From Acidobacteriota bacterium (GTDB lineage: Bacteria > Acidobacteriota > Holophagae > Holophagales > Holophagaceae), in assembly GCA_005788175.1 (NCBI GenBank), contig SXYX01000014.1:151277-215276 (forward strand): a DNA stretch of 64,000 nucleotides, in the 5' to 3' direction. The notes beneath the pieces were generated by a model. It was not told the DNA's origin and made no database searches. It saw only the letters and a list, made by a program, of their open reading frames with translations. Numbering within the stretch: position 1 is the first letter of the stretch; each line of letters starts with the position of its first letter. Positions 1-64,000 of this stretch are shown in pieces. The translations under genes and the position numbers were made by a program.

Positions 1-864
1 AACTAGGTCCGGAATGGAAAATTCTGACTCATTCCATTCAAGAATGTCCTTGGTGAGTTTTATTTCCTCAACGCCTAGAGGCTCTCCATGAGCTTTAGAT
101 GTACCCTTTTTATTGGGAGATGGAAATCCAATTTGAGTCTTACAAATGATGAGAACGGGTTTCTTTTGTTGCTGGGCTTCTTTGAAAACCTCATTCAAGC
201 GAACAAGATCTTCTCCGTCTCTTGCTTCGATAACATGCCAACCATACGATTGAAACCGCTGAGAGACATTTTCTTTAAAAGCTAAATCAGTGCTGCCTTC
301 AATAGTAATTTCATTGTCATCCCACAATACAATTAATTTATGAAGACCTAAATGACCCGCGATGCTGGCAGATTCTTGTCCAACACCTTCCATCAAATCA
401 CCATCACTACAAAATGCGTAGGTAAAGTGATCTACAACTTTAAATCCGGGTTGATTAAATTTTTCAGATAGATATCGCTCGGCCATGGCGAGTCCTACCG
501 CATTTCCAAGACCTTGGCCGAGGGGACCAGTTGTTACTTCAACACCTGGCGTATATCCTACTTCAGGGTGGCCGGGAGTCTTAGAGTCTAATTGACGAAA
601 ATTTTTAAGATCCTCAATCGATAGGTCATAACCTGATAAAAAAAGGAGTGAATAAATCAACATAGAAGCATGGCCACAACTCAAAACAAAACGATCACGA
701 TCCATCCAATTGGGATTCCCTGGATTATGTTTAAGGAAATGGTGCCATAAAATATAGGCTGCTGGAGCTAGTGCCATCGGAGTCCCAGGATGGCCAGAGT
801 TTGCGCGTTGTACAGCGTCCATTGATAAGACGCGAATGGCATCAATACTTTTTTTCTCAATCAT
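1..864 (-). CDS. tkt: Transketolase, N-terminal part (gene runs off the left edge)
   Basis: Minus-strand translation from ATG at 862-864: [48 protein letters not shown]... [16 protein letters not shown]... [22 protein letters not shown]-binding transketolase motifs. Confidence 0.95.
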
Positions 865-869
865 AAATA

Positions 870-2480
870 TTAATTTCCTGAATGAATACTCGCTTGTATG
901 AATGAAGTAAAGAGTGGGTGAGGATGTAGTGGTTTAGATTTAAATTCTGGATGAAACTGACAGGCTATAAAATGGGGGTGATTCGAAAGTTCAATCATCT
1001 CAATAAAGATGCCATCTGGGCTAATCCCAGAAAAACATAATCCGGCTGATTCAAACTGAGCCTTATAAGCATGATTAAATTCATAGCGATGACGATGGCG
1101 TTCACTGATTTCCAAGGACTGATATGCCTCATGAGCTTTAGTACCTTGGGTGAGTGAACAAGGGTAAGCACCTAAACGCATCGTTCCACCCATTTCTTCA
1201 ACGCCAACTAAATCTCGTAGTTTAAAAATGATTTTGTCCTCGGCATGTTCGTTGAATTCAGTACTATCAGCTTTAGTAAGATTCAAAACATTTCTGGCAA
1301 ATTCTATACAAGCCATTTGGAGGCCTAAACAAATACCAAAGAATGGGATTTTATTTTCTCGTGCGTATTGGATGGCACGAATCATTCCTCGAGTCCCTCG
1401 GATGCCGAAGCCTCCTGGCACTAAAATCCCATCTGAATTGACTAATAATTTTTGGTGGTCATCTTTTTCTAGCTGTTCTGCCTCAACCCATCGTAGTTGA
1501 ACATCGGCAGCATAACTATATCCCGCATGATAGAGACTTTCGATAAGACTCTTGTAGCTCTCTTTGAATTCAACATATTTTCCAACGATAGTGATGATAA
1601 CTGTTCTACTAGGATTATGAATACGATCGATTAGGTTTTTCCATGGAGTTAAATCTGGCTCACAACTTGTTAATCCCAGGAGTTCAGATATTTTTTGATG
1701 AATATTTTGTTGATGGAAATTAATTGGAACTTCATAAATAGAAGATACATCTTGTGCACTGAAAACAGCATCTTTGGTCACAGAACAAAATAAAGCAATC
1801 TTTTCTCGAAGATCATCTGGAAGAATCATATCGCCTCGACAGAGGAGAATATCAGGATGAAGACCAAGCGTTCGTAGTTCTCTTACGCTATGTTGTGTAG
1901 GTTTTGATTTTAGCTCACCAGCTGTTTTAATGTATGGAACATAGGTTAAATGAATATTTATTGCATTAGGTTTCCCTTTTTCATCTGATCCAATATCAAG
2001 ACGAAATTGACGAACTGCTTCAAGAAAGGGCTGGCTTTCGATATCACCAACGGTCCCTCCAATTTCAACAATGACAATATCTATATCTTTTGACACAGAA
2101 TGTATAGAATCTTTGATTTCATTCGTGACATGAGGAATAACTTGAACCGTTTTACCAAGATAGTCCCCTCTTCGTTCTTTATTAAGGACATTGTTATAAA
2201 CCCGACCAGCCGTCCACGTATGATTTTTTGTTGTCTGACTAGACGTAAAACGTTCATAGTGTCCTAGATCAAGATCCGTCTCAGCTCCATCATCTGTTAC
2301 AAATACTTCTCCATGTTGGAAAGGAGACATCGTTCCAGGATCGATATTTAAATATGGATCCATTTTCATGAGTGTAACTTTTAATCCTTTGGCTTCGAGA
2401 AGAGCTCCAATACTAGCAGAGGCAATTCCCTTTCCTAGGCTGCTGAGCACGCCACCAGTCACAAAAATATATTTAGCCAT
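870..2480 (-). CDS. pyrG: CTP synthase
   Basis: [32 protein letters not shown], glutamine amidotransferase domain [16 protein letters not shown]; start set at MAKY with AGGAG upstream rather than the longer ORF start at 2510. Confidence 0.97.
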
Positions 2481-2490
2481 AGAAACTCCT

Positions 2491-4281
2491 CTACATTTCT
2501 GATGGGGCATGAATCCCCAGCCATCTTAAACCTTGGTTAATCACTCGAGCCGTTGCCAAACACAATAAAAGACGTGATTGTTTAATGGATTCAGATTGAT
2601 CGATATTGAGAATGGGCGAATCATTATAAAAAGCGCTGAACGATTTGGAAATAACCAGCAGTTGCCGCGCTAAGGATGTAGGAGATTGGCTGATCGCCGA
2701 AGCTTTAATCGCTAGTTCTAAACCATTTAATTCAAAAATCAAGTTTTGTGCTGAAGCGTGGTCAAGGCCCTCTAGTTTCTTTGGAACTTCGACGGATTCA
2801 TAATAAAGTCGTCCAAAATCCTCAACTCTAGGTATGGCCCATTCGGTCCAAGAGCCTGTAGCGCGTCTAAAAATTGAACAAATGCGGGCGTGAGCATATT
2901 GCACATAGGGTCCCGTATCGCCTTCAAAGGCTAAGATTTTATCCCACTCAAAAGTTATTGAAGTATTACGATCATTGAAAACATTAGCAAAGAATACAGC
3001 ACCTACTCCAAGCATTTCGGAAATTGCTGATTGATTATGAAGAGTTGGATTTTTAATACTAATAATTTTCTGAATACGATCCCGAGCTTCATTGAGAACA
3101 TCTTCAAGAAAGATGACATTACCTTTTCGGGTGCTCATTTTACCTTCTGGCAACGTAATGAGACCAAAAGGCACATGTGTTTGCTTATCTTTAAACCATG
3201 GATCAAGTTTATTGAGAATGGCAAATACTTGCTGAAAGTGAAAATTCTGCTCAGAGCCTGCTACATAAAAGCATCGAATATAATTCCATTTTTTCCTTCT
3301 AAATAAGGCAGCGGCAAGATCTCGTGAAGCGTAAATGCTTGTACCATCCCCTTTTTGTATTAGGCATGGGATTTCGAAGCCTTCATCTGATAAATCAACG
3401 ATCTTTGAACCACCGTCTCCTTCGCTTAATAGACCTCGCGACGTTAATGCATTCAAAACATCAGGGATTTGATCTTCATAGAAAGCTTCGCCATATTCAA
3501 GGGACTCAAAAGTAACACCCAGTCGATCGTAAATTCGATTAAATTCTATCAAAGACAAATCTCTAAACTTTTTCCAAAGCCTGCGTGCCTCGGGATCTTT
3601 GCTTTCGAGTTTTTTGAACCAAGCTCGACCCATTTCTCTGAGCGATACATCTTGCTCTTCTTTTTTATGAAAACGAATATAAAGTTGCAAAAGTCTATGC
3701 AGTGGAGTGATGGACTCCGAAGTACTTTCTGCGGCCCAAGGAAAGCTATCTTTCAGATCTGGGTTACTATCCTTCGCCCACAAATCATATGCAGCCAATA
3801 ATGTTCCGAACTGAGTCCCCCAATCACCAAGGTGATTGAGACGAATTACATCATAGCCCTCATAAGCGTAGATATTTGCTAAAGCATGCCCCAACATTGT
3901 GCTTCGAACATGTCCGATCGTAAATAATTTAGCAATATTAGGTGAACTATACTCCACTATAATTGAAGCATTCTTTTTTTCCTGTGAAGGAATCGGATAA
4001 TTCCCTAAAATGCTTGATAATGTTTCTTTCGTGCGAATTGATTCAGATAATCGAAGATTGAGATATGGTCCGACTGCTTCAATAGTGGCATCGGGGATAT
4101 TGATTTTAGACACCAGGGAAGACGCCAAGGCTTGAGGACTCATGCCCATGGATTTGGATGCTTTGAAACATGGAAAAGCAAGATCACCTTTCTGATAATC
4201 TTTTGGGCGCTCTAAGGCAACTTCTTGGGACGGCATAGCGAGCCCTAATTGCTCTGCAAAAGCCTTCTTAAATCCTTGCAC
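2491..4281 (-). CDS. argS: Arginyl-tRNA synthetase
   Basis: SSPNIAKLFTIGHVRSTMLGHALANIYAYEGYDVIRLNHLGDWGTQFG; KMSTRKG signature; C-terminal anticodon-binding domain. Confidence 0.96.
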   Translation of the reverse strand: MQGFKKAFAEQLGLAMPSQEVALERPKDYQKGDLAFPCFKASKSMGMSPQALASSLVSKINIPDATIEAVGPYLNLRLSESIRTKETLSSILGNYPIPSQEKKNASIIVEYSSPNIAKLFTIGHVRSTMLGHALANIYAYEGYDVIRLNHLGDWGTQFGTLLAAYDLWAKDSNPDLKDSFPWAAESTSESITPLHRLLQLYIRFHKKEEQDVSLREMGRAWFKKLESKDPEARRLWKKFRDLSLIEFNRIYDRLGVTFESLEYGEAFYEDQIPDVLNALTSRGLLSEGDGGSKIVDLSDEGFEIPCLIQKGDGTSIYASRDLAAALFRRKKWNYIRCFYVAGSEQNFHFQQVFAILNKLDPWFKDKQTHVPFGLITLPEGKMSTRKGNVIFLEDVLNEARDRIQKIISIKNPTLHNQSAISEMLGVGAVFFANVFNDRNTSITFEWDKILAFEGDTGPYVQYAHARICSIFRRATGSWTEWAIPRVEDFGRLYYESVEVPKKLEGLDHASAQNLIFELNGLELAIKASAISQSPTSLARQLLVISKSFSAFYNDSPILNIDQSESIKQSRLLLCLATARVINQGLRWLGIHAPSEM

Positions 4282-4460
4282 GCATTGCCCCCTGTGATCA
4301 CTGTGGAGGTCAATCGCCTCCCTTTAGAATGCCCTATTTACAATCTTTCTTAAAGTCCCTAATAGGGTGGCTAATGCGAAATAGTATTAATCGAGGCCTA
4401 TTCATAGGTTAGGATTAAATTTCGGTATAAATTCCCTTCAGCCTACTCCTTGGAGACCCT

Positions 4461-4724
4461 ATGGCTAATATAAAATCTGCTGCTAAAAAAGCCCGTCGTG
4501 ATGTAAAAGCCCGACTTCGCAATCGCGGCTCTAGATCTTCCTTAAAAACCCAACTGAAGTCTTTTGATGCTCTAATACTTTCTGGCAATCGTGCTGAAGC
4601 GCTTAAGCTTTTGCCCGCTATTTTTGGACTGGTGGATAGAGCTCAAAAAACAGGTCTAATACATAAGAATGCAGCCAACCGAAAAAAATCCCGTTTGAGT
4701 ATTAAGGTCAAAAAGCTCAAATAA
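4461..4724 (+). CDS. rpsT: 30S ribosomal protein S20
   Basis: MANIKSAAKKARRDVKARLRNRGSRSSLKTQLKSFDAL; 87 aa basic protein, S20 pattern. Confidence 0.93.
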   Translation: MANIKSAAKKARRDVKARLRNRGSRSSLKTQLKSFDALILSGNRAEALKLLPAIFGLVDRAQKTGLIHKNAANRKKSRLSIKVKKLK

Positions 4725-4729
4725 AATTC

Positions 4730-5707
4730 TTACCAACCAAGAATATGAGCAAATATAAGTGGGGCGACAATTGTTGCATCACTTTCAATGATGTACTTGG
4801 GCGTTTTGGGTCCAAGCTTACCCCACGTTATCTTTTCATTGGGGGTCGCACCCGAATAGGATCCATAGCTTGTTGTACTGTCACTAATTTGACAGAAGTA
4901 TCCCCATAATTTCGCCTTGATTTTCAGATCTTGATGCAACATAGGAACCACGCAGATAGGAAAGTCTCCAGCAATTCCTCCTCCGATTTGAAACATGCCT
5001 AAGGTATGGCGTCGAGTAACTTCCTGATAGTGTTTGGCAAGCCAAGTCATGTATTGAATACCCGTTTTAACAGTATGTACATTCTTAACCTCTCCTCTAT
5101 AAACAGCTGCAGCATACATATTACCAAGCGTGCTGTCCTCCCAACCCGGAACAATAATGGGGATATTTTTTTCGGCAGCAGCTATCATCCAAGAGTCCTT
5201 AGGATTAATTTGATAGTATTTTTTGAGTAAACCTTTCTCGAGTATTCTCATGAAGAATTCATGAGGGAAATAACTTTCACCTGACCGATCAGCCGTTGTC
5301 CATTCCTTTAGCATAACTTTTTCGATTCGTCGCATCGCTTCAGCTTCAGGAATACATGTGTCAGTAACTCGATTCATATGGCGACGATAAAGTTTTTCCT
5401 CATCGGCAGGCGTTAGTTCGCGGTAGTTCGGCACTCGTACATAATGATCATGCGCTACTAAATTGAAGATATCTTCCTCAAGATTTGCACCTGTACATAC
5501 AATGAGATGGATTTTATCCTTTCGAATCATCTCAGCGAGCGAGCGTCCAAGCTCTGCTGTGCTCATGGCACCTGCCAAAGTCATCATCATTTTCCCATCA
5601 CGCTTCAAAAAATCGTTATAGCCCTCGGCAGCATCAACAAGAGCTGCTGCATTGAAGTGTCGAAAGTGGTATTCGATGAATTTCCCTATGGGTCCTTTTT
5701 TTCTCAT
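4730..5707 (-). CDS. Deoxyhypusine synthase-like family protein (bacterial DHS/homospermidine-synthase-like)
   Basis: MMMTLAGAMSTAELGRSLAEMIRKDKIHLIVCTGANLEEDIFNLVAHDHY; FQIGGGIAGDF; SGATPNEKITWGKL with the conserved WGK catalytic-lysine motif. Confidence 0.85.
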   Translation of the reverse strand: MRKKGPIGKFIEYHFRHFNAAALVDAAEGYNDFLKRDGKMMMTLAGAMSTAELGRSLAEMIRKDKIHLIVCTGANLEEDIFNLVAHDHYVRVPNYRELTPADEEKLYRRHMNRVTDTCIPEAEAMRRIEKVMLKEWTTADRSGESYFPHEFFMRILEKGLLKKYYQINPKDSWMIAAAEKNIPIIVPGWEDSTLGNMYAAAVYRGEVKNVHTVKTGIQYMTWLAKHYQEVTRRHTLGMFQIGGGIAGDFPICVVPMLHQDLKIKAKLWGYFCQISDSTTSYGSYSGATPNEKITWGKLGPKTPKYIIESDATIVAPLIFAHILGW

Positions 5708-5735
5708 ATCAAATTACCTCTCATCGCAATATAAA

Positions 5736-6098
5736 CTAACTCGTTCTTCCATAATCATCTTCTATGCGCTCGATATCACGCTCATCAAAGGTTCCAAAAC
5801 TGATTTCGAGGATCCTGACAGGATGTAGATGGCTCTCAGGGCAACTCAAACGATGCAACGAACCGAGAGGAAGCCAAAGGGAGTCACCGATTGAGGGTCG
5901 ATGGAGTTGCCCATCAATTTCGATAATAGCTCCTGCATCTAGTGCGACCCACATCTCATTGCGGTGTTCATGTTTTTGCAAACTAAGTTGATGTCCCGGA
6001 TTACAAGTTAGGATTTTCACAGTACTTTTTTCATTCAAACTATATTGATCGAAACTACCCCATGGCTTATCTACATGTAAGGATTTAGGCTGGTCCAT
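5736..6098 (-). CDS. Cupin-domain mannose-6-phosphate isomerase / mannose-1-P guanylyltransferase C-terminal-like protein
   Basis: DKPWGSFDQYSLNEKSTVKILTCNPGHQLSLQKHEHRNEMWVALDAGAIIEIDGQLHRPSIGDSLWLPLGSLHRL; type II PMI cupin. Confidence 0.9.
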   Translation of the reverse strand: MDQPKSLHVDKPWGSFDQYSLNEKSTVKILTCNPGHQLSLQKHEHRNEMWVALDAGAIIEIDGQLHRPSIGDSLWLPLGSLHRLSCPESHLHPVRILEISFGTFDERDIERIEDDYGRTS

Positions 6099-6121
6099 TA
6101 AAAAACCTCTTGTATCTTAAT

Positions 6122-7186
6122 CTAAAGTAAATTGACTTGATCTTGTTGCTTTAGTTTTTCAACAACCTCTTTAACAGATTGAGTCTGATCTTTATGGCAA
6201 ATCAATAATGCATCTTGACTGTCAACTATAATCAGATCTTCAACACCCACTAAAGCCACCAAGCGATCTGTACCAAAGACAGTTGTATTAGAACTGTTAA
6301 GGAACAGGGTCGAACCTTCAGATCCGTTTCCCTCACCGTCTTTTGGCACAAACGAACTTGCAGCTTCCCATGAACCAACATCTGACCAGGGAAATTGAGC
6401 GACTAGAACAGAAACACTTGAGGATTTTTCAATAACTTGAATATCAATGGGCTCTGCTTTAATTTGACTATAAATTCTATTTAATTTTACAATATTACTC
6501 CCGTCCTTTTTCCATTCATCTAAGAGTTTTAGCCCTGAGGGAGAATGTTCAAGAAATGCTGTGCGTAGGGTCTTGAAAGACCAGACAAATATGCCAGCAT
6601 TCCATAACTGGTGAGGATCTTTGAGATATTCTATCGCTTGTTCGAGCAATGGCTTTTCTCTGAACGACTTTACTTTAGAAATTCCTTGAGTATTCTCGGC
6701 TTCAATATATCCATATCCTGTTTCGGGATGGGTAGGATGGACTCCAAAGACTACGATGTTGTCTGTGGTATCGGCATGACTCACTGCAGTATGAATATTT
6801 TTGTGAAAGATCTCAGTATCGCCAATCCAGTGATCAGCGCTTAATACAACCATAATTCCTTCGGATGCGCGCGACTCAAGCATAGTCAACGCTAAAGCTA
6901 GGCAGGGGCCGGTATTACGCCCTTGAGGTTCGACTAAGATATTGTCGACTGGAAGGTTGGGAAGGGTTTTTTTTGTTGTAGGTACCAGATCTTCAGTTGT
7001 AATGACATAGATATGATCGAGGTCAACTAAACCGTTAATTCTATTCACCGTGGTCTTCAGTAAACTTTCCGACCCGACAATATTTATAAATTGCTTGGGC
7101 TCTTGACGTCTCGATCGAGGCCAAAAGCGTGTGCCTCGGCCGCCAGCCATAATCACAACGAAAACGTTCGAACTTAGTGAGGACAT
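6122..7186 (-). CDS. manC: Mannose-1-phosphate guanylyltransferase
   Basis: VVIMAGGRGTRFWPRSRRQEPKQFINIVG; NAGIFVWSFKTL; IDIQVIEKSSSVSVLVAQFPWSDVGSWEA. Confidence 0.93.
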   Translation of the reverse strand: MSSLSSNVFVVIMAGGRGTRFWPRSRRQEPKQFINIVGSESLLKTTVNRINGLVDLDHIYVITTEDLVPTTKKTLPNLPVDNILVEPQGRNTGPCLALALTMLESRASEGIMVVLSADHWIGDTEIFHKNIHTAVSHADTTDNIVVFGVHPTHPETGYGYIEAENTQGISKVKSFREKPLLEQAIEYLKDPHQLWNAGIFVWSFKTLRTAFLEHSPSGLKLLDEWKKDGSNIVKLNRIYSQIKAEPIDIQVIEKSSSVSVLVAQFPWSDVGSWEAASSFVPKDGEGNGSEGSTLFLNSSNTTVFGTDRLVALVGVEDLIIVDSQDALLICHKDQTQSVKEVVEKLKQQDQVNLL

Positions 7187-7197
7187 AAATGCGCGAG

Positions 7198-7470
7198 TTA
7201 TCTCGCTACCTTAGCCTTTGGTTGGGGTGGTGATTTCTTTGAGATAGTTGATTTCTTAGTCGGCCTTTTTTTTCTATTTTGAGTGACCCGTGCTTTGCGA
7301 CGGAGGTCTTTGGGACTTGTTTTAATGGTTGGTAATGGAGGGGGTTCTAGAATGGCCCTCGGAATTGGCGGTAGATCTTTATAGTTCGATGAATTGATTA
7401 CTGGATCCTGCCCAAATAAAAGGCTGGTCATTAGGCAACCAACAAGGGAGATTGTAGTTATTTTCTTCAT
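7198..7470 (-). CDS. Small exported, very basic, Pro/Lys/Arg-rich protein of unknown function
   Basis: Signal peptide MKKITTISLVGCLMTSLLFGQ followed by a ~70-aa Pro/Lys/Arg-rich tail; 11 nt upstream of manC on the same strand. Confidence 0.7.
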   Translation of the reverse strand: MKKITTISLVGCLMTSLLFGQDPVINSSNYKDLPPIPRAILEPPPLPTIKTSPKDLRRKARVTQNRKKRPTKKSTISKKSPPQPKAKVAR

Positions 7471-7643
7471 ACTCTAAAGATATCAACATTAATAAAAGCA
7501 AAGAAGTATTGCTTTACTTAGGGTGATTTTGTTGGTTCAAGAAGGGGGCGATCGACCATATCTTGGACATCAATACAGTCTAGAGAGGTCGGCTTTGTTT
7601 GGAGTAAACTGAGGCTCAACACATAGTTAGTCATGGAGCATAA

Positions 7644-9458
<1,815 letters not shown>

Positions 9459-9461
9459 TTC

Positions 9462-9920
9462 GTGAATGATATAGAACAAGATTCGATTGATGATTTCTTT
9501 ATTAGTGTACGTGCCCATATCAAAAATTCATCAGATAGAGATCGGGCAATCCGAGTCGTTGAGGCATGGAGAGCTGCCTGGGTAGGCAAGAATAAGAGTA
9601 TTAGTGCCACGCACTCGGGGCATGGAAGTTTTCTCCATTTCAATTTATTTCTGAGTAATCAGTGGTGTCACGCTTTTGCTTTTAGATCTATACCTCGTCA
9701 AGGTATGAGCTTGCGTGGTCCAGACCCTGATCGGATGAGGCGTTCACACAAGATGAAGGCAAATCCTCTAAACAGAGCGTCTCTAGATCAGCTTTTTGAG
9801 GACTGGAGTCAGTATCCCGAGGGGCGACCTGCAGGTAATGCAATCGAGTTTTTCATCGATGAAACCCCAGATACAACATGGTCTGCGTGCCTTGAGGCTG
9901 TTCGGGTAAGACTTGGTTAA
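9462..9920 (+). CDS. Hypothetical protein, likely cotranscribed with thiC
   Basis: 152-aa ORF with GTG start 3 nt after the thiC stop; no family recognised. Confidence 0.6.
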   Translation: MNDIEQDSIDDFFISVRAHIKNSSDRDRAIRVVEAWRAAWVGKNKSISATHSGHGSFLHFNLFLSNQWCHAFAFRSIPRQGMSLRGPDPDRMRRSHKMKANPLNRASLDQLFEDWSQYPEGRPAGNAIEFFIDETPDTTWSACLEAVRVRLG

Positions 9921-10912
9921 CCACCTATGCGACTCATCTCAATTCTAGGTTGATGATTCATTTCAGCTCGCAACTCAGAATATCGATCATCTCTTTGTGA
10001 CCATTGTGTAGCCATTAGATCAGTAAGAACATTCAAATCACAAAAGTTTCTTAAAGAACTTTTGAGATCAAGGCCATTAGCAGAAAATAAACAGGTATAA
10101 AAAAATCCGTCGGCAGTCAGTCGACCACGATCGCAGCCACCACAAAAGGCTTCACTGACAGAATTAATAAAACCTACCTTACCTAAACCATCTTCATAAA
10201 TCCATTCTCGAGCAACGTGATTGGTAGGTTGCGGAACAGATCTTAGAGGCCATATTTCATGTATCATTTTTTGAATCTGCTTTCCATAGACAACTTGATC
10301 CTTAGACCACTGATTAGTTTGGCCGACATCCATAAATTCAATAAAGCGTAACCATAATCCCTGAGTTCGTGCAAAATGAACGAGAGGTAATATCTCTTGT
10401 TCATTTATATTTTTTTGAATCACAGCATTAATTTTTATACCTTTAAACCCAATCTGTTGAGCTGCCCTGAGTCCTTCTAGGACCTTCTGAATACTCATGG
10501 CTGTACCTGAGATCTTTTTAAAGAGGGTATCGTCGAGGGTATCTAGACTTACTGTCACGCGATTAAGACCTGCTTGATAGAGGGCTTCGGCTTGTTCCTC
10601 TAACAATAAGCCATTCGTGGTTATGGCAATTTCCTCGATGCCCAAGGATTTAAGGTTCGCAACCAATTGGTAAAGATTCGGACGCAATAGCGGTTCACCA
10701 CCCGTCAATCTTATCTTCCTAACCCCAAGGTTCATGGCGCATTTGACGACAGACTTAATTTCATCAAAGGTTAAAATGTCAGCATGTTTAAGATAAGTAT
10801 AGTTTTTATCAAAAATATCAGCGGGCATACAGTAGGTACACCTTAAATTACAACGATCAAGAACAGAAACTCTCAACGCAGTAATGGGTCGGCCAATTCG
10901 ATCCTGTAGCAT
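9917..10912 (-). CDS. moaA: GTP 3',8-cyclase MoaA
   Basis: RVSVLDRCNLRCTYCMP (CxxxCxxC); KIRLTGGEPLLRPNL; C-terminal Cys cluster and terminal Gly-Gly. Confidence 0.96.
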   Translation of the reverse strand: MLQDRIGRPITALRVSVLDRCNLRCTYCMPADIFDKNYTYLKHADILTFDEIKSVVKCAMNLGVRKIRLTGGEPLLRPNLYQLVANLKSLGIEEIAITTNGLLLEEQAEALYQAGLNRVTVSLDTLDDTLFKKISGTAMSIQKVLEGLRAAQQIGFKGIKINAVIQKNINEQEILPLVHFARTQGLWLRFIEFMDVGQTNQWSKDQVVYGKQIQKMIHEIWPLRSVPQPTNHVAREWIYEDGLGKVGFINSVSEAFCGGCDRGRLTADGFFYTCLFSANGLDLKSSLRNFCDLNVLTDLMATQWSQRDDRYSELRAEMNHQPRIEMSRIGG

Positions 10913-10958
10913 AGAGAATCCTAAAATAAATAGCAGCGTAGCATTATGTAACTTGTTT

Positions 10959-11909
10959 TTAGGGCTTAATAAGACCGATTTCTATTAAACGCTGTATAAG
11001 GAAATCATTTGCGAGAATTGGAGGGTGTTTTTTTACAACACCCTCTCCTAGTAATGAAGAGGGGCAATCTAAAACTACTTCAGGCCTCGGATGGGCAAAG
11101 AAAGGCATAGAATAACGAACCTCATCAGCTGACTTTGGATTTATAACGCGATGAGTAGTACTTGGAATAATACCATTCACATGACGACTTAACATATCGC
11201 CTGCATCAACAACAATTTCACCTTCAAGACCATCTACCGCATGCCATCGACCTTCCCGATCCTGAAGCTCTAGGCCGCTCTCGGTGGCAGCTGGTAGCAA
11301 TGTAATTAAATTAATATCTTCATGGGCTGAGGCACGAACGCCGCCTGGAATAAACTGGTCTTTCAGGGCAGGATAATGAATAAGTCTGAGAATTGAATTT
11401 CCATTAACTACCATATTCGCTAGATGTCGATGAGGAAGACCAAAATATAACTCTAGTGATTCTAGTAACTGCTGAGAACACAATTCAAGGTCGCGATAAA
11501 GGTCCAAAAGGCTTTCTCGAAAACGAGGGGTCTCTTGGGGCCACAAATTCTGGAAATAAATTCTAGAATCGAATCCTTCTGGAGGATTTTCCTGACCGAC
11601 ATGCCAAAATTCTTTTAGATCCGGAATAGGATTATCTTTGGCATGTTCCTGTCCGAAAGAAGTGTAACCTCTTGCTCCGCCGGAGCCTTGGACAATATAC
11701 TGACGCTTGATGGATTTAGGTAAGGCAAAAAAGGTCTTTATGTCCCGATAAGCATTCTCCAGTCGGCTTTGGGTAATGCTGTGGCCAGATACTTTAACAA
11801 AACCCGTATTTTTCAGACTCTTACCCAGTTGCCGAGAAAATGACTGTCGCTCGCTCGAAGAGCCCTCTAGAAATTCTCTTAAATCTACGGTCTGAACAAC
11901 AAAAGCCAA
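10959..11909 (-). CDS. 2-oxoglutarate/Fe(II)-dependent dioxygenase, isopenicillin-N-synthase-like
   Basis: DLREFLEGSSSERQSFSRQLGKSLKNTGFVKVSGH; HED...H facial triad (ASAHEDINLITLL ... STTHRVINP) and RYSMPFFAHP. Confidence 0.9.
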   Translation of the reverse strand: MAFVVQTVDLREFLEGSSSERQSFSRQLGKSLKNTGFVKVSGHSITQSRLENAYRDIKTFFALPKSIKRQYIVQGSGGARGYTSFGQEHAKDNPIPDLKEFWHVGQENPPEGFDSRIYFQNLWPQETPRFRESLLDLYRDLELCSQQLLESLELYFGLPHRHLANMVVNGNSILRLIHYPALKDQFIPGGVRASAHEDINLITLLPAATESGLELQDREGRWHAVDGLEGEIVVDAGDMLSRHVNGIIPSTTHRVINPKSADEVRYSMPFFAHPRPEVVLDCPSSLLGEGVVKKHPPILANDFLIQRLIEIGLIKP

Positions 11910-11984
11910 GTATCGCTCCTTATCCCTCTATGACGAGCAGTAGACTGCTCGTCATTTTAGCGCTACCCCTTCCAGGAGTGGTGA

Positions 11985-13040
11985 TTATTTTGTTTTAGGC
12001 TTCAAACCAAGTTTTTCACGAATCTGATTTTCGATTTCATCAGCCATTTCGGGATTATCAATTAATAATTTACGAATATTATCGCTTCCCTGGCCTAGGC
12101 GTGATTCTTTATAGCTAAACCACGAACCACTTTTTTGAATAATCTCAAGGGTAGTAGCTAATTCCACAAGTTCACTAGGTCGAGAAATGCCCTCGCCATA
12201 CATAATGTCAAAGGTGATGACCTTGAGAGGCGGAGCTACTTTGTTTTTTACTACTTTGACTTTAGTTTTTTTACCGATTACTGAAGCATCCTCATCCTTT
12301 GCGGCTACCAGCGGATCAGAAGTATTACCTTTGATGCTTTGGATACTTCTTACGTCTAGGCGTACAGAGGCATAAAATTTTAGAGCATTTCCTCCCGATG
12401 TAGTTTCCGGATTGCCAAACATAATTCCAATTTTCATCCGAATTTGATTGATGAAAACAACGCAGGTATTGGTTTTGCTTATTGTTCCTGCCATTTTTCT
12501 AAGGGCCTGACTCATAAGACGTGCTTGCAGTCCTACGTGGCTATCCCCCATTTCGCCATCAATTTCAGCCTTTGGCACAAGGGCAGCGACCGAATCAATA
12601 ACGATGATATCCAAGGAACCTGATTTAACAAGTTGATCGCAGATCTCTAGTGCTTGTTCCCCAGAATCAGGTTGACTAATGAAAAGATTTTCAACGTCCA
12701 CCCCTAGTTTTTTTGCGTAATCAGGATCTAAAGCATGTTCAGCATCAATATAGGCTGCAATACCGCCCGCTTTTTGGGCTTCAGCAACCATATGTAATGC
12801 TAGGGTTGTTTTACCGCTAGATTCGGGACCATAGACTTCTACAATACGACCTTTGGGAATACCCCCAATTCCGAGAGCTGCATCCAAAGCAATCGATCCT
12901 GTTGAAATGACTTCGAGTCCCTCGGCAACATTTTCACGTTCACCTAATTTCATAATTGAACCCTTACCATAACTTTTTTCGATATCAGCTAATGTTCTCG
13001 AAAGGGTCTTGATGCGTTCATCGCGATTGGCAGCAGCCAT
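11985..13040 (-). CDS. recA: Recombinase RecA
   Basis: [69 protein letters not shown]. Confidence 0.99.
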
Positions 13041-13187
13041 AAATTAACTCCAAGTCAGGATTATTAGAATGACCCAAAAAGCGAAAAAAACAAGAAAAAG
13101 ATTTCACAGTCTATAAAATGATATTAAGTTCAATTATAACTGTTTTTGAATATTACAAAAAATGATATTTTGCACTTTAATATGCAT

Positions 13188-13934
13188 TTATTTAGGGGGT
13201 AATTCAAGAACAAGACTCATCGCTTCCTGGGATAAAACACCAAAGACTTGCCTAATCAAAATCGGGGTGAGAACCTGCGTCGGCTTTCCCGAGGCAATTA
13301 AATCTCCCCGATCGAGAAGAACTACTTGGTCCATACAGTGCGCAATCCTTAAATCATGAAGTGAAATTAGAATGGTAGTCCCTTGGTCAACCATAGCCCT
13401 AGCTTTCGTAAGGACTTCCAATTGATGTCGAATATCAAGAGAAGATAAGGGCTCATCCCAACATTGAATAGGGGCCTGAGTTACCATAGCGCGAGCTAAT
13501 AAAGTTCGCTGCTTTTCTCCGGTACTGACTTGGGTTATGGCTCGACTAGCTAAATTAGATAAATCCATTGCCTCGAAATAGGGCTCTAGATTATGAGCAT
13601 CGTCTCCCCATGGATAACGGCCCATTTTGAGAACTTCTTCAACAGTAAAGGGGAATTCAAAATTAGTTTCAGGGCCTACCCATGCTAATTGCTTAGCTCT
13701 TTGGGGAATAGGAATATCTTGTAGATTAAACCCATTCCAAGCCACCTCTCCGCTATAGGGGAGGAGACCAGAAACAGACTGGAGAAGTGTAGATTTACCG
13801 GAACCGTTGGGACCAATAATGGCAACTAGAGTACCTGGCTGAAATGTTAGTGACATGGAATTTAAGCGATCCACCACCTGAAGGTCTTGTGTTTTGATTG
13901 CAGAATTCATACTGTACGCTTTTGGAGAAGCCAA
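13188..13934 (-). CDS. btuD: ABC transporter ATP-binding protein, cobalamin/Fe-siderophore type
   Basis: Walker A GPNGSGKSTLLQSVSG; signature VSTGEKQRTLLARAM; last gene of the riboswitch-led btu-like operon. Confidence 0.85.
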   Translation of the reverse strand: MASPKAYSMNSAIKTQDLQVVDRLNSMSLTFQPGTLVAIIGPNGSGKSTLLQSVSGLLPYSGEVAWNGFNLQDIPIPQRAKQLAWVGPETNFEFPFTVEEVLKMGRYPWGDDAHNLEPYFEAMDLSNLASRAITQVSTGEKQRTLLARAMVTQAPIQCWDEPLSSLDIRHQLEVLTKARAMVDQGTTILISLHDLRIAHCMDQVVLLDRGDLIASGKPTQVLTPILIRQVFGVLSQEAMSLVLELPPK

Positions 13935-14884
13935 AGGAAGAAGGGTCCTCCGATCAATGAAGTAATGACCCCAACACGCAAGCCCACATTAAGTACTCTA
14001 GACACCAGATCGCAGCCAAGAAGAAATGCTGCTCCTCCAATGAGACAGCATGGAATCAGTCGCTTATGATCTGGCCCCAAAAGAAGTCGAAGTATGTGAG
14101 GAACAATTAACCCAATGAAACCTACGACACCTGCGACAGCTGTAGCGAGGGCTGTAAGGACTGTAGAAAGAATAATCATCTGCCAGCGAAATCGACGGAC
14201 ATTGACACCTAAGGTTTGGGCACCTGATTCACCTAGACTTAAAAGATTCATAGGTGCACCCATGGGAGCAATCAGAAAAGCCAAGAGAATAACAATGGGT
14301 AGGCTCATCCAAACATGTTCCCAAGTACGATCATCGAGACTACCTAGAAGCCAAAATAAAATTTGACCTGAGCGCTCGAAGGAGGAAATAGAAAGGGATA
14401 AAACAAAACTTGTTGCAGCTCCCAAAAGGGCATTAAGCGCAATACCAGCAAGGAGCAGCCTCTGTGTCCCTAGGCCGATTTCCGAGAGGGATAGTACTAG
14501 CAGCGTAGCAATAAAAGCTCCGATAATTGAAGCTCCAGGAAGCCCCCACATTCCAAATAAGTTGGAGCCAAACCCAATATAAAGTACAGCACCCAAAGCG
14601 CCACCAGTCGAGACACCTAGTAAACCTGGAGATGCTAGAGGATTTTTGAAGTATGCTTGCATCATTAATCCCGAAATAGATAAAGCGGCTCCAACAGCCA
14701 TTGCAACTAAAGTTCGGGGCAATCGAATATTCCAAACAATACTTTGTGATATCGAATCTGTATGACGTAGCCCAGCCCACAATTCAGAAAATGATAAATT
14801 CACTTCACCCCAAATGATTGACGCGAAGAATAACGTTCCCAGAAGAAGCGTCAAACCCCCCAAGGCTAAAGGGTGTTTTTTCAT
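13907..14884 (-). CDS. btuC: ABC transporter permease, FecCD/BtuC family
   Basis: NIRLPRTLVAMAVGAALSISGLMMQAYFKNPLASPGLLGVSTGGALGAV; GVVGFIGLIVPHILRLLLGPDHKRLIP. Confidence 0.92.
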   Translation of the reverse strand: MKKHPLALGGLTLLLGTLFFASIIWGEVNLSFSELWAGLRHTDSISQSIVWNIRLPRTLVAMAVGAALSISGLMMQAYFKNPLASPGLLGVSTGGALGAVLYIGFGSNLFGMWGLPGASIIGAFIATLLVLSLSEIGLGTQRLLLAGIALNALLGAATSFVLSLSISSFERSGQILFWLLGSLDDRTWEHVWMSLPIVILLAFLIAPMGAPMNLLSLGESGAQTLGVNVRRFRWQMIILSTVLTALATAVAGVVGFIGLIVPHILRLLLGPDHKRLIPCCLIGGAAFLLGCDLVSRVLNVGLRVGVITSLIGGPFFLWLLQKRTV

Positions 14885-15723
14885 TTAAATGACCCGGGAT
14901 GTAGTTGTTGAGCCATAATCTCATAACCTCGAATTCGACGGTGCGTGACACTTGATAAAAGAGCTTGGGGGATTAAAACTACTCTACCCTCCTGAGTAGC
15001 CGATAAAACGCTATAAGAAGGGTGTTTTCTTAGGTTAATGAGATTGTTAGAAACTGCAGAACTTGAAAGAACTAAGTAATCAACTTTCCATCGCATTAAA
15101 GCTTCAGAAGGTGTTGGACTATGACCACGGAGACCCGCTTCCCCAACAACATTAATAGCCCCTGCATAGTCACATAAATCTTGAAAAGTTGTGCCCATTC
15201 CCGCCAAATAACCATTAAGAGAAGGAGATAAGACACGACTACGAGAAACACCGTTCAAGCGATTTTGAAGAACAGAAACACGCTCTTTGCATTGACGGAT
15301 CAAATCCTCTGCCGCTTTGGACCGCCCTATAGCCTTACCAAGAGTGCGAATATTAACGTAGACGTCATCCAGTGTATTGAAACGATCAAATACTATAATG
15401 GGAATCCCCGCTCGCTTGACTTGCTCAACGAGTTCGGGTCTTGAATAACTAGTAAAAAGTACTAAATCGGGCTTGTACTTGAGAATTTGTTCAGCACTTC
15501 CGTCCACAACCTGCGCAAACCTTCCGGCAATCTCTGCAATATCTGAATAGTCAGGATTCCTAGATAAAAAACTTAAGGCAGCAATTCGGCTAGGCTCACA
15601 CAGATCGATTAATAATTCATCAGTACCGACAGTTTGGGAAATAATTCTTTGCGGTTCAACCTGAGACCAGATCGTGATACTGAAGATTAAACTACAAAGA
15701 ATATGTCGCATAAAATTATTCAA
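14881..15723 (-). CDS. btuF: Periplasmic cobalamin-binding protein, BtuF family
   Basis: Signal peptide ending IWSQ; RIISQTVGTDELLIDLCEPSRIAALS...; GMGTTFQDLCDYAGAINV; 4-nt overlaps with both operon neighbours. Confidence 0.85.
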   Translation of the reverse strand: MNNFMRHILCSLIFSITIWSQVEPQRIISQTVGTDELLIDLCEPSRIAALSFLSRNPDYSDIAEIAGRFAQVVDGSAEQILKYKPDLVLFTSYSRPELVEQVKRAGIPIIVFDRFNTLDDVYVNIRTLGKAIGRSKAAEDLIRQCKERVSVLQNRLNGVSRSRVLSPSLNGYLAGMGTTFQDLCDYAGAINVVGEAGLRGHSPTPSEALMRWKVDYLVLSSSAVSNNLINLRKHPSYSVLSATQEGRVVLIPQALLSSVTHRRIRGYEIMAQQLHPGSFK

Positions 15724-17747
15724 AAAAGATACCTTACTCCAATACTGATGATGGGAGATTGAGCGGGGAAACCATAAAGTTGCTGCGCATTATTCCTAAA
15801 ATCATATTTTCGCAATAGCCAATCCTGAAGAGTGACCTTGGGTTGCAATATATGCTGACCTCTAAGACTGATCTCAAGTGAGGAACTGTATGACCAAAAA
15901 ATACCTATGCCGAGATCTTGAAAGGGTTGACGGTAAGCTCCTAATCGAGCTGGAAACCCTCCAAAATTATCGTAGTGGCTGCCGAAATAATTCCATTGTA
16001 AATTTGCGCGTACTTGTTTCCATTTTTTATCGAGTCCAAATGAAATAATGTTAAAAGGCCGACGAATAGAAGTACTCGTAATCAATTGTTGAGATTCAAT
16101 TACATCTAAATCTCTAGCTTCTTGATTACGGTAGGACCCCCTCATATTCCAGGAATCTCCTCGATAGGTCAGAATGATCTCAGCACTTTGTATTCTTAAA
16201 TTCTTTCCATTGGCGTAATCAAAAGAATTAAGATCAAAATAAATTAAATTGCGGTGCAACATTCGAGATAATTTGACTTGAATATCATAACGATCCCAGC
16301 GTGTTTCATAGCCAGCGTGAATAAAAGTACCCTCTTCGCCATCGAGTTTTTTATAACGATTGGGATTGTAGCCAAAACTAGCGGGATTCAATCTGTTTTT
16401 TGCATGATAAAGATTGCTCGTTAGGGGAGCTAAGCCAAAGCCTGTCCCGAAAGAAATAAACCACTTTTCATCAGTCCCCATCAAACTTTCAATGGGCAGA
16501 TAAGTCACACCTAATCGCCAAGTCCTTGCTCGAACTGATACTGGATCAATCGTGAATCCAGAAGATGCAGTTGTGAAGCTTTGTTTATCACGATCTTCAC
16601 GCAGCGTGGCGAGTAAACGAATTGTTGGAGAAGTTTGCCAATGTGATTCAACCGCACTCGACATATGACTACCTGAGCCGTAATCAACTCCCGAAGGATA
16701 AGCAGGGGTCTCAGCTCGCTCTTGGAATATTTGAAGACGATAAGCAAAAGACAAATCTGTGGATTGTTGCCAACTAGCTTTCAATCCACCTTCAGTCCGT
16801 CGACTTTGATATGGATCATATCCAGAACCCCCAAATTTAGGCTCAAACCTGGATTGCGAAGAAGAGCCATAGTAAATGGATAGAGGTATCGTATTGAACA
16901 GGACTGTTTCGTAGCGTAGACCTAATTGCTCATTACGTAGCAAGAACTCTCGACTTGCATTGAAAGCTGAGTTAAGCCTAGGGCTTGAGTCTAATTGAAC
17001 ACTAGCAAAGGGAATAGGCACTCCTTGATAAAAATTTCTATAGTCTAGGGAAAAATTATGTTTACCAATCACTTGTCCTAATCCTAATTGACTACCAAAA
17101 CTCCTATAGTTTTCTATAGTAGAAATAGGTTGGGCCTCTCTGTTGGCATCGACAGATGCTCTGAGCCAACCTCCGTTCCATCGAGAGTTCATTGAGGTTC
17201 TCAAATTTTGATATGCTTGATTACCAAGAGCTAGATCAATACTTTTTTTCTCATTTTCAGGTGAGCTCTGGTCTGTATACAGTGCAATGACACCACCCAT
17301 GGCACCTGAGCCAACTATAGTTGAAGCATTGCTATCAATAATTTCAATACGTTTAATTCCTACAAGTGAAACACTATTAGGGTTCACAGATCCTAAACCT
17401 GCAGCATCATTTATACGAATACCATTGAGCAGAACAGCCACATCCTCGGGCCGGCTTCCGCCGATACGAAGAGTGGCAGCCGAACCAGGCCCCCCAGCTG
17501 ATAAGACTTGTCCAGGTAGCGCATAAGATAACAACTCTCCAAGAGTTTTTGCTGCGTATCGCTCGATATCTTCTTGAGTAAGAACCCTAACATGATTGGG
17601 AGTCTTACGAAGATCAACCCGATCAAACTCAGCTGTAACTGATACGACAGCTGAAGCTTCCTTTTTGTCCATTCGTTCGATTGAGTTAGGTTCCTGACTC
17701 CAAAGAAATAGATTTAGAGACAAGTAAAAAAATATAGTTTTTCCCAA
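15720..17747 (-). CDS. btuB: TonB-dependent outer-membrane receptor, probable cobalamin receptor
   Basis: Plug domain: LRKTPNHVRVLTQEDIERYAAKTLGELLSYALPGQV...GGSRPEDVAVLLNGIRINDA; C-terminal beta strand ending RYLF; TTG start preceded by AGGAGG and by a cobalamin riboswitch. Confidence 0.88.
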   Translation of the reverse strand: MGKTIFFYLSLNLFLWSQEPNSIERMDKKEASAVVSVTAEFDRVDLRKTPNHVRVLTQEDIERYAAKTLGELLSYALPGQVLSAGGPGSAATLRIGGSRPEDVAVLLNGIRINDAAGLGSVNPNSVSLVGIKRIEIIDSNASTIVGSGAMGGVIALYTDQSSPENEKKSIDLALGNQAYQNLRTSMNSRWNGGWLRASVDANREAQPISTIENYRSFGSQLGLGQVIGKHNFSLDYRNFYQGVPIPFASVQLDSSPRLNSAFNASREFLLRNEQLGLRYETVLFNTIPLSIYYGSSSQSRFEPKFGGSGYDPYQSRRTEGGLKASWQQSTDLSFAYRLQIFQERAETPAYPSGVDYGSGSHMSSAVESHWQTSPTIRLLATLREDRDKQSFTTASSGFTIDPVSVRARTWRLGVTYLPIESLMGTDEKWFISFGTGFGLAPLTSNLYHAKNRLNPASFGYNPNRYKKLDGEEGTFIHAGYETRWDRYDIQVKLSRMLHRNLIYFDLNSFDYANGKNLRIQSAEIILTYRGDSWNMRGSYRNQEARDLDVIESQQLITSTSIRRPFNIISFGLDKKWKQVRANLQWNYFGSHYDNFGGFPARLGAYRQPFQDLGIGIFWSYSSSLEISLRGQHILQPKVTLQDWLLRKYDFRNNAQQLYGFPAQSPIISIGVRYLF

Positions 17748-17814
17748 GCCATGCCTCCTCGCATGAAACTGGGGTTATGAGCTGGAACTTAATTCCAAAG
17801 ACGCAGGCCCCCCG

Positions 17815-18000
17815 GCTAGGTTGAAAGATGTTTACGACCGGTCTCCGGACTTACACACGACAGGAATTTGATTCCTAACTTCTGTCTTCCCAAGTCAAAC
17901 TCAGTGACTGAAGTTTTTAAGTCTCATAAATAAAAAATTTATGGTGCTTACCGTTGCGGGGCAGTGCTGGATTCTCACCAGCTTCCCGACATCGAAAACG
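17815..18000 (-). ncRNA. Cobalamin (AdoCbl-type) riboswitch
   Basis: Minus strand reads GGGAAGCTGGTGAGAATCCAGCACTGCCCCGCAACGGTAAG ... TGGGAAGAC ... AAGTCCGGAGACCGG (B12 box at about 17836-17852), directly upstream of btuB; boundaries approximate. Confidence 0.95.
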
Positions 18001-18058
18001 TTATTGGATTGTCAATGCTTAAACTTGACCGCCCAATCAACAAAACACAAGGTTTATT

Positions 18059-18649
18059 TTAAAGAATACCTAGATACTGTCTTAAGGCTAAGGTAGCCAA
18101 GCCACGATGACTGAGCCGATTTTTTTCAATATCTTTCATTTCACCGAAGGTTTTCTCTAATGTACACGGCTGAAAGATAGGATCGTAGCCAAACCCATTT
18201 TGACCCCTCGGCTTATCTGCGAGAATACCTTCGGCAACTCCTGAAAATATTTTTATGCTCTGACTGGGTTGCCACCATGCCAAAACACACACATAACGTG
18301 CAGATCGCGAAGCGCCAGTTGCAATGAGGGTTAAGAGTTTGATATTTCTTTCATATGCACTTAGGCCTGGACCAAATTGTGCTGTCAAAACACCTGGGGC
18401 ACCCCATAGAGCATCCACACATAATCCTGAATCATCTGAAAGGATTCCATCAACACTTAAAGTTGGTTGTTTCATGAACCAGACTTGTGCTGCTATTAGT
18501 TTTTGACGAGCATTTTCTTCAAAAAAGGTTCCTGTTTCAGGAATCTCGTCCACATCAGAGGGCAGAGTTAACAACTCAACTTCTGGTAATAAAGATTTGA
18601 ATTCTTTTAGTTTTCCAACATTACGAGATGCCAATAAGATTCGAATCAT
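18059..18649 (-). CDS. rdgB: Non-canonical purine NTP pyrophosphatase (RdgB/HAM1)
   Basis: ILLASRNVGKLKEFKSLL; ETGTFFEENARQK; DDSGLCVDALWGAPGV; GFGYDPIFQP; KNRLSHRGLA. Confidence 0.95.
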   Translation of the reverse strand: MIRILLASRNVGKLKEFKSLLPEVELLTLPSDVDEIPETGTFFEENARQKLIAAQVWFMKQPTLSVDGILSDDSGLCVDALWGAPGVLTAQFGPGLSAYERNIKLLTLIATGASRSARYVCVLAWWQPSQSIKIFSGVAEGILADKPRGQNGFGYDPIFQPCTLEKTFGEMKDIEKNRLSHRGLATLALRQYLGIL

Positions 18650-19641
18650 CCCAAAACCTCATGGAACCATTTTTGGGCTATATCAGGCAATATATCTCCG
18701 CGAAACAACATACGACCATCTCTGAATATAGTTATGGCTATCTTGCGCTCTATGCCTTGAATAAAAAGTGGAGTGAGTTTCCAGTTTGAGTCTTTTCTGG
18801 CCTTTAATTGACTCAATAGATGAGGAAGATCGAGATTTCGAGAGGGATTCACGCGTAATTGAACCCCTGGCGCACCACAGAGAGAGCTGGTCTTTATTTG
18901 CCATGGAGTATCAAGAAATTCAGTGATTCCCTCTTTACAGAATCGACAGCGAATAGAGGGGGCTTGAATAAATTGACGCTCATTGGTCCATTGATCAAAC
19001 CTTACCAAATCAGATTGAGGGGCCTGACCGATGACAAATTTTAATATTTCAACAGAAGCCCAAGAACCGATCAACCCTGTTACAGGTCCCAAAACACCTG
19101 TGGTATCGCACGTATCGACGTCAGACTGTTCAGGAGGATATTCCATTAAGCAACGAAAACAAGCTGTTGATGGGGGATGGATGGGCCAAACCATGCCCTG
19201 GGACCCAATGGCTCCGTTGTAAACCCAAGGGATATGATGACGAATGCTTACATCATTAATCAGGAATCGAGCTTCAAAATTATCTGTTCCATCTCCAATC
19301 ACATGAGCATGAGCCAAAAGGTGCTCAGCATTATCCGGAACTAGATCTTGAACATGAGCATGAATATTAATCGAAGAATTGATAGCGCGTAGTTTTTTTT
19401 CGGCTGCCAGCGCTTTGGGTTGCCCGACATCAGATTCATCATAGAGTAACTGACGCTGCAGATTAGTAATATCTACAATATCCCGATCAATCAGGTGAAG
19501 AGTTCCAATACCCGCGCGAGCTAACCACTGAGCCAATATAGAACCTGTTGCTCCGAGACCCACAATAACCACGCAGGCATTTTCTATTTTTTGCTGGTTT
19601 GAGTTGCCCAGGAATAGGGTCTGTTTAGCGTAGCGGGTCAT
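18646..19641 (-). CDS. ThiF/MoeB-family E1-like adenylyltransferase
   Basis: RYAKQTLFLG; VVIVGLGATGSILAQWLARAGIGTLHLIDRDIVDITNLQRQ; two zinc CxxC pairs (CFRC, CRFC); DTTGVLGPVTGLIGSWASVEILK. Confidence 0.92.
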   Translation of the reverse strand: MTRYAKQTLFLGNSNQQKIENACVVIVGLGATGSILAQWLARAGIGTLHLIDRDIVDITNLQRQLLYDESDVGQPKALAAEKKLRAINSSINIHAHVQDLVPDNAEHLLAHAHVIGDGTDNFEARFLINDVSIRHHIPWVYNGAIGSQGMVWPIHPPSTACFRCLMEYPPEQSDVDTCDTTGVLGPVTGLIGSWASVEILKFVIGQAPQSDLVRFDQWTNERQFIQAPSIRCRFCKEGITEFLDTPWQIKTSSLCGAPGVQLRVNPSRNLDLPHLLSQLKARKDSNWKLTPLFIQGIERKIAITIFRDGRMLFRGDILPDIAQKWFHEVLG

Positions 19642-19675
19642 AGATTAAGAGTAGAAGGATTCTGGAAAAGAAGGC

Positions 19676-19711
19676 AATAAAAACGGCGCCTTGAAATGCG
19701 CCGTTTTTATT
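19676..19711 (-). terminator. Rho-independent terminator (potentially bidirectional)
   Basis: Inverted repeat aataaaaacggcgc-cttgaaat-gcgccgtttttatt, just 3' of the 19732-20190 CDS. Confidence 0.85.
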
Positions 19712-19731
19712 GACCAAATATCAATACAGAT

Positions 19732-20190
19732 TTATTTCTTATTATCTTTTTCTTGAGCTTGTTCATACTCTTTTTGTAAACGTTCGCCATTTGAAATAGC
19801 GAACTTATACACGTATTCAAAACGATCAGATCCCTTAGTGAGCCCCATAATAACTTCATAGAGACCCTCGGAGTTAGCACTGAAGGGCGAAGCGATGACA
19901 TTAAAGGTGCCCTCTTTTGCACCTTCGGGTATCTGAACATCTGAATCTTTAATAACATCTTTTCGAGTGCCATCGGGAGAAGCTATTGAAAAACTGAATT
20001 TGAACTGTCCGTCCATCTTCGAAAACTTAGTATAGAAACATACTTTAGGGAGGTCGAAGGGGATCTTTGGAACAATAATGTGATGATCATAAAGACCCAT
20101 TAAAGATGTCTTGCCGCCCATTTCGGCGCGGATATCGTCACACAAAATTGTAAATTCGTGCTTTGGGGCATTAGCTTGATTTTCAGACAT
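19732..20190 (-). CDS. Conserved hypothetical protein (possibly DUF6941-like)
   Basis: MSENQANAPKHEFTILCDDIRAEMGGKTSLMGLYDHHIIVPKIPFDLPKVCFYTKF; start set at MSENQ; followed by a strong terminator; family name is a tentative recollection. Confidence 0.7.
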   Translation of the reverse strand: MSENQANAPKHEFTILCDDIRAEMGGKTSLMGLYDHHIIVPKIPFDLPKVCFYTKFSKMDGQFKFSFSIASPDGTRKDVIKDSDVQIPEGAKEGTFNVIASPFSANSEGLYEVIMGLTKGSDRFEYVYKFAISNGERLQKEYEQAQEKDNKK

Positions 20191-20306
20191 GTAAAACTCC
20201 ATTTAGAATCGATGAAAAAAGTTGGTTCCGAATAGTCCTCTAGTTTAACCTTTAAGAGTATGCTTACCAAGTTTGAATTTAAAATTATCAATTAAGGGCT
20301 ATATAA

Positions 20307-21920
20307 ATGAGACTTCAGGCACTTGGTTTATCGGTTCTGATTAGTATATTTTCCCTTCAAGGCCAAGAGATACAAATTCAAATTTTAAGTACAACAGATA
20401 TGCATGGGCGTATCTTGCCCACAGATACCTATTCGCTCCAGCCCATGAATCATGGATGGGCGAAGATTGCTACTCTCATCAAAGAGGAGCGAGCAAAAAA
20501 TCCCAATACCATTCTTTTAGATGCTGGGGACACCATACAAGGTGAGCCCATCAATTATGTCAAGACCTTTATCTATCCGGATCTTCCAGAGCCATCCATT
20601 GAAATCATGAATGCCTTAGGTTATCAAGCGATGGCTATAGGTAATCATGAATACAATTTCGGTCTTGAAAATCTTAGGCAAGCCCAGAAGCAGGCAAAGT
20701 TTTCCTTTCTCTCAGCAAATACCTTAGTAGAGAAAACTGGACGGCCAGCTTTTGACGGTTACCGAATTTTCTTATCGGGGAATATTAAAGTTGCAGTAGT
20801 GGGATTTATCACACCCTGGGTTCCTAAATGGGATGAGCCTAGTAAATATTCAGGTCTCAAATTTGAAGATATCGTTCAAACAGCCAAGATTCTTATTCCG
20901 AAAATTAAAAACCAGGAAAAACCTGATCTTTTAATCGTCCTAATTCACTCAGGCCTAGGTGAGAGTCCTGGAAATATAGGTGACGAGAATGTAGTACTTC
21001 GTTTAATTGATCAGGTTTCAGGTATTGATGGTGTGGTGAGTGGTCATACGCATCAACCCATTGCCCAACTATATAAAAATGTACCTATTGTTCAAGCCCA
21101 TGCCTATGGAAAAGCTCTGGGTAAGATTACCTTTAACCTAACGCGCCTGTCGGGGAAGTGGTCTGTGACTCGTCGTGTCCCTTCTCTTTTGAGTCCCACT
21201 GATCAAACGCCTCTAGATTCTCAATCCCTAGCTCTGACTGAGAAAATTCGCGAGCTGACCGAACGATATCTCGATACTCCGGCAACAAATTTAATAACCC
21301 CTCTCAATGCCCAATGGTCTCGCATAGAGCCTTCTTCCATCATCGACCTAGTTCACCTAGTTCAATTAAAGTCTACTGGCGCTGAGCTAAGTGCTGCGTC
21401 GTGTGTATTTCCCAAAGTTTATATTCCCAAGGGTCCTACCAGCATCCGGCAATTCTATGCCATGAATCCCTATGAAGATAAAATTGTCACTCTGAAATTG
21501 ACGGGGGCTCAAGTTAAACTTTGGCTCGAACATTCGGCTACAGCTTATGGATTTAGTTATGAACCTAATCTTTTTAAAAAAGATGTGCCTTTTTATAATA
21601 TTGATTTTATGGCAGGTGTAGGCTACACGATCGATATTTCCCGAGAGGAAGGAGATCGTATCCAGAGCCTGTCATATCAAGGTAATCCTATCGATCCCAA
21701 GAGAGTCTTCACAGTCGCCGTAACTACTTATCGGGCTTTAGGGGGCGGGGGTTTTACCAAAGCTGTCAACTTCGATGGAGAACCAATATTTATATCGAGC
21801 CAATCCAAACGTAATCTACTTTTTAAATATGTGTTAGAGCGTCCTAATTTAATGATTCCTCAAGTCAGTTCATGGAAAATGATTCCGATGATTGATCGCG
21901 GTCGCTTATTAACCAAATAG
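20307..21920 (+). CDS. 5'-nucleotidase / 2',3'-cyclic phosphodiesterase-like metallophosphatase, exported
   Basis: Signal peptide ending LQGQ; ILSTTDMHGRILPTD, LLDAGDTIQGEP, AIGNHEYNFG, VSGHTHQPI; C-terminal 5'-nucleotidase domain. Confidence 0.92.
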   Translation: MRLQALGLSVLISIFSLQGQEIQIQILSTTDMHGRILPTDTYSLQPMNHGWAKIATLIKEERAKNPNTILLDAGDTIQGEPINYVKTFIYPDLPEPSIEIMNALGYQAMAIGNHEYNFGLENLRQAQKQAKFSFLSANTLVEKTGRPAFDGYRIFLSGNIKVAVVGFITPWVPKWDEPSKYSGLKFEDIVQTAKILIPKIKNQEKPDLLIVLIHSGLGESPGNIGDENVVLRLIDQVSGIDGVVSGHTHQPIAQLYKNVPIVQAHAYGKALGKITFNLTRLSGKWSVTRRVPSLLSPTDQTPLDSQSLALTEKIRELTERYLDTPATNLITPLNAQWSRIEPSSIIDLVHLVQLKSTGAELSAASCVFPKVYIPKGPTSIRQFYAMNPYEDKIVTLKLTGAQVKLWLEHSATAYGFSYEPNLFKKDVPFYNIDFMAGVGYTIDISREEGDRIQSLSYQGNPIDPKRVFTVAVTTYRALGGGGFTKAVNFDGEPIFISSQSKRNLLFKYVLERPNLMIPQVSSWKMIPMIDRGRLLTK

Positions 21921-23849
21921 TTCAATTTTAAATTTCAGAATTTGATCTGCCATCATGTCGGAAGTGAGACCCACTTCACGAGCAAGTATTTTTGGATCTC
22001 CATGCTCAATGACTTGATCTGGAACTCCAAGCCTCAAAGAAGGTTTTTGAATACCTTTGAGCGACATCAATTCTAAGATGGCCGAGCCAAAGCCTCCCTC
22101 GAGAACTCCGTCTTCCATCGTGACAACAGCCCGAGAATTATTAATGGATTGTGTGATCAGTGATGCATCAAGAGGTTTAATAAATCGAGGATTAATCACA
22201 GCGCACTCAATGCCCTTAGCTGCTAATATTTCTGCTGCTGCCAAGGCCGGTGTGACTAATGTACCGAGTGGAATGAGGCACAAATCTGAGCCTTGACGTA
22301 ATAATTCACCCTTACCTAAAGGAAGAGCCTTAAGTGAAGCATCTAGAGTGACGCCATATCCGTTGCCACGTGGATACCTTAATGAAACGGGTTGTCTAAG
22401 CTCAAGCGCTGTGAGGAGCATATGACGCATTTCATTCTCATCTTTAGGAGCCATGGAAATCATGTTGGGTAGACATCGTAAATAAGGAATGTCATAAAGA
22501 CCATGGTGTGTGGGTCCGTCCGCACCCACGAGACCTGCACGATCCATCGCAAAAACTACAGGAAGATTTTGCAAACAGACGTCGTGCACAACTTGATCAT
22601 AGCCTCTTTGAAGAAAGGTACTATAAATGGCACAGACTGGCTTAAAACCTCTCGTCGACATCCCGGCAGCGAAAGTAACCGCGTGTTGTTCAGCAATACC
22701 CACATCAAAAGTTCGGTCTGGGAATTTCTTTTGAAATAAGTTTAGGCCTGTTCCATCTAGCATCGCTGCAGTCACACCCACAATCTTGTCATCTCTCTCA
22801 GCCAAGTGAATTAACGCTTCAGCAAAGACTTTGGTGTAGGAAGGTGTTGCTACGCTTGTTGATTTATTGATCTCTCCAGCAATAGGATCAAAAGACGTTA
22901 CGCCATGCCATTTTAATGGATCTTTTTGGGCAGGAGCGTAACCATAACCCTTTTTAGTTTGTACATGAATCAATACAGGGCCTTTCTTCATTTTTTCTTT
23001 GGCCTGAATTAGTAATTTCTGAGTCGCTATAGCGTCATTACCATTAACAGGGCCCATATAGTCAAACCCCAAATCTTCAAAAAGTAATCCTGGGATAAAA
23101 ATACGCTTGAGCGTTTCTTCGCTCCATTTAGCTAATTTGGCGACACCCCTGCTCAAGGAATCGACTGGAATCGATTTAATGATTGATTCAATACGATCAC
23201 GCCAGCGAACATAATATTGACCTGACATCAGCTGGTTCAAATAACCTTGTAGAGAGCCAACATTAGGATTAATGCTCATATCGTTATCATTTAGGATCAC
23301 CAAGAAGTTTTTCAATTCTAGATAACCTGCTTGATTAAGGCCCTCGAACGCCATTCCGGCCGTCATCGATCCATCTCCGATCACCGCAATGACCGCATGA
23401 TCCTCTCCGGCTAAATCACGAGCTTTAGCCATACCAACACCTGCTGAAATAGATGTGCTCGCATGCCCCGCCCCAAAATGATCGTAAGTGGGGCTCTCGG
23501 ATCGCCTTAAAAATCCAGATAAGCCACCGTGCTGACGGAGAGTATGAAATTCTGATTTTCTACCCGTGAGAATTTTATGAGGATAGGCTTGATGACCAAC
23601 ATCCCAAAGGATTCGATCAGAGCGGAAGTCAAATTGATTAAATAAAGCAACTGTAAGTTCAACCGTTCCTAAATTAGAGGCGAAATGCCCCCCTGTCCTG
23701 CTAATACTATCGACCAGGAATTGACGAACTTCTTCAGAAAGTTGCTCTAATTGCGAATCATTTAGTTGTTGAATAGATTCAGGTTGGGATAAAGAATCCA
23801 ATAGGGGATATGTTTTCAAAATACTCTCTTTGTTAAGTGATGCGCCCAT
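21909..23849 (-). CDS. dxs: 1-deoxy-D-xylulose-5-phosphate synthase
   Basis: GGHFASNLGTVELTVALFNQFDFRSDRILWDVGHQAYPHKILTGR; GDGSMTAGMAFEGLNQAG; DRAGLVGADGPTHHGLYDI. Confidence 0.97.
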   Translation of the reverse strand: MGASLNKESILKTYPLLDSLSQPESIQQLNDSQLEQLSEEVRQFLVDSISRTGGHFASNLGTVELTVALFNQFDFRSDRILWDVGHQAYPHKILTGRKSEFHTLRQHGGLSGFLRRSESPTYDHFGAGHASTSISAGVGMAKARDLAGEDHAVIAVIGDGSMTAGMAFEGLNQAGYLELKNFLVILNDNDMSINPNVGSLQGYLNQLMSGQYYVRWRDRIESIIKSIPVDSLSRGVAKLAKWSEETLKRIFIPGLLFEDLGFDYMGPVNGNDAIATQKLLIQAKEKMKKGPVLIHVQTKKGYGYAPAQKDPLKWHGVTSFDPIAGEINKSTSVATPSYTKVFAEALIHLAERDDKIVGVTAAMLDGTGLNLFQKKFPDRTFDVGIAEQHAVTFAAGMSTRGFKPVCAIYSTFLQRGYDQVVHDVCLQNLPVVFAMDRAGLVGADGPTHHGLYDIPYLRCLPNMISMAPKDENEMRHMLLTALELRQPVSLRYPRGNGYGVTLDASLKALPLGKGELLRQGSDLCLIPLGTLVTPALAAAEILAAKGIECAVINPRFIKPLDASLITQSINNSRAVVTMEDGVLEGGFGSAILELMSLKGIQKPSLRLGVPDQVIEHGDPKILAREVGLTSDMMADQILKFKIELFG

Positions 23850-24697
23850 GCTGTCAGGGCTTCTGGACGAGGAAGTCCGGCGAGATGTTTGAGTGCATCT
23901 TGGGTTACTTGTTCCAAGGCAGTTTCAGCTTTCTCTACGCCCATAACTGATACATAAGTTAGTTTACCTCTTTGTTGATCTTTTTGAGTGCCTTTACCTA
24001 AATATTGGGCACTAGAAGTAGCATCTAGAAGATCATCTTTAATTTGAAAAGCTAGACCCAAGGCTTCGCCAAAAAATCCTAGCGCTTCGATCTGGGTTGA
24101 AGATCCCCGGCCTAAAATACCTCCAAGTTTAAGGGCGGTCTTCATCAGCTTTCCTGTTTTTAATTGATGAATAGTCCTCAAGAGATGAAGGTCGGCCTTT
24201 TGATTTTCAAACTGAAGATCTAAAGACTGGCCCCCTACCATTCCCAGCCATCCAGCTCCACGGGCCAGACAAGCGACAGCACTCGGATTTTCGGTTTCTG
24301 CTAGAACAGCGAAGGCTTCTGTTAAAAGTGCATCGCCGGCCAAGATGGCCTGGGCTTCACCAAAGACTTTATGATTGGAAGGCTTACCTCTTCGAAGATC
24401 ATCGTTATCCATCGCGGGCAGATCGTCGTGGATCAGCGAGTAGGTATGAACATATTCCAGGGCTAGTGCACCGGGCAAAGCAAATTCCGCCGCTCGATCA
24501 CAAGCTTCACAAGCTAACAAGCAAAGCAGGGGTCGAATTCTCTTACCACCTGCCTGTAAGCTATATTTAATAGCAGACCGAAGATCGGTTAGCGGAATAC
24601 CTTCAGGAATCTTATTAAATCTATGGACGAGTTGCTGATCAATAAGGGGTAAGAGGCGTTTTTGGTCCTGAATAACCGAATGGGCGTAATCATTCAT
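23816..24697 (-). CDS. ispA: Polyprenyl (farnesyl/geranylgeranyl) diphosphate synthase
   Basis: GGKRIRPLLCLLACEA; LIHDDLPAMDNDDLRRGKPSNHKVFGEAQAILAGDALLTEAF; FQIKDDLLD. Confidence 0.95.
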   Translation of the reverse strand: MNDYAHSVIQDQKRLLPLIDQQLVHRFNKIPEGIPLTDLRSAIKYSLQAGGKRIRPLLCLLACEACDRAAEFALPGALALEYVHTYSLIHDDLPAMDNDDLRRGKPSNHKVFGEAQAILAGDALLTEAFAVLAETENPSAVACLARGAGWLGMVGGQSLDLQFENQKADLHLLRTIHQLKTGKLMKTALKLGGILGRGSSTQIEALGFFGEALGLAFQIKDDLLDATSSAQYLGKGTQKDQQRGKLTYVSVMGVEKAETALEQVTQDALKHLAGLPRPEALTAWAHHLTKRVF

Positions 24698-24963
24698 GGG
24701 GTATCAGAATCAAGCGGACTCGCTTCTAGTTCACCACTTAAAGATTGTTTTAAAACATCAACGCGTCGCTTGGCATGTTCTAACTGAATCTGAAGATCTT
24801 TGGCTAACTTAACTCCTTTTTCGAACTCACCGAGCGATTGCTCAAGAGTGAGGCTATCAGATTCTAATTTTTGAACCACAGATTCTAGTTGCTGAAGACC
24901 TTCTTCAAAACTTTTTGGTTTAGTCTCGGCCATACGATCTCCAAAGGAATTTAGTTTATACAA
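24694..24963 (-). CDS. xseB: Exodeoxyribonuclease VII small subunit
   Basis: KPKSFEEGLQQLESVVQKLESDSLTLEQSLGEFEKGVKLAKDLQIQLEHAKRRVDVL; overlaps ispA by 4 nt. Confidence 0.93.
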   Translation of the reverse strand: MYKLNSFGDRMAETKPKSFEEGLQQLESVVQKLESDSLTLEQSLGEFEKGVKLAKDLQIQLEHAKRRVDVLKQSLSGELEASPLDSDTP

Positions 24964-25084
24964 TTCTAGCGTAAATTAGATAAACAAAACCAAGACCGTC
25001 AGACCTGGGCTTATCAATGGACACTAGGGTTAAAGAAAGATTGAAAAAGTCAAACGGGTCTTTTTTAGATACAATTAATTTCTT

Positions 25085-25161
25085 TCCGGTGTAGCTCAGT
25101 TGGTTAGAGCGCATGACTGTTAATCATGATGTCGGGGGTTCGAATCCCTCCACCGGAGCCA
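25085..25161 (+). tRNA. tRNA-Asn (anticodon GTT), CCA encoded
   Basis: TCCGGTG-TA-GCTCAGTTGGTTAGAGC-G-CATGACTGTTAATCATG-ATGTC-GGGGGTTCGAATCCCTC-CACCGGA-G-CCA; full cloverleaf. Confidence 0.97.
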
Positions 25162-25183
25162 ACCTCTATAAGCCTAGTATTTT

Positions 25184-25750
25184 TTACTTAGCTCGCTCCA
25201 TATACGTTCGATCAGCTGTATTAATTTTGATCTTTTCCCCTGACTGTATATAGGGTGGAACGCCTACAGTAAGACCATTCTTACATTTGGCTGGCTTATA
25301 GGATCCAGTCGCATTTGCATTTTTCATTACAGGCTCTGTTTCAATAATTTCGCTGATAAGAGTAGAGGGTAAATTAACAGATAACGGAATACCTTCGTTG
25401 AATTCCAATTCCACGACCATATTAGACTCTAGAAGATTTAAATCTTCTCCCATGATGTCTTTATGAATCTCGATTTGCTCATAAGTATCATTGTTCATAA
25501 AAACTAAATTATCCCCATCCGTATATAGAAACTCCATTTTGTGTTGTTCCAAGTTCGCACGCTCTATTTTATCTTGAGAACCAAATCGATTTTCTCTATT
25601 GATTCCATCTTTTAGTCTCTTCATTTTCACGACCACTCGTGCAGGAAGATTACCGGGAGTTTGATGTTCACAGCTGATGACACGACAGAGCTCTTTTTCA
25701 AAATTAATAATCATTCCACTGCGAACTTGGGTCGAAAGAATGAATGGCAT
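25184..25750 (-). CDS. efp: Elongation factor P (loop variant PGNLPAR)
   Basis: STQVRSGMIINFEKELCRVISCEHQTPGNLPARVVVKMKRLKDG...; three-domain EF-P of 188 aa. Confidence 0.93.
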   Translation of the reverse strand: MPFILSTQVRSGMIINFEKELCRVISCEHQTPGNLPARVVVKMKRLKDGINRENRFGSQDKIERANLEQHKMEFLYTDGDNLVFMNNDTYEQIEIHKDIMGEDLNLLESNMVVELEFNEGIPLSVNLPSTLISEIIETEPVMKNANATGSYKPAKCKNGLTVGVPPYIQSGEKIKINTADRTYMERAK

Positions 25751-25765
25751 AGTGACTCCTGAGGG

Positions 25766-25840
25766 TGGTGGGCATAACAGGGATCGAACCTGTGACTTCT
25801 ACCGTGTGAAGGTAGCACTCTACCGCTGAGTTATATGCCC
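25766..25840 (-). tRNA. tRNA-Val (anticodon CAC), CCA encoded
   Basis: Reverse complement GGGCATATAACTCAGCGGTAGAGTGCTACCTTCACACGGTAGAAGTCACAGGTTCGATCCCTGTTATGCCCACCA. Confidence 0.95.
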
Positions 25841-25926
25841 AAAGCAATTTTCAGTAGAGGTAGTAGTTTAACACTTGAACGAAGACTAAGGGTTAAGCCA
25901 GACGAGTGAATTAATCCTATCGTGGC

Positions 25927-27135
25927 TTAAAAATGGCGGCTTAGTGAGTCGACGAGTCGAGGGATTTCCTTCTCTTTTAAAGCACAAAGAGCGATGCGTA
26001 TTTCATTTTTTAAGGGGATCAAATAGATATCATCTTGCTGAAGGACCTGAGTTATTTTTTCGGGATTGGAATGAGGCGTTGTAATAAAAAATCCTCCATC
26101 GAAATATGAATGATGAATATTTTTTTCACTTAACTGATGCGATAACTGATCGGCCCGATTCGTAAGTATAGTCGACCATGCCCGTTGTTCAGAATTTAAT
26201 TGCATGACATGATTGGGGTCTTTATAGAGTTTTTTAGCTAGAGACTGAGGCGCCCGAGGGGCATTAGAAAAGGTTCCTCGGCAACTAGTGGCTAACGCTT
26301 TTTTTAATTGATCGTCCGTTCGCCAAGGAAAAATGAGTGCACCACATCGAGCACCATATAAAGTTAGTGGTTTTGAAATCGAGAGGCTTGCCCCCAATAA
26401 AACTGAACTAGAAGACCCCCACTGGGCATATTCATCCAAAATATTTTTCACACGTGTAAAGTCACGCGCATATTCAAGATAGGCAAAATCTAAAATAACT
26501 GAGACAGGTCCCTTTTGGGATAGACGATCAAATATTTCAAACAATTTTTTTCGATCTGAAGTTGTTATATGTTGCCCTGTGGGATTATGACAAGGATCAT
26601 TGAGCCAAAAAAGAATTCTTCCCTGTTCTTTCATGACCTCACTTAATTGAGATTCAGTAGTATTTAATGAAGAGGGATTAGATTCCAAAGGGTAAGGTAC
26701 TTCTTTTAATATGACTTTATTTTCAAAAGCAAGGGTCCCATAGGGAGACCAGCCAGGCGCAAAGGTGAAAAGAGTCTGACCAGGCTCGAGTAAATTTCGT
26801 AGACTTACAACCAAGGCTCCAGTAGCGCCTGGAGAGGCACAACCAAGAATAGGTGTTTTAGCTTTAGGCCAATAACGATGAGTAATGGCTTCGATAAATT
26901 CTGGATCGCCTAATATGGGTGCATAGGGATGAATATCGGACGGAGTCAATGAATTCCATACTTCTCTCACCGTCTTTAGGATGACGAGCTGACCCTCATC
27001 ATCAAGTAATGCCCCAACGGAAAGGTTGATAACAGGATGGCCTTGTGACTTTCTAGATTGCGCTAATGTATTGATTCTAAAGATAGGATCGTCACCTTCA
27101 AGATTATGTCGAGAGGTAATTAGATGAGTATCCAT
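25927..27135 (-). CDS. Class I/II PLP-dependent aminotransferase
   Basis: GHPVINLSVGALLDDEG; FWLNDPCHNPTGQHIT; ILDFAYLEYARD; ASLSISKPLTLYGARCGALIFP. Confidence 0.88.
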   Translation of the reverse strand: MDTHLITSRHNLEGDDPIFRINTLAQSRKSQGHPVINLSVGALLDDEGQLVILKTVREVWNSLTPSDIHPYAPILGDPEFIEAITHRYWPKAKTPILGCASPGATGALVVSLRNLLEPGQTLFTFAPGWSPYGTLAFENKVILKEVPYPLESNPSSLNTTESQLSEVMKEQGRILFWLNDPCHNPTGQHITTSDRKKLFEIFDRLSQKGPVSVILDFAYLEYARDFTRVKNILDEYAQWGSSSSVLLGASLSISKPLTLYGARCGALIFPWRTDDQLKKALATSCRGTFSNAPRAPQSLAKKLYKDPNHVMQLNSEQRAWSTILTNRADQLSHQLSEKNIHHSYFDGGFFITTPHSNPEKITQVLQQDDIYLIPLKNEIRIALCALKEKEIPRLVDSLSRHF

Positions 27136-27171
27136 TAAACTAGTTTAAGTTCTAATAGGGTTGGAGGCTCA

Positions 27172-27753
27172 ATGATTATTCCTTTTCAGGGCATGGTTCC
27201 TCGAATTGGGAACCGAGTTTTTGTACCTGAAAATGCTCTAGTCCTAGGTGATGTGACCTTGGGTGATGATGTCAGTATTTGGTTTAATTGCGTCATCCGT
27301 GGTGATGTGAATTGGATCACGATTGGTGATCGGACAAATATACAAGACATGTCCTGCATTCACGTTACCAATACAAAACACCCGACCCTAATAGGTTCTA
27401 ACTGCAGCATTGCTCACAACGTTATGCTTCACGGATGTACTCTGGGGGATGAAGTCTTGGTCGGAATGAGTTCAACTATTATGGATGGTGTTGTCATTGG
27501 TGATGGAAGCCTGATCGCATCGGGTTCTCTATTGAGAGAAGGTTTTCGTGCACCTGCAAACTCTTTGATCGCTGGTTGGCCAGCTGAGATAAAAGGATCT
27601 CTTTCTGATGAACAGCGAGCTCTGGTGACATCCATACCAGCTCGATACATACGATACAAGGAAGCCTACTTCAAGGACGGGTGGGCCATTGCAAAAGCAC
27701 CCGAGCACCCGAAACCTCAGGTTGGCTTCAAAGACGGACATCCCTATCCTTAA
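27172..27753 (+). CDS. Gamma-carbonic-anhydrase-like hexapeptide-repeat protein
   Basis: GDVTLGDDVSIWFNCVIRGDVNWITIGDRTNIQDMSCIHVTN...NCSIAHNVMLHGCTLGDEVLVGMSSTIMDGVVIG. Confidence 0.93.
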   Translation: MIIPFQGMVPRIGNRVFVPENALVLGDVTLGDDVSIWFNCVIRGDVNWITIGDRTNIQDMSCIHVTNTKHPTLIGSNCSIAHNVMLHGCTLGDEVLVGMSSTIMDGVVIGDGSLIASGSLLREGFRAPANSLIAGWPAEIKGSLSDEQRALVTSIPARYIRYKEAYFKDGWAIAKAPEHPKPQVGFKDGHPYP

Positions 27754-27933
27754 CTTATTTGATTCACTCTATCGACTCATATTATGCTTAGAGACGAAAT
27801 GAAACGTAAATTCATGGGCCAAATTGATCTGCACTTAGCACATCACACATACGCACAGTACTACTTATGATGTCATTGTGACGAGTCGAATGCGCAAACT
27901 GGCTTGCAGGAATCTGAGGATAATCTACTCTTT

Positions 27934-29001
27934 ATGACGCGTCGGTTAATACTGAGAATTCATATTGATCCAATTCTGGGCTTAGGACACCTAACTCGCG
28001 CTATGGCTATCCACGAAGAGTGGAGAGATCTCGGCGGAATTGTCACAATGGCGATTTCTGGGGATGATCGTGCGCGTCAAGTTGGTCGTGGCATCAACAT
28101 CTTGCAGACCGGTGAACTTCCAGCAAATATTGTTGATTTAGGTGAAGATCACTTGGCCCCATTGGGAGAAAAACTTGAGGGCGATATTGTTCTTTTTGAT
28201 CAATGGACATCATCGAAAGAACAAATTAAGGAGGCATTTCCGAGGAAGATTGCCCTCATGGAAGACGATGGAGAGGCTTATGAGGAGGCTGATTTACTAT
28301 TTCAACCTTACCTCGAAGGAATTGTCTGGCCAGATCATCCAATCAGAGTGAAAGACGGTATTAAATTAAAACCTCATGAAGATATACGTGGCAAATGTCA
28401 TGTACTCTGTGGGGCTTCATATATTGTTGCAAGTCCAATTGTTAGAACTCTTCGGTCTAAGCGCCAGCCTGAACAACCCTTAAATGCACAAAAAATATTA
28501 GTTACATTTGGAGGAAGTGACGCTGCGGGCTTGGCTCAAAAAGCTTTTGATATCCTCAAAAATCTCCACCAGGAAGGTCGATGGAGAGGCAGCAGTACTA
28601 TCTTGGCACCACAAGGTATTCGAGGTGATCTATTTTCAGGATGTACAGTACACACATCAGTAACACAACTTTGCGAAAAAATTCCTCATTACGATGTGCT
28701 TTGGTGCTCAGGCGGAGTGACGCTCATAGATTCACTTTGTCTCGGAACACCGGTCATTGCCTGGGGACAAAATGAACGACAAGTTCAGGGTCTAACCGAA
28801 TTAGGGCAACATGGAGCTTGCTTTGGTCTTGGGGAGGGTCCCTCAGCAGATTCACGGACTGTTGAGGATGCTATAGAGCATTGGTTAGGGCCCGAGGGGC
28901 AGGAAAGTCGTCAGGAACAGGTCGCAGCTGGGATGGGCCTAATTGATGGGCTTGGAGCCATGCGCGTTGCTAAAGAATTATGGAAACTAGGCGAAAAATA
29001 G
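27934..29001 (+). CDS. PseG-like UDP-sugar hydrolase / GT28-fold protein
   Basis: ILRIHIDPILGLGHLTRAMAIHEEW; WCSGGVTLIDSLCLGTPVIAWGQNERQ; start set at MTRR. Confidence 0.75.
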   Translation: MTRRLILRIHIDPILGLGHLTRAMAIHEEWRDLGGIVTMAISGDDRARQVGRGINILQTGELPANIVDLGEDHLAPLGEKLEGDIVLFDQWTSSKEQIKEAFPRKIALMEDDGEAYEEADLLFQPYLEGIVWPDHPIRVKDGIKLKPHEDIRGKCHVLCGASYIVASPIVRTLRSKRQPEQPLNAQKILVTFGGSDAAGLAQKAFDILKNLHQEGRWRGSSTILAPQGIRGDLFSGCTVHTSVTQLCEKIPHYDVLWCSGGVTLIDSLCLGTPVIAWGQNERQVQGLTELGQHGACFGLGEGPSADSRTVEDAIEHWLGPEGQESRQEQVAAGMGLIDGLGAMRVAKELWKLGEK

Positions 29002-29121
29002 AGGGTTCTCGGGCAATTCTAGATTGACCCAAGGGGAGGCTCGCGATAATCTTACTTTTCTGCCCTTGTGGGACCTTGAAGGCTTGTTGGGGCACTTTGT
29101 TGACTGTTTTTGGAGCAATTC

Positions 29122-29556
29122 ATGGGTACTTTCTTCCCTAGCGCAAGCGATATTAAACGCCAATGGTTTTTGGTGGATGCTGCGGGTCTTTCAATTGGCC
29201 GAATAAGCTCCGTTGTTGCTGAACTCCTTTCAGGCAAACATAAACCTACTTGGACTCCTTTTTTAGATACAGGGGATCACGTTGTCGTGATTAATGCAGA
29301 AAAAGCCGTCTTCACAGGAAAGAAATCTACCCAAAAGATTTATCGCACAACTACCACACAACCTGGCTCAATGAAAGAAATTAAAGCTGGAGTGTTGAGA
29401 GAGGCCTATCCAACTCGAGCGATCGAGAAAGCAGTAAAGGGAATGTTACCCAAAGGCCCTTTAGGAAATGCTATGTTAAAAAAATTAATCGTATATGCGG
29501 GTACTGATCATCAACAAAAAGCTCAGAACCCCGTTGCTTTCGATATGAAGAAATAA
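29122..29556 (+). CDS. rplM: 50S ribosomal protein L13
   Basis: RQWFLVDAAGLSIGRISSVVAELLSGKHKPTWTPFLDTGDHVVVINAEKAVFTGKK. Confidence 0.96.
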   Translation: MGTFFPSASDIKRQWFLVDAAGLSIGRISSVVAELLSGKHKPTWTPFLDTGDHVVVINAEKAVFTGKKSTQKIYRTTTTQPGSMKEIKAGVLREAYPTRAIEKAVKGMLPKGPLGNAMLKKLIVYAGTDHQQKAQNPVAFDMKK

Positions 29557-29569
29557 AGGGAGTAATAAA

Positions 29570-29962
29570 ATGGCAACTCGACATCATTACGGGACTGGAC
29601 GACGCAAAACCGCAATTGCTCGTACCTTTTTGAAACCCGGCAGTGGCCAAATTACTGTAAATGGGCGTGAATTAGAAGATTATTTTCCCAATGCCGTTCT
29701 GCGCATGATGGTTCAACAACCTTTTGTTCTTACGGAAAATGTCAAAAAATGGGACATGATGATCACTGTTAAGGGTGGGGGCAGCGCTGCTCAAGCTGCA
29801 GCAATCCGTTTAGGAATTTCCCGCGCTCTCCTTCAATACAACGATCAGCTTCGCTCCATGCTTCGAGGAGCCATGCTGCTTACGCGAGATCCGCGCATGA
29901 AAGAACGCAAAAAACCTGGTCGTAAAGCTGCGCGTCGCCGTTTCCAATTCAGCAAGCGTTAA
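29570..29962 (+). CDS. rpsI: 30S ribosomal protein S9
   Basis: YGTGRRKTAIARTFLKPGSGQITVNGRELEDYF; C-terminal RRRFQFSKR. Confidence 0.97.
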   Translation: MATRHHYGTGRRKTAIARTFLKPGSGQITVNGRELEDYFPNAVLRMMVQQPFVLTENVKKWDMMITVKGGGSAAQAAAIRLGISRALLQYNDQLRSMLRGAMLLTRDPRMKERKKPGRKAARRRFQFSKR

Positions 29963-30093
29963 TTTTTTGTTCTTTGATATTCTCTCGAGATTTTTCTTGA
30001 GAGGTAAAACTGGATCCCGCATGGGATCGAATCGGGCACTCTTGCCTATCATCCCTAGTTCCCTTTTTTGCGGGACTCACTGAGGAGGCCTCC

Positions 30094-30861
30094 ATGGCTG
30101 CTATACAAATGAAAGAACTACTCGAAGCGGGTGTCCATTTCGGACATCAAACCAAACGCTGGAACCCCAAGATGAAGAAATATATCTTCGGGGCTCGAAA
30201 TAGTATCTACATTATCGATCTTCAAAAAACACTCCGACTCTGGAATACCGCTGCTACGTTTATTACTAAAGCGGCTAGCCAAGGTAAAACTTTTATGTTC
30301 GTGGCAACTAAGCCCCAAGCACAAGAAGTCTTGGCTGAACAAGCAGGCCGATGTGGTGCTTTTTATGTCAACAATCGCTGGCTAGGCGGTATGCTTACCA
30401 ATTTTTCTACCGTTAAGAAAAGTCTCGAGAAGTATCGCGAAACACAATCCTTATTAGCAGACCCAATTCGCTTGGCAGATCTCTCGAAAAAAGAGATATC
30501 AAGCATCACCCGCCAAAAAGATAAGTTAGAAGAGTCATTTAAAGGGATACGAGATATGCGAGCTCTTCCAGATATTTTATTCGTCATTGATCCTAATCAT
30601 GAATCCATTGCTGTCACCGAAGCCAAGAAGATTGGTATCCCTGTAGTGGCTATTGTAGATACCAATTGTGACCCCGATATGGTGGATATGGTTATTCCAG
30701 GTAATGATGATGCAATTCGCTCCATCATGCTATTCGCTGAACGTATTGCAGATTCTATTTTAGAAGGTCGTGCTGCATTAAAAGACAAAGGACAAGCTAC
30801 AGCGATGAAGAGCATGCTCGCTGAAAAAATTAAAATGGACGAAGCATCTCCGCAAGCCTAA
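30094..30861 (+). CDS. rpsB: 30S ribosomal protein S2
   Basis: [41 protein letters not shown]. Confidence 0.98.
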
Positions 30862-30880
30862 TTCAATAGGAGTTATTTTA

Positions 30881-31537
30881 ATGACTTATACCGCCAAGGA
30901 TGTCAAAGAACTAAGAGAGAAAACTGGCCTTGGAATGATGGACTGCAAGAAGGCCCTAGAGGAAAATAGTGGAGATATGGAGCAAGCTATTGACTGGCTT
31001 CGCAAGAAAGGCTTGGCTGCTGCTTCCAAGAAATCCGATCGTATTGCATCTGAAGGATTGGTTGATGCTTACATTCATCCAGGTGGTCGCGTCGGAGTCC
31101 TGGTTGAGATCAACTCAGAAACAGATTTCGTAGCGCGCAATGAATCCTTCCAAAGAATGGTGAAAGAAATCGCAATGCATATTGCTGCCGCAGATCCTGC
31201 ACCACTTTTTGTCTCTAAAAGTGAAGTGACTAAAGAGTTTATTGACAAGGAAATTGAGATTGCAAGAGCACAGGCTGAGTCTACTGGTAAACCTGCTTCT
31301 ATTATTGACAAAATCGTTGAGGGCAAGCTGAACTCGATCTACAAAGAAGTATGTTTATTGGAACAGCCTTTCATCATGAATCCAGACCTCACCATCGAAC
31401 AGTTTGTCTCCCAAAGAACAGCTGAGATTGGGGAAAAACTTAGTATTCGTCGTTTCACCAAGTTCATTTTGGGAGAAGGGCTTCAAAAAAGAAATGAGAA
31501 TTTTGTCGAGGAAGTGAATGCTCAAATGGGTAAGTAA
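30881..31537 (+). CDS. tsf: Elongation factor Ts
   Basis: DVKELREKTGLGMMDCKKALEENSGDMEQAIDWLRKKGLAAASKK. Confidence 0.98.
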   Translation: MTYTAKDVKELREKTGLGMMDCKKALEENSGDMEQAIDWLRKKGLAAASKKSDRIASEGLVDAYIHPGGRVGVLVEINSETDFVARNESFQRMVKEIAMHIAAADPAPLFVSKSEVTKEFIDKEIEIARAQAESTGKPASIIDKIVEGKLNSIYKEVCLLEQPFIMNPDLTIEQFVSQRTAEIGEKLSIRRFTKFILGEGLQKRNENFVEEVNAQMGK

Positions 31538-31557
31538 GCCTTATTCTTGTTAATTAG

Positions 31558-31590
31558 AAAATAGGCGACTTTAAGTCGCCTATTTTTTTG
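31558..31590 (+). terminator. Rho-independent terminator after tsf
   Basis: aaaataggcgact-tta-agtcgcctattttttt hairpin plus T-tract between tsf and pyrH. Confidence 0.88.
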
Positions 31591-31617
31591 TCGATTCATC
31601 TAAACTAAAGGAGACTT

Positions 31618-32322
31618 ATGAGATACCAACGTGTACTTCTGAAACTCTCAGGCGAAGCGCTGATGGGTGAACAGAAAATGGGTATTGATCCCCTCGTGGT
31701 TGCCATGGTGGCTGATCAGATTAAAGATATTCAAAAACATGGTGTAGAAGTAGGTCTCGTGATTGGTGGTGGAAATATTTTTCGAGGGGTCGTCGGAGCA
31801 ACTAAGGGAATGGATCGGGTGACGGCTGATCAGATGGGTATGTTGGCCACCATGATTAATGCCTTAGCCCTTCAGGACGCCCTAGAACAAAAACAAGTAC
31901 AGACTCGTGTTCTCTCGGGCATTGAAATGCCTAGGATTGCAGAGAGCTATATTCGTCGTCGGGCGATACGTCATCTTGAAAAAGGTCGGGTTGTTATTTT
32001 CGGAAGCGGAACAGGTAATCCATATTTCAGTACAGATATGGCAGCTGCCCTTAGGGCTAATGAAATCTCCGCCCAAGTTGTCCTGAAAGCTACCAATGTC
32101 GATGGAGTTTTTAATGCAGACCCCAAAAAGGATCCCCAGGCAAAGCGATACGAAAAAGTAACCTTTCAAGAAGTTCTCGAAAGGGGGCTTAAAGTGATGG
32201 ATGCTTCGGCGATTGCACTCTGTATGGATAATGAATTACCCATATTGGTTTTTAATATGATGAAGCCAGGAAATTTAGTTTCCGCCGTCTTGGGTGAGCC
32301 GGTTGGAACATTGATTCACTAA
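31618..32322 (+). CDS. pyrH: Uridylate kinase
   Basis: [65 protein letters not shown]. Confidence 0.98.
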
Positions 32323-32328
32323 TTCCCA

Positions 32329-33669
32329 ATGCCTTCCCTATTCGAACATATTCCAGATGCTACTTTCATTCTTGATCACCAAGAATTGGGGCTTTATCAA
32401 AAAGATGAATCACACATACAAGGCATATTACCTTGGGCATGTGTTCGTCCTCGAAGTCCAAAGGCTCTGAGAGCTTTGGTGAAATTTGCCCAGCAAGAAG
32501 GTTGGGCATTAATTCCACGTGGATCAGGAACCGGAAAAGCTGGGGGCTGTTTAGCAGACCAAGAACGATCCTTGTTGGTCGATTTTGCCGAGTGGCCTCA
32601 GGAACTGACGATTGATCCTATAGGAATGCAACTTACGGCGAGTTGTTCAGTCTCTCTGAAAAGAGTTAAGGAGGAAGCGGAGGCCCATCATCTTTTTTAT
32701 CCGCCTGATCCTAATAGCTGGATGCATTGCTCTTTTGGCGGAAGTTTGGCAACTAATGCAGGGGGTCCCAATGCATGCAAGTACGGTATGACTCGAAATT
32801 GGATTGTGAGCATCGAATCTCTAATGAGCGATGGGGATATTCATACTTTTGGCATTCATGGAACGAAAGATAATGCTGGACTCAATTTAACGCAACTATT
32901 AATAGGATCCGAAGGAACGCTTGGGTTCATTACAAAAGCAACAGCACGACTTTTACCAAAACCTAAGGAGTTCTTAACGCTCTTAATTTCCTTCGAGAAT
33001 ATGAAAGATCTTATTCGACTTCCTGGAAATCTTTCTCAATCTGGATATAAGCCGTCTGCCATTGAGTTCTTCGATCCTTTTGTCCTTCATGAATTAAGGA
33101 ATGGGGGGCCGCCAGAAGCTCGCAAAATTCAGGGGCGAGCTTTTGCTATTGTTGAGTTTGATCACGAAGGATGCACGTCAGATATCTTTCTTGCCTCTTG
33201 TGAATCTTTATTTAGTAATGCAACACACTTTCAAGTAGCTTCAGATCACCGACAACGAGAGGATCTTTGGGCTCTCCGGCGCCTCACCTCTACTTTTCTA
33301 AAAGAAAAATACCCTTCCAAAATAAGTGAGGATATTACGATACCACTTACTCAGTTAGAGTCTTTTTTTGATCAACTTGAACAGCTTAAGCTGGATTGTG
33401 TTACTTATGGTCACTTAGCTGATGGAAATCTTCATGTAAATTTCCTAAATCGAGAACATAAAGCGGTTGATGACTTTGATGATCATATATTGAGTCTTTT
33501 CAAATTAACCAAACAGTACGGAGGCTCTCTTTCTGGTGAACATGGTATTGGACTAGCCAAGAAAAAAGCTTTCGCTGAACTTACGGATCCTTATACGCTC
33601 AAGGCCATGATACAAATCAAACAATCCTTAGATCCGTTTAATATATTCAATCCTTCTAAGATTTTTTAA
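32329..33669 (+). CDS. FAD-linked oxidase (GlcD / D-lactate dehydrogenase family)
   Basis: CVRPRSPKALRALVKFAQQEGWALIPRGSGTGKAGGCL; GGSLATNAGGPNACKYGMTRNWI; GEHGIGLAKK. Confidence 0.92.
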   Translation: MPSLFEHIPDATFILDHQELGLYQKDESHIQGILPWACVRPRSPKALRALVKFAQQEGWALIPRGSGTGKAGGCLADQERSLLVDFAEWPQELTIDPIGMQLTASCSVSLKRVKEEAEAHHLFYPPDPNSWMHCSFGGSLATNAGGPNACKYGMTRNWIVSIESLMSDGDIHTFGIHGTKDNAGLNLTQLLIGSEGTLGFITKATARLLPKPKEFLTLLISFENMKDLIRLPGNLSQSGYKPSAIEFFDPFVLHELRNGGPPEARKIQGRAFAIVEFDHEGCTSDIFLASCESLFSNATHFQVASDHRQREDLWALRRLTSTFLKEKYPSKISEDITIPLTQLESFFDQLEQLKLDCVTYGHLADGNLHVNFLNREHKAVDDFDDHILSLFKLTKQYGGSLSGEHGIGLAKKKAFAELTDPYTLKAMIQIKQSLDPFNIFNPSKIF

Positions 33670-33850
33670 TCTGAAGTTCTCCAGCTATACGAAGGAGATC
33701 GCTTTCTCTTTGTTACAATTACATTTCTGCTTGTAGATGACTACAGTCGGTAAGATTGAGGCTATGAATCCAGTATGCATTCATCGCATTGCCAATGTTA
33801 GAACGTGTATAAAACAAAAAACGCAGTTGACAGCTAAATCAGCTAAGTAA

Positions 33851-35215
33851 TTAATGCGAATAAGTAACGAGTTGGCAAGCTGGTTTGGGGCATTTTTTAT
33901 GTTCAATATGATGAATAAATTCATGTCTGAACTTATCCAGAATCGAATCCATAGGAGCACACGCAGCATCCCCTAGGGCACACAGGGTCTTACCGGCAAT
34001 ACGAGGAGTCATGCTCTTAAGGACCTCTAAATCTTCGAGTCGACCTTCGCCATTTTCGATACGTGTAAGGATCATTTCCATCCAATTGCACCCTTCCCGA
34101 CAAGGAGTGCACTGCCCGCAGCTTTCATGAGCATAAAATCTGATCAAACGAAGACATACCTGAACCATACAGGTATCCTCGTCGATAACAATAATACCCC
34201 CTGAGCCTGCCATGGATCCGCGATCACGAACAGTATCAAAATCGAGAGGGCAATCGAAGTCACTCTCAGTAAATATTGCGGAACTAGCACCTCCAGGTAT
34301 GATCGCTTTAATTTTATTTCCATTAGGAGTGCCGCCAGCTAAATCTTGAACAAGTTTATTTAATGGAAAACCTAATGGTAGCTCATAGAGGCCCGGCCGC
34401 TTGACATGTCCGCTGACACAAAAAATTCGTGTGCCTGTATTTTTAGGTGTACCAATCTTGGCATACTCAGAACCCCCCATGCGAAGAATGGGAGCTGCAG
34501 CTGCCAGAGTCTCAACGTTGTTGATGGTGGTTGGTTGGCCAAAAGCACCTTTAGATGCTGGAAAGGGTGGTTTGATCCGAGGTTCACCTCGACGTCCCTC
34601 TAAGGAATTGAGAAGAGCAGTTTCTTCACCGCAAATATAGGATCCAGCACCGCGATACAACATAAGATCGAAGTCGAATCCAGATTCTAGAATATTTTTT
34701 CCTAGCAAATTAGCTTTTCGAGCTTCTTCGATTGCGGCTTCTAGTTTCTCAATCAACCAAAGATACTCACCACGAACATAAATGTAACCTAGGGCACACT
34801 GCATGGCAAAACCAGCGATGATCATACCTTCGATCAATTGATGAGGATTGTATTCCATGATCGCTCGATCTTTGAAAGTCCCCGGCTCACCTTCGTCTGC
34901 ATTACATACTAAGTAGCGAGTGAATTTTTTATCAGCAGTATCTTTTGGCATGAATGACCATTTGAGGCCGGCAGGAAAACCTGCACCGCCACGACCACGT
35001 ATACCTGAGGCTTTCATTTCATCAATAACTTGAGATGGCTGCAGAGCTAAAGCTCGCTTTAAGCCCACATAGCCTTCATGCTCTTGTTGGTAAACCTGTA
35101 GTTTCCAGTTGTCAAGATTACCAGCGCCCCTAAGCATGAGGTTAGGAAGAGAGGGGGTTCCAAACCCTTCATATGTATATTTTTGTGGATCCTTTTTTTG
35201 TCGAATATTCGTCAT
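33851..35215 (-). CDS. nuoF: NADH-quinone oxidoreductase subunit F
   Basis: GIRGRGGAGFPAGLKWSFMPK; LVCNADEGEPGTFKDR; ESCGQCTPCREGCNW; start set at MTNIRQK (TGATG overlap with nuoE). Confidence 0.96.
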   Translation of the reverse strand: MTNIRQKKDPQKYTYEGFGTPSLPNLMLRGAGNLDNWKLQVYQQEHEGYVGLKRALALQPSQVIDEMKASGIRGRGGAGFPAGLKWSFMPKDTADKKFTRYLVCNADEGEPGTFKDRAIMEYNPHQLIEGMIIAGFAMQCALGYIYVRGEYLWLIEKLEAAIEEARKANLLGKNILESGFDFDLMLYRGAGSYICGEETALLNSLEGRRGEPRIKPPFPASKGAFGQPTTINNVETLAAAAPILRMGGSEYAKIGTPKNTGTRIFCVSGHVKRPGLYELPLGFPLNKLVQDLAGGTPNGNKIKAIIPGGASSAIFTESDFDCPLDFDTVRDRGSMAGSGGIIVIDEDTCMVQVCLRLIRFYAHESCGQCTPCREGCNWMEMILTRIENGEGRLEDLEVLKSMTPRIAGKTLCALGDAACAPMDSILDKFRHEFIHHIEHKKCPKPACQLVTYSH

Positions 35216-35790
35216 CACTTGGCCCATCCGCGATATTGACCCGATCGACATGCATCGAGAATGCGATCAAGCTCTTTTTCATTTACAAATTCATCATATA
35301 TATCGTGATTAATTTGTAGACACGGTGCTGAACCACAAGAAGCGAGGCACTCGACCTCTTCGAAACTCCACAAACCATCAGCACTCACTTCTCCACGCTT
35401 TGAGATACCGGTCTTCTTTTTCACAAGATCTAGAAGCGCGACAGCACCATTGAGAGCACAAGAGATATTGGTACAAACTTGGATATGAAAAGCCCCTACA
35501 GGATGTTTTTGATACATCGAATAGAAACTAGCTACCCCATAAACATGGCCCTCGGGAATACCCAGGACATTAGCCACAGCTTTCATGGCTTCAAGACTTA
35601 CAAAGCCGAATTCTCGCTGAGCGATATGCAAGGCTGGCAAGGTTGCAGCTAATCTATCTGGAAATTTTCCAGCAAAATCAAGAATTTCCTTAACCGCTTC
35701 AGGACTAAGGCTTGATACCGAACTGACAGGTAATCTTGTTCCTGGTGCAGAGGTTGATGAGGAGACTGGAGAGCTGGAAGATGAACTCAT
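35215..35790 (-). CDS. nuoE: NADH-quinone oxidoreductase subunit E
   Basis: VYGVASFYSMYQKHPVGAFHIQVCTNISCALNGA; CLASCGSAPCLQIN (2Fe-2S ligands); Ser-rich N-terminus. Confidence 0.94.
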   Translation of the reverse strand: MSSSSSSPVSSSTSAPGTRLPVSSVSSLSPEAVKEILDFAGKFPDRLAATLPALHIAQREFGFVSLEAMKAVANVLGIPEGHVYGVASFYSMYQKHPVGAFHIQVCTNISCALNGAVALLDLVKKKTGISKRGEVSADGLWSFEEVECLASCGSAPCLQINHDIYDEFVNEKELDRILDACRSGQYRGWAK

Positions 35791-35900
35791 ATCTCTTATA
35801 GTTTAACGGCTTAACACAATAAGAGTTAGGGCTCAACTATATGTCAAAGTTAATTGCAGCTAAAGAGACCTTACCAAGCCAAATATGTGCATTGTGTGAG

Positions 35901-37100
35901 TTACCGATCTAGTTCACCAGCAATTACATTCATTGAGCCTAATTCTGCAACAGCGTCGGCTATTAACCGTCCTTTTACTTTGGTTTCAAAGCTGGAAAAG
36001 ATCGGTAAACAGGGTGGACGAACTCGAATACGGTAAGGATTTTTACCGCCATCAGATACGATATAAAATCCGAGTTCTCCATTCGCTGCTTCAGTTGATG
36101 AGTACACTTCACCCACTGGCATCTCCATTCCATGCATAATTAATTTGAAATGGTGAATGAGACTCTCCATTCGTGTATAAACTTTTTCTTTTGGTGGTAA
36201 GGCAATCTTATAGTCATCAATGATGATGGGTCCTGATTCTAAAGTTTTAATAACTTGACGGATAATTCGGAGTGACTGCCTCATTTCTTCGACGCGAACT
36301 AAATAGCGGTCGAAAACATCACCGGATGTTCCTACTGGGATGTCAAATTCGTATTGATCATATCCCAAATAGGGTTGCTTCACTCTCAAATCATGAGCGA
36401 GGCCGCATGCACGAAGACAAGGCCCTGAATACCCCCAATTAATAGCTTCTTCTACAGATAAGGCGCCAACTCCTTTGGTGCGGTCATGCCAAATTGGATT
36501 TTTTGTTAAAAGTTTTTCAAGTTCATCAATGGCTTTAGGGGCATCTTTGAGAAATTGCTCACAAAGCGGAATAAACTCTGGTGGCAAGTCTCTGAAAAGT
36601 CCTCCGACACGAGTGAAACTTGTGTGAAGCCGCTGCCCAGCTGCCATTTCGAAAAGATCATAAACCGTTTCGCGCTGACGAAAGAGATAAAGAAAGGCAG
36701 TGAAAGCTCCAATGTCCACAGCATTGATACCAAGACAAATAATATGGTCTGCGATACGTGCGAGCTCACTGACTAAGATTCGAATCTGTTCAGCACGCCT
36801 AGGAATTGAAATACCTAACATTTTTTCGACGGCCATCGTGTAACCAACATTATTCATCATGCTGCTGGTGTAATTAAGTCGATCAGTTAGTGGAATAAAT
36901 TGCTGGTAACTCAGGTTTTCACCTAGTTTTTCAACACCCCGGTGAAGGTATCCAATTTCGGGGGTCGCATGAGTAATAATTTCTCCCTGGAGTTCTAAAA
37001 CAATCCTGAGAGTTCCGTGAGTCACGGGATGAGAGGGACCCATATTGATGATCATGCGGTCGCCATCTAGTTGCGTCTTGGTAATCGCTATGGAATCCAT
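35901..37100 (-). CDS. nuoD: NADH-quinone oxidoreductase subunit D
   Basis: MIINMGPSHPVTHGTLRIVLELQGE; EIGYLHRGVEKLGE; C-terminal GSMNVIAGELDR. Confidence 0.97.
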   Translation of the reverse strand: MDSIAITKTQLDGDRMIINMGPSHPVTHGTLRIVLELQGEIITHATPEIGYLHRGVEKLGENLSYQQFIPLTDRLNYTSSMMNNVGYTMAVEKMLGISIPRRAEQIRILVSELARIADHIICLGINAVDIGAFTAFLYLFRQRETVYDLFEMAAGQRLHTSFTRVGGLFRDLPPEFIPLCEQFLKDAPKAIDELEKLLTKNPIWHDRTKGVGALSVEEAINWGYSGPCLRACGLAHDLRVKQPYLGYDQYEFDIPVGTSGDVFDRYLVRVEEMRQSLRIIRQVIKTLESGPIIIDDYKIALPPKEKVYTRMESLIHHFKLIMHGMEMPVGEVYSSTEAANGELGFYIVSDGGKNPYRIRVRPPCLPIFSSFETKVKGRLIADAVAELGSMNVIAGELDR

Positions 37101-37112
37101 AATATTAAGATC

Positions 37113-37601
37113 CTAATGGGTAAAGGGTGAAGTGCTATCAGACATACAAAAGGGATCCCCACCATCAAGTGGAAAGTCTTTTCGAAGGGGGTGTCCTGGA
37201 AAATCACTCCATGTGAGGAGTCTAGTTAAATTGGGATGCCCTTCAAAATGAATACCAAACATATCGTAGACTTCGCGTTCATACCAATCGGCGGTTTTAA
37301 ATCGAATAGCTAAACTTGGTAAATATTCATTTTCTTGTAGACGAACTTTAACGCGTAAGCGTTCTTGAGAGCCAAGATTAAGCCAATGATAAACGACTTC
37401 AAATCGGGTTTGATGTTCTGTTTTACCAAACCAATCTACCGCTGTAACATCTACCAAGAAATGAAAATCTTGAGAGGCTAACGAATCAACAACAGGCATA
37501 AGAGAAGCAGGCGCTATGACAGCTGTTTGATCCCCTCGGAATCGATAAGAATCTAATATCGAAGTAGGGTGGTTTTTCAAGAGGGTATCTAAAATGGACA
37601 C
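37113..37601 (-). CDS. nuoC: NADH-quinone oxidoreductase subunit C
   Basis: DWYEREVYDMFGIHFEGHPNLTRLLTWSDFPGHPLRKDFPL. Confidence 0.96.
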   Translation of the reverse strand: MSILDTLLKNHPTSILDSYRFRGDQTAVIAPASLMPVVDSLASQDFHFLVDVTAVDWFGKTEHQTRFEVVYHWLNLGSQERLRVKVRLQENEYLPSLAIRFKTADWYEREVYDMFGIHFEGHPNLTRLLTWSDFPGHPLRKDFPLDGGDPFCMSDSTSPFTH

Positions 37602-37613
37602 GAGTGAGTCTCT

Positions 37614-38222
37614 TTAAAAAATACTGGCAACTTTGTCCTTCGCAGCTTGACGCAACATATTCTGAATGGTTTGCTGACCGGTTAAGCCCTGATCATTCTG
37701 AATTTGTTCTTGACGATCGAGGCTTTCATAGAAACGGCGAACGTGATCTTTTCGCATACTTAAAGATTCTTTCTCGATTTTTTCCTGTAGTTTGATAACG
37801 CCATAAATCATACTCTCTGGACGTGGCGGGCATCCGGGGACATAGACATCTACCGGAATGATTCGATCAATTCCCTGAAGTGTTGCGTAAGTTCGATACA
37901 TACCCCCTGAACTTGCACATACGCCGACACTAATTACCCACTTTGGCTCGGCCATTTGGGCATAAATTGTGCGAAGAACCGGTGCCATCTTATTCGTTAC
38001 GGTACCTAGAACCAGCATCATATCGCTTTGGCGGGGACTAAAGCGCATGGCTTCGGCTCCAAAGCGGCTCATGTCATATTTACTAGCCATGACACTCATA
38101 AATTCTATGGCACAACATGCCGTTCCAAAGGGCATGGGCCAAAGACTATTTTTTCGTGCCCAATTAACAACAGAATCTAGGCGGGTGGTGACTACAGCAT
38201 CGTTTAGGCTTAATTCGCTCAT
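37614..38222 (-). CDS. nuoB: NADH-quinone oxidoreductase subunit B
   Basis: [65 protein letters not shown]. Confidence 0.97.
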
Positions 38223-38223
38223 C

Positions 38224-38601
38224 TTACTTTTCCCAATCTAGAGCGCCTTTCCCTAGGGCATACACATAACCCAAGAGAAGGGTGGCGAGAAAAAGGACCA
38301 TAATGCCGAAGGTTTCTGGAGCATTCCTGAAATTAGCAGCCCAAGGAAATAAAAAAGCAGCTTCGACATCAAACAATATAAACAGCATGGCCACAAGATA
38401 AAACTGAACACTATAACGATGACGTGCACCTTGCTGCTGGGGGGGCACTCCGCATTCATAAGGTTCTAATTTTGAACTTTGGGGATTATTTGGCTTCAAT
38501 TTAGAAAGAATAACTCCCGACAGAACTAATACAGCTGTTGCGATGACAATAGTAGCGATTGCTAGAATAAGGAGAGGCAGAAAGGGGATGGCGGCATTCA
38601 T
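38224..38601 (-). CDS. nuoA: NADH-quinone oxidoreductase subunit A
   Basis: [45 protein letters not shown]. Confidence 0.96.
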
Positions 38602-38737
38602 AAATGATTTAGGATCCTGGTTGCTATTAAAGTTAATTCTATCGCCTTTGTGGTTGTAATTTCCTAAAGACTTGCTCCTAGTGAGTACTGTCCTTATTTT
38701 TTTTAAACCACTAAAGTAAAGTTATGTTGGAGGGGTT

Positions 38738-41209
38738 TTGGTTTATCGACAAGTATTGATTACAGGCCTGATTTTATTGATCAACCAACTGCAAGGCCAA
38801 GACTTGCTTCTAGCTGGGCGGGTTCTTCACTCAGACGCCGACAAGCCTTCTCTCTTTTTGATCCAATTAGTAGACAATACCAAGTCCCTCAAGTCAGTTA
38901 ATTTGAATCAAGGCAGTAGCTATCGTTTTCAAGGCCTATACCCAGGTAATTATAAACTTTATGTCACCAAGATAGATAAAGTCATATTTACAAAATCTAT
39001 CCGACTATACTTACCGATTACCAATTTAGATATAGATCTGAATTCGCTTCCATCAGCTGAAATTGAGATCGCAGATTCTCTTTACATGGCAACAGATATT
39101 TCCCTGGGTAAATTGAAGGGTTCTATAAAAGATTTTCCTCAAACAATCATAATGATTCCCTCTTCCGTTATTGAAGAAACAGGATCGCGACGCTTAGACC
39201 AAGCGCTTGTTAATGTTAGCGGTGTCGTTCCTAGCTCGTCATCAAATTCTGGTTTTTTTGATCATCAATTAATTCGAGGCTTAAATGCTACTTACACAAG
39301 AGAAGGCCTAATCGATGGACCCACATTTATGGGATATACACGATCATTAGCGGACGTTGAACAGATTGAGGTTTTGAAAGGACCGGGCAGCGCCCTATTT
39401 GGTAGTGCCAGTGGTGGTGGCACCATTAATCTCACGATGAAAAAGCCAAAAAAACAATCGATGACGATCGGCGATTTTTCCCTAGGTAGCTTCGACTCCT
39501 TTAGGGGTATTGTTGATTCAACTGGACCTATTAATGAGCGTTGGTCGTATCGTGTTATCGGCAATATCGGGAAATCGGATGGATTTAGAAAACTACCATC
39601 TTTAACAAATGAATGGACTGGTTCTTTACTTTGGTTGCCAACGGAGGTTCAATCTATTTTGTTGACTATAGAAAATCGATATTTGAAATTAGTACCAGAT
39701 GCAGCGGGTATTCCTTTTCACATGAGCTCATATCGAGATTCATCAGGAAATTATCCATTCCATAATCCAACAATTATAGATGTGGATAAAAATACTTCGT
39801 ACGTCTCCCCTATGGCATCAAGTGTCACTAATATTTTTAGGATTTCACTCAGTTATAGTCATCGCCTAGGCACCCATCTTAAGTGGGAAACAAATCTAGC
39901 TTATGGAACACGCTCACTCAATTTATATCGAAATTGGAGTATTCCTGATTTTAAGGATTCCACCGGTGCTCCCATTCTAAGCAATCGATATCTACGAAAT
40001 CAACATGATCGCTTCGCCGATAAAAGCCTTCAAACATTTGTTACTTGGCAAGGAGATCTGGGGGGGTATGGTCACAAAATTCAATTGGGAGCTGATGTAT
40101 TTAAATCTGATATATCAACTAATAGAAGACATGCTAAATTTGCGCCTATCTTAGATGCTTATAATCCGATCCTTCCTGAGACCGGAGCAGATCTCATAAA
40201 TGCTTGGGCATGGATATTTAATCGATCCATTTCTGCTAGACAATCTGGTTTCTATGTCACAGATCAATGGACTATTAGTGATTTTTTAAAAATACGAACT
40301 AGTTTACGCCAAGATCACTATCGCATGATAGACGATGGATCATATAACAATTTAGGTAATAACTCTTTCACGGCGTTGCTCAATTCCGGAGGACAGTTTT
40401 ATACTCCAATAATTGGCCTTAATAATTTGAATACGGCCCTAGCCAAAGAGAATCCATTGACCACGAATACTAATTTTAATAACGGGCAGATTGGTCTAGT
40501 TTTCGACCCTGCGCATAATACGAGCTTCTTTATAGGTACATCTTGGGGAAGATTGGCCAATCTAACCACAAAAGATCCACGGACAGCTACATTACCCGAA
40601 AGTAATCGGCAACTCGAACTAGGTAATCGATTGCAATGGTTCGAAAATAAATTAAACCTTACTCTTTCGATATTCAGGACAATTAGATTTAATGTTGATA
40701 ACTTAACTCTTGTCTCAGGAAATTTGATCGTCACGCAAACACCAGAACAGCGTGTAGACGGCTTGGATTTAGATTTTAGGGCACGACCTCTTTCCGGATG
40801 GTTTATTCTTGGGGCTTGGTCTTGGATGAAGCCCATTTATAGCGAGCCATCAACTTCGGAGTCGTGGCTAAAGGGACAGCAACTTGCAGGTGCTCCAAAA
40901 CGAACCGGACGACTATGGTCTAGTTACGAGATCCAAGAGGGAGATTGGCGTGGATGGGGGATTGGTTTAGGTTTTCGCCATAGAGATAACATCAAAATAA
41001 TTTTTAGAGACGGACCTCCAAATAGTGTTGGTACTATCCCTGGGTATAACGTATTGGATGCAGGTATTTTTTATCGAGCACATTCATGGGATATCCAGTT
41101 AAATCTTAAGAATTTATCTGACCAAACTTATTGGTCCTATGGCATCATCAATGCTGCAGTACCTGGAGAAGGCCGCAACGTCACTCTAGATCTTCGTTAT
41201 CGCTTCTAA
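38738..41209 (+). CDS. TonB-dependent receptor, siderophore-receptor-like, with N-terminal CarboxypepD_reg-like domain
   Basis: Signal peptide ending LQGQ; plug GSRRLDQALVNVSGVVPSS...IRGLNATYTREGLIDGPTF...IEVLKGPGSALFGSASGGGTINLTMKKP; terminal LDLRYRF; TTG start with GGAGGGG SD. Confidence 0.9.
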   Translation: MVYRQVLITGLILLINQLQGQDLLLAGRVLHSDADKPSLFLIQLVDNTKSLKSVNLNQGSSYRFQGLYPGNYKLYVTKIDKVIFTKSIRLYLPITNLDIDLNSLPSAEIEIADSLYMATDISLGKLKGSIKDFPQTIIMIPSSVIEETGSRRLDQALVNVSGVVPSSSSNSGFFDHQLIRGLNATYTREGLIDGPTFMGYTRSLADVEQIEVLKGPGSALFGSASGGGTINLTMKKPKKQSMTIGDFSLGSFDSFRGIVDSTGPINERWSYRVIGNIGKSDGFRKLPSLTNEWTGSLLWLPTEVQSILLTIENRYLKLVPDAAGIPFHMSSYRDSSGNYPFHNPTIIDVDKNTSYVSPMASSVTNIFRISLSYSHRLGTHLKWETNLAYGTRSLNLYRNWSIPDFKDSTGAPILSNRYLRNQHDRFADKSLQTFVTWQGDLGGYGHKIQLGADVFKSDISTNRRHAKFAPILDAYNPILPETGADLINAWAWIFNRSISARQSGFYVTDQWTISDFLKIRTSLRQDHYRMIDDGSYNNLGNNSFTALLNSGGQFYTPIIGLNNLNTALAKENPLTTNTNFNNGQIGLVFDPAHNTSFFIGTSWGRLANLTTKDPRTATLPESNRQLELGNRLQWFENKLNLTLSIFRTIRFNVDNLTLVSGNLIVTQTPEQRVDGLDLDFRARPLSGWFILGAWSWMKPIYSEPSTSESWLKGQQLAGAPKRTGRLWSSYEIQEGDWRGWGIGLGFRHRDNIKIIFRDGPPNSVGTIPGYNVLDAGIFYRAHSWDIQLNLKNLSDQTYWSYGIINAAVPGEGRNVTLDLRYRF

Positions 41210-41226
41210 TATCGAAAAGAATTAAT

Positions 41227-41724
41227 ATGGCTCCAAACGCTTTTGAACCCTCACGATCCAAGTCAAGCCTTTTGGTGTCCCTTGTGGCAGCAGCTCTGAT
41301 TTGCCTATCATTCGTTATAGGAGTTCAATTCGGTAAGCAATCTAGTTCACCTGACCCAGATAATCATATTACGAATCATGATGACCCCTTGGGTAACCAG
41401 TTGAATGATGCTTTCCGCGATATCTATGGCACTTCTAATTCGAGCGTGCCTTCACCGAACCAGACTTCTCCTGTCATAAGTTCGGCCGAATCTTTGTTCA
41501 TGGTAATCATTGGCCCCCCAAGCGGCCTAAGAGACTCCGAAGCCAAACTTCTTATCAAAAAGATTAATAAAGACCTTAATTTGACAGCCTATACCATCAA
41601 ATATAAAGGTAATTCTTTTTGGATTCGCCTCGTTCCCTCTTTTAGCGAGGCTGACGGAAGATCCCAAATTCAGGAACTACAAAAAAAGGGCTTTACCGCA
41701 AGTCTTCAACCAGAAAAGAAATAG
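41227..41724 (+). CDS. Membrane-anchored SPOR-domain-like protein
   Basis: MAPNAFEPSRSKSSLLVSLVAAALICLSFVIGVQFGK TM anchor; C-terminal VIIGPPSGLRDSEAKLLIKKINKDLNLTAYTIKYKGNSFWIRLVPSFSEADGRSQIQELQKKGFTASLQ. Confidence 0.75.
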   Translation: MAPNAFEPSRSKSSLLVSLVAAALICLSFVIGVQFGKQSSSPDPDNHITNHDDPLGNQLNDAFRDIYGTSNSSVPSPNQTSPVISSAESLFMVIIGPPSGLRDSEAKLLIKKINKDLNLTAYTIKYKGNSFWIRLVPSFSEADGRSQIQELQKKGFTASLQPEKK

Positions 41725-41758
41725 AATTAAGAATAGGTTTTTATCTTTGGGAGTGGTT

Positions 41759-42895
41759 ATGACTCATCCGCGACTGAGGGAGCGATTCTCAATACTTGAT
41801 CATTCCACTTTTTTAGTGTCTCATTCGATGGGAGCTGCTCCATCTGGAGGTCGACAGAAGATATTGGAGTATTGGGATAATTGGAATAATACTGGTATTT
41901 CAGCCTGGGATCAATGGATGCCCTTTGTTGATGAGTGTCGCAGAGATCTAGGTCAAATCATCGGTGCTCCAGCAGGGTCTGTAGCCTTTCATCAAAACGT
42001 AAGTACACTCATCCACTCCGTTTTAGGTACTTTCGACTGGACAAGCTCTCGCAACGAAGTTCTAGTCTCTGAATTAACCTTCCCTACTCTAAAATATTGT
42101 CTTGAGGCAATGTCGGGGTCTGGTTTACATTTTATTCGTGTCCCTAGTCGTGATGGAATCGGTCATGATTCATCGGATTTTACGTCTCGCATAACAGATC
42201 GAACTGCCTTAGTGTTGATTGACCATGGTATATATCGATCATCTGCTCTAATTGAGATTCCCCCAATCGTCAAAGTAGCCCATGAGCTTGGAGCACGGGT
42301 TCTAGTAGATACTTATCAAACAGCGGGAATGTATCCACTGTCGGTAACTGATTGGGGGGTAGATTTTGCAGTGGGAGGATCTCATAAATGGCTATGCGGA
42401 GGACCGGGTGCTGCCTATTTATATATCCGCCCTGACTTATTGGGAAAATTAAGGCCACAGCTTTACGGCTGGATGGCGCAAAGGGAAATTTTTGAGTTTG
42501 CTCCTGGTGTCCAGCCTGCCGATGATGCTCGAGCTTTTATGACAGGGACGTTTGGCATTTCTTCTCTTTATGCTGCCAAAGTCGGATGGGAAACAATTCT
42601 AGAGGTTGGTATTTTATCAATTCGAAAACACGTTCTATTCATTAGTCATCAAATTATTCGTTTAGCACAAGAACGAGGGCTCAAAATTAATTCACCTCTT
42701 AATGATGACTTCAGAGGAGGTCAAGTTTGTGTTGGGATTGAGAATGCTCGGGAGATTGAATATCTTTTAAGCAAAGAAAAGATTCTTTTAGATTCCAGGC
42801 CCTACTGTGGATTGAGGATTTCTGGACACTTTTATACCGAAGAGCGCGAGGTTTTGACCTGCTTTGAGGCGCTAGACTCCATAATAAAGAGATAA
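41759..42895 (+). CDS. Class V aminotransferase, kynureninase-like PLP enzyme
   Basis: HSMGAAPSGGRQKILEYWDNWNNTGISAWDQWMPFVDECRRDLGQIIGAPAGSVAFHQNVS; VDTYQTAGMYPLSVTDWGVDFAVGGSHKWLCGGPGAAYLYI. Confidence 0.87.
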   Translation: MTHPRLRERFSILDHSTFLVSHSMGAAPSGGRQKILEYWDNWNNTGISAWDQWMPFVDECRRDLGQIIGAPAGSVAFHQNVSTLIHSVLGTFDWTSSRNEVLVSELTFPTLKYCLEAMSGSGLHFIRVPSRDGIGHDSSDFTSRITDRTALVLIDHGIYRSSALIEIPPIVKVAHELGARVLVDTYQTAGMYPLSVTDWGVDFAVGGSHKWLCGGPGAAYLYIRPDLLGKLRPQLYGWMAQREIFEFAPGVQPADDARAFMTGTFGISSLYAAKVGWETILEVGILSIRKHVLFISHQIIRLAQERGLKINSPLNDDFRGGQVCVGIENAREIEYLLSKEKILLDSRPYCGLRISGHFYTEEREVLTCFEALDSIIKR

Positions 42896-42905
42896 TGAGA
42901 GAAGT

Positions 42906-43721
42906 ATGATGATGGACTTTAAACAACCCAATACTTCAGATAGTTTTTTTCTTATCTCGGGGCCTTGTGTCATCGAGAGTCGAGAGCATGCAATGATGAT
43001 GGCAACGGCATTAAAAAAAATTGCCGCTGATCGAAAAATACCTTTTATTTTTAAGAGTAGTTTTGATAAGGCAAATCGAACTTCAATGTCGAGTGCTCGT
43101 GGCCCAGGTATGCAAGAGGGTCTAAAAATACTAAAAGAAATAAGAGATGTCTTAAATATTCCTGTTCTGACCGATGTTCATGAGTCCGCTCAATGCTCAG
43201 AAGTTGCTCAATATGTTGACGTTTTACAGATACCAGCTTTTCTCTGTAGACAAACAGATCTACTACTTGCAGCAGGTCATACTGGGAAGGTCGTTAATAT
43301 CAAAAAGGGTCAATTTTTAGCTCCCTGGGATCTTCAATATGCGGTAGACAAGGTTCGGTCTGTTGGGTCATCTCCCATCTGGGTTACCGAACGCGGGACA
43401 ACATTTGGCTATGGAAATTTAGTGGTTGATTTTCAATCTTTCCCGCATTTGAAGCAAACAGGATGTCCCGTGATCTTCGATGCAACACATAGTGTACAAA
43501 AACCTGGCGCACTTGGGGCTCGCACAGGTGGCGCACGTGACATGATACCTACACTTGCTAGAGCTGCAGCTACTTCAGTGGATGGGTTCTTCTTTGAGGT
43601 TCATCATGACCCAGATCATGCCCATAGCGACGGCCCGAATGCCATGCATTTAGCAAAGTTTCCAGAGCTCTTGGATCAGTTATTAATGATTTGGAGAACT
43701 TCACGTTCAGTCAATATCTAA
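42906..43721 (+). CDS. kdsA: 3-deoxy-8-phosphooctulonate synthase
   Basis: ISGPCVIESREHAMMMA; FIFKSSFDKANRTSMSSARGPGM; FDATHSVQKPGALGARTGGARDMIPTLARAA. Confidence 0.97.
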   Translation: MMMDFKQPNTSDSFFLISGPCVIESREHAMMMATALKKIAADRKIPFIFKSSFDKANRTSMSSARGPGMQEGLKILKEIRDVLNIPVLTDVHESAQCSEVAQYVDVLQIPAFLCRQTDLLLAAGHTGKVVNIKKGQFLAPWDLQYAVDKVRSVGSSPIWVTERGTTFGYGNLVVDFQSFPHLKQTGCPVIFDATHSVQKPGALGARTGGARDMIPTLARAAATSVDGFFFEVHHDPDHAHSDGPNAMHLAKFPELLDQLLMIWRTSRSVNI

Positions 43722-44576
43722 TTAATCGAGACCTGCAGCATAAGTTAGATTAAGAAGCGCCATCATTCGAGTAACTTTCCCAATACTGTTATGGCTGATA
43801 TCAGTGTGAACAATTCTGCGAGATTTGAGCTCATCAAAGTTGAAATTTCCTAGTCCTGATAGGTCGAAACAGAGTGCATGATCTTGAATGAGGGATGTAT
43901 CAATATGATAGTCTTCTACGGGGACCGCGGATACGATCACGTCGGCCATTTGTATAAATTTCTCTAGGTGACTAACTGAAGTATTTTGGTGGCAAAGAAT
44001 AGGGGTCGCTTTCAGATTGGCGATCATAGCGGTGAGGGGTCTTCCAATACGTAGCGAATCATTGATGACTAGCACGGTCTTACCTGATAACCATTGATCT
44101 CCAAAACCACGTTTAATAGTTTTAACAACTGCGCGCGCTGTACAGGGGGTCATACATCGATGATCAGAACCGTCCATGCGTTTCCTGAATTTATTGAGGT
44201 ATCCAATATTGGTAGAATGCAGCCCCTCAATATCTTTTTCGGGGTCCAAGAGATCCATAATTTCGTCATCTTTGATACCAGGATATTTCAAAGGGTAGAA
44301 AACAAAGATGCCATCGTACTTGGGATCTTGATTGAGTCGCGAGACTGTTTTAACCAGCTCCAAGCCGCTATCTACTTCAATATCTTGAACGCGAATGCCG
44401 AGATCGAGACAATCCTTTATAAGAAAGCGATGATAGGTGATACACCCTATCTCGTTGCATCCCAAAATCACCGCTAATCCCGGAGATTTCCCTAGTTTTT
44501 GAATATTTTTCTCAATGACACCTCGATAATGATCGGTGGTTTCCTGACAATTAAGACTTAATGTTGGATTAGACAA
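43722..44576 (-). CDS. FolD-superfamily methylene-tetrahydrofolate dehydrogenase, MTD1-like (probably monofunctional)
   Basis: ITYHRFLIKDCLDLG, DGIFVFYPL, DPEKDIEGLHSTNIGYL, CMTPCTARAVVKTIKR, VINDSLRIGRPLTAMIANLKATPILC, ADVIVSAVPVEDYHI, IGKVTRMMALLNL. Confidence 0.85.
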   Translation of the reverse strand: MSNPTLSLNCQETTDHYRGVIEKNIQKLGKSPGLAVILGCNEIGCITYHRFLIKDCLDLGIRVQDIEVDSGLELVKTVSRLNQDPKYDGIFVFYPLKYPGIKDDEIMDLLDPEKDIEGLHSTNIGYLNKFRKRMDGSDHRCMTPCTARAVVKTIKRGFGDQWLSGKTVLVINDSLRIGRPLTAMIANLKATPILCHQNTSVSHLEKFIQMADVIVSAVPVEDYHIDTSLIQDHALCFDLSGLGNFNFDELKSRRIVHTDISHNSIGKVTRMMALLNLTYAAGLD

Positions 44577-44635
44577 TTAATATTCCTTCTTTATCTATTC
44601 TAATCAATTATTCGCTAATAATCTAACCTAGACAT

Positions 44636-46036
44636 ATGACCCGAACCTCAGAAGATCTCAAAAGTATCCAGAAAAGACTAGGCAGTCTCTATCCTGAAGC
44701 GATTTGCATGTTGGATCATCGTAATGCTTATGAACTAACAGTCGCAACTATTCTTAGCGCTCAATGTACAGATGCTCGAGTAAATAATACAACTCCTCTC
44801 TTATTTAGAATGTACCCAAATCCTAAAGATCTATCTTTAGCTAAAGTTAAGGACATCGAAAGGGTGATTAAACCCACAGGTTTCTATAAAAATAAATCTA
44901 AGTTTCTTATCGCAATGGCTAAACAAGTGGTTCAATATCACCAAGGTAGCATTCCAACACAAATAGAGGATTTGATTCAACTCCCTGGAGTAGGGAAAAA
45001 GACAGCCAACGTTATTTTAAGTGTTGCCTTTGGGGTACCCGCCATGGCGGTTGATACCCATGTTGGGAGATTAGCTCGTCGACTGGGCTTAAGCAACTCG
45101 ATGAACCCTAATCAAGTAGAAAAGGATTTGTGCGAGCTTTTTGATAGACGGACATGGAGTTTACTCCACCACCAATTAATTACTCATGGGCGTTCAACGT
45201 GTAAAGCTCAGTCACCTTTGTGCCATAGTTGTAAACTTCGGGCTCTTTGCCCAACGGGATTGCGTGAAAAAAAGGACCCCCATACGGGACATTGGGTAAA
45301 AAGTCGAGAAAGAATTGTAAGCCTCGTTCCATCTATCACAGAACTTCTATGCAACTGGGGCATGGTGACGTCGTTAGTAGGTCGAACAAATTACTGTATT
45401 CATCCAAGTAGTGATTTACAAAAGATACCTAAAGTGGGTGGTACTAAGAATCCAAGGCTCAAAAATATTTTAGCTGCCAAACCTACCTTAGTCATTTTGG
45501 AGCGTTCCGAAAATACCCTGAAGATATCCCAAGAACTAAAAGCAGAAAAGATTCCTACCCTCACTCTCGATGTGACAAATTTCAGGAGTTGGATCCAGTC
45601 ATATCAGCTCTTAGGGAGTCGACTAAACCAGGAGCCGAGATCTAAGAAATCAATTTCTGAACTTAGGAAATCTATTCGTGGTCATCGACACAAAAATCTT
45701 AAGGTTCTCATCTTAATTTGGAAATCACCGTGGATTGCAGCAGGTTCACAATCATACTGTGGGGGCTTAATTCAAGCCTTAGGAGGACGCGTATTGGGGG
45801 ATACTAAAAAATCAACCGGTTACCCGCGGCTTAATTCTGCCGAGTTAGTAAAACTAAAACCCAATTTAATTTTATTACCTACCGAACCCTATCCCTTCAA
45901 TGATAAACATCTTAAAGAACTACAGCGCCTTTTCCCGGATAGTGATGTGAATATTATGGATGGCGAACTAGCCACCTGGTACTTGAGTAGGACATCTTCG
46001 GCACTTCGTTACTTAAGACGTCATTATTTTGACTGA
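44636..46036 (+). CDS. Fusion: endonuclease III (Nth) + leaderless BtuF-like substrate-binding domain
   Basis: aa 1-~211 Nth: LSAQCTDARVN, LPGVGKKTANVILSVAFGVPAMAVDTHVGRLARRLGL, CKAQSPLCHSCKLRALC (C-x6-C-x2-C-x5-C); aa ~221-466: RIVSLVPSITELLCNWGMVTSLVGRTNYCIHP...VGGTKNPRLKNILAAKPTLVILE. Confidence 0.93.
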   Translation: MTRTSEDLKSIQKRLGSLYPEAICMLDHRNAYELTVATILSAQCTDARVNNTTPLLFRMYPNPKDLSLAKVKDIERVIKPTGFYKNKSKFLIAMAKQVVQYHQGSIPTQIEDLIQLPGVGKKTANVILSVAFGVPAMAVDTHVGRLARRLGLSNSMNPNQVEKDLCELFDRRTWSLLHHQLITHGRSTCKAQSPLCHSCKLRALCPTGLREKKDPHTGHWVKSRERIVSLVPSITELLCNWGMVTSLVGRTNYCIHPSSDLQKIPKVGGTKNPRLKNILAAKPTLVILERSENTLKISQELKAEKIPTLTLDVTNFRSWIQSYQLLGSRLNQEPRSKKSISELRKSIRGHRHKNLKVLILIWKSPWIAAGSQSYCGGLIQALGGRVLGDTKKSTGYPRLNSAELVKLKPNLILLPTEPYPFNDKHLKELQRLFPDSDVNIMDGELATWYLSRTSSALRYLRRHYFD

Positions 46037-47658
46037 TTTAATTTTATAAATTTGAGCATGTCCTTGGGACTGCGATAACCTAATGATCTTCTGATTTCCT
46101 GCCCATCTGCATCTAAAATTAGTACTGTGGGATACCCAATTATTTGGTAGCGCTTTGCAAGGTCGGGTCGGATTTTGTCCGTATCAATACGTATGGCAAT
46201 ATAGTTGCTCTGAATATATGCACGCAGATCTTCATCGGGCCAAGTCTTTTCATCCAGTTCATAACAGGCGGCACACCAATCAGAGTATATGTCGACAAGA
46301 ATGGGTCGATTTTGTTTCTTAGCTTCTAAAATGGCGGTCTCTAAATCCTGGTTTCTCCACTCTTTCTTGAAGCTTTGATCTAAACCTAATATTTTCGCAA
46401 TAGATCCACGAAAAATCGTGACATTAAGGTTTACTTCGACAAGACGAAGGGTGAAATAAAGTACAAATAAAGTAATAAAAATAAAAATAACTTTTCGAAC
46501 TAGATTCAAATACGCAGTCTCAATATTCATTTTTAAATATATTAAGAAAGAGATGATGGTCAAAATCAAGCACATCCACAAAATCGCAGTGATGGGGAGG
46601 ACGGTACGAAGTGTCCATAGCGCAAAAGCGATGACCATAAATCCCATGGTCTTTTTCATGAATTCTAGCCATACCCCGCTTTTGGGGAGCCGTGTTCCTA
46701 AAACGCCCACCATCATGAACGGCACGCCCATACCAAGAGCAAATATAAAGAGCTCAATAGCACCCAGCAAAATGGTCTTGCCTTGCGAGATGGCTACCAA
46801 GATAGTTCCCAAAATTGGTCCTACACAGGGCGCTGATATGGGACCCAAAGCTACGCCTGTTAAAAATGGGCCCCATACTCCTGAGCGGCTAGTCCATGAT
46901 TGGAGTCGAGTTTGGGCTTCACTAGATAAGCTAATTTCAAAGAAGCCCAAGAGTGAAATACCAAAAATAATGAATAAACCACTTATAGTTGTGATGAAAG
47001 CGACTGATCCTAAGATAGATCCAAATACGTTTCCCGTAAGGGCAGCAATAACTCCTAAGGTGGAGTATGTTAAGGCCATACCTATAATCAAGGCGAAGGT
47101 CAAAAGAGCGGCTTGTGTTCTAGTAATGTCGCGAATTCCAATAACTGCTAATGTGATGGGGATAGTCGGATATACACAAGGTGTGAATGCAGCCAGAAGG
47201 CCCGCGAAAAATATACCCACAAAAGACCACCACGAAAAAGACATGTCGGTGACCGATGAAGAAGAGGTCACGGGACGAACTTTGATTTTCTGCTGGGTGG
47301 GTGGATAACAAATGCCTCCGGGGCCTTCAGTGCAGGGTTGATAGGTAACTGTCAGTTCGAGTTCCGAAGCGGACGTATCAAAAATTAGAGGTAAAATTAA
47401 CTCTTGTCGATAAATATCGTCGCCTAACTCATCTTGCTCTGTAGCTTTGGGTAATCGGCCCATTCGTACAGCCTTTGGATCTTCAAGAGATTCAACCTTT
47501 AGAAACGCTTTTTTAAGATGCGCTATAGGGGGGGTCTGTATGACTATACGGTTTTCATCTTGTTGAATACGTATGGATTCAACCGGTCGAAATTCAATCT
47601 GAGTCTGGCCCAATAAAATTGAGGCAGAAAGAAGGAATAGAACCAAAGTTTTTTTCAT
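46024..47658 (-). CDS. dsbD: Thiol:disulfide interchange protein DsbD
   Basis: Signal peptide ending LLGQ; central TM domain AFTPCVYPTIPITLAVIG...GPISAPCVGPILGTIL; C-terminal thioredoxin DIYSDWCAACYELDEKTW. Confidence 0.93.
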   Translation of the reverse strand: MKKTLVLFLLSASILLGQTQIEFRPVESIRIQQDENRIVIQTPPIAHLKKAFLKVESLEDPKAVRMGRLPKATEQDELGDDIYRQELILPLIFDTSASELELTVTYQPCTEGPGGICYPPTQQKIKVRPVTSSSSVTDMSFSWWSFVGIFFAGLLAAFTPCVYPTIPITLAVIGIRDITRTQAALLTFALIIGMALTYSTLGVIAALTGNVFGSILGSVAFITTISGLFIIFGISLLGFFEISLSSEAQTRLQSWTSRSGVWGPFLTGVALGPISAPCVGPILGTILVAISQGKTILLGAIELFIFALGMGVPFMMVGVLGTRLPKSGVWLEFMKKTMGFMVIAFALWTLRTVLPITAILWMCLILTIISFLIYLKMNIETAYLNLVRKVIFIFITLFVLYFTLRLVEVNLNVTIFRGSIAKILGLDQSFKKEWRNQDLETAILEAKKQNRPILVDIYSDWCAACYELDEKTWPDEDLRAYIQSNYIAIRIDTDKIRPDLAKRYQIIGYPTVLILDADGQEIRRSLGYRSPKDMLKFIKLNQSK

Positions 47659-47720
47659 GTCTCATATAGTATAGGTTTATTAAGGTCGTCTTTTCTACTG
47701 TAAGCACATACAATTAAATT

Positions 47721-48059
47721 ATGTCTATTGTTTTCTCAATTAATCGTCCATTTGTGTCCGATCATTTTCATGATCTTCCTGGTTTCATCGAAGCGAGGCA
47801 TGGTCATAATTGGCAAATCGATGCATCTTTCGAAATTGAACACATAGAGGATCGAAGTATTGCGGATAACGATATGCATGCATGGATTAAATCTGTCGAT
47901 TATACGCTTTTGAATGATTCGGAAGAACTCTCGGGGCGTAACCCTACAGCTGAACTTTTATCTCAATGGGCTTGCGAATATCTCATGAGTCGTGGACATC
48001 GTGTAATGGAAATCCGAATCCAAGAGAAGGCAAATTATTGGGCGCGGTGTCGACCCTAA
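47721..48059 (+). CDS. 6-pyruvoyltetrahydropterin synthase family protein, PTPS-III-type motif (ExxHGH)
   Basis: FVSDHFHDLPGFIEARHGHNWQIDA; VDYTLLND; RNPTAELLSQWACEYL; IRIQEKANYWA. Confidence 0.88.
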   Translation: MSIVFSINRPFVSDHFHDLPGFIEARHGHNWQIDASFEIEHIEDRSIADNDMHAWIKSVDYTLLNDSEELSGRNPTAELLSQWACEYLMSRGHRVMEIRIQEKANYWARCRP

Positions 48060-48154
48060 ATATTATAAAGTTTTCAGCTGGACCCACGAGTAAACTGATG
48101 AACTTGGGCTAGTTCAGGGTTAAACTTGATGTACTTTGGGAGTTCCGCTTGACT

Positions 48155-50608
48155 ATGTCTGGAAAGAAGAATTTAAGGTCGCTAGCGTGGCCTTGGATCA
48201 TTCGTCTTGCCGGACTAGCTTTTGTACTTATACTTATTTTTTCCTTAGCGAGCTTCAACTCAGCAGATCCAAGTTTTCTAAATACCTCTAACGGACTCGA
48301 GGTTATCCATAATTTAAGTGGAAAATTAGGAAGTTACTTAGCAAGTACTCTTTATGCTGGGTTCGGCCTAATGGCATGGCTTATTCCTTGTTGGATTTTA
48401 TGGGAAATTTGGCCCGACACAAGCGAATCACCGAGATGGGTCAAACGCCTAGCTTGGCTCGGACTATTGTGTTCACTTTCGGCTATGTGGTCTTTCTCCC
48501 CTCAAATATTTTCATTTAGGATGGGGGGGTTCTTAGGAGCCATTTTTCAGCCTTGGCTTCAAAAATGGTTTGGCATAACGGGGCTCTACATCATTAGCTC
48601 GGTCCTTTTTGCCATCAGTTTATTGATTGTTTCGCCGTCGCTAGCAACCTGGCTAGGCCATCGGATAGCGACCTGGGCAGAAAGATATTTGTGGCCTAAA
48701 TTGCAGACTCTCCCTATTCAAAGTCTGAGAAATCTCGGGGTTAAATTTACTACCTTTTTAAATTTTATACGTCGAAAACGCGAGGAAGCATCGGCTCGTA
48801 AAAAGATTCAGTCGCAAATTAGCTTTGATGAGCAGCGTGAGGCACTCGAGCGTGCTCAGAAAGTACATGAAGAAAGTAGAAAATCACCGTCGGCAGTATC
48901 TCCCCAGGATATTCTTCCAGTTATTCATTCCATCAATCTAGATGCACCCTCTACAAGCGTACCCACAGAATTCAAGAGTGATCTTCTTCAGGGAGTCTCG
49001 AGTCCCGAAGAAGAATCCTATTTAGAAGAATCTCTAAAGGGTGTTGATGGCCAAGGAAGATCAATAGTACAGCCTCCTCTGCCCATTCCTGCCCTGCCTG
49101 AATCTTCTAAGCCGAAAAGAGTCACTCCAAAACCCATTAATCGATCTTTACCACCAAAAGATCTCTTCGATCCACCACTAAGGTCTGAAAAGATAGATTC
49201 ATCGTCGATTAAAAATACTCAAGAAGCCATTCTTCAAAAACTTCTAGAATTCAAAATCTCAGGTCAAGTCATAGGAAATCGTCCCGGTCCTATTGTTACG
49301 GTCTATGAGTTTCAGCCTGATGCAGGTATTCCTCTGTCAAAGATTTTAAATATGGAAGAAGATCTTGCCATGGCGCTTCAGGCTGAAGCGATACGTATGG
49401 ATCGCATCTCTGGTAAAAATGCAGTGGGAATTGAGGTTCCGAATCCGCGACGCGATCTTATTGTATTTAGAGAAATTATCGAATCTGATGCCTTTCTACA
49501 AACAAAGAGTTTATTAACTATGGCACTTGGTAAGGATATTTCAGGATCTCCTTTGGTTATGGATCTTGCCCGCATGCCTCATCTATTAATTGGTGGTTCA
49601 ACTGGAAGCGGAAAAAGCGTAGCCGTTAATGCTATGATTTGCTCCATCTTACTTCGGGCCACTTCAGATCAAGTAAAGCTTATTCTTATCGATCCCAAAA
49701 TGGTAGAGATGGGTATTTATGAGGATATACCTCATCTTTGGTCACCCGTAGTTACTGACATGAAAGAGGCGGGTCGTGTACTTCGTTGGGTCGTAGCACA
49801 AATGGAGGAGCGCTATAAGTGCTTAGCTTTATTAAGCGTGCGTAACTTAGAACAATATAACGAAAAAATAGAAAAGCATGGTGGAACTTTTACTCTTCCT
49901 GACCATACACCTAATTCAAAATGGCCTGATCGTCCCTCAACCCTTGAGCTCATACCTTATGTCGTATTGGTTATCGATGAATTAGCTGACCTGATTATGG
50001 TAGCTCGTACTGAAGTTGAGGATAGTATTGCCCGTATTGCTCAGAAAGCCCGAGCTGTAGGCATACACCTCATACTAGCAACCCAACGCCCTTCTGTTGA
50101 TATTTTGACGGGAGTTATCAAAGCTAATCTTCCCAGCCGATTAAGCTACCGAGTAAGCACCAAGATTGATTCGCGTACTATATTAGATTGTTCAGGAGCA
50201 GAAAATCTTTTAGGCCAAGGCGATGGTCTTTTCTTGGCACCTGGAGCAGCACGACCAAGTCGCATACACGCGCCTTTTTTAACCGAAACAGAAACTTTAC
50301 GCCTCGTTGAATGGCTAAAAGATCGCGGTCGACCTGACTATAATCAACAATTGATCAAAGTGATTGAGACCGATGAATCAGAAGAGGCTATGGGTGTCGG
50401 AGCTGATTCTGGAAGCGGGGGTGATATTTACCAAAAGGCCATCGAGGTCGTCATCCGAGAGGGTAAGGCTAGCACCAGTTTATTGCAACGCAAATTAGGT
50501 CTCGGCTATGGACGCGCAGCACGTATCATTGATCGTATGGAGAACGAAGGAGTTATTGGTCCTGATCGTGGTGTTGGTAAGCCAAGAGAAATTTTCAGAC
50601 AACCTTGA
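48155..50608 (+). CDS. ftsK: DNA translocase FtsK
   Basis: N-terminal TM helices; LLIGGSTGSGKSVAVNAMICSIL; VIDELADLIMVARTEVEDSIARIAQKARAVGIHLILATQRPSVDILTG; C-terminal gamma winged-helix domain. Confidence 0.97.
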   Translation: MSGKKNLRSLAWPWIIRLAGLAFVLILIFSLASFNSADPSFLNTSNGLEVIHNLSGKLGSYLASTLYAGFGLMAWLIPCWILWEIWPDTSESPRWVKRLAWLGLLCSLSAMWSFSPQIFSFRMGGFLGAIFQPWLQKWFGITGLYIISSVLFAISLLIVSPSLATWLGHRIATWAERYLWPKLQTLPIQSLRNLGVKFTTFLNFIRRKREEASARKKIQSQISFDEQREALERAQKVHEESRKSPSAVSPQDILPVIHSINLDAPSTSVPTEFKSDLLQGVSSPEEESYLEESLKGVDGQGRSIVQPPLPIPALPESSKPKRVTPKPINRSLPPKDLFDPPLRSEKIDSSSIKNTQEAILQKLLEFKISGQVIGNRPGPIVTVYEFQPDAGIPLSKILNMEEDLAMALQAEAIRMDRISGKNAVGIEVPNPRRDLIVFREIIESDAFLQTKSLLTMALGKDISGSPLVMDLARMPHLLIGGSTGSGKSVAVNAMICSILLRATSDQVKLILIDPKMVEMGIYEDIPHLWSPVVTDMKEAGRVLRWVVAQMEERYKCLALLSVRNLEQYNEKIEKHGGTFTLPDHTPNSKWPDRPSTLELIPYVVLVIDELADLIMVARTEVEDSIARIAQKARAVGIHLILATQRPSVDILTGVIKANLPSRLSYRVSTKIDSRTILDCSGAENLLGQGDGLFLAPGAARPSRIHAPFLTETETLRLVEWLKDRGRPDYNQQLIKVIETDESEEAMGVGADSGSGGDIYQKAIEVVIREGKASTSLLQRKLGLGYGRAARIIDRMENEGVIGPDRGVGKPREIFRQP

Positions 50609-50632
50609 GATAAAGTATTTATAGGAACTTTT

Positions 50633-51196
50633 GTGATTACACAACTAAAAAACAATCTTCGTGAATCGATCGATCTTCAAAATGGTTTTTTAACTTCTGA
50701 ACTTGGTCATATTATTCAGTTAGCGAAAGAAATACATGGTGTCTTAAAAGCTGGTAATAAGATTCTTATATGCGGGAATGGAGGTAGTGCTGCTGATGCA
50801 CAACATTTTTCTGCTGAATTGATCGGTCGATACTTCAAGGAACGTCGATCCTATGCCGCCCTAGCTCTCTCAACGGATACGTCATCCCTGACGGCAATCG
50901 GTAATGATTATGGTTTTGATGCTATCTTTTCCCGACAAATTGAAGGCTTGGGTAACGCTGGAGATATCTTAATCGCCATCAGTACGAGTGGTAAAAGCCC
51001 AAACATTATTAAAGCTGTAGGAGCTGCTAAGTACCGTGGTATTCGTACAATAGCCCTTTTGGGGCGCGATGGAGGAGCCCTTAAAGATCTCGTAGATGAT
51101 TCATTCATAGTTCCTTCTACGGTCACTGCTCGTATTCAAGAGATTCACGAAATGATTCTTCACTTTATTTGTGAATCCCTAGATGATTTGTCTTAA
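50633..51196 (+). CDS. gmhA: Phosphoheptose isomerase (SIS domain)
   Basis: KILICGNGGSAADAQHFSAELIGRYFKERRSYAALALSTDTSSLTAIGNDYGFDAIFSRQI. Confidence 0.95.
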   Translation: MITQLKNNLRESIDLQNGFLTSELGHIIQLAKEIHGVLKAGNKILICGNGGSAADAQHFSAELIGRYFKERRSYAALALSTDTSSLTAIGNDYGFDAIFSRQIEGLGNAGDILIAISTSGKSPNIIKAVGAAKYRGIRTIALLGRDGGALKDLVDDSFIVPSTVTARIQEIHEMILHFICESLDDLS

Positions 51197-51205
51197 AGCA
51201 CAATC

Positions 51206-52390
51206 ATGGAGCTCAATGAATTTGAAAAGCAATTTGGGGCTGATCTTAAATTGTCAGGGGGGCAAAAACCATTAGGTCTATATCTTCATATCCCCTTTTG
51301 TAAAGATCGATGTACTTATTGTTCCTTCGTCAGAACTCACGAAGAAGAATCCCGTGAACCTTTTATAAATATGTTGATAAAAGAAATTGATCAATGGGGG
51401 CAAATATTAGAACGGCCTATTCTGAATACTATCTATTGGGGTGGTGGCACACCCTCGGTTTTATCTTATGAGGAAGCCTCACAGATCTATAGAACTATTC
51501 AGACATCCTTTACTATTGCTTCCAATGCGGAGCAAACTATTGAAGCTAATCCTGGGACCTTGTCTTTGGAGTGGTTAAAATCGATCAGGCAACTTGGATT
51601 TAATCGAATCAGCTGGGGAATTCAAACGCTGCAAGACGATCTCTTAAAATCTTTGGGGCGTATTCATTCCTCAAAAGAGGCATTGCAGGCTCTCGACTGG
51701 TCTCAGGAGGCAGAATTTAAACATGTATCGGGAGATCTAATCCTTGGACTTCCAAATCAATCGCCTGAATCAGTCTATGCTGATGCACTAAGAATCATTG
51801 ATTGTGGAATTGATCACATCAGCATCTACTTGTTAGATCTTGATAAAGCATGTGGTCTCAAAACAGAGGTAGATGCTGGGCGACTTATTTTACCGAGTGA
51901 AGACGAGGTAGCTTCTCTCTATGAAATACTTCAGGATAAATTACCTAATTTGGGATTTACTTCCTATGAAATAAGTAATTATGCAAAGGAAGGGGCTGAG
52001 TCCCAGCACAATTTGAAATATTGGCGTCGATATCCATATCTTGGTCTAGGTCCCAGCGCAGCAAGTCATGTTGGTCATCTTCGTTGGACTTCTGATGTGT
52101 CAATTCCTACTTGGACCCAAGGAAGTGGTCGGTTAACAATTCAATCCCTCGATCCTATTGATGAATGGATGGAAATTCCTCTTCTTGGCCTTCGACTCGA
52201 TGAAGGTATTGATTGGAACGATTTATCGATACAATCAACATTATTAAAAGTAGAACCCTTGTATCACGCATGGACAAATAAAATGAAGGAGTTCGAAACA
52301 AATGGTCTGGTTGTCTTCGAGGGTCCTAGATTACGATTAACAACCAAGGGTAGGCTACTTTCAAACCAAATTTTTCAAATGTTTGTCTAA
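51206..52390 (+). CDS. hemW: Radical SAM heme chaperone HemW
   Basis: LYLHIPFCKDRCTYCSF; YWGGGTPSVLS; ANPGTLSLEWLKSIRQLGFNRISWGIQTLQDDLLKSLGRIHS. Confidence 0.93.
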   Translation: MELNEFEKQFGADLKLSGGQKPLGLYLHIPFCKDRCTYCSFVRTHEEESREPFINMLIKEIDQWGQILERPILNTIYWGGGTPSVLSYEEASQIYRTIQTSFTIASNAEQTIEANPGTLSLEWLKSIRQLGFNRISWGIQTLQDDLLKSLGRIHSSKEALQALDWSQEAEFKHVSGDLILGLPNQSPESVYADALRIIDCGIDHISIYLLDLDKACGLKTEVDAGRLILPSEDEVASLYEILQDKLPNLGFTSYEISNYAKEGAESQHNLKYWRRYPYLGLGPSAASHVGHLRWTSDVSIPTWTQGSGRLTIQSLDPIDEWMEIPLLGLRLDEGIDWNDLSIQSTLLKVEPLYHAWTNKMKEFETNGLVVFEGPRLRLTTKGRLLSNQIFQMFV

Positions 52391-52439
52391 CTCTTCTGTT
52401 CTTTTAAAAAACGCCCCTGGGCCTCGGTAAACTTAACAC

Positions 52440-52895
52440 ATGACCGAAGATTTAGTGAGCAATCGAAAAGCAAAATTCCAATACCATCTTCTCGAATCGT
52501 GGGAAGCGGGTCTTGCTTTGCTTGGAAGTGAAGTCAAATCTCTTCGCAATGGCCAGGGACAGCTTCAAGATGCTTATGTAGATCATATTCGTGGTGAACT
52601 TTGGCTTCGACAATGTCATATAGCCCCATGGATAAGTGCCTCGTGGACTAACCACGATCCGTTGCGTGATCGTAAATTATTATTGAAAAAAAGTGAGATC
52701 TTAAAAATATCAAAACATATTGAACGAAAGGGACTGACGCTTATTCCTCTTTCTATTTATGTTAATGAGCGTGGCAAAATCAAGATACGTATCACTTTAG
52801 CAGAAGGTAAGCAGGCACCAGACAAGAAAGCAGCCCTCAAGGCGCGTCAAGTTAAAAGAGAAATGGATCGTATTCGAAAGGGAGATCGAGATTAA
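52440..52895 (+). CDS. smpB: SsrA-binding protein SmpB
   Basis: NRKAKFQYHLLESWEAGLALLGSEVKSLRNGQGQLQDAYV; KLLLKKSEI. Confidence 0.96.
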   Translation: MTEDLVSNRKAKFQYHLLESWEAGLALLGSEVKSLRNGQGQLQDAYVDHIRGELWLRQCHIAPWISASWTNHDPLRDRKLLLKKSEILKISKHIERKGLTLIPLSIYVNERGKIKIRITLAEGKQAPDKKAALKARQVKREMDRIRKGDRD

Positions 52896-53968
52896 TTTAA
52901 TAATCTTCCAATATCGAGAAAGATAGCTGTACCCATAATCGTTACTAATAAAAAGAATCCTCCCATAAGAATTCTCTGTTTAATTTGCCAACTAAATCGA
53001 CGACGGGCTATAACTTCAGCTGTCATCATAGCGACATGACCGCCATCAAGTAAGGGAATGGGTAGCGCATTCAGGATCCCTAACTGGAGGGATATCGCAG
53101 CTCCCATGATTAGAAAAGTTGACCAACCTATTTTTGCAGCCTGGGCTCCTTGCTGGATGATACCAATGGGTCCTGCTAGTTGATCCGAGGAGACATCCCA
53201 ATTTATAACTCGACCAAGAAAGGCGAATATTTGTGAGCTCATATCCCACAATGTATGCCCAGCGTACACTGTACCTATTGGCCAATCGGCCCAGGTATAT
53301 GGACGACGAATTTCAGTAAATTTTGTTGGCTGGAAGAGAATACCTAATCGGCCTTGGCCACTTATATTTTGGACTGTAGCTTCTAGCTTTATATTTTTTC
53401 CATTACGATCAACCAAAAGATAGAGTCGTTCCCCTTCTTTTTGTCGAATATAGTTTACTGCTTGGCGATCATCAGATCCTGGGAAGCGAAGTTCATCGAC
53501 AGCGAGAATTTGATCTCCTTCTCGGAGTCCTGCTATCTCAGCTGAGCTTCCTTCAATAACTTGGGCTATTAAAAGAGGGGAAGATTCTGGGGTACGGGAT
53601 ACGATGCGATGATTATCTGCCCCGACGATTGCAAGAAGGATAAATGCCGTGAGAATGTTGGCAATAATACCGCCAGAGTAAAAAAGGAATTTCTTAAAAT
53701 AGGGTCTCTGTTCAAAACCGTAGGGATCTTCGGCCTCGGGTTCTTCTGGGTTATAGCCAGCTAATTTCACATACCCGCCTAAGGGAATAGCCGATAAGCG
53801 CATATCAGTTTCATTCCATTTGAAGCCGACGAGGCGAGGGCCCATCCCTAAAGAAAAAGTTTCTACTGGGAGTTTCAGCCATTTTGCTACCAAGAAATGT
53901 CCCATTTCATGGATAAATACCAACCCCCCTAATAAAAGAAAGGGGGCTAACGTAGAGAGTTGCATCAT
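52892..53968 (-). CDS. rseP: Site-2 intramembrane metalloprotease RseP family
   Basis: GLVFIHEMGHFLVAKWLKLPVETFSLGMGPRLVGFKWNETDMRLSAIPLGGYVKLAGYNPEE; one PDZ region; NALPIPLLDGGHVAMM. Confidence 0.95.
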   Translation of the reverse strand: MMQLSTLAPFLLLGGLVFIHEMGHFLVAKWLKLPVETFSLGMGPRLVGFKWNETDMRLSAIPLGGYVKLAGYNPEEPEAEDPYGFEQRPYFKKFLFYSGGIIANILTAFILLAIVGADNHRIVSRTPESSPLLIAQVIEGSSAEIAGLREGDQILAVDELRFPGSDDRQAVNYIRQKEGERLYLLVDRNGKNIKLEATVQNISGQGRLGILFQPTKFTEIRRPYTWADWPIGTVYAGHTLWDMSSQIFAFLGRVINWDVSSDQLAGPIGIIQQGAQAAKIGWSTFLIMGAAISLQLGILNALPIPLLDGGHVAMMTAEVIARRRFSWQIKQRILMGGFFLLVTIMGTAIFLDIGRLLN

Positions 53969-54009
53969 GAATCCTAAATAATTAGTTTAACGTCTCGCAA
54001 CCTTCTAGG

Positions 54010-55164
54010 CTACCTATGGGCTTCGATCCATTGCTTGGTATCTGTTCTGACTGCTGCATCAATCTCGAGGACATGATCGAGATTATGAGGTTTTTGCAGG
54101 GGTATTTTATTCAACATTGATTCATTACATTCTGAAATCAAACCGAAGGTGATTTCACCAGCCAAAAAGGCGCTAACGGATACCTCATTAGCTGCATTGA
54201 GAATAATAGAAGCACTTTGTCCAGATTGTAAGCTTTGATATGCCAAGCGAAGGCATGGGAACCGTTTTTCGTCGGGGGGATGGAAATCCCAGGTTCGTGA
54301 TTGATCCCATGTAAAGGGGGGCGCAGGAGTTTGAATTTGATGCGGGTATAGAAGTGCATATTGGATTGGCAGACGCATATCATTTACAGAGGCTTGCATC
54401 TGAAAAGTTCCATCATGCATCTCGATCATGGCATGCACGTGACTTTGTGGATGAATAGTGACACCAATTTGTTCGGCGGAGAGACTAAACAAATGAGAGG
54501 CTTCGATGACTTCGAGTCCCTTATTCATAAGGGTTGCGCTATCGATAGTAATCTTGGGTCCCATCTTCCAGGTGGGGTGATTCATCGCTTCAGTAACCGT
54601 TGCTTTTTTTATGCGATCCAGCGGCCATTCACGAAAGGGACCACCGCTGGCCGTTAGCCGAATACTTCTAATTGAACTCGATTCCTTACCTCTAAGAAGT
54701 TGATGAAGCGCGGCATGTTCACTATCAATAGGGAGGAGTTCGCCTTGGCCCTTGCGTAGAGCATCGAGAATAATGGTCCCTCCAACGACAAGAGACTCCT
54801 TATTGGCAAGACATACACGATGCCCTTTGCGGAGAGCAGCTTCAGTACTCCTAAGCCCCGAAGCTCCCACGATAGCTGAGACAACCGTATTAATTGGGGT
54901 GTCTTCCACGCAACGCAATAGACCTTCTTTGCCAAAAGAAAAGTCTGGTCGATATTCTAGAGAATTCAGGATCCACTGGATATCCTCTTCCGTTTCTAAT
55001 GAAATAAATTCAGGCCCAAAGGCTCGACATTGTTCCAGGAATTTGTCTTTATTTTTACCTGCAGCTAGCGCAACCACCCTTAGTTTATCAGGGTGACGTT
55101 TGACAACCTCAAGTGTCGATTGGCCTATCGACCCTGTAGAACCAAGAATGGCTAGAGTTCTCAT
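54010..55164 (-). CDS. dxr: 1-deoxy-D-xylulose-5-phosphate reductoisomerase
   Basis: LAILGSTGSIGQSTLEVVKRHPDKLRVVALAAGKN; LPIDSEHAALHQLLRG; ITIDSATLMNKGLEVIEASHLF. Confidence 0.97.
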   Translation of the reverse strand: MRTLAILGSTGSIGQSTLEVVKRHPDKLRVVALAAGKNKDKFLEQCRAFGPEFISLETEEDIQWILNSLEYRPDFSFGKEGLLRCVEDTPINTVVSAIVGASGLRSTEAALRKGHRVCLANKESLVVGGTIILDALRKGQGELLPIDSEHAALHQLLRGKESSSIRSIRLTASGGPFREWPLDRIKKATVTEAMNHPTWKMGPKITIDSATLMNKGLEVIEASHLFSLSAEQIGVTIHPQSHVHAMIEMHDGTFQMQASVNDMRLPIQYALLYPHQIQTPAPPFTWDQSRTWDFHPPDEKRFPCLRLAYQSLQSGQSASIILNAANEVSVSAFLAGEITFGLISECNESMLNKIPLQKPHNLDHVLEIDAAVRTDTKQWIEAHR

Positions 55165-55169
55165 AAGGG

Positions 55170-56078
55170 CTAGTTAAATCCATGAACATAGTGAAAGTAG
55201 AAATAAAAAACTGGGGTAGAGAATAAAAGACTATCGATGCGATCCAAAAGCCCTCCATGTCCCGGAATGATAGGAGTGGCTGATGAATCTTTAGCTCCCG
55301 CCCCCCTTTTCCAGGTACTCTCGACAAGATCTCCCATTTGGGCAGCGAATCCTACCAGAATACCTATCAAAATAACATCTATCCAAGACCAATCCGGACA
55401 AAAAGATAACTTCGAAAAACTTGCAGCGGCTAAGTTTCCTGCAAAATTACCCACAAGCCCTTCCCAGCTTTTTTTGGGACTAACGCGTTGAGCCAATTTA
55501 TGTTTTCCGAACCACGAACCCACAAAGTAAGCTGTGACATCTCCTAGCCAAGTAATTAAATAGAGACTTGCAAGAAGTCGACTTCCAGTTTTAGGTAGTA
55601 CGCCATCTAGCATAAATATTTTCCACTGTAGCCCCATTGCAAAACCAATTAGAAGTCCGCTCATGAGAGTGATCGATTGATTTGGAAGTGCGCGCTCTAA
55701 TGATTCTCGGCTCCATAAGCTTCCTATACACACAATCATTAGCGCGACCATGAGGGCTAGCCAGAGGGGAAATACAAAAGAGCCCCTGTTAAGGTCGGCA
55801 GTACTTAGCGCAATAAGAAGACCAACCAAAGTACTTCGAAATAAAGAAATAGAAAATCCTTGGGCCTCTGCGAGGTGAGAAAATTCTTTGGCTGATAAAT
55901 AAATGACACCTACAAGGAGGGCACCAAACACATAGGGAGACCATAATCGACCATCCCCTAAGTCATATCCACCTACGGTTGTAGGACCACCTCCTACATA
56001 AAGAAGTGTGAGAATAACTATCGCTAATAAAATAGCCGAGGCCGCTCGTTGTTTAAGATTATTTATATCAAGGCTCAT
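55170..56078 (-). CDS. cdsA: Phosphatidate cytidylyltransferase
   Basis: WLGDVTAYFVGSWFGKHKLAQRVSPKKSWEGLVGNFAGN; QMGDLVESTWKRGAGAKDSSATPIIPGHGGLLDRIDSLLFSTPVFYFY. Confidence 0.96.
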   Translation of the reverse strand: MSLDINNLKQRAASAILLAIVILTLLYVGGGPTTVGGYDLGDGRLWSPYVFGALLVGVIYLSAKEFSHLAEAQGFSISLFRSTLVGLLIALSTADLNRGSFVFPLWLALMVALMIVCIGSLWSRESLERALPNQSITLMSGLLIGFAMGLQWKIFMLDGVLPKTGSRLLASLYLITWLGDVTAYFVGSWFGKHKLAQRVSPKKSWEGLVGNFAGNLAAASFSKLSFCPDWSWIDVILIGILVGFAAQMGDLVESTWKRGAGAKDSSATPIIPGHGGLLDRIDSLLFSTPVFYFYFHYVHGFN

Positions 56079-56764
56079 GCTAATCCACCGAAGCGCCTTT
56101 CTCTTTGCTCAAATTCATTGAGACAGTTTTGCAAATGTAATATTCCAAAATCAGGCCAATAAGTATCAAGAGTAATAATTTCAGCATAAGCGGATTGCCA
56201 TAATAAGAAGTTTGAAATACGATTATCTCCCCCCGTCCGAATCAATAAATCAACATTGGGAGCCGTGCCGGTCCACAGTGTACGCTGAAAAAGATCTTCA
56301 TTAATGTCATCTATAGGTGTCTGGTTTTTGATAAGTGATTTTGTAGCTTCTACAATTTCAAGACGTGAACCATAATTGACAGCTAGATGAAAGGTCATGC
56401 GATCACAATGAGCCGTCTTATGTTCTAAGGCTTTAATTTCTTTCTGAATACTAGGGGGAATCCCCTTTAAAAGACCTAGATGATGGAAACGGATATTATT
56501 TTTTAACAGCTTGGGCAGAAACATTTTTAGATACATTCGCAGCATTGCCATCAGAGTATTAACTTCGAAGGCTGGGCGTTTCCAATTTTCTGTGGAGAAT
56601 GCATAAAGACTTAGATGTTTAATACCCAGTTCGACGGCAGCTTCAACTGTCCGATCCGCAGCATCAACCCCCGCCTTATGGCCTTTAGACCTAGAACGCC
56701 CCCGCTCTGAAGCCCAGCGCCCATTTCCGTCCATAATAATGGCAACATGCTGGGGAAAGCCCAT
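56075..56764 (-). CDS. uppS: Undecaprenyl diphosphate synthase
   Basis: MGFPQHVAIIMDGNGRWASERGRSRSKGHKAGVDAADRTVEAAVELGIKHLSLYAFSTENWKRP; start set at MGFP. Confidence 0.96.
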   Translation of the reverse strand: MGFPQHVAIIMDGNGRWASERGRSRSKGHKAGVDAADRTVEAAVELGIKHLSLYAFSTENWKRPAFEVNTLMAMLRMYLKMFLPKLLKNNIRFHHLGLLKGIPPSIQKEIKALEHKTAHCDRMTFHLAVNYGSRLEIVEATKSLIKNQTPIDDINEDLFQRTLWTGTAPNVDLLIRTGGDNRISNFLLWQSAYAEIITLDTYWPDFGILHLQNCLNEFEQRERRFGGLA

Positions 56765-56819
56765 AAATGAAGTCCTTAAACTAAGGTTTATTCTAATCTG
56801 ACCTATTAAATATCCCTTA

Positions 56820-57521
56820 TTATTTAGACTTCGGACCAAATTGGTAGCCAATACTTCGATAAGTATGGATCCAACGGGGTTCCTGAGGGTCATCTTCGAT
56901 CAATTTTCTTAAGCGAACAATGAAGTTATCAATAGTGCGCGAAGTTACAACGGCACCTTCTCCCCATACTTTATCCATAATTTCTTCTCGGCTTACAGCT
57001 TTGCCTGCGTGCTCCATTAAAAATTTCATAATCATAGATTCCTTAACACTGAGTTGAAATTCTCCTTGTGGACCCTTCCCGGTAAAATTATCAAAATCGA
57101 TCCAATTATTTCCAAAATATTTTTTTCGATCTAAGGCCTGATTTTGATACCAGGCCTCTCGGCGTAGAATAGATCGAATACGAATCAAAAGATCCCGAAC
57201 CTGAAAAGGTTTGCCTAAATAATCGTCGCCTCCTGATTCAAATCCCATCAAACGATCATCTTCTGTATTTTTTGCTGTGATGAATAATACAGGAGTTAAA
57301 TTATGTTGTGATCTCATTTTCTGACAAATAGTTAGCCCATCCATTCCGGGAAGCATAATATCCAGCAGAACAAGATCAAAAGATTCTAGGCTCATGCGAG
57401 TTAGAGCATCATCTCCGTGGGAGACCCATACGCAGGACAAATCCTCCATCTCGAGATTGAGTTTTATTCCCTCTGCTAAATTCTCCTCGTCTTCTACAAG
57501 TAGTATTTTAGGGTTGACCAT
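56820..57521 (-). CDS. OmpR-family response regulator (no adjacent kinase)
   Basis: ILLVEDEENLAEGIKLNLEMED; DLVLLDIMLPGMDGL; winged helix ...SRTIDNFIVRLRKLIEDDPQEPRWIHTYRSIGYQF. Confidence 0.95.
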   Translation of the reverse strand: MVNPKILLVEDEENLAEGIKLNLEMEDLSCVWVSHGDDALTRMSLESFDLVLLDIMLPGMDGLTICQKMRSQHNLTPVLFITAKNTEDDRLMGFESGGDDYLGKPFQVRDLLIRIRSILRREAWYQNQALDRKKYFGNNWIDFDNFTGKGPQGEFQLSVKESMIMKFLMEHAGKAVSREEIMDKVWGEGAVVTSRTIDNFIVRLRKLIEDDPQEPRWIHTYRSIGYQFGPKSK

Positions 57522-57573
57522 TACAAGGAGTCCTCAAGTGTCTATGCTACTAGAATAGAACAAAGGAGACAGC

Positions 57574-58527
57574 ATGGCTTCACCCACTATCAGTGTTGTC
57601 ATTCCCGTTTTTAACGAAGAGGCGAATCTTGCCATACTTTGGGAACGTTTGCGCCAATCTTTAACTCCATTTGAAACTGACGGTTGGGAAGTCATTATGG
57701 TTGATGACGGCTCTAAGGACCAAAGCCTCCCGCTCCTGAAATCTATATCGGAACATGATGAACGCTTAGTTGTCATAGAATTTAATCGCAATTATGGCCA
57801 ACATGCTGCCATCATGCAAGGCTTTGAAACCGTTTCCGAAACAACGAAGTATATTATTACACTTGATGCTGATCTACAAAATCCACCTGAAGACATCCCT
57901 CTTTTAATTGCTGAGCTTCAAAAAGGATTTGAGGTTGTTGGTGGTGTTCGAAGAACCCGAGCTCAAAATGATAGTTTTTTAAGACGATGGCCGAGTAAAT
58001 TAGTCAACTATGTAACCCGAAAAACTACCGGTGTGGCTCTCACAGATTATGGTTGCATGCTTCGTGGATATAGCAAATCTGTTGTAGAAGCCATGCTGTC
58101 GTGCGACGAAAAGAGTACATTTATTCCTGTTTTAGCAAATACCTTTGCGAGATCGATTACGGAGGTTGATGTGGGTCATGCTCCTCGACTTCATGGTGAT
58201 TCTAAATACGGATTTCTGGCTTTAATTCGCCTTCAATTTGATCTCACCACCGGTTTTAGTACATTTCCCTTGCAAATGCTTTCAGCGATTGGTCTCTTCA
58301 TTAGTTTGGCGAGTCTTGGTTTAGGAGGCTATCTATTAATCGAACGATTTAGGGGTGTCCCAGATAACACCAATGGAGTCTTTACTTTATTTGCATTGGT
58401 ATTTCTCATTCTAGGAATCATTTTTCTGGGATTAGGAATTTTAGGTGAATACATCGGACGTATTTATAGTCAAGTTCGGGTGCGTCCTCGGTCGATCGTT
58501 AGACGTATTCATCGGAAAATGAACTAA
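57574..58527 (+). CDS. Family 2 glycosyltransferase, polyprenyl-phosphate glycosyltransferase (ArnC/DPM1-like)
   Basis: ISVVIPVFNEEANLAILWERL; MVDDGSKDQSL; LDADLQNPPEDIPLL; two C-terminal TM helices. Confidence 0.92.
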   Translation: MASPTISVVIPVFNEEANLAILWERLRQSLTPFETDGWEVIMVDDGSKDQSLPLLKSISEHDERLVVIEFNRNYGQHAAIMQGFETVSETTKYIITLDADLQNPPEDIPLLIAELQKGFEVVGGVRRTRAQNDSFLRRWPSKLVNYVTRKTTGVALTDYGCMLRGYSKSVVEAMLSCDEKSTFIPVLANTFARSITEVDVGHAPRLHGDSKYGFLALIRLQFDLTTGFSTFPLQMLSAIGLFISLASLGLGGYLLIERFRGVPDNTNGVFTLFALVFLILGIIFLGLGILGEYIGRIYSQVRVRPRSIVRRIHRKMN

Positions 58528-59126
58528 TTCAAGAGGTTACTGCGCATCCTCAATGCATGATCGATATAGCGACCCATAGGATCGGCTTCTAAATTAACCT
58601 GCTGATTCAAGCGATAATCTTTGAGGGCAGTTTGGCGAAGTGTTTCTGGAATTAATGAAACCGACAACCAATCTAGACCACACTCCACGACGGTCAATGA
58701 AATACCATCAATTGTAATACTACCTTTGGGGGCCGTCATAGCTCCGATAAACAGCGGCATCGAAAACTTCCAAAGCCCTTCCCCGTCAGTTCGCTCAATT
58801 AAATTACCCAATCCATCTACATGACCAGAAACCAAGTGGCCATCTAGGGAATCGCCCAGACGAAGACTTGGCTCAAGATGAAGTGAGGTATTAATTTTCA
58901 GGGTCCCAAGAGAAGTTTTTTTAAGAGTTTCATCGCTTAATTCTGCAATCCAGCTCTCTCCGTCCACATAGGTTGAAGTCAAACAAACACCATTCACACA
59001 AATACTTGACCCTACCGTCGCACGAAGCAGCAATTCAGGTGAGGCCGTAATTTCTAAACGGGCTCCTTCTTTACGCTTTTCTCGGCCCTTCAAGCTACCT
59101 AGTTCTCTGATCAAACCTGTAAACAT
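58524..59126 (-). CDS. ribE: Riboflavin synthase, alpha subunit
   Basis: MFTGLIRELGSLKG; GSSICVNGVCLT; LGDSLDGHLVSGHVDGLG; GSITIDGISLTV. Confidence 0.95.
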   Translation of the reverse strand: MFTGLIRELGSLKGREKRKEGARLEITASPELLLRATVGSSICVNGVCLTSTYVDGESWIAELSDETLKKTSLGTLKINTSLHLEPSLRLGDSLDGHLVSGHVDGLGNLIERTDGEGLWKFSMPLFIGAMTAPKGSITIDGISLTVVECGLDWLSVSLIPETLRQTALKDYRLNQQVNLEADPMGRYIDHALRMRSNLLN

Positions 59127-60724
59127 TACTGAGTACCTTTAAGGTGAGCTGAGCGCGCATGATGCACTCCATAAACAAAATATAAACCCAGGCCAATGGC
59201 TAGCCATATGAAAAATCGCTCCCAAGTTTGGGTAGGCAAGCCCCAAGCGAGCCAAAGGCAAAAAATTATACCCAGGGGTGCTACAAGCCAAATATAAGGA
59301 ACCCGAAATTTACGTTCAGCTTCAGGACGCTGAATTCGGAGAACCATAATGCCACTACACACTAAAATAAATGCAAAAAGAGTACCAATGTTAGTGAGTT
59401 CAATAATTTCATCAATATTCATTAATCCTGCGGGCAAGATCACGGCAAATCCGGTCAATAAGGTTGAATTGAAAGGTGTTCTATACTTGGGATGAATAAC
59501 TCCAAACCAAGATGGCAGTAACCCATCGCGACTCATGACCATAAAGATACGCGGCTGGGCCATTTGAAAAACTAAGAGCGCGCCCCCTAGTGCTATGACA
59601 GCGCCCACGCTGATCAAAGCGGATATTTTAGGCATTCCAATGGCTGTGAACGCATGGGCAATGGGATCTGCAACACCATGATAAGACGTATAAGGTAGCA
59701 TGCCTGCAATCACAGCACAGACGCCAATGTAGATCACCGTACAAATGATGAGGCTTCCAATAATACCTCTGGGTAAATCACGACCGGGATCTCTACATTC
59801 TTCTGCGGTCGTACTGACAGCATCAAAACCAATAAATGCAAAAAAGATGATGGCTGCTCCGGCTTGTATTCCGCCCCACCCATTGGGAGCAAAGGGGCTG
59901 TAATTCACAGCTTGAACGTGAAAGGAGCCAATACCGATAACAAAAAGCAACAAGATGACTTTAATAGCGACAAGAATATTATTGGTTCTAACGCTCTCTC
60001 GCACGCCCCAAATACATAGAAGGGTGATCAGAAATGTAATGAAAATTGCCAAAATATTGATTCCGATCGGTATATTTTGAATCGTAGGGGCCGCATTAAC
60101 AATATCCCAATATTTGAAAGTGTCACTTCCCGAAATAATGCCGGCTTTGGCTTGTGAGAGCAGGTCAATTTTATCCGCGAAGGTAATTCCGGGAAGGCTC
60201 TCTGCTGTGGTTAACATAGTTCTAGAATCGATGCATAACCACCTAGGAATAATAAGGCCAAAACTCTGAAGGAGATTATCCATGTAACTTCCCCAGCTGA
60301 TGGCAATGGCCACATTGGAGACAGCATATTCGAGGAGGAGATCCCAACCAATGATCCATGCCATAAGTTGGCCCATCGTGGCATAGGTATACGTATAAGC
60401 GCTGCCAGATACGGGAATCATGCTAGCAAATTCAGCATAACAAAGAGCCGTAAAGCCGCAGGCAATGGCTGTAATGGCAAAACTTATGATCAGGGAGGGT
60501 CCAGCAGCAGGCCGGGTTAAACCAAAAGTAGTATCCAGCCCTCCCGCTAGGCCTGTTCCTAGTGCCGACAAGATGCCCGCTCCAATAATAGCGCCGACAC
60601 CTAAAAGCGCTAGATCCCAAGCTCCGAGTGTTTTTTTTAATTTTGGATGATCAGAGGTTTCAGAGCTAGCCAAGATATTTTCCAGACTCTTGACCTGAAA
60701 CATTTGTTTAAAAATCGGATGCAT
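59126..60724 (-). CDS. APC-family amino acid permease (cationic amino acid transporter-like)
   Basis: LKKTLGAWDLALLGVGAIIGAGILSALGTG; GSAYTYTYATMGQLMAWIIGWDLLLEYAVS; FFAFIGFDAVSTTAEECRDPGRDLPRGIIGSL. Confidence 0.93.
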   Translation of the reverse strand: MHPIFKQMFQVKSLENILASSETSDHPKLKKTLGAWDLALLGVGAIIGAGILSALGTGLAGGLDTTFGLTRPAAGPSLIISFAITAIACGFTALCYAEFASMIPVSGSAYTYTYATMGQLMAWIIGWDLLLEYAVSNVAIAISWGSYMDNLLQSFGLIIPRWLCIDSRTMLTTAESLPGITFADKIDLLSQAKAGIISGSDTFKYWDIVNAAPTIQNIPIGINILAIFITFLITLLCIWGVRESVRTNNILVAIKVILLLFVIGIGSFHVQAVNYSPFAPNGWGGIQAGAAIIFFAFIGFDAVSTTAEECRDPGRDLPRGIIGSLIICTVIYIGVCAVIAGMLPYTSYHGVADPIAHAFTAIGMPKISALISVGAVIALGGALLVFQMAQPRIFMVMSRDGLLPSWFGVIHPKYRTPFNSTLLTGFAVILPAGLMNIDEIIELTNIGTLFAFILVCSGIMVLRIQRPEAERKFRVPYIWLVAPLGIIFCLWLAWGLPTQTWERFFIWLAIGLGLYFVYGVHHARSAHLKGTQ

Positions 60725-60778
60725 ATTTTTCCAGATTTGATTAGATTATCAGTAGAACATCATTTTTTGATTAGTTTG

Positions 60779-61720
60779 TTAAGAGATCAAGAGTTGTTTT
60801 TGCCCCTGATGCCCCCATGGTTGTAAGGCCTGAAGAGCCCCTTGAATCCCTTTACCCGGACGCTGAAGGGATACGATTTCGACAGCATTCCCATCTCCCC
60901 CTGTTAGCCATGCTCCTTCCGCATGAGACCAAGTGATTGTTCCTGAAGGAAGTTCGGAGGGCTTTATCAGTCCGACAGATCTGATTTTTAAAGTCTCAAG
61001 ATCAAGATCGAATTCTACGCTAGGCCAAGGCTGAAGAGCGCGGACTTGACGATGAATATCTAGGGCTTTTTGTTGGGGTAATAACATAGCGCAAGCTTTG
61101 GTTAATTTCGGCGCCCAAGTAACTCTATTCTCATCTTGATCAGTTAAAGAACAAGATCCCTTGCGCAAATCTGACCAATGCTTCTCGATAAGCTTTGCAC
61201 CATCTCTGGAAAGAATATCGAGAAGGCCCGGAACATTAGAAGCTAGGGTGATGGGTCGTTGGAGGCAATCTACAATCGGTCCCGCATCTAAAGCGTGAGA
61301 GATTTTCATTAGTGAAACTCCAACTTCGTCATCGCCTTTCCAAATTGCATAATTGACTGGAGCAGCACCACGCCAACGAGGGAGTTGGGAGAAATGGAGA
61401 TTCCAAACTCCAAGACGACAGCTTTCGATCATCCAAGGAGGCAGAATATATCCATAGGCAATAACAATGGCTAGGTCGATTTTAAGCGCAAGCCATGCAT
61501 CCTTTGTATTCAGACTATTCCAGTCTTCTGGCTGGAGAGTAGGTATACCCAATCTCAAAGCTTGGGTTTTAATTGGGGATGGTACATGGTTTTGTCCCCG
61601 TCCCGACGGCTTATCGGGTGCCGTGATCACTACATCGATCGATTGAAGAGAGGCTAAGGCGTCTAAAGAAGGGACCGCCACACTGGGTGTCCCCAGAAAA
61701 GCCACACGGGGGGGCGCCAC
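60779..61720 (-). CDS. fmt: Methionyl-tRNA formyltransferase
   Basis: RVAFLGTPSVAVPSLDALAS; VITAPDKPSGRGQNHVPSPIKTQAL; NLHFSQLPRWRGAAPVNYAIWKGD. Confidence 0.95.
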   Translation of the reverse strand: MAPPRVAFLGTPSVAVPSLDALASLQSIDVVITAPDKPSGRGQNHVPSPIKTQALRLGIPTLQPEDWNSLNTKDAWLALKIDLAIVIAYGYILPPWMIESCRLGVWNLHFSQLPRWRGAAPVNYAIWKGDDEVGVSLMKISHALDAGPIVDCLQRPITLASNVPGLLDILSRDGAKLIEKHWSDLRKGSCSLTDQDENRVTWAPKLTKACAMLLPQQKALDIHRQVRALQPWPSVEFDLDLETLKIRSVGLIKPSELPSGTITWSHAEGAWLTGGDGNAVEIVSLQRPGKGIQGALQALQPWGHQGQKQLLIS

Positions 61721-62227
61721 TTAGATCACCTGAAGTTGTTTAATAAATCTTCTCTGAATTAATTTCTTTTTAATGGGTCCAAAATACTCAACAAAGAGAC
61801 GACCTCGTAAGTGATCAATTTCATGACAGAAGGCGCGAGCTAGAAGATCTTCCCCAACGAGGTTATGCCATGACCCATCTTTACTTCGATTTCGAATGGT
61901 CACACGCTGGGGCCGCTCTAGAACTTCATGGATCCCAGGGATAGAAAGACAACCTTCTGGTCCCACCTGCTTACCTTCCTCTTTAATGATGGTGGGGTTA
62001 ATAAGAATCATTTTTGAATTAGGGTCTTCGCCGCACGAACAATCAATGACTGCTAAATTGAGATTGATACCAATTTGAGGAGCGGCAATACCCACTCCAT
62101 CTTCATCAAGGGCCGTATCAAAGAGATCCTCAACTAATTGGTCTAATTCTTGGGTCCAAAGACCCACGTCGGCACTCTTGATTTTCAGTCTAGGATCACC
62201 CCAATGGATGACCTTGCGAACAGACAT
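61721..62227 (-). CDS. def: Peptide deformylase
   Basis: DGVGIAAPQIGINLNLAVID; GPEGCLSIPGIHEVLERP; AFCHEIDHLRGRLFVEY. Confidence 0.96.
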   Translation of the reverse strand: MSVRKVIHWGDPRLKIKSADVGLWTQELDQLVEDLFDTALDEDGVGIAAPQIGINLNLAVIDCSCGEDPNSKMILINPTIIKEEGKQVGPEGCLSIPGIHEVLERPQRVTIRNRSKDGSWHNLVGEDLLARAFCHEIDHLRGRLFVEYFGPIKKKLIQRRFIKQLQVI

Positions 62228-62299
62228 AATGACCTCAATTTCTATTATAGAATGCGGGTATTTAGTTGGTAATCTAAGAGTTCGGAGAATTGAGGACTC

Positions 62300-64000
62300 A
62301 TGCTACGTAAATTCAGAAATGCTGTCAAATCTAACCGAACTCCTGTGGCCACTATTATGATTGTGCTAACCCTGGGGCTGCTTGCTTATTTGGTCCCCTC
62401 GGGTAATGCCGGCGTCACTCCAGAGACAGTTTTTGGACGTGTCTATGGTCGAGAAGTGAAGCAAGCGGATATTAACCAAGCTTTGACGGATTTAATGCAG
62501 CGGTTTGGTGGAAATGAGGATCAACAAGCTCAGTTACTACCTCTATTAAAACCCCAGGCGATCCAAACAGTGATACAAGACAAGGCCATAGAAGAACTGT
62601 GCGAGCGTGAAGGGGTCAAAGTCAGCGATCTTGAAATCAAAAACACCCTTGAATTAATTTTAAAATCACAGGCTAAACAGCAACCTGAATTGCTTGGTCT
62701 TTTTGATACTACAGGTCGTTTACGCAGTATGGATGATCTCGTAAAAACCTATCAAGAACCTGTTAGGAATTTTATTAATACAGTGGAGCGTGTTGCTCGT
62801 AAAGAAGCCGTGCGCCAAAAGCTTTTCCAAATCTACGCCCTCAAGGCACCCGTATCGCCTGAACGTCTTGCCCTAGAGCATCGTTTAAAAAGCGAAAAGA
62901 TATCCCTACAGTCCATCGCGGTGACACCCTCCATTCAAGATATTGGAGATCCCGGAGATGGGCCCCTGGGTATTTATCTCAAAGCGGAAGGCTCCTTCTT
63001 TAAACAGGGCTTACGTCGCACAATCCAAGTCGTCGTCGTTACAAGAGACATGGTTGGTGACTTAAAGATCGATGAGGCCGCTCTTAAAAGTGCCTATGAA
63101 AGCCAAAAGGCTTCTTTTGTAAAGTCTCCTGAAATAAAAGGCCGTCATATTCTTTTTGACGCTATCACTCCAGAGCAATTAGTTGAGGCCAATAAGAAAG
63201 CTATGGAAGTACGCGCACAACTTATCAAAGGTGAAAGCTTCGAGGCGTTAGCCACAAAGTTTAATAGCCCCCAAGCAGCGGGGCCCGGCGGTGATCTCGG
63301 CTGGTTTGATCGTTCTCGTATGGTGAAAGAATTTGCTGATGCTGCGTTTAATCTCAAGGTGGGAGAAATCAGTCAGCCTGTTAAAACTCAATATGGTATC
63401 CATCTCATACGTATTGATAATCAACGAGCCGAACGGGTAACCCCTTTTGATGAAGTCAAAAATCGATTGCAAAACGATTTAACTGAAGAACGCTACGCTC
63501 AGAAAGCCAAAGAGAGATTGGAGCTTTTACGTAAGAAAGCGAATCAGGGAGATCTTGAAGCAACAGCTAAATCTCTGGGGCTTAAGGCTGTGCGTAGCCA
63601 ACCTTTTGAAGCAATGGACAGCCCGAGTATCGAAGGTGTTTTCAATGTAGGTGATTTAGGGACGCGCGTTTTTTCTAAAAAGGTGGGTGAAGTATCTACC
63701 CCTGAATTAATCGGTTCTTCTTATATGGTTTATCGTATTGAAAAAGAATTTGAACCCAGTGTTCCCCCTTTGAGTGAAATCCGCGCAAAGGTTCTTTTGG
63801 CGTGGCGCCAGGAGCAAGCTGCAAAAGCAACTCAGATTCAAATGCAAACCCTGCTGCAGTCAGGAAATTTCAAGGCCCTCAGGGTCCTTGGCTCCATCAC
63901 TGAAACTAAAGCGGTTACGATCGTATCGAAGCAAGAATGGGTTTCGCAGCCTTTGATTCGCCAAGCCCTTCTTCAAATGCCCCTCAACAAGCCCACGCCT
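62300..64000 (+). CDS. SurA_N/parvulin-type peptidylprolyl isomerase, PpiD-like (runs off the right edge)
   Basis: N-terminal TM anchor MLRKFRNAVKSNRTPVATIMIVLTLGLLAYLVPSG; rotamase KGRHILFDAITPEQLVEANKKAMEVRAQLIKGESFEALATKFNSPQAAGPGGDLGWFDRSRMVKEFADAAFNLKVGEISQPVKTQYGIHLIRI. Confidence 0.9.
   Translation, partial: MLRKFRNAVKSNRTPVATIMIVLTLGLLAYLVPSGNAGVTPETVFGRVYGREVKQADINQALTDLMQRFGGNEDQQAQLLPLLKPQAIQTVIQDKAIEELCEREGVKVSDLEIKNTLELILKSQAKQQPELLGLFDTTGRLRSMDDLVKTYQEPVRNFINTVERVARKEAVRQKLFQIYALKAPVSPERLALEHRLKSEKISLQSIAVTPSIQDIGDPGDGPLGIYLKAEGSFFKQGLRRTIQVVVVTRDMVGDLKIDEAALKSAYESQKASFVKSPEIKGRHILFDAITPEQLVEANKKAMEVRAQLIKGESFEALATKFNSPQAAGPGGDLGWFDRSRMVKEFADAAFNLKVGEISQPVKTQYGIHLIRIDNQRAERVTPFDEVKNRLQNDLTEERYAQKAKERLELLRKKANQGDLEATAKSLGLKAVRSQPFEAMDSPSIEGVFNVGDLGTRVFSKKVGEVSTPELIGSSYMVYRIEKEFEPSVPPLSEIRAKVLLAWRQEQAAKATQIQMQTLLQSGNFKALRVLGSITETKAVTIVSKQEWVSQPLIRQALLQMPLNKPTP

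Follow-up and report, generated by a model that had tools for sequence, protein, structure and literature searches.

Does a gene that appears to join an endonuclease III (Nth) to a BtuF-like ligand-binding domain encode a genuine two-domain protein, and what could such a domain do on the same chain as a DNA repair enzyme? The gene lies at positions 44636-46036 (+) of the window, by which we mean the whole stretch of 64,000 nucleotides analysed here, taken from contig SXYX01000014.1 of a member of the Holophagaceae (Acidobacteriota). It forms one open frame of 466 codons, and its start and stop agree with these coordinates. Pfam placed HhH-GPD at residues 36-169, HHH at residues 102-129 and Peripla_BP_2 (PF01497) at residues 227-426, while the NCBIfam model NF038402 ('helical backbone metal receptor') matched residues 226-449 at 122 bits against a cut-off of 30. 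These searches bear out the original prediction of a single 466-residue product with a complete Nth and a complete COG0614/TroA-like half. The second half was also expected to have no signal peptide, and indeed the domain comes straight after Nth with no signal sequence. Both parts are members of known families. Their combined architecture is real, old, conserved and under selection, and it is not described in the papers that we searched for Nth/BtuF-like fusions or signal-less BtuF-like proteins. An AlphaFold model built from a two-sequence alignment reached a mean pLDDT of 34.6 and was left unused.

A DsbD-like gene (46024-47658, -) is convergent with the fusion gene and overlaps its 3' end by 13 bases; it is followed by a QueD-like ORF (47721-48059, +), both genes having been named by eye. 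This DsbD-like/QueD-like order near nth recurs in fused and in some unfused Holophagaceae genomes.

The Nth half (residues 1-208, 44636-45259, +; PF00730/PF00633) gave a full-length match to the endonuclease III equivalog TIGR01083 (244.8 bits, cut-off 211.7). The helix-hairpin-helix with GVGKKTAN (residues 102-129, 44939-45022, +), VDTH (residues 139-142, 45050-45061, +) and the C-x6-C-x2-C-x5-C loop of 4Fe-4S ligands (Cys189/196/199/205, 45200-45250, +) were found in this protein and in each of the 30 Holophagaceae proteins examined. We take Lys122, within GVGKKTAN, to be the catalytic lysine, and Asp140, within VDTH, is presumably the catalytic aspartate, in the role known from E. coli Nth. 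A short segment behind the loop (residues 206-225, 45251-45310, +) comprises a PTG...DPHTG tail and a short linker, and contains a run of seven A. This PTG...DPHxG tail (45251-45289, +), to our knowledge missing from E. coli Nth, also occurs in most unfused Nth of the family and therefore belongs to Nth. Judged by its motifs and profile match, the Nth half is the ordinary endonuclease III of the cell.

The second domain (residues 226-466, 45311-46033, +) was delimited by PF01497, NF038402 and alignment. It scored 39.5 bits against the BtuF equivalog NF002894, far below the cut-off of 234. In a profile alignment to E. coli BtuF, aromatic residues are kept at the positions of Tyr50 and Trp196 (Tyr253 and Tyr396), and Thr270 and Glu289 occupy the positions of Trp66 and Trp85. 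We take these two tryptophans of BtuF to stack on B12, and the binding pocket of the fused domain thus differs from that of BtuF.

The full-length fusion was found in one open frame in 58 of 77 Holophagaceae genomes, much of this sample being drafts and several of the 58 being single-contig assemblies; a few further genomes carry pieces of the fusion at contig ends. It is kept across at least seven genera, and one of the genomes that have it is reduced, at about 1 Mb. Homologues in the family are thus fused and do not always occur as two separate unlinked genes, the finding that the original prediction had named as fatal to it. Eight other Holophagaceae genomes encode a complete Nth without the TroA/BtuF-like domain, which shows that Nth can do without it; the rest of these eight genomes yielded no homologue of the domain, apart from one very weak match in G026. 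When 34 genomes of the family were scanned with NF038402, all 25 fusion-type matches lay behind Nth. Three further matches above the cut-off (45-58 bits) did not, and we took them as BtuF-like because each shares its contig with a cobalamin riboswitch that is no more than about 6 kb away. The search for fusions was systematic within Acidobacteriota, one contig scan reached close relatives only, and nothing was found in the viral contigs scanned.

Both halves are under strong purifying selection. Between the two closest genomes, dN and dS were about 0.10 and 0.99 for Nth and 0.12 and 1.70 for the domain, ratios that are approximate since dS is near or beyond saturation. The linker behind the DPHxG tail is 7 residues long in the genus of the window and ranges from 7 to 58 residues across the family. 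It is rich in Pro, Ala and Gly, and this variable length and composition fit what is expected of independently folding modules.

Where the domain came from was addressed with trees of both halves. Fused copies of the domain form one clade (support 100/98), within a signal-less clade whose separation from the BtuF-like proteins is itself supported (96/98). Standalone signal-less relatives occur in other Acidobacteriota, in Actinomycetota and in Bacteroidota. The two placed nearest to the fused clade, with weak support, are one protein from another family of Acidobacteriota and one from the Bacteroidota. The Nth tree requires two changes for the fused state, which may still have a single origin. 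Several standalone relatives have only a few residues ahead of the domain (one residue in L102, three at most in L107, six in L129), which leaves no room for a signal peptide; the signal-less clade was thus probably cytoplasmic before the fusion. This revises the original prediction, which had pictured a normally periplasmic domain tethered to a repair enzyme: the closest relatives are already signal-less standalone proteins, in a clade apart from the exported BtuF-like ones. The domain that joined nth was, to go by its relatives, probably cytoplasmic already, and no periplasmic protein would have been captured. The standalone locus L094 carries, at 1644-3686 (-), a pair of adjoining but distinct signal-less COG0614 proteins, of which the second is from another divergent branch; a TonB receptor, a FecCD permease and an exported BtuF are encoded nearby.

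The window also holds a separate btu operon (13188-17747, -), composed of genes for a TonB receptor (15720-17747, -), BtuF (14881-15723, -), a BtuC-like permease (13907-14884, -) and a BtuD-like ATPase (13188-13934, -). Upstream is a cobalamin riboswitch (17819-18011, -; RF00174, 83.6 bits), so that the exported BtuF said to lie under such a riboswitch is real. The genome, a draft of 893,751 bases that is 85% complete, contains one FecCD permease only. Since the operon has its own BtuF and no second permease was found in this draft, the transporter has no need of the fused domain as its receptor, in agreement with the original view that it is not the transporter's own binding protein; a second transporter that uses it is unlikely. 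The complete cobalamin uptake operon, in a genome that gave no strong CobQ-type match, is consistent with B12 scavenging. Across 36 Holophagaceae genomes tested, B12-binding proteins were found in all and a cobalamin riboswitch in 35, and strong CobQ-type matches occur in fused and unfused genomes alike. We therefore rejected the idea that presence of the domain tracks B12 demand or synthesis, as no clear pattern emerged, including against cobQ. One genome without the fused domain (G018) has nine cobalamin riboswitch matches, and most of its relatives have one.

The best explanation overall, to which we assign a probability of about 0.5, is that two independent cytoplasmic modules, one for repair and one for holding a ligand, share one chain. 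The Nth half would remove oxidised pyrimidines and nick AP sites, and the TroA/BtuF-like half would close on a small cytoplasmic ligand and so hold or buffer it. A single joining event, in an ancestor shared by most Holophagaceae, would have linked the two by a tether that varies in length, and each module would keep its own job. The join would thereby provide co-expression at a fixed ratio and not an allosteric machine. What we infer in this explanation is that the modules function independently, that a ligand is held in the cytoplasm and that this ligand is a corrinoid. Most likely each domain does its work independently of the other, on a flexible tether. A corrinoid is our best guess for the ligand, on circumstantial evidence from the gene context of a few relatives. 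Two standalone relatives (L092 and L094) lie within btu operons, a third (L104) directly borders a methylmalonyl-CoA mutase fragment as well as a gene for a B12-binding domain, and a fourth (L086) has a mutase-like ORF nearby; corrinoid genes are missing from the neighbourhood of most of the 33 standalone relatives. Furthermore, cobQ is some 2 kb away from one fused gene (in G035) and a btu operon some 6 kb away, with unrelated genes in the intervals.

The domain might instead bind another metal chelate or serve in protein-protein contacts or DNA docking, which we regard as rather unlikely. The clade has an invariant residue set of its own that would suit such a role: Cys254, Glu292, Pro365, Pro418, Phe421, Gly443 and Trp448 are identical in all 57 fused and standalone sequences, and Trp362 is conserved in all but one. 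Lys271 and Glu417 are conserved residues of the domain as well. The changes at the Trp66 and Trp85 positions point the same way, whereas the corrinoid gene context of the few standalone relatives above argues for a corrinoid.

A domain that senses a corrinoid or heme could, once closed, alter DNA binding or the cluster of Nth and so make base-excision repair depend on cofactor status. Retention of the covalent link through so many genera and in the reduced genome speaks for such coupling, as does the occurrence of the domain in Holophagaceae only in fusion with Nth. However, the linker varies eightfold in length, Nth occurs on its own in several genera, and nth is absent from the flanks of all 33 standalone relatives (under 1 kb to about 9 kb per side). 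We thus consider ligand-coupled repair improbable, and hold it a shade more doubtful again that glycosylase activity or the cluster is gated specifically by a cytoplasmic corrinoid-type ligand on the TroA-like domain of the same chain.

Supply or protection of the iron or the 4Fe-4S cluster of Nth by the domain is very unlikely. The domain does adjoin a cluster enzyme and has an invariant cysteine, but Cys254 is the only one, no metal-site signature was seen in the domain, and the unfused Nth of sister genera has the same cluster motif. Finally, although the run of seven A at 45267-45273 is close to the junction, a merger of two genes by sequencing or assembly error can be dismissed with near certainty, as the frame is kept in congeneric genomes with a broken run and the fusion also occurs in Holophagaceae genomes assembled as a single contig. 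GLREKKDPHTG is in frame in two other members of the genus, where the run is interrupted by synonymous changes and reads GAGAAAAAAGAT in one and GAGAAGAAAGAT in the other; the public record of one of them (BJFQ01000001.1) likewise has GLREKKDPHTG in frame. The frameshift that had been named as a possible flaw of the original prediction thus did not occur.

Two modules that share a chain and work independently remain our preferred reading, and the fusion is of use beyond it. The signal-less TroA/BtuF-like clade spans several phyla, and no role for it was found in the papers searched. Its lasting covalent attachment, in the Holophagaceae, to an enzyme as well understood as Nth offers a tangible way to study it, and does so in organisms that can be cultivated, Geothrix among them (if genus g4 is Geothrix). 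Should the two halves prove to be functionally linked, DNA repair would be connected with cofactor status.

Compared with known systems, the first half resembles endonuclease III in its full-length match above the TIGR01083 equivalog cut-off, its catalytic motifs and its 4Fe-4S loop, and the fusion differs by the C-terminal PTG...DPHxG tail and the second domain. The likeness of that domain to BtuF (E. coli, 1n2z) is one of sequence relationship (E about 1e-12), with aromatics at the Tyr50 and Trp196 positions. In contrast to BtuF, it has no export signal, is changed at the Trp66 and Trp85 positions, belongs to a separate clade and lies outside any transporter operon in the genome of the window. 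Another counterpart is the TroA_like subfamily of NF038402, which the domain matches over its full length and with which it shares the absence of a signal peptide; these proteins stand alone elsewhere and are fused behind Nth in the Holophagaceae.
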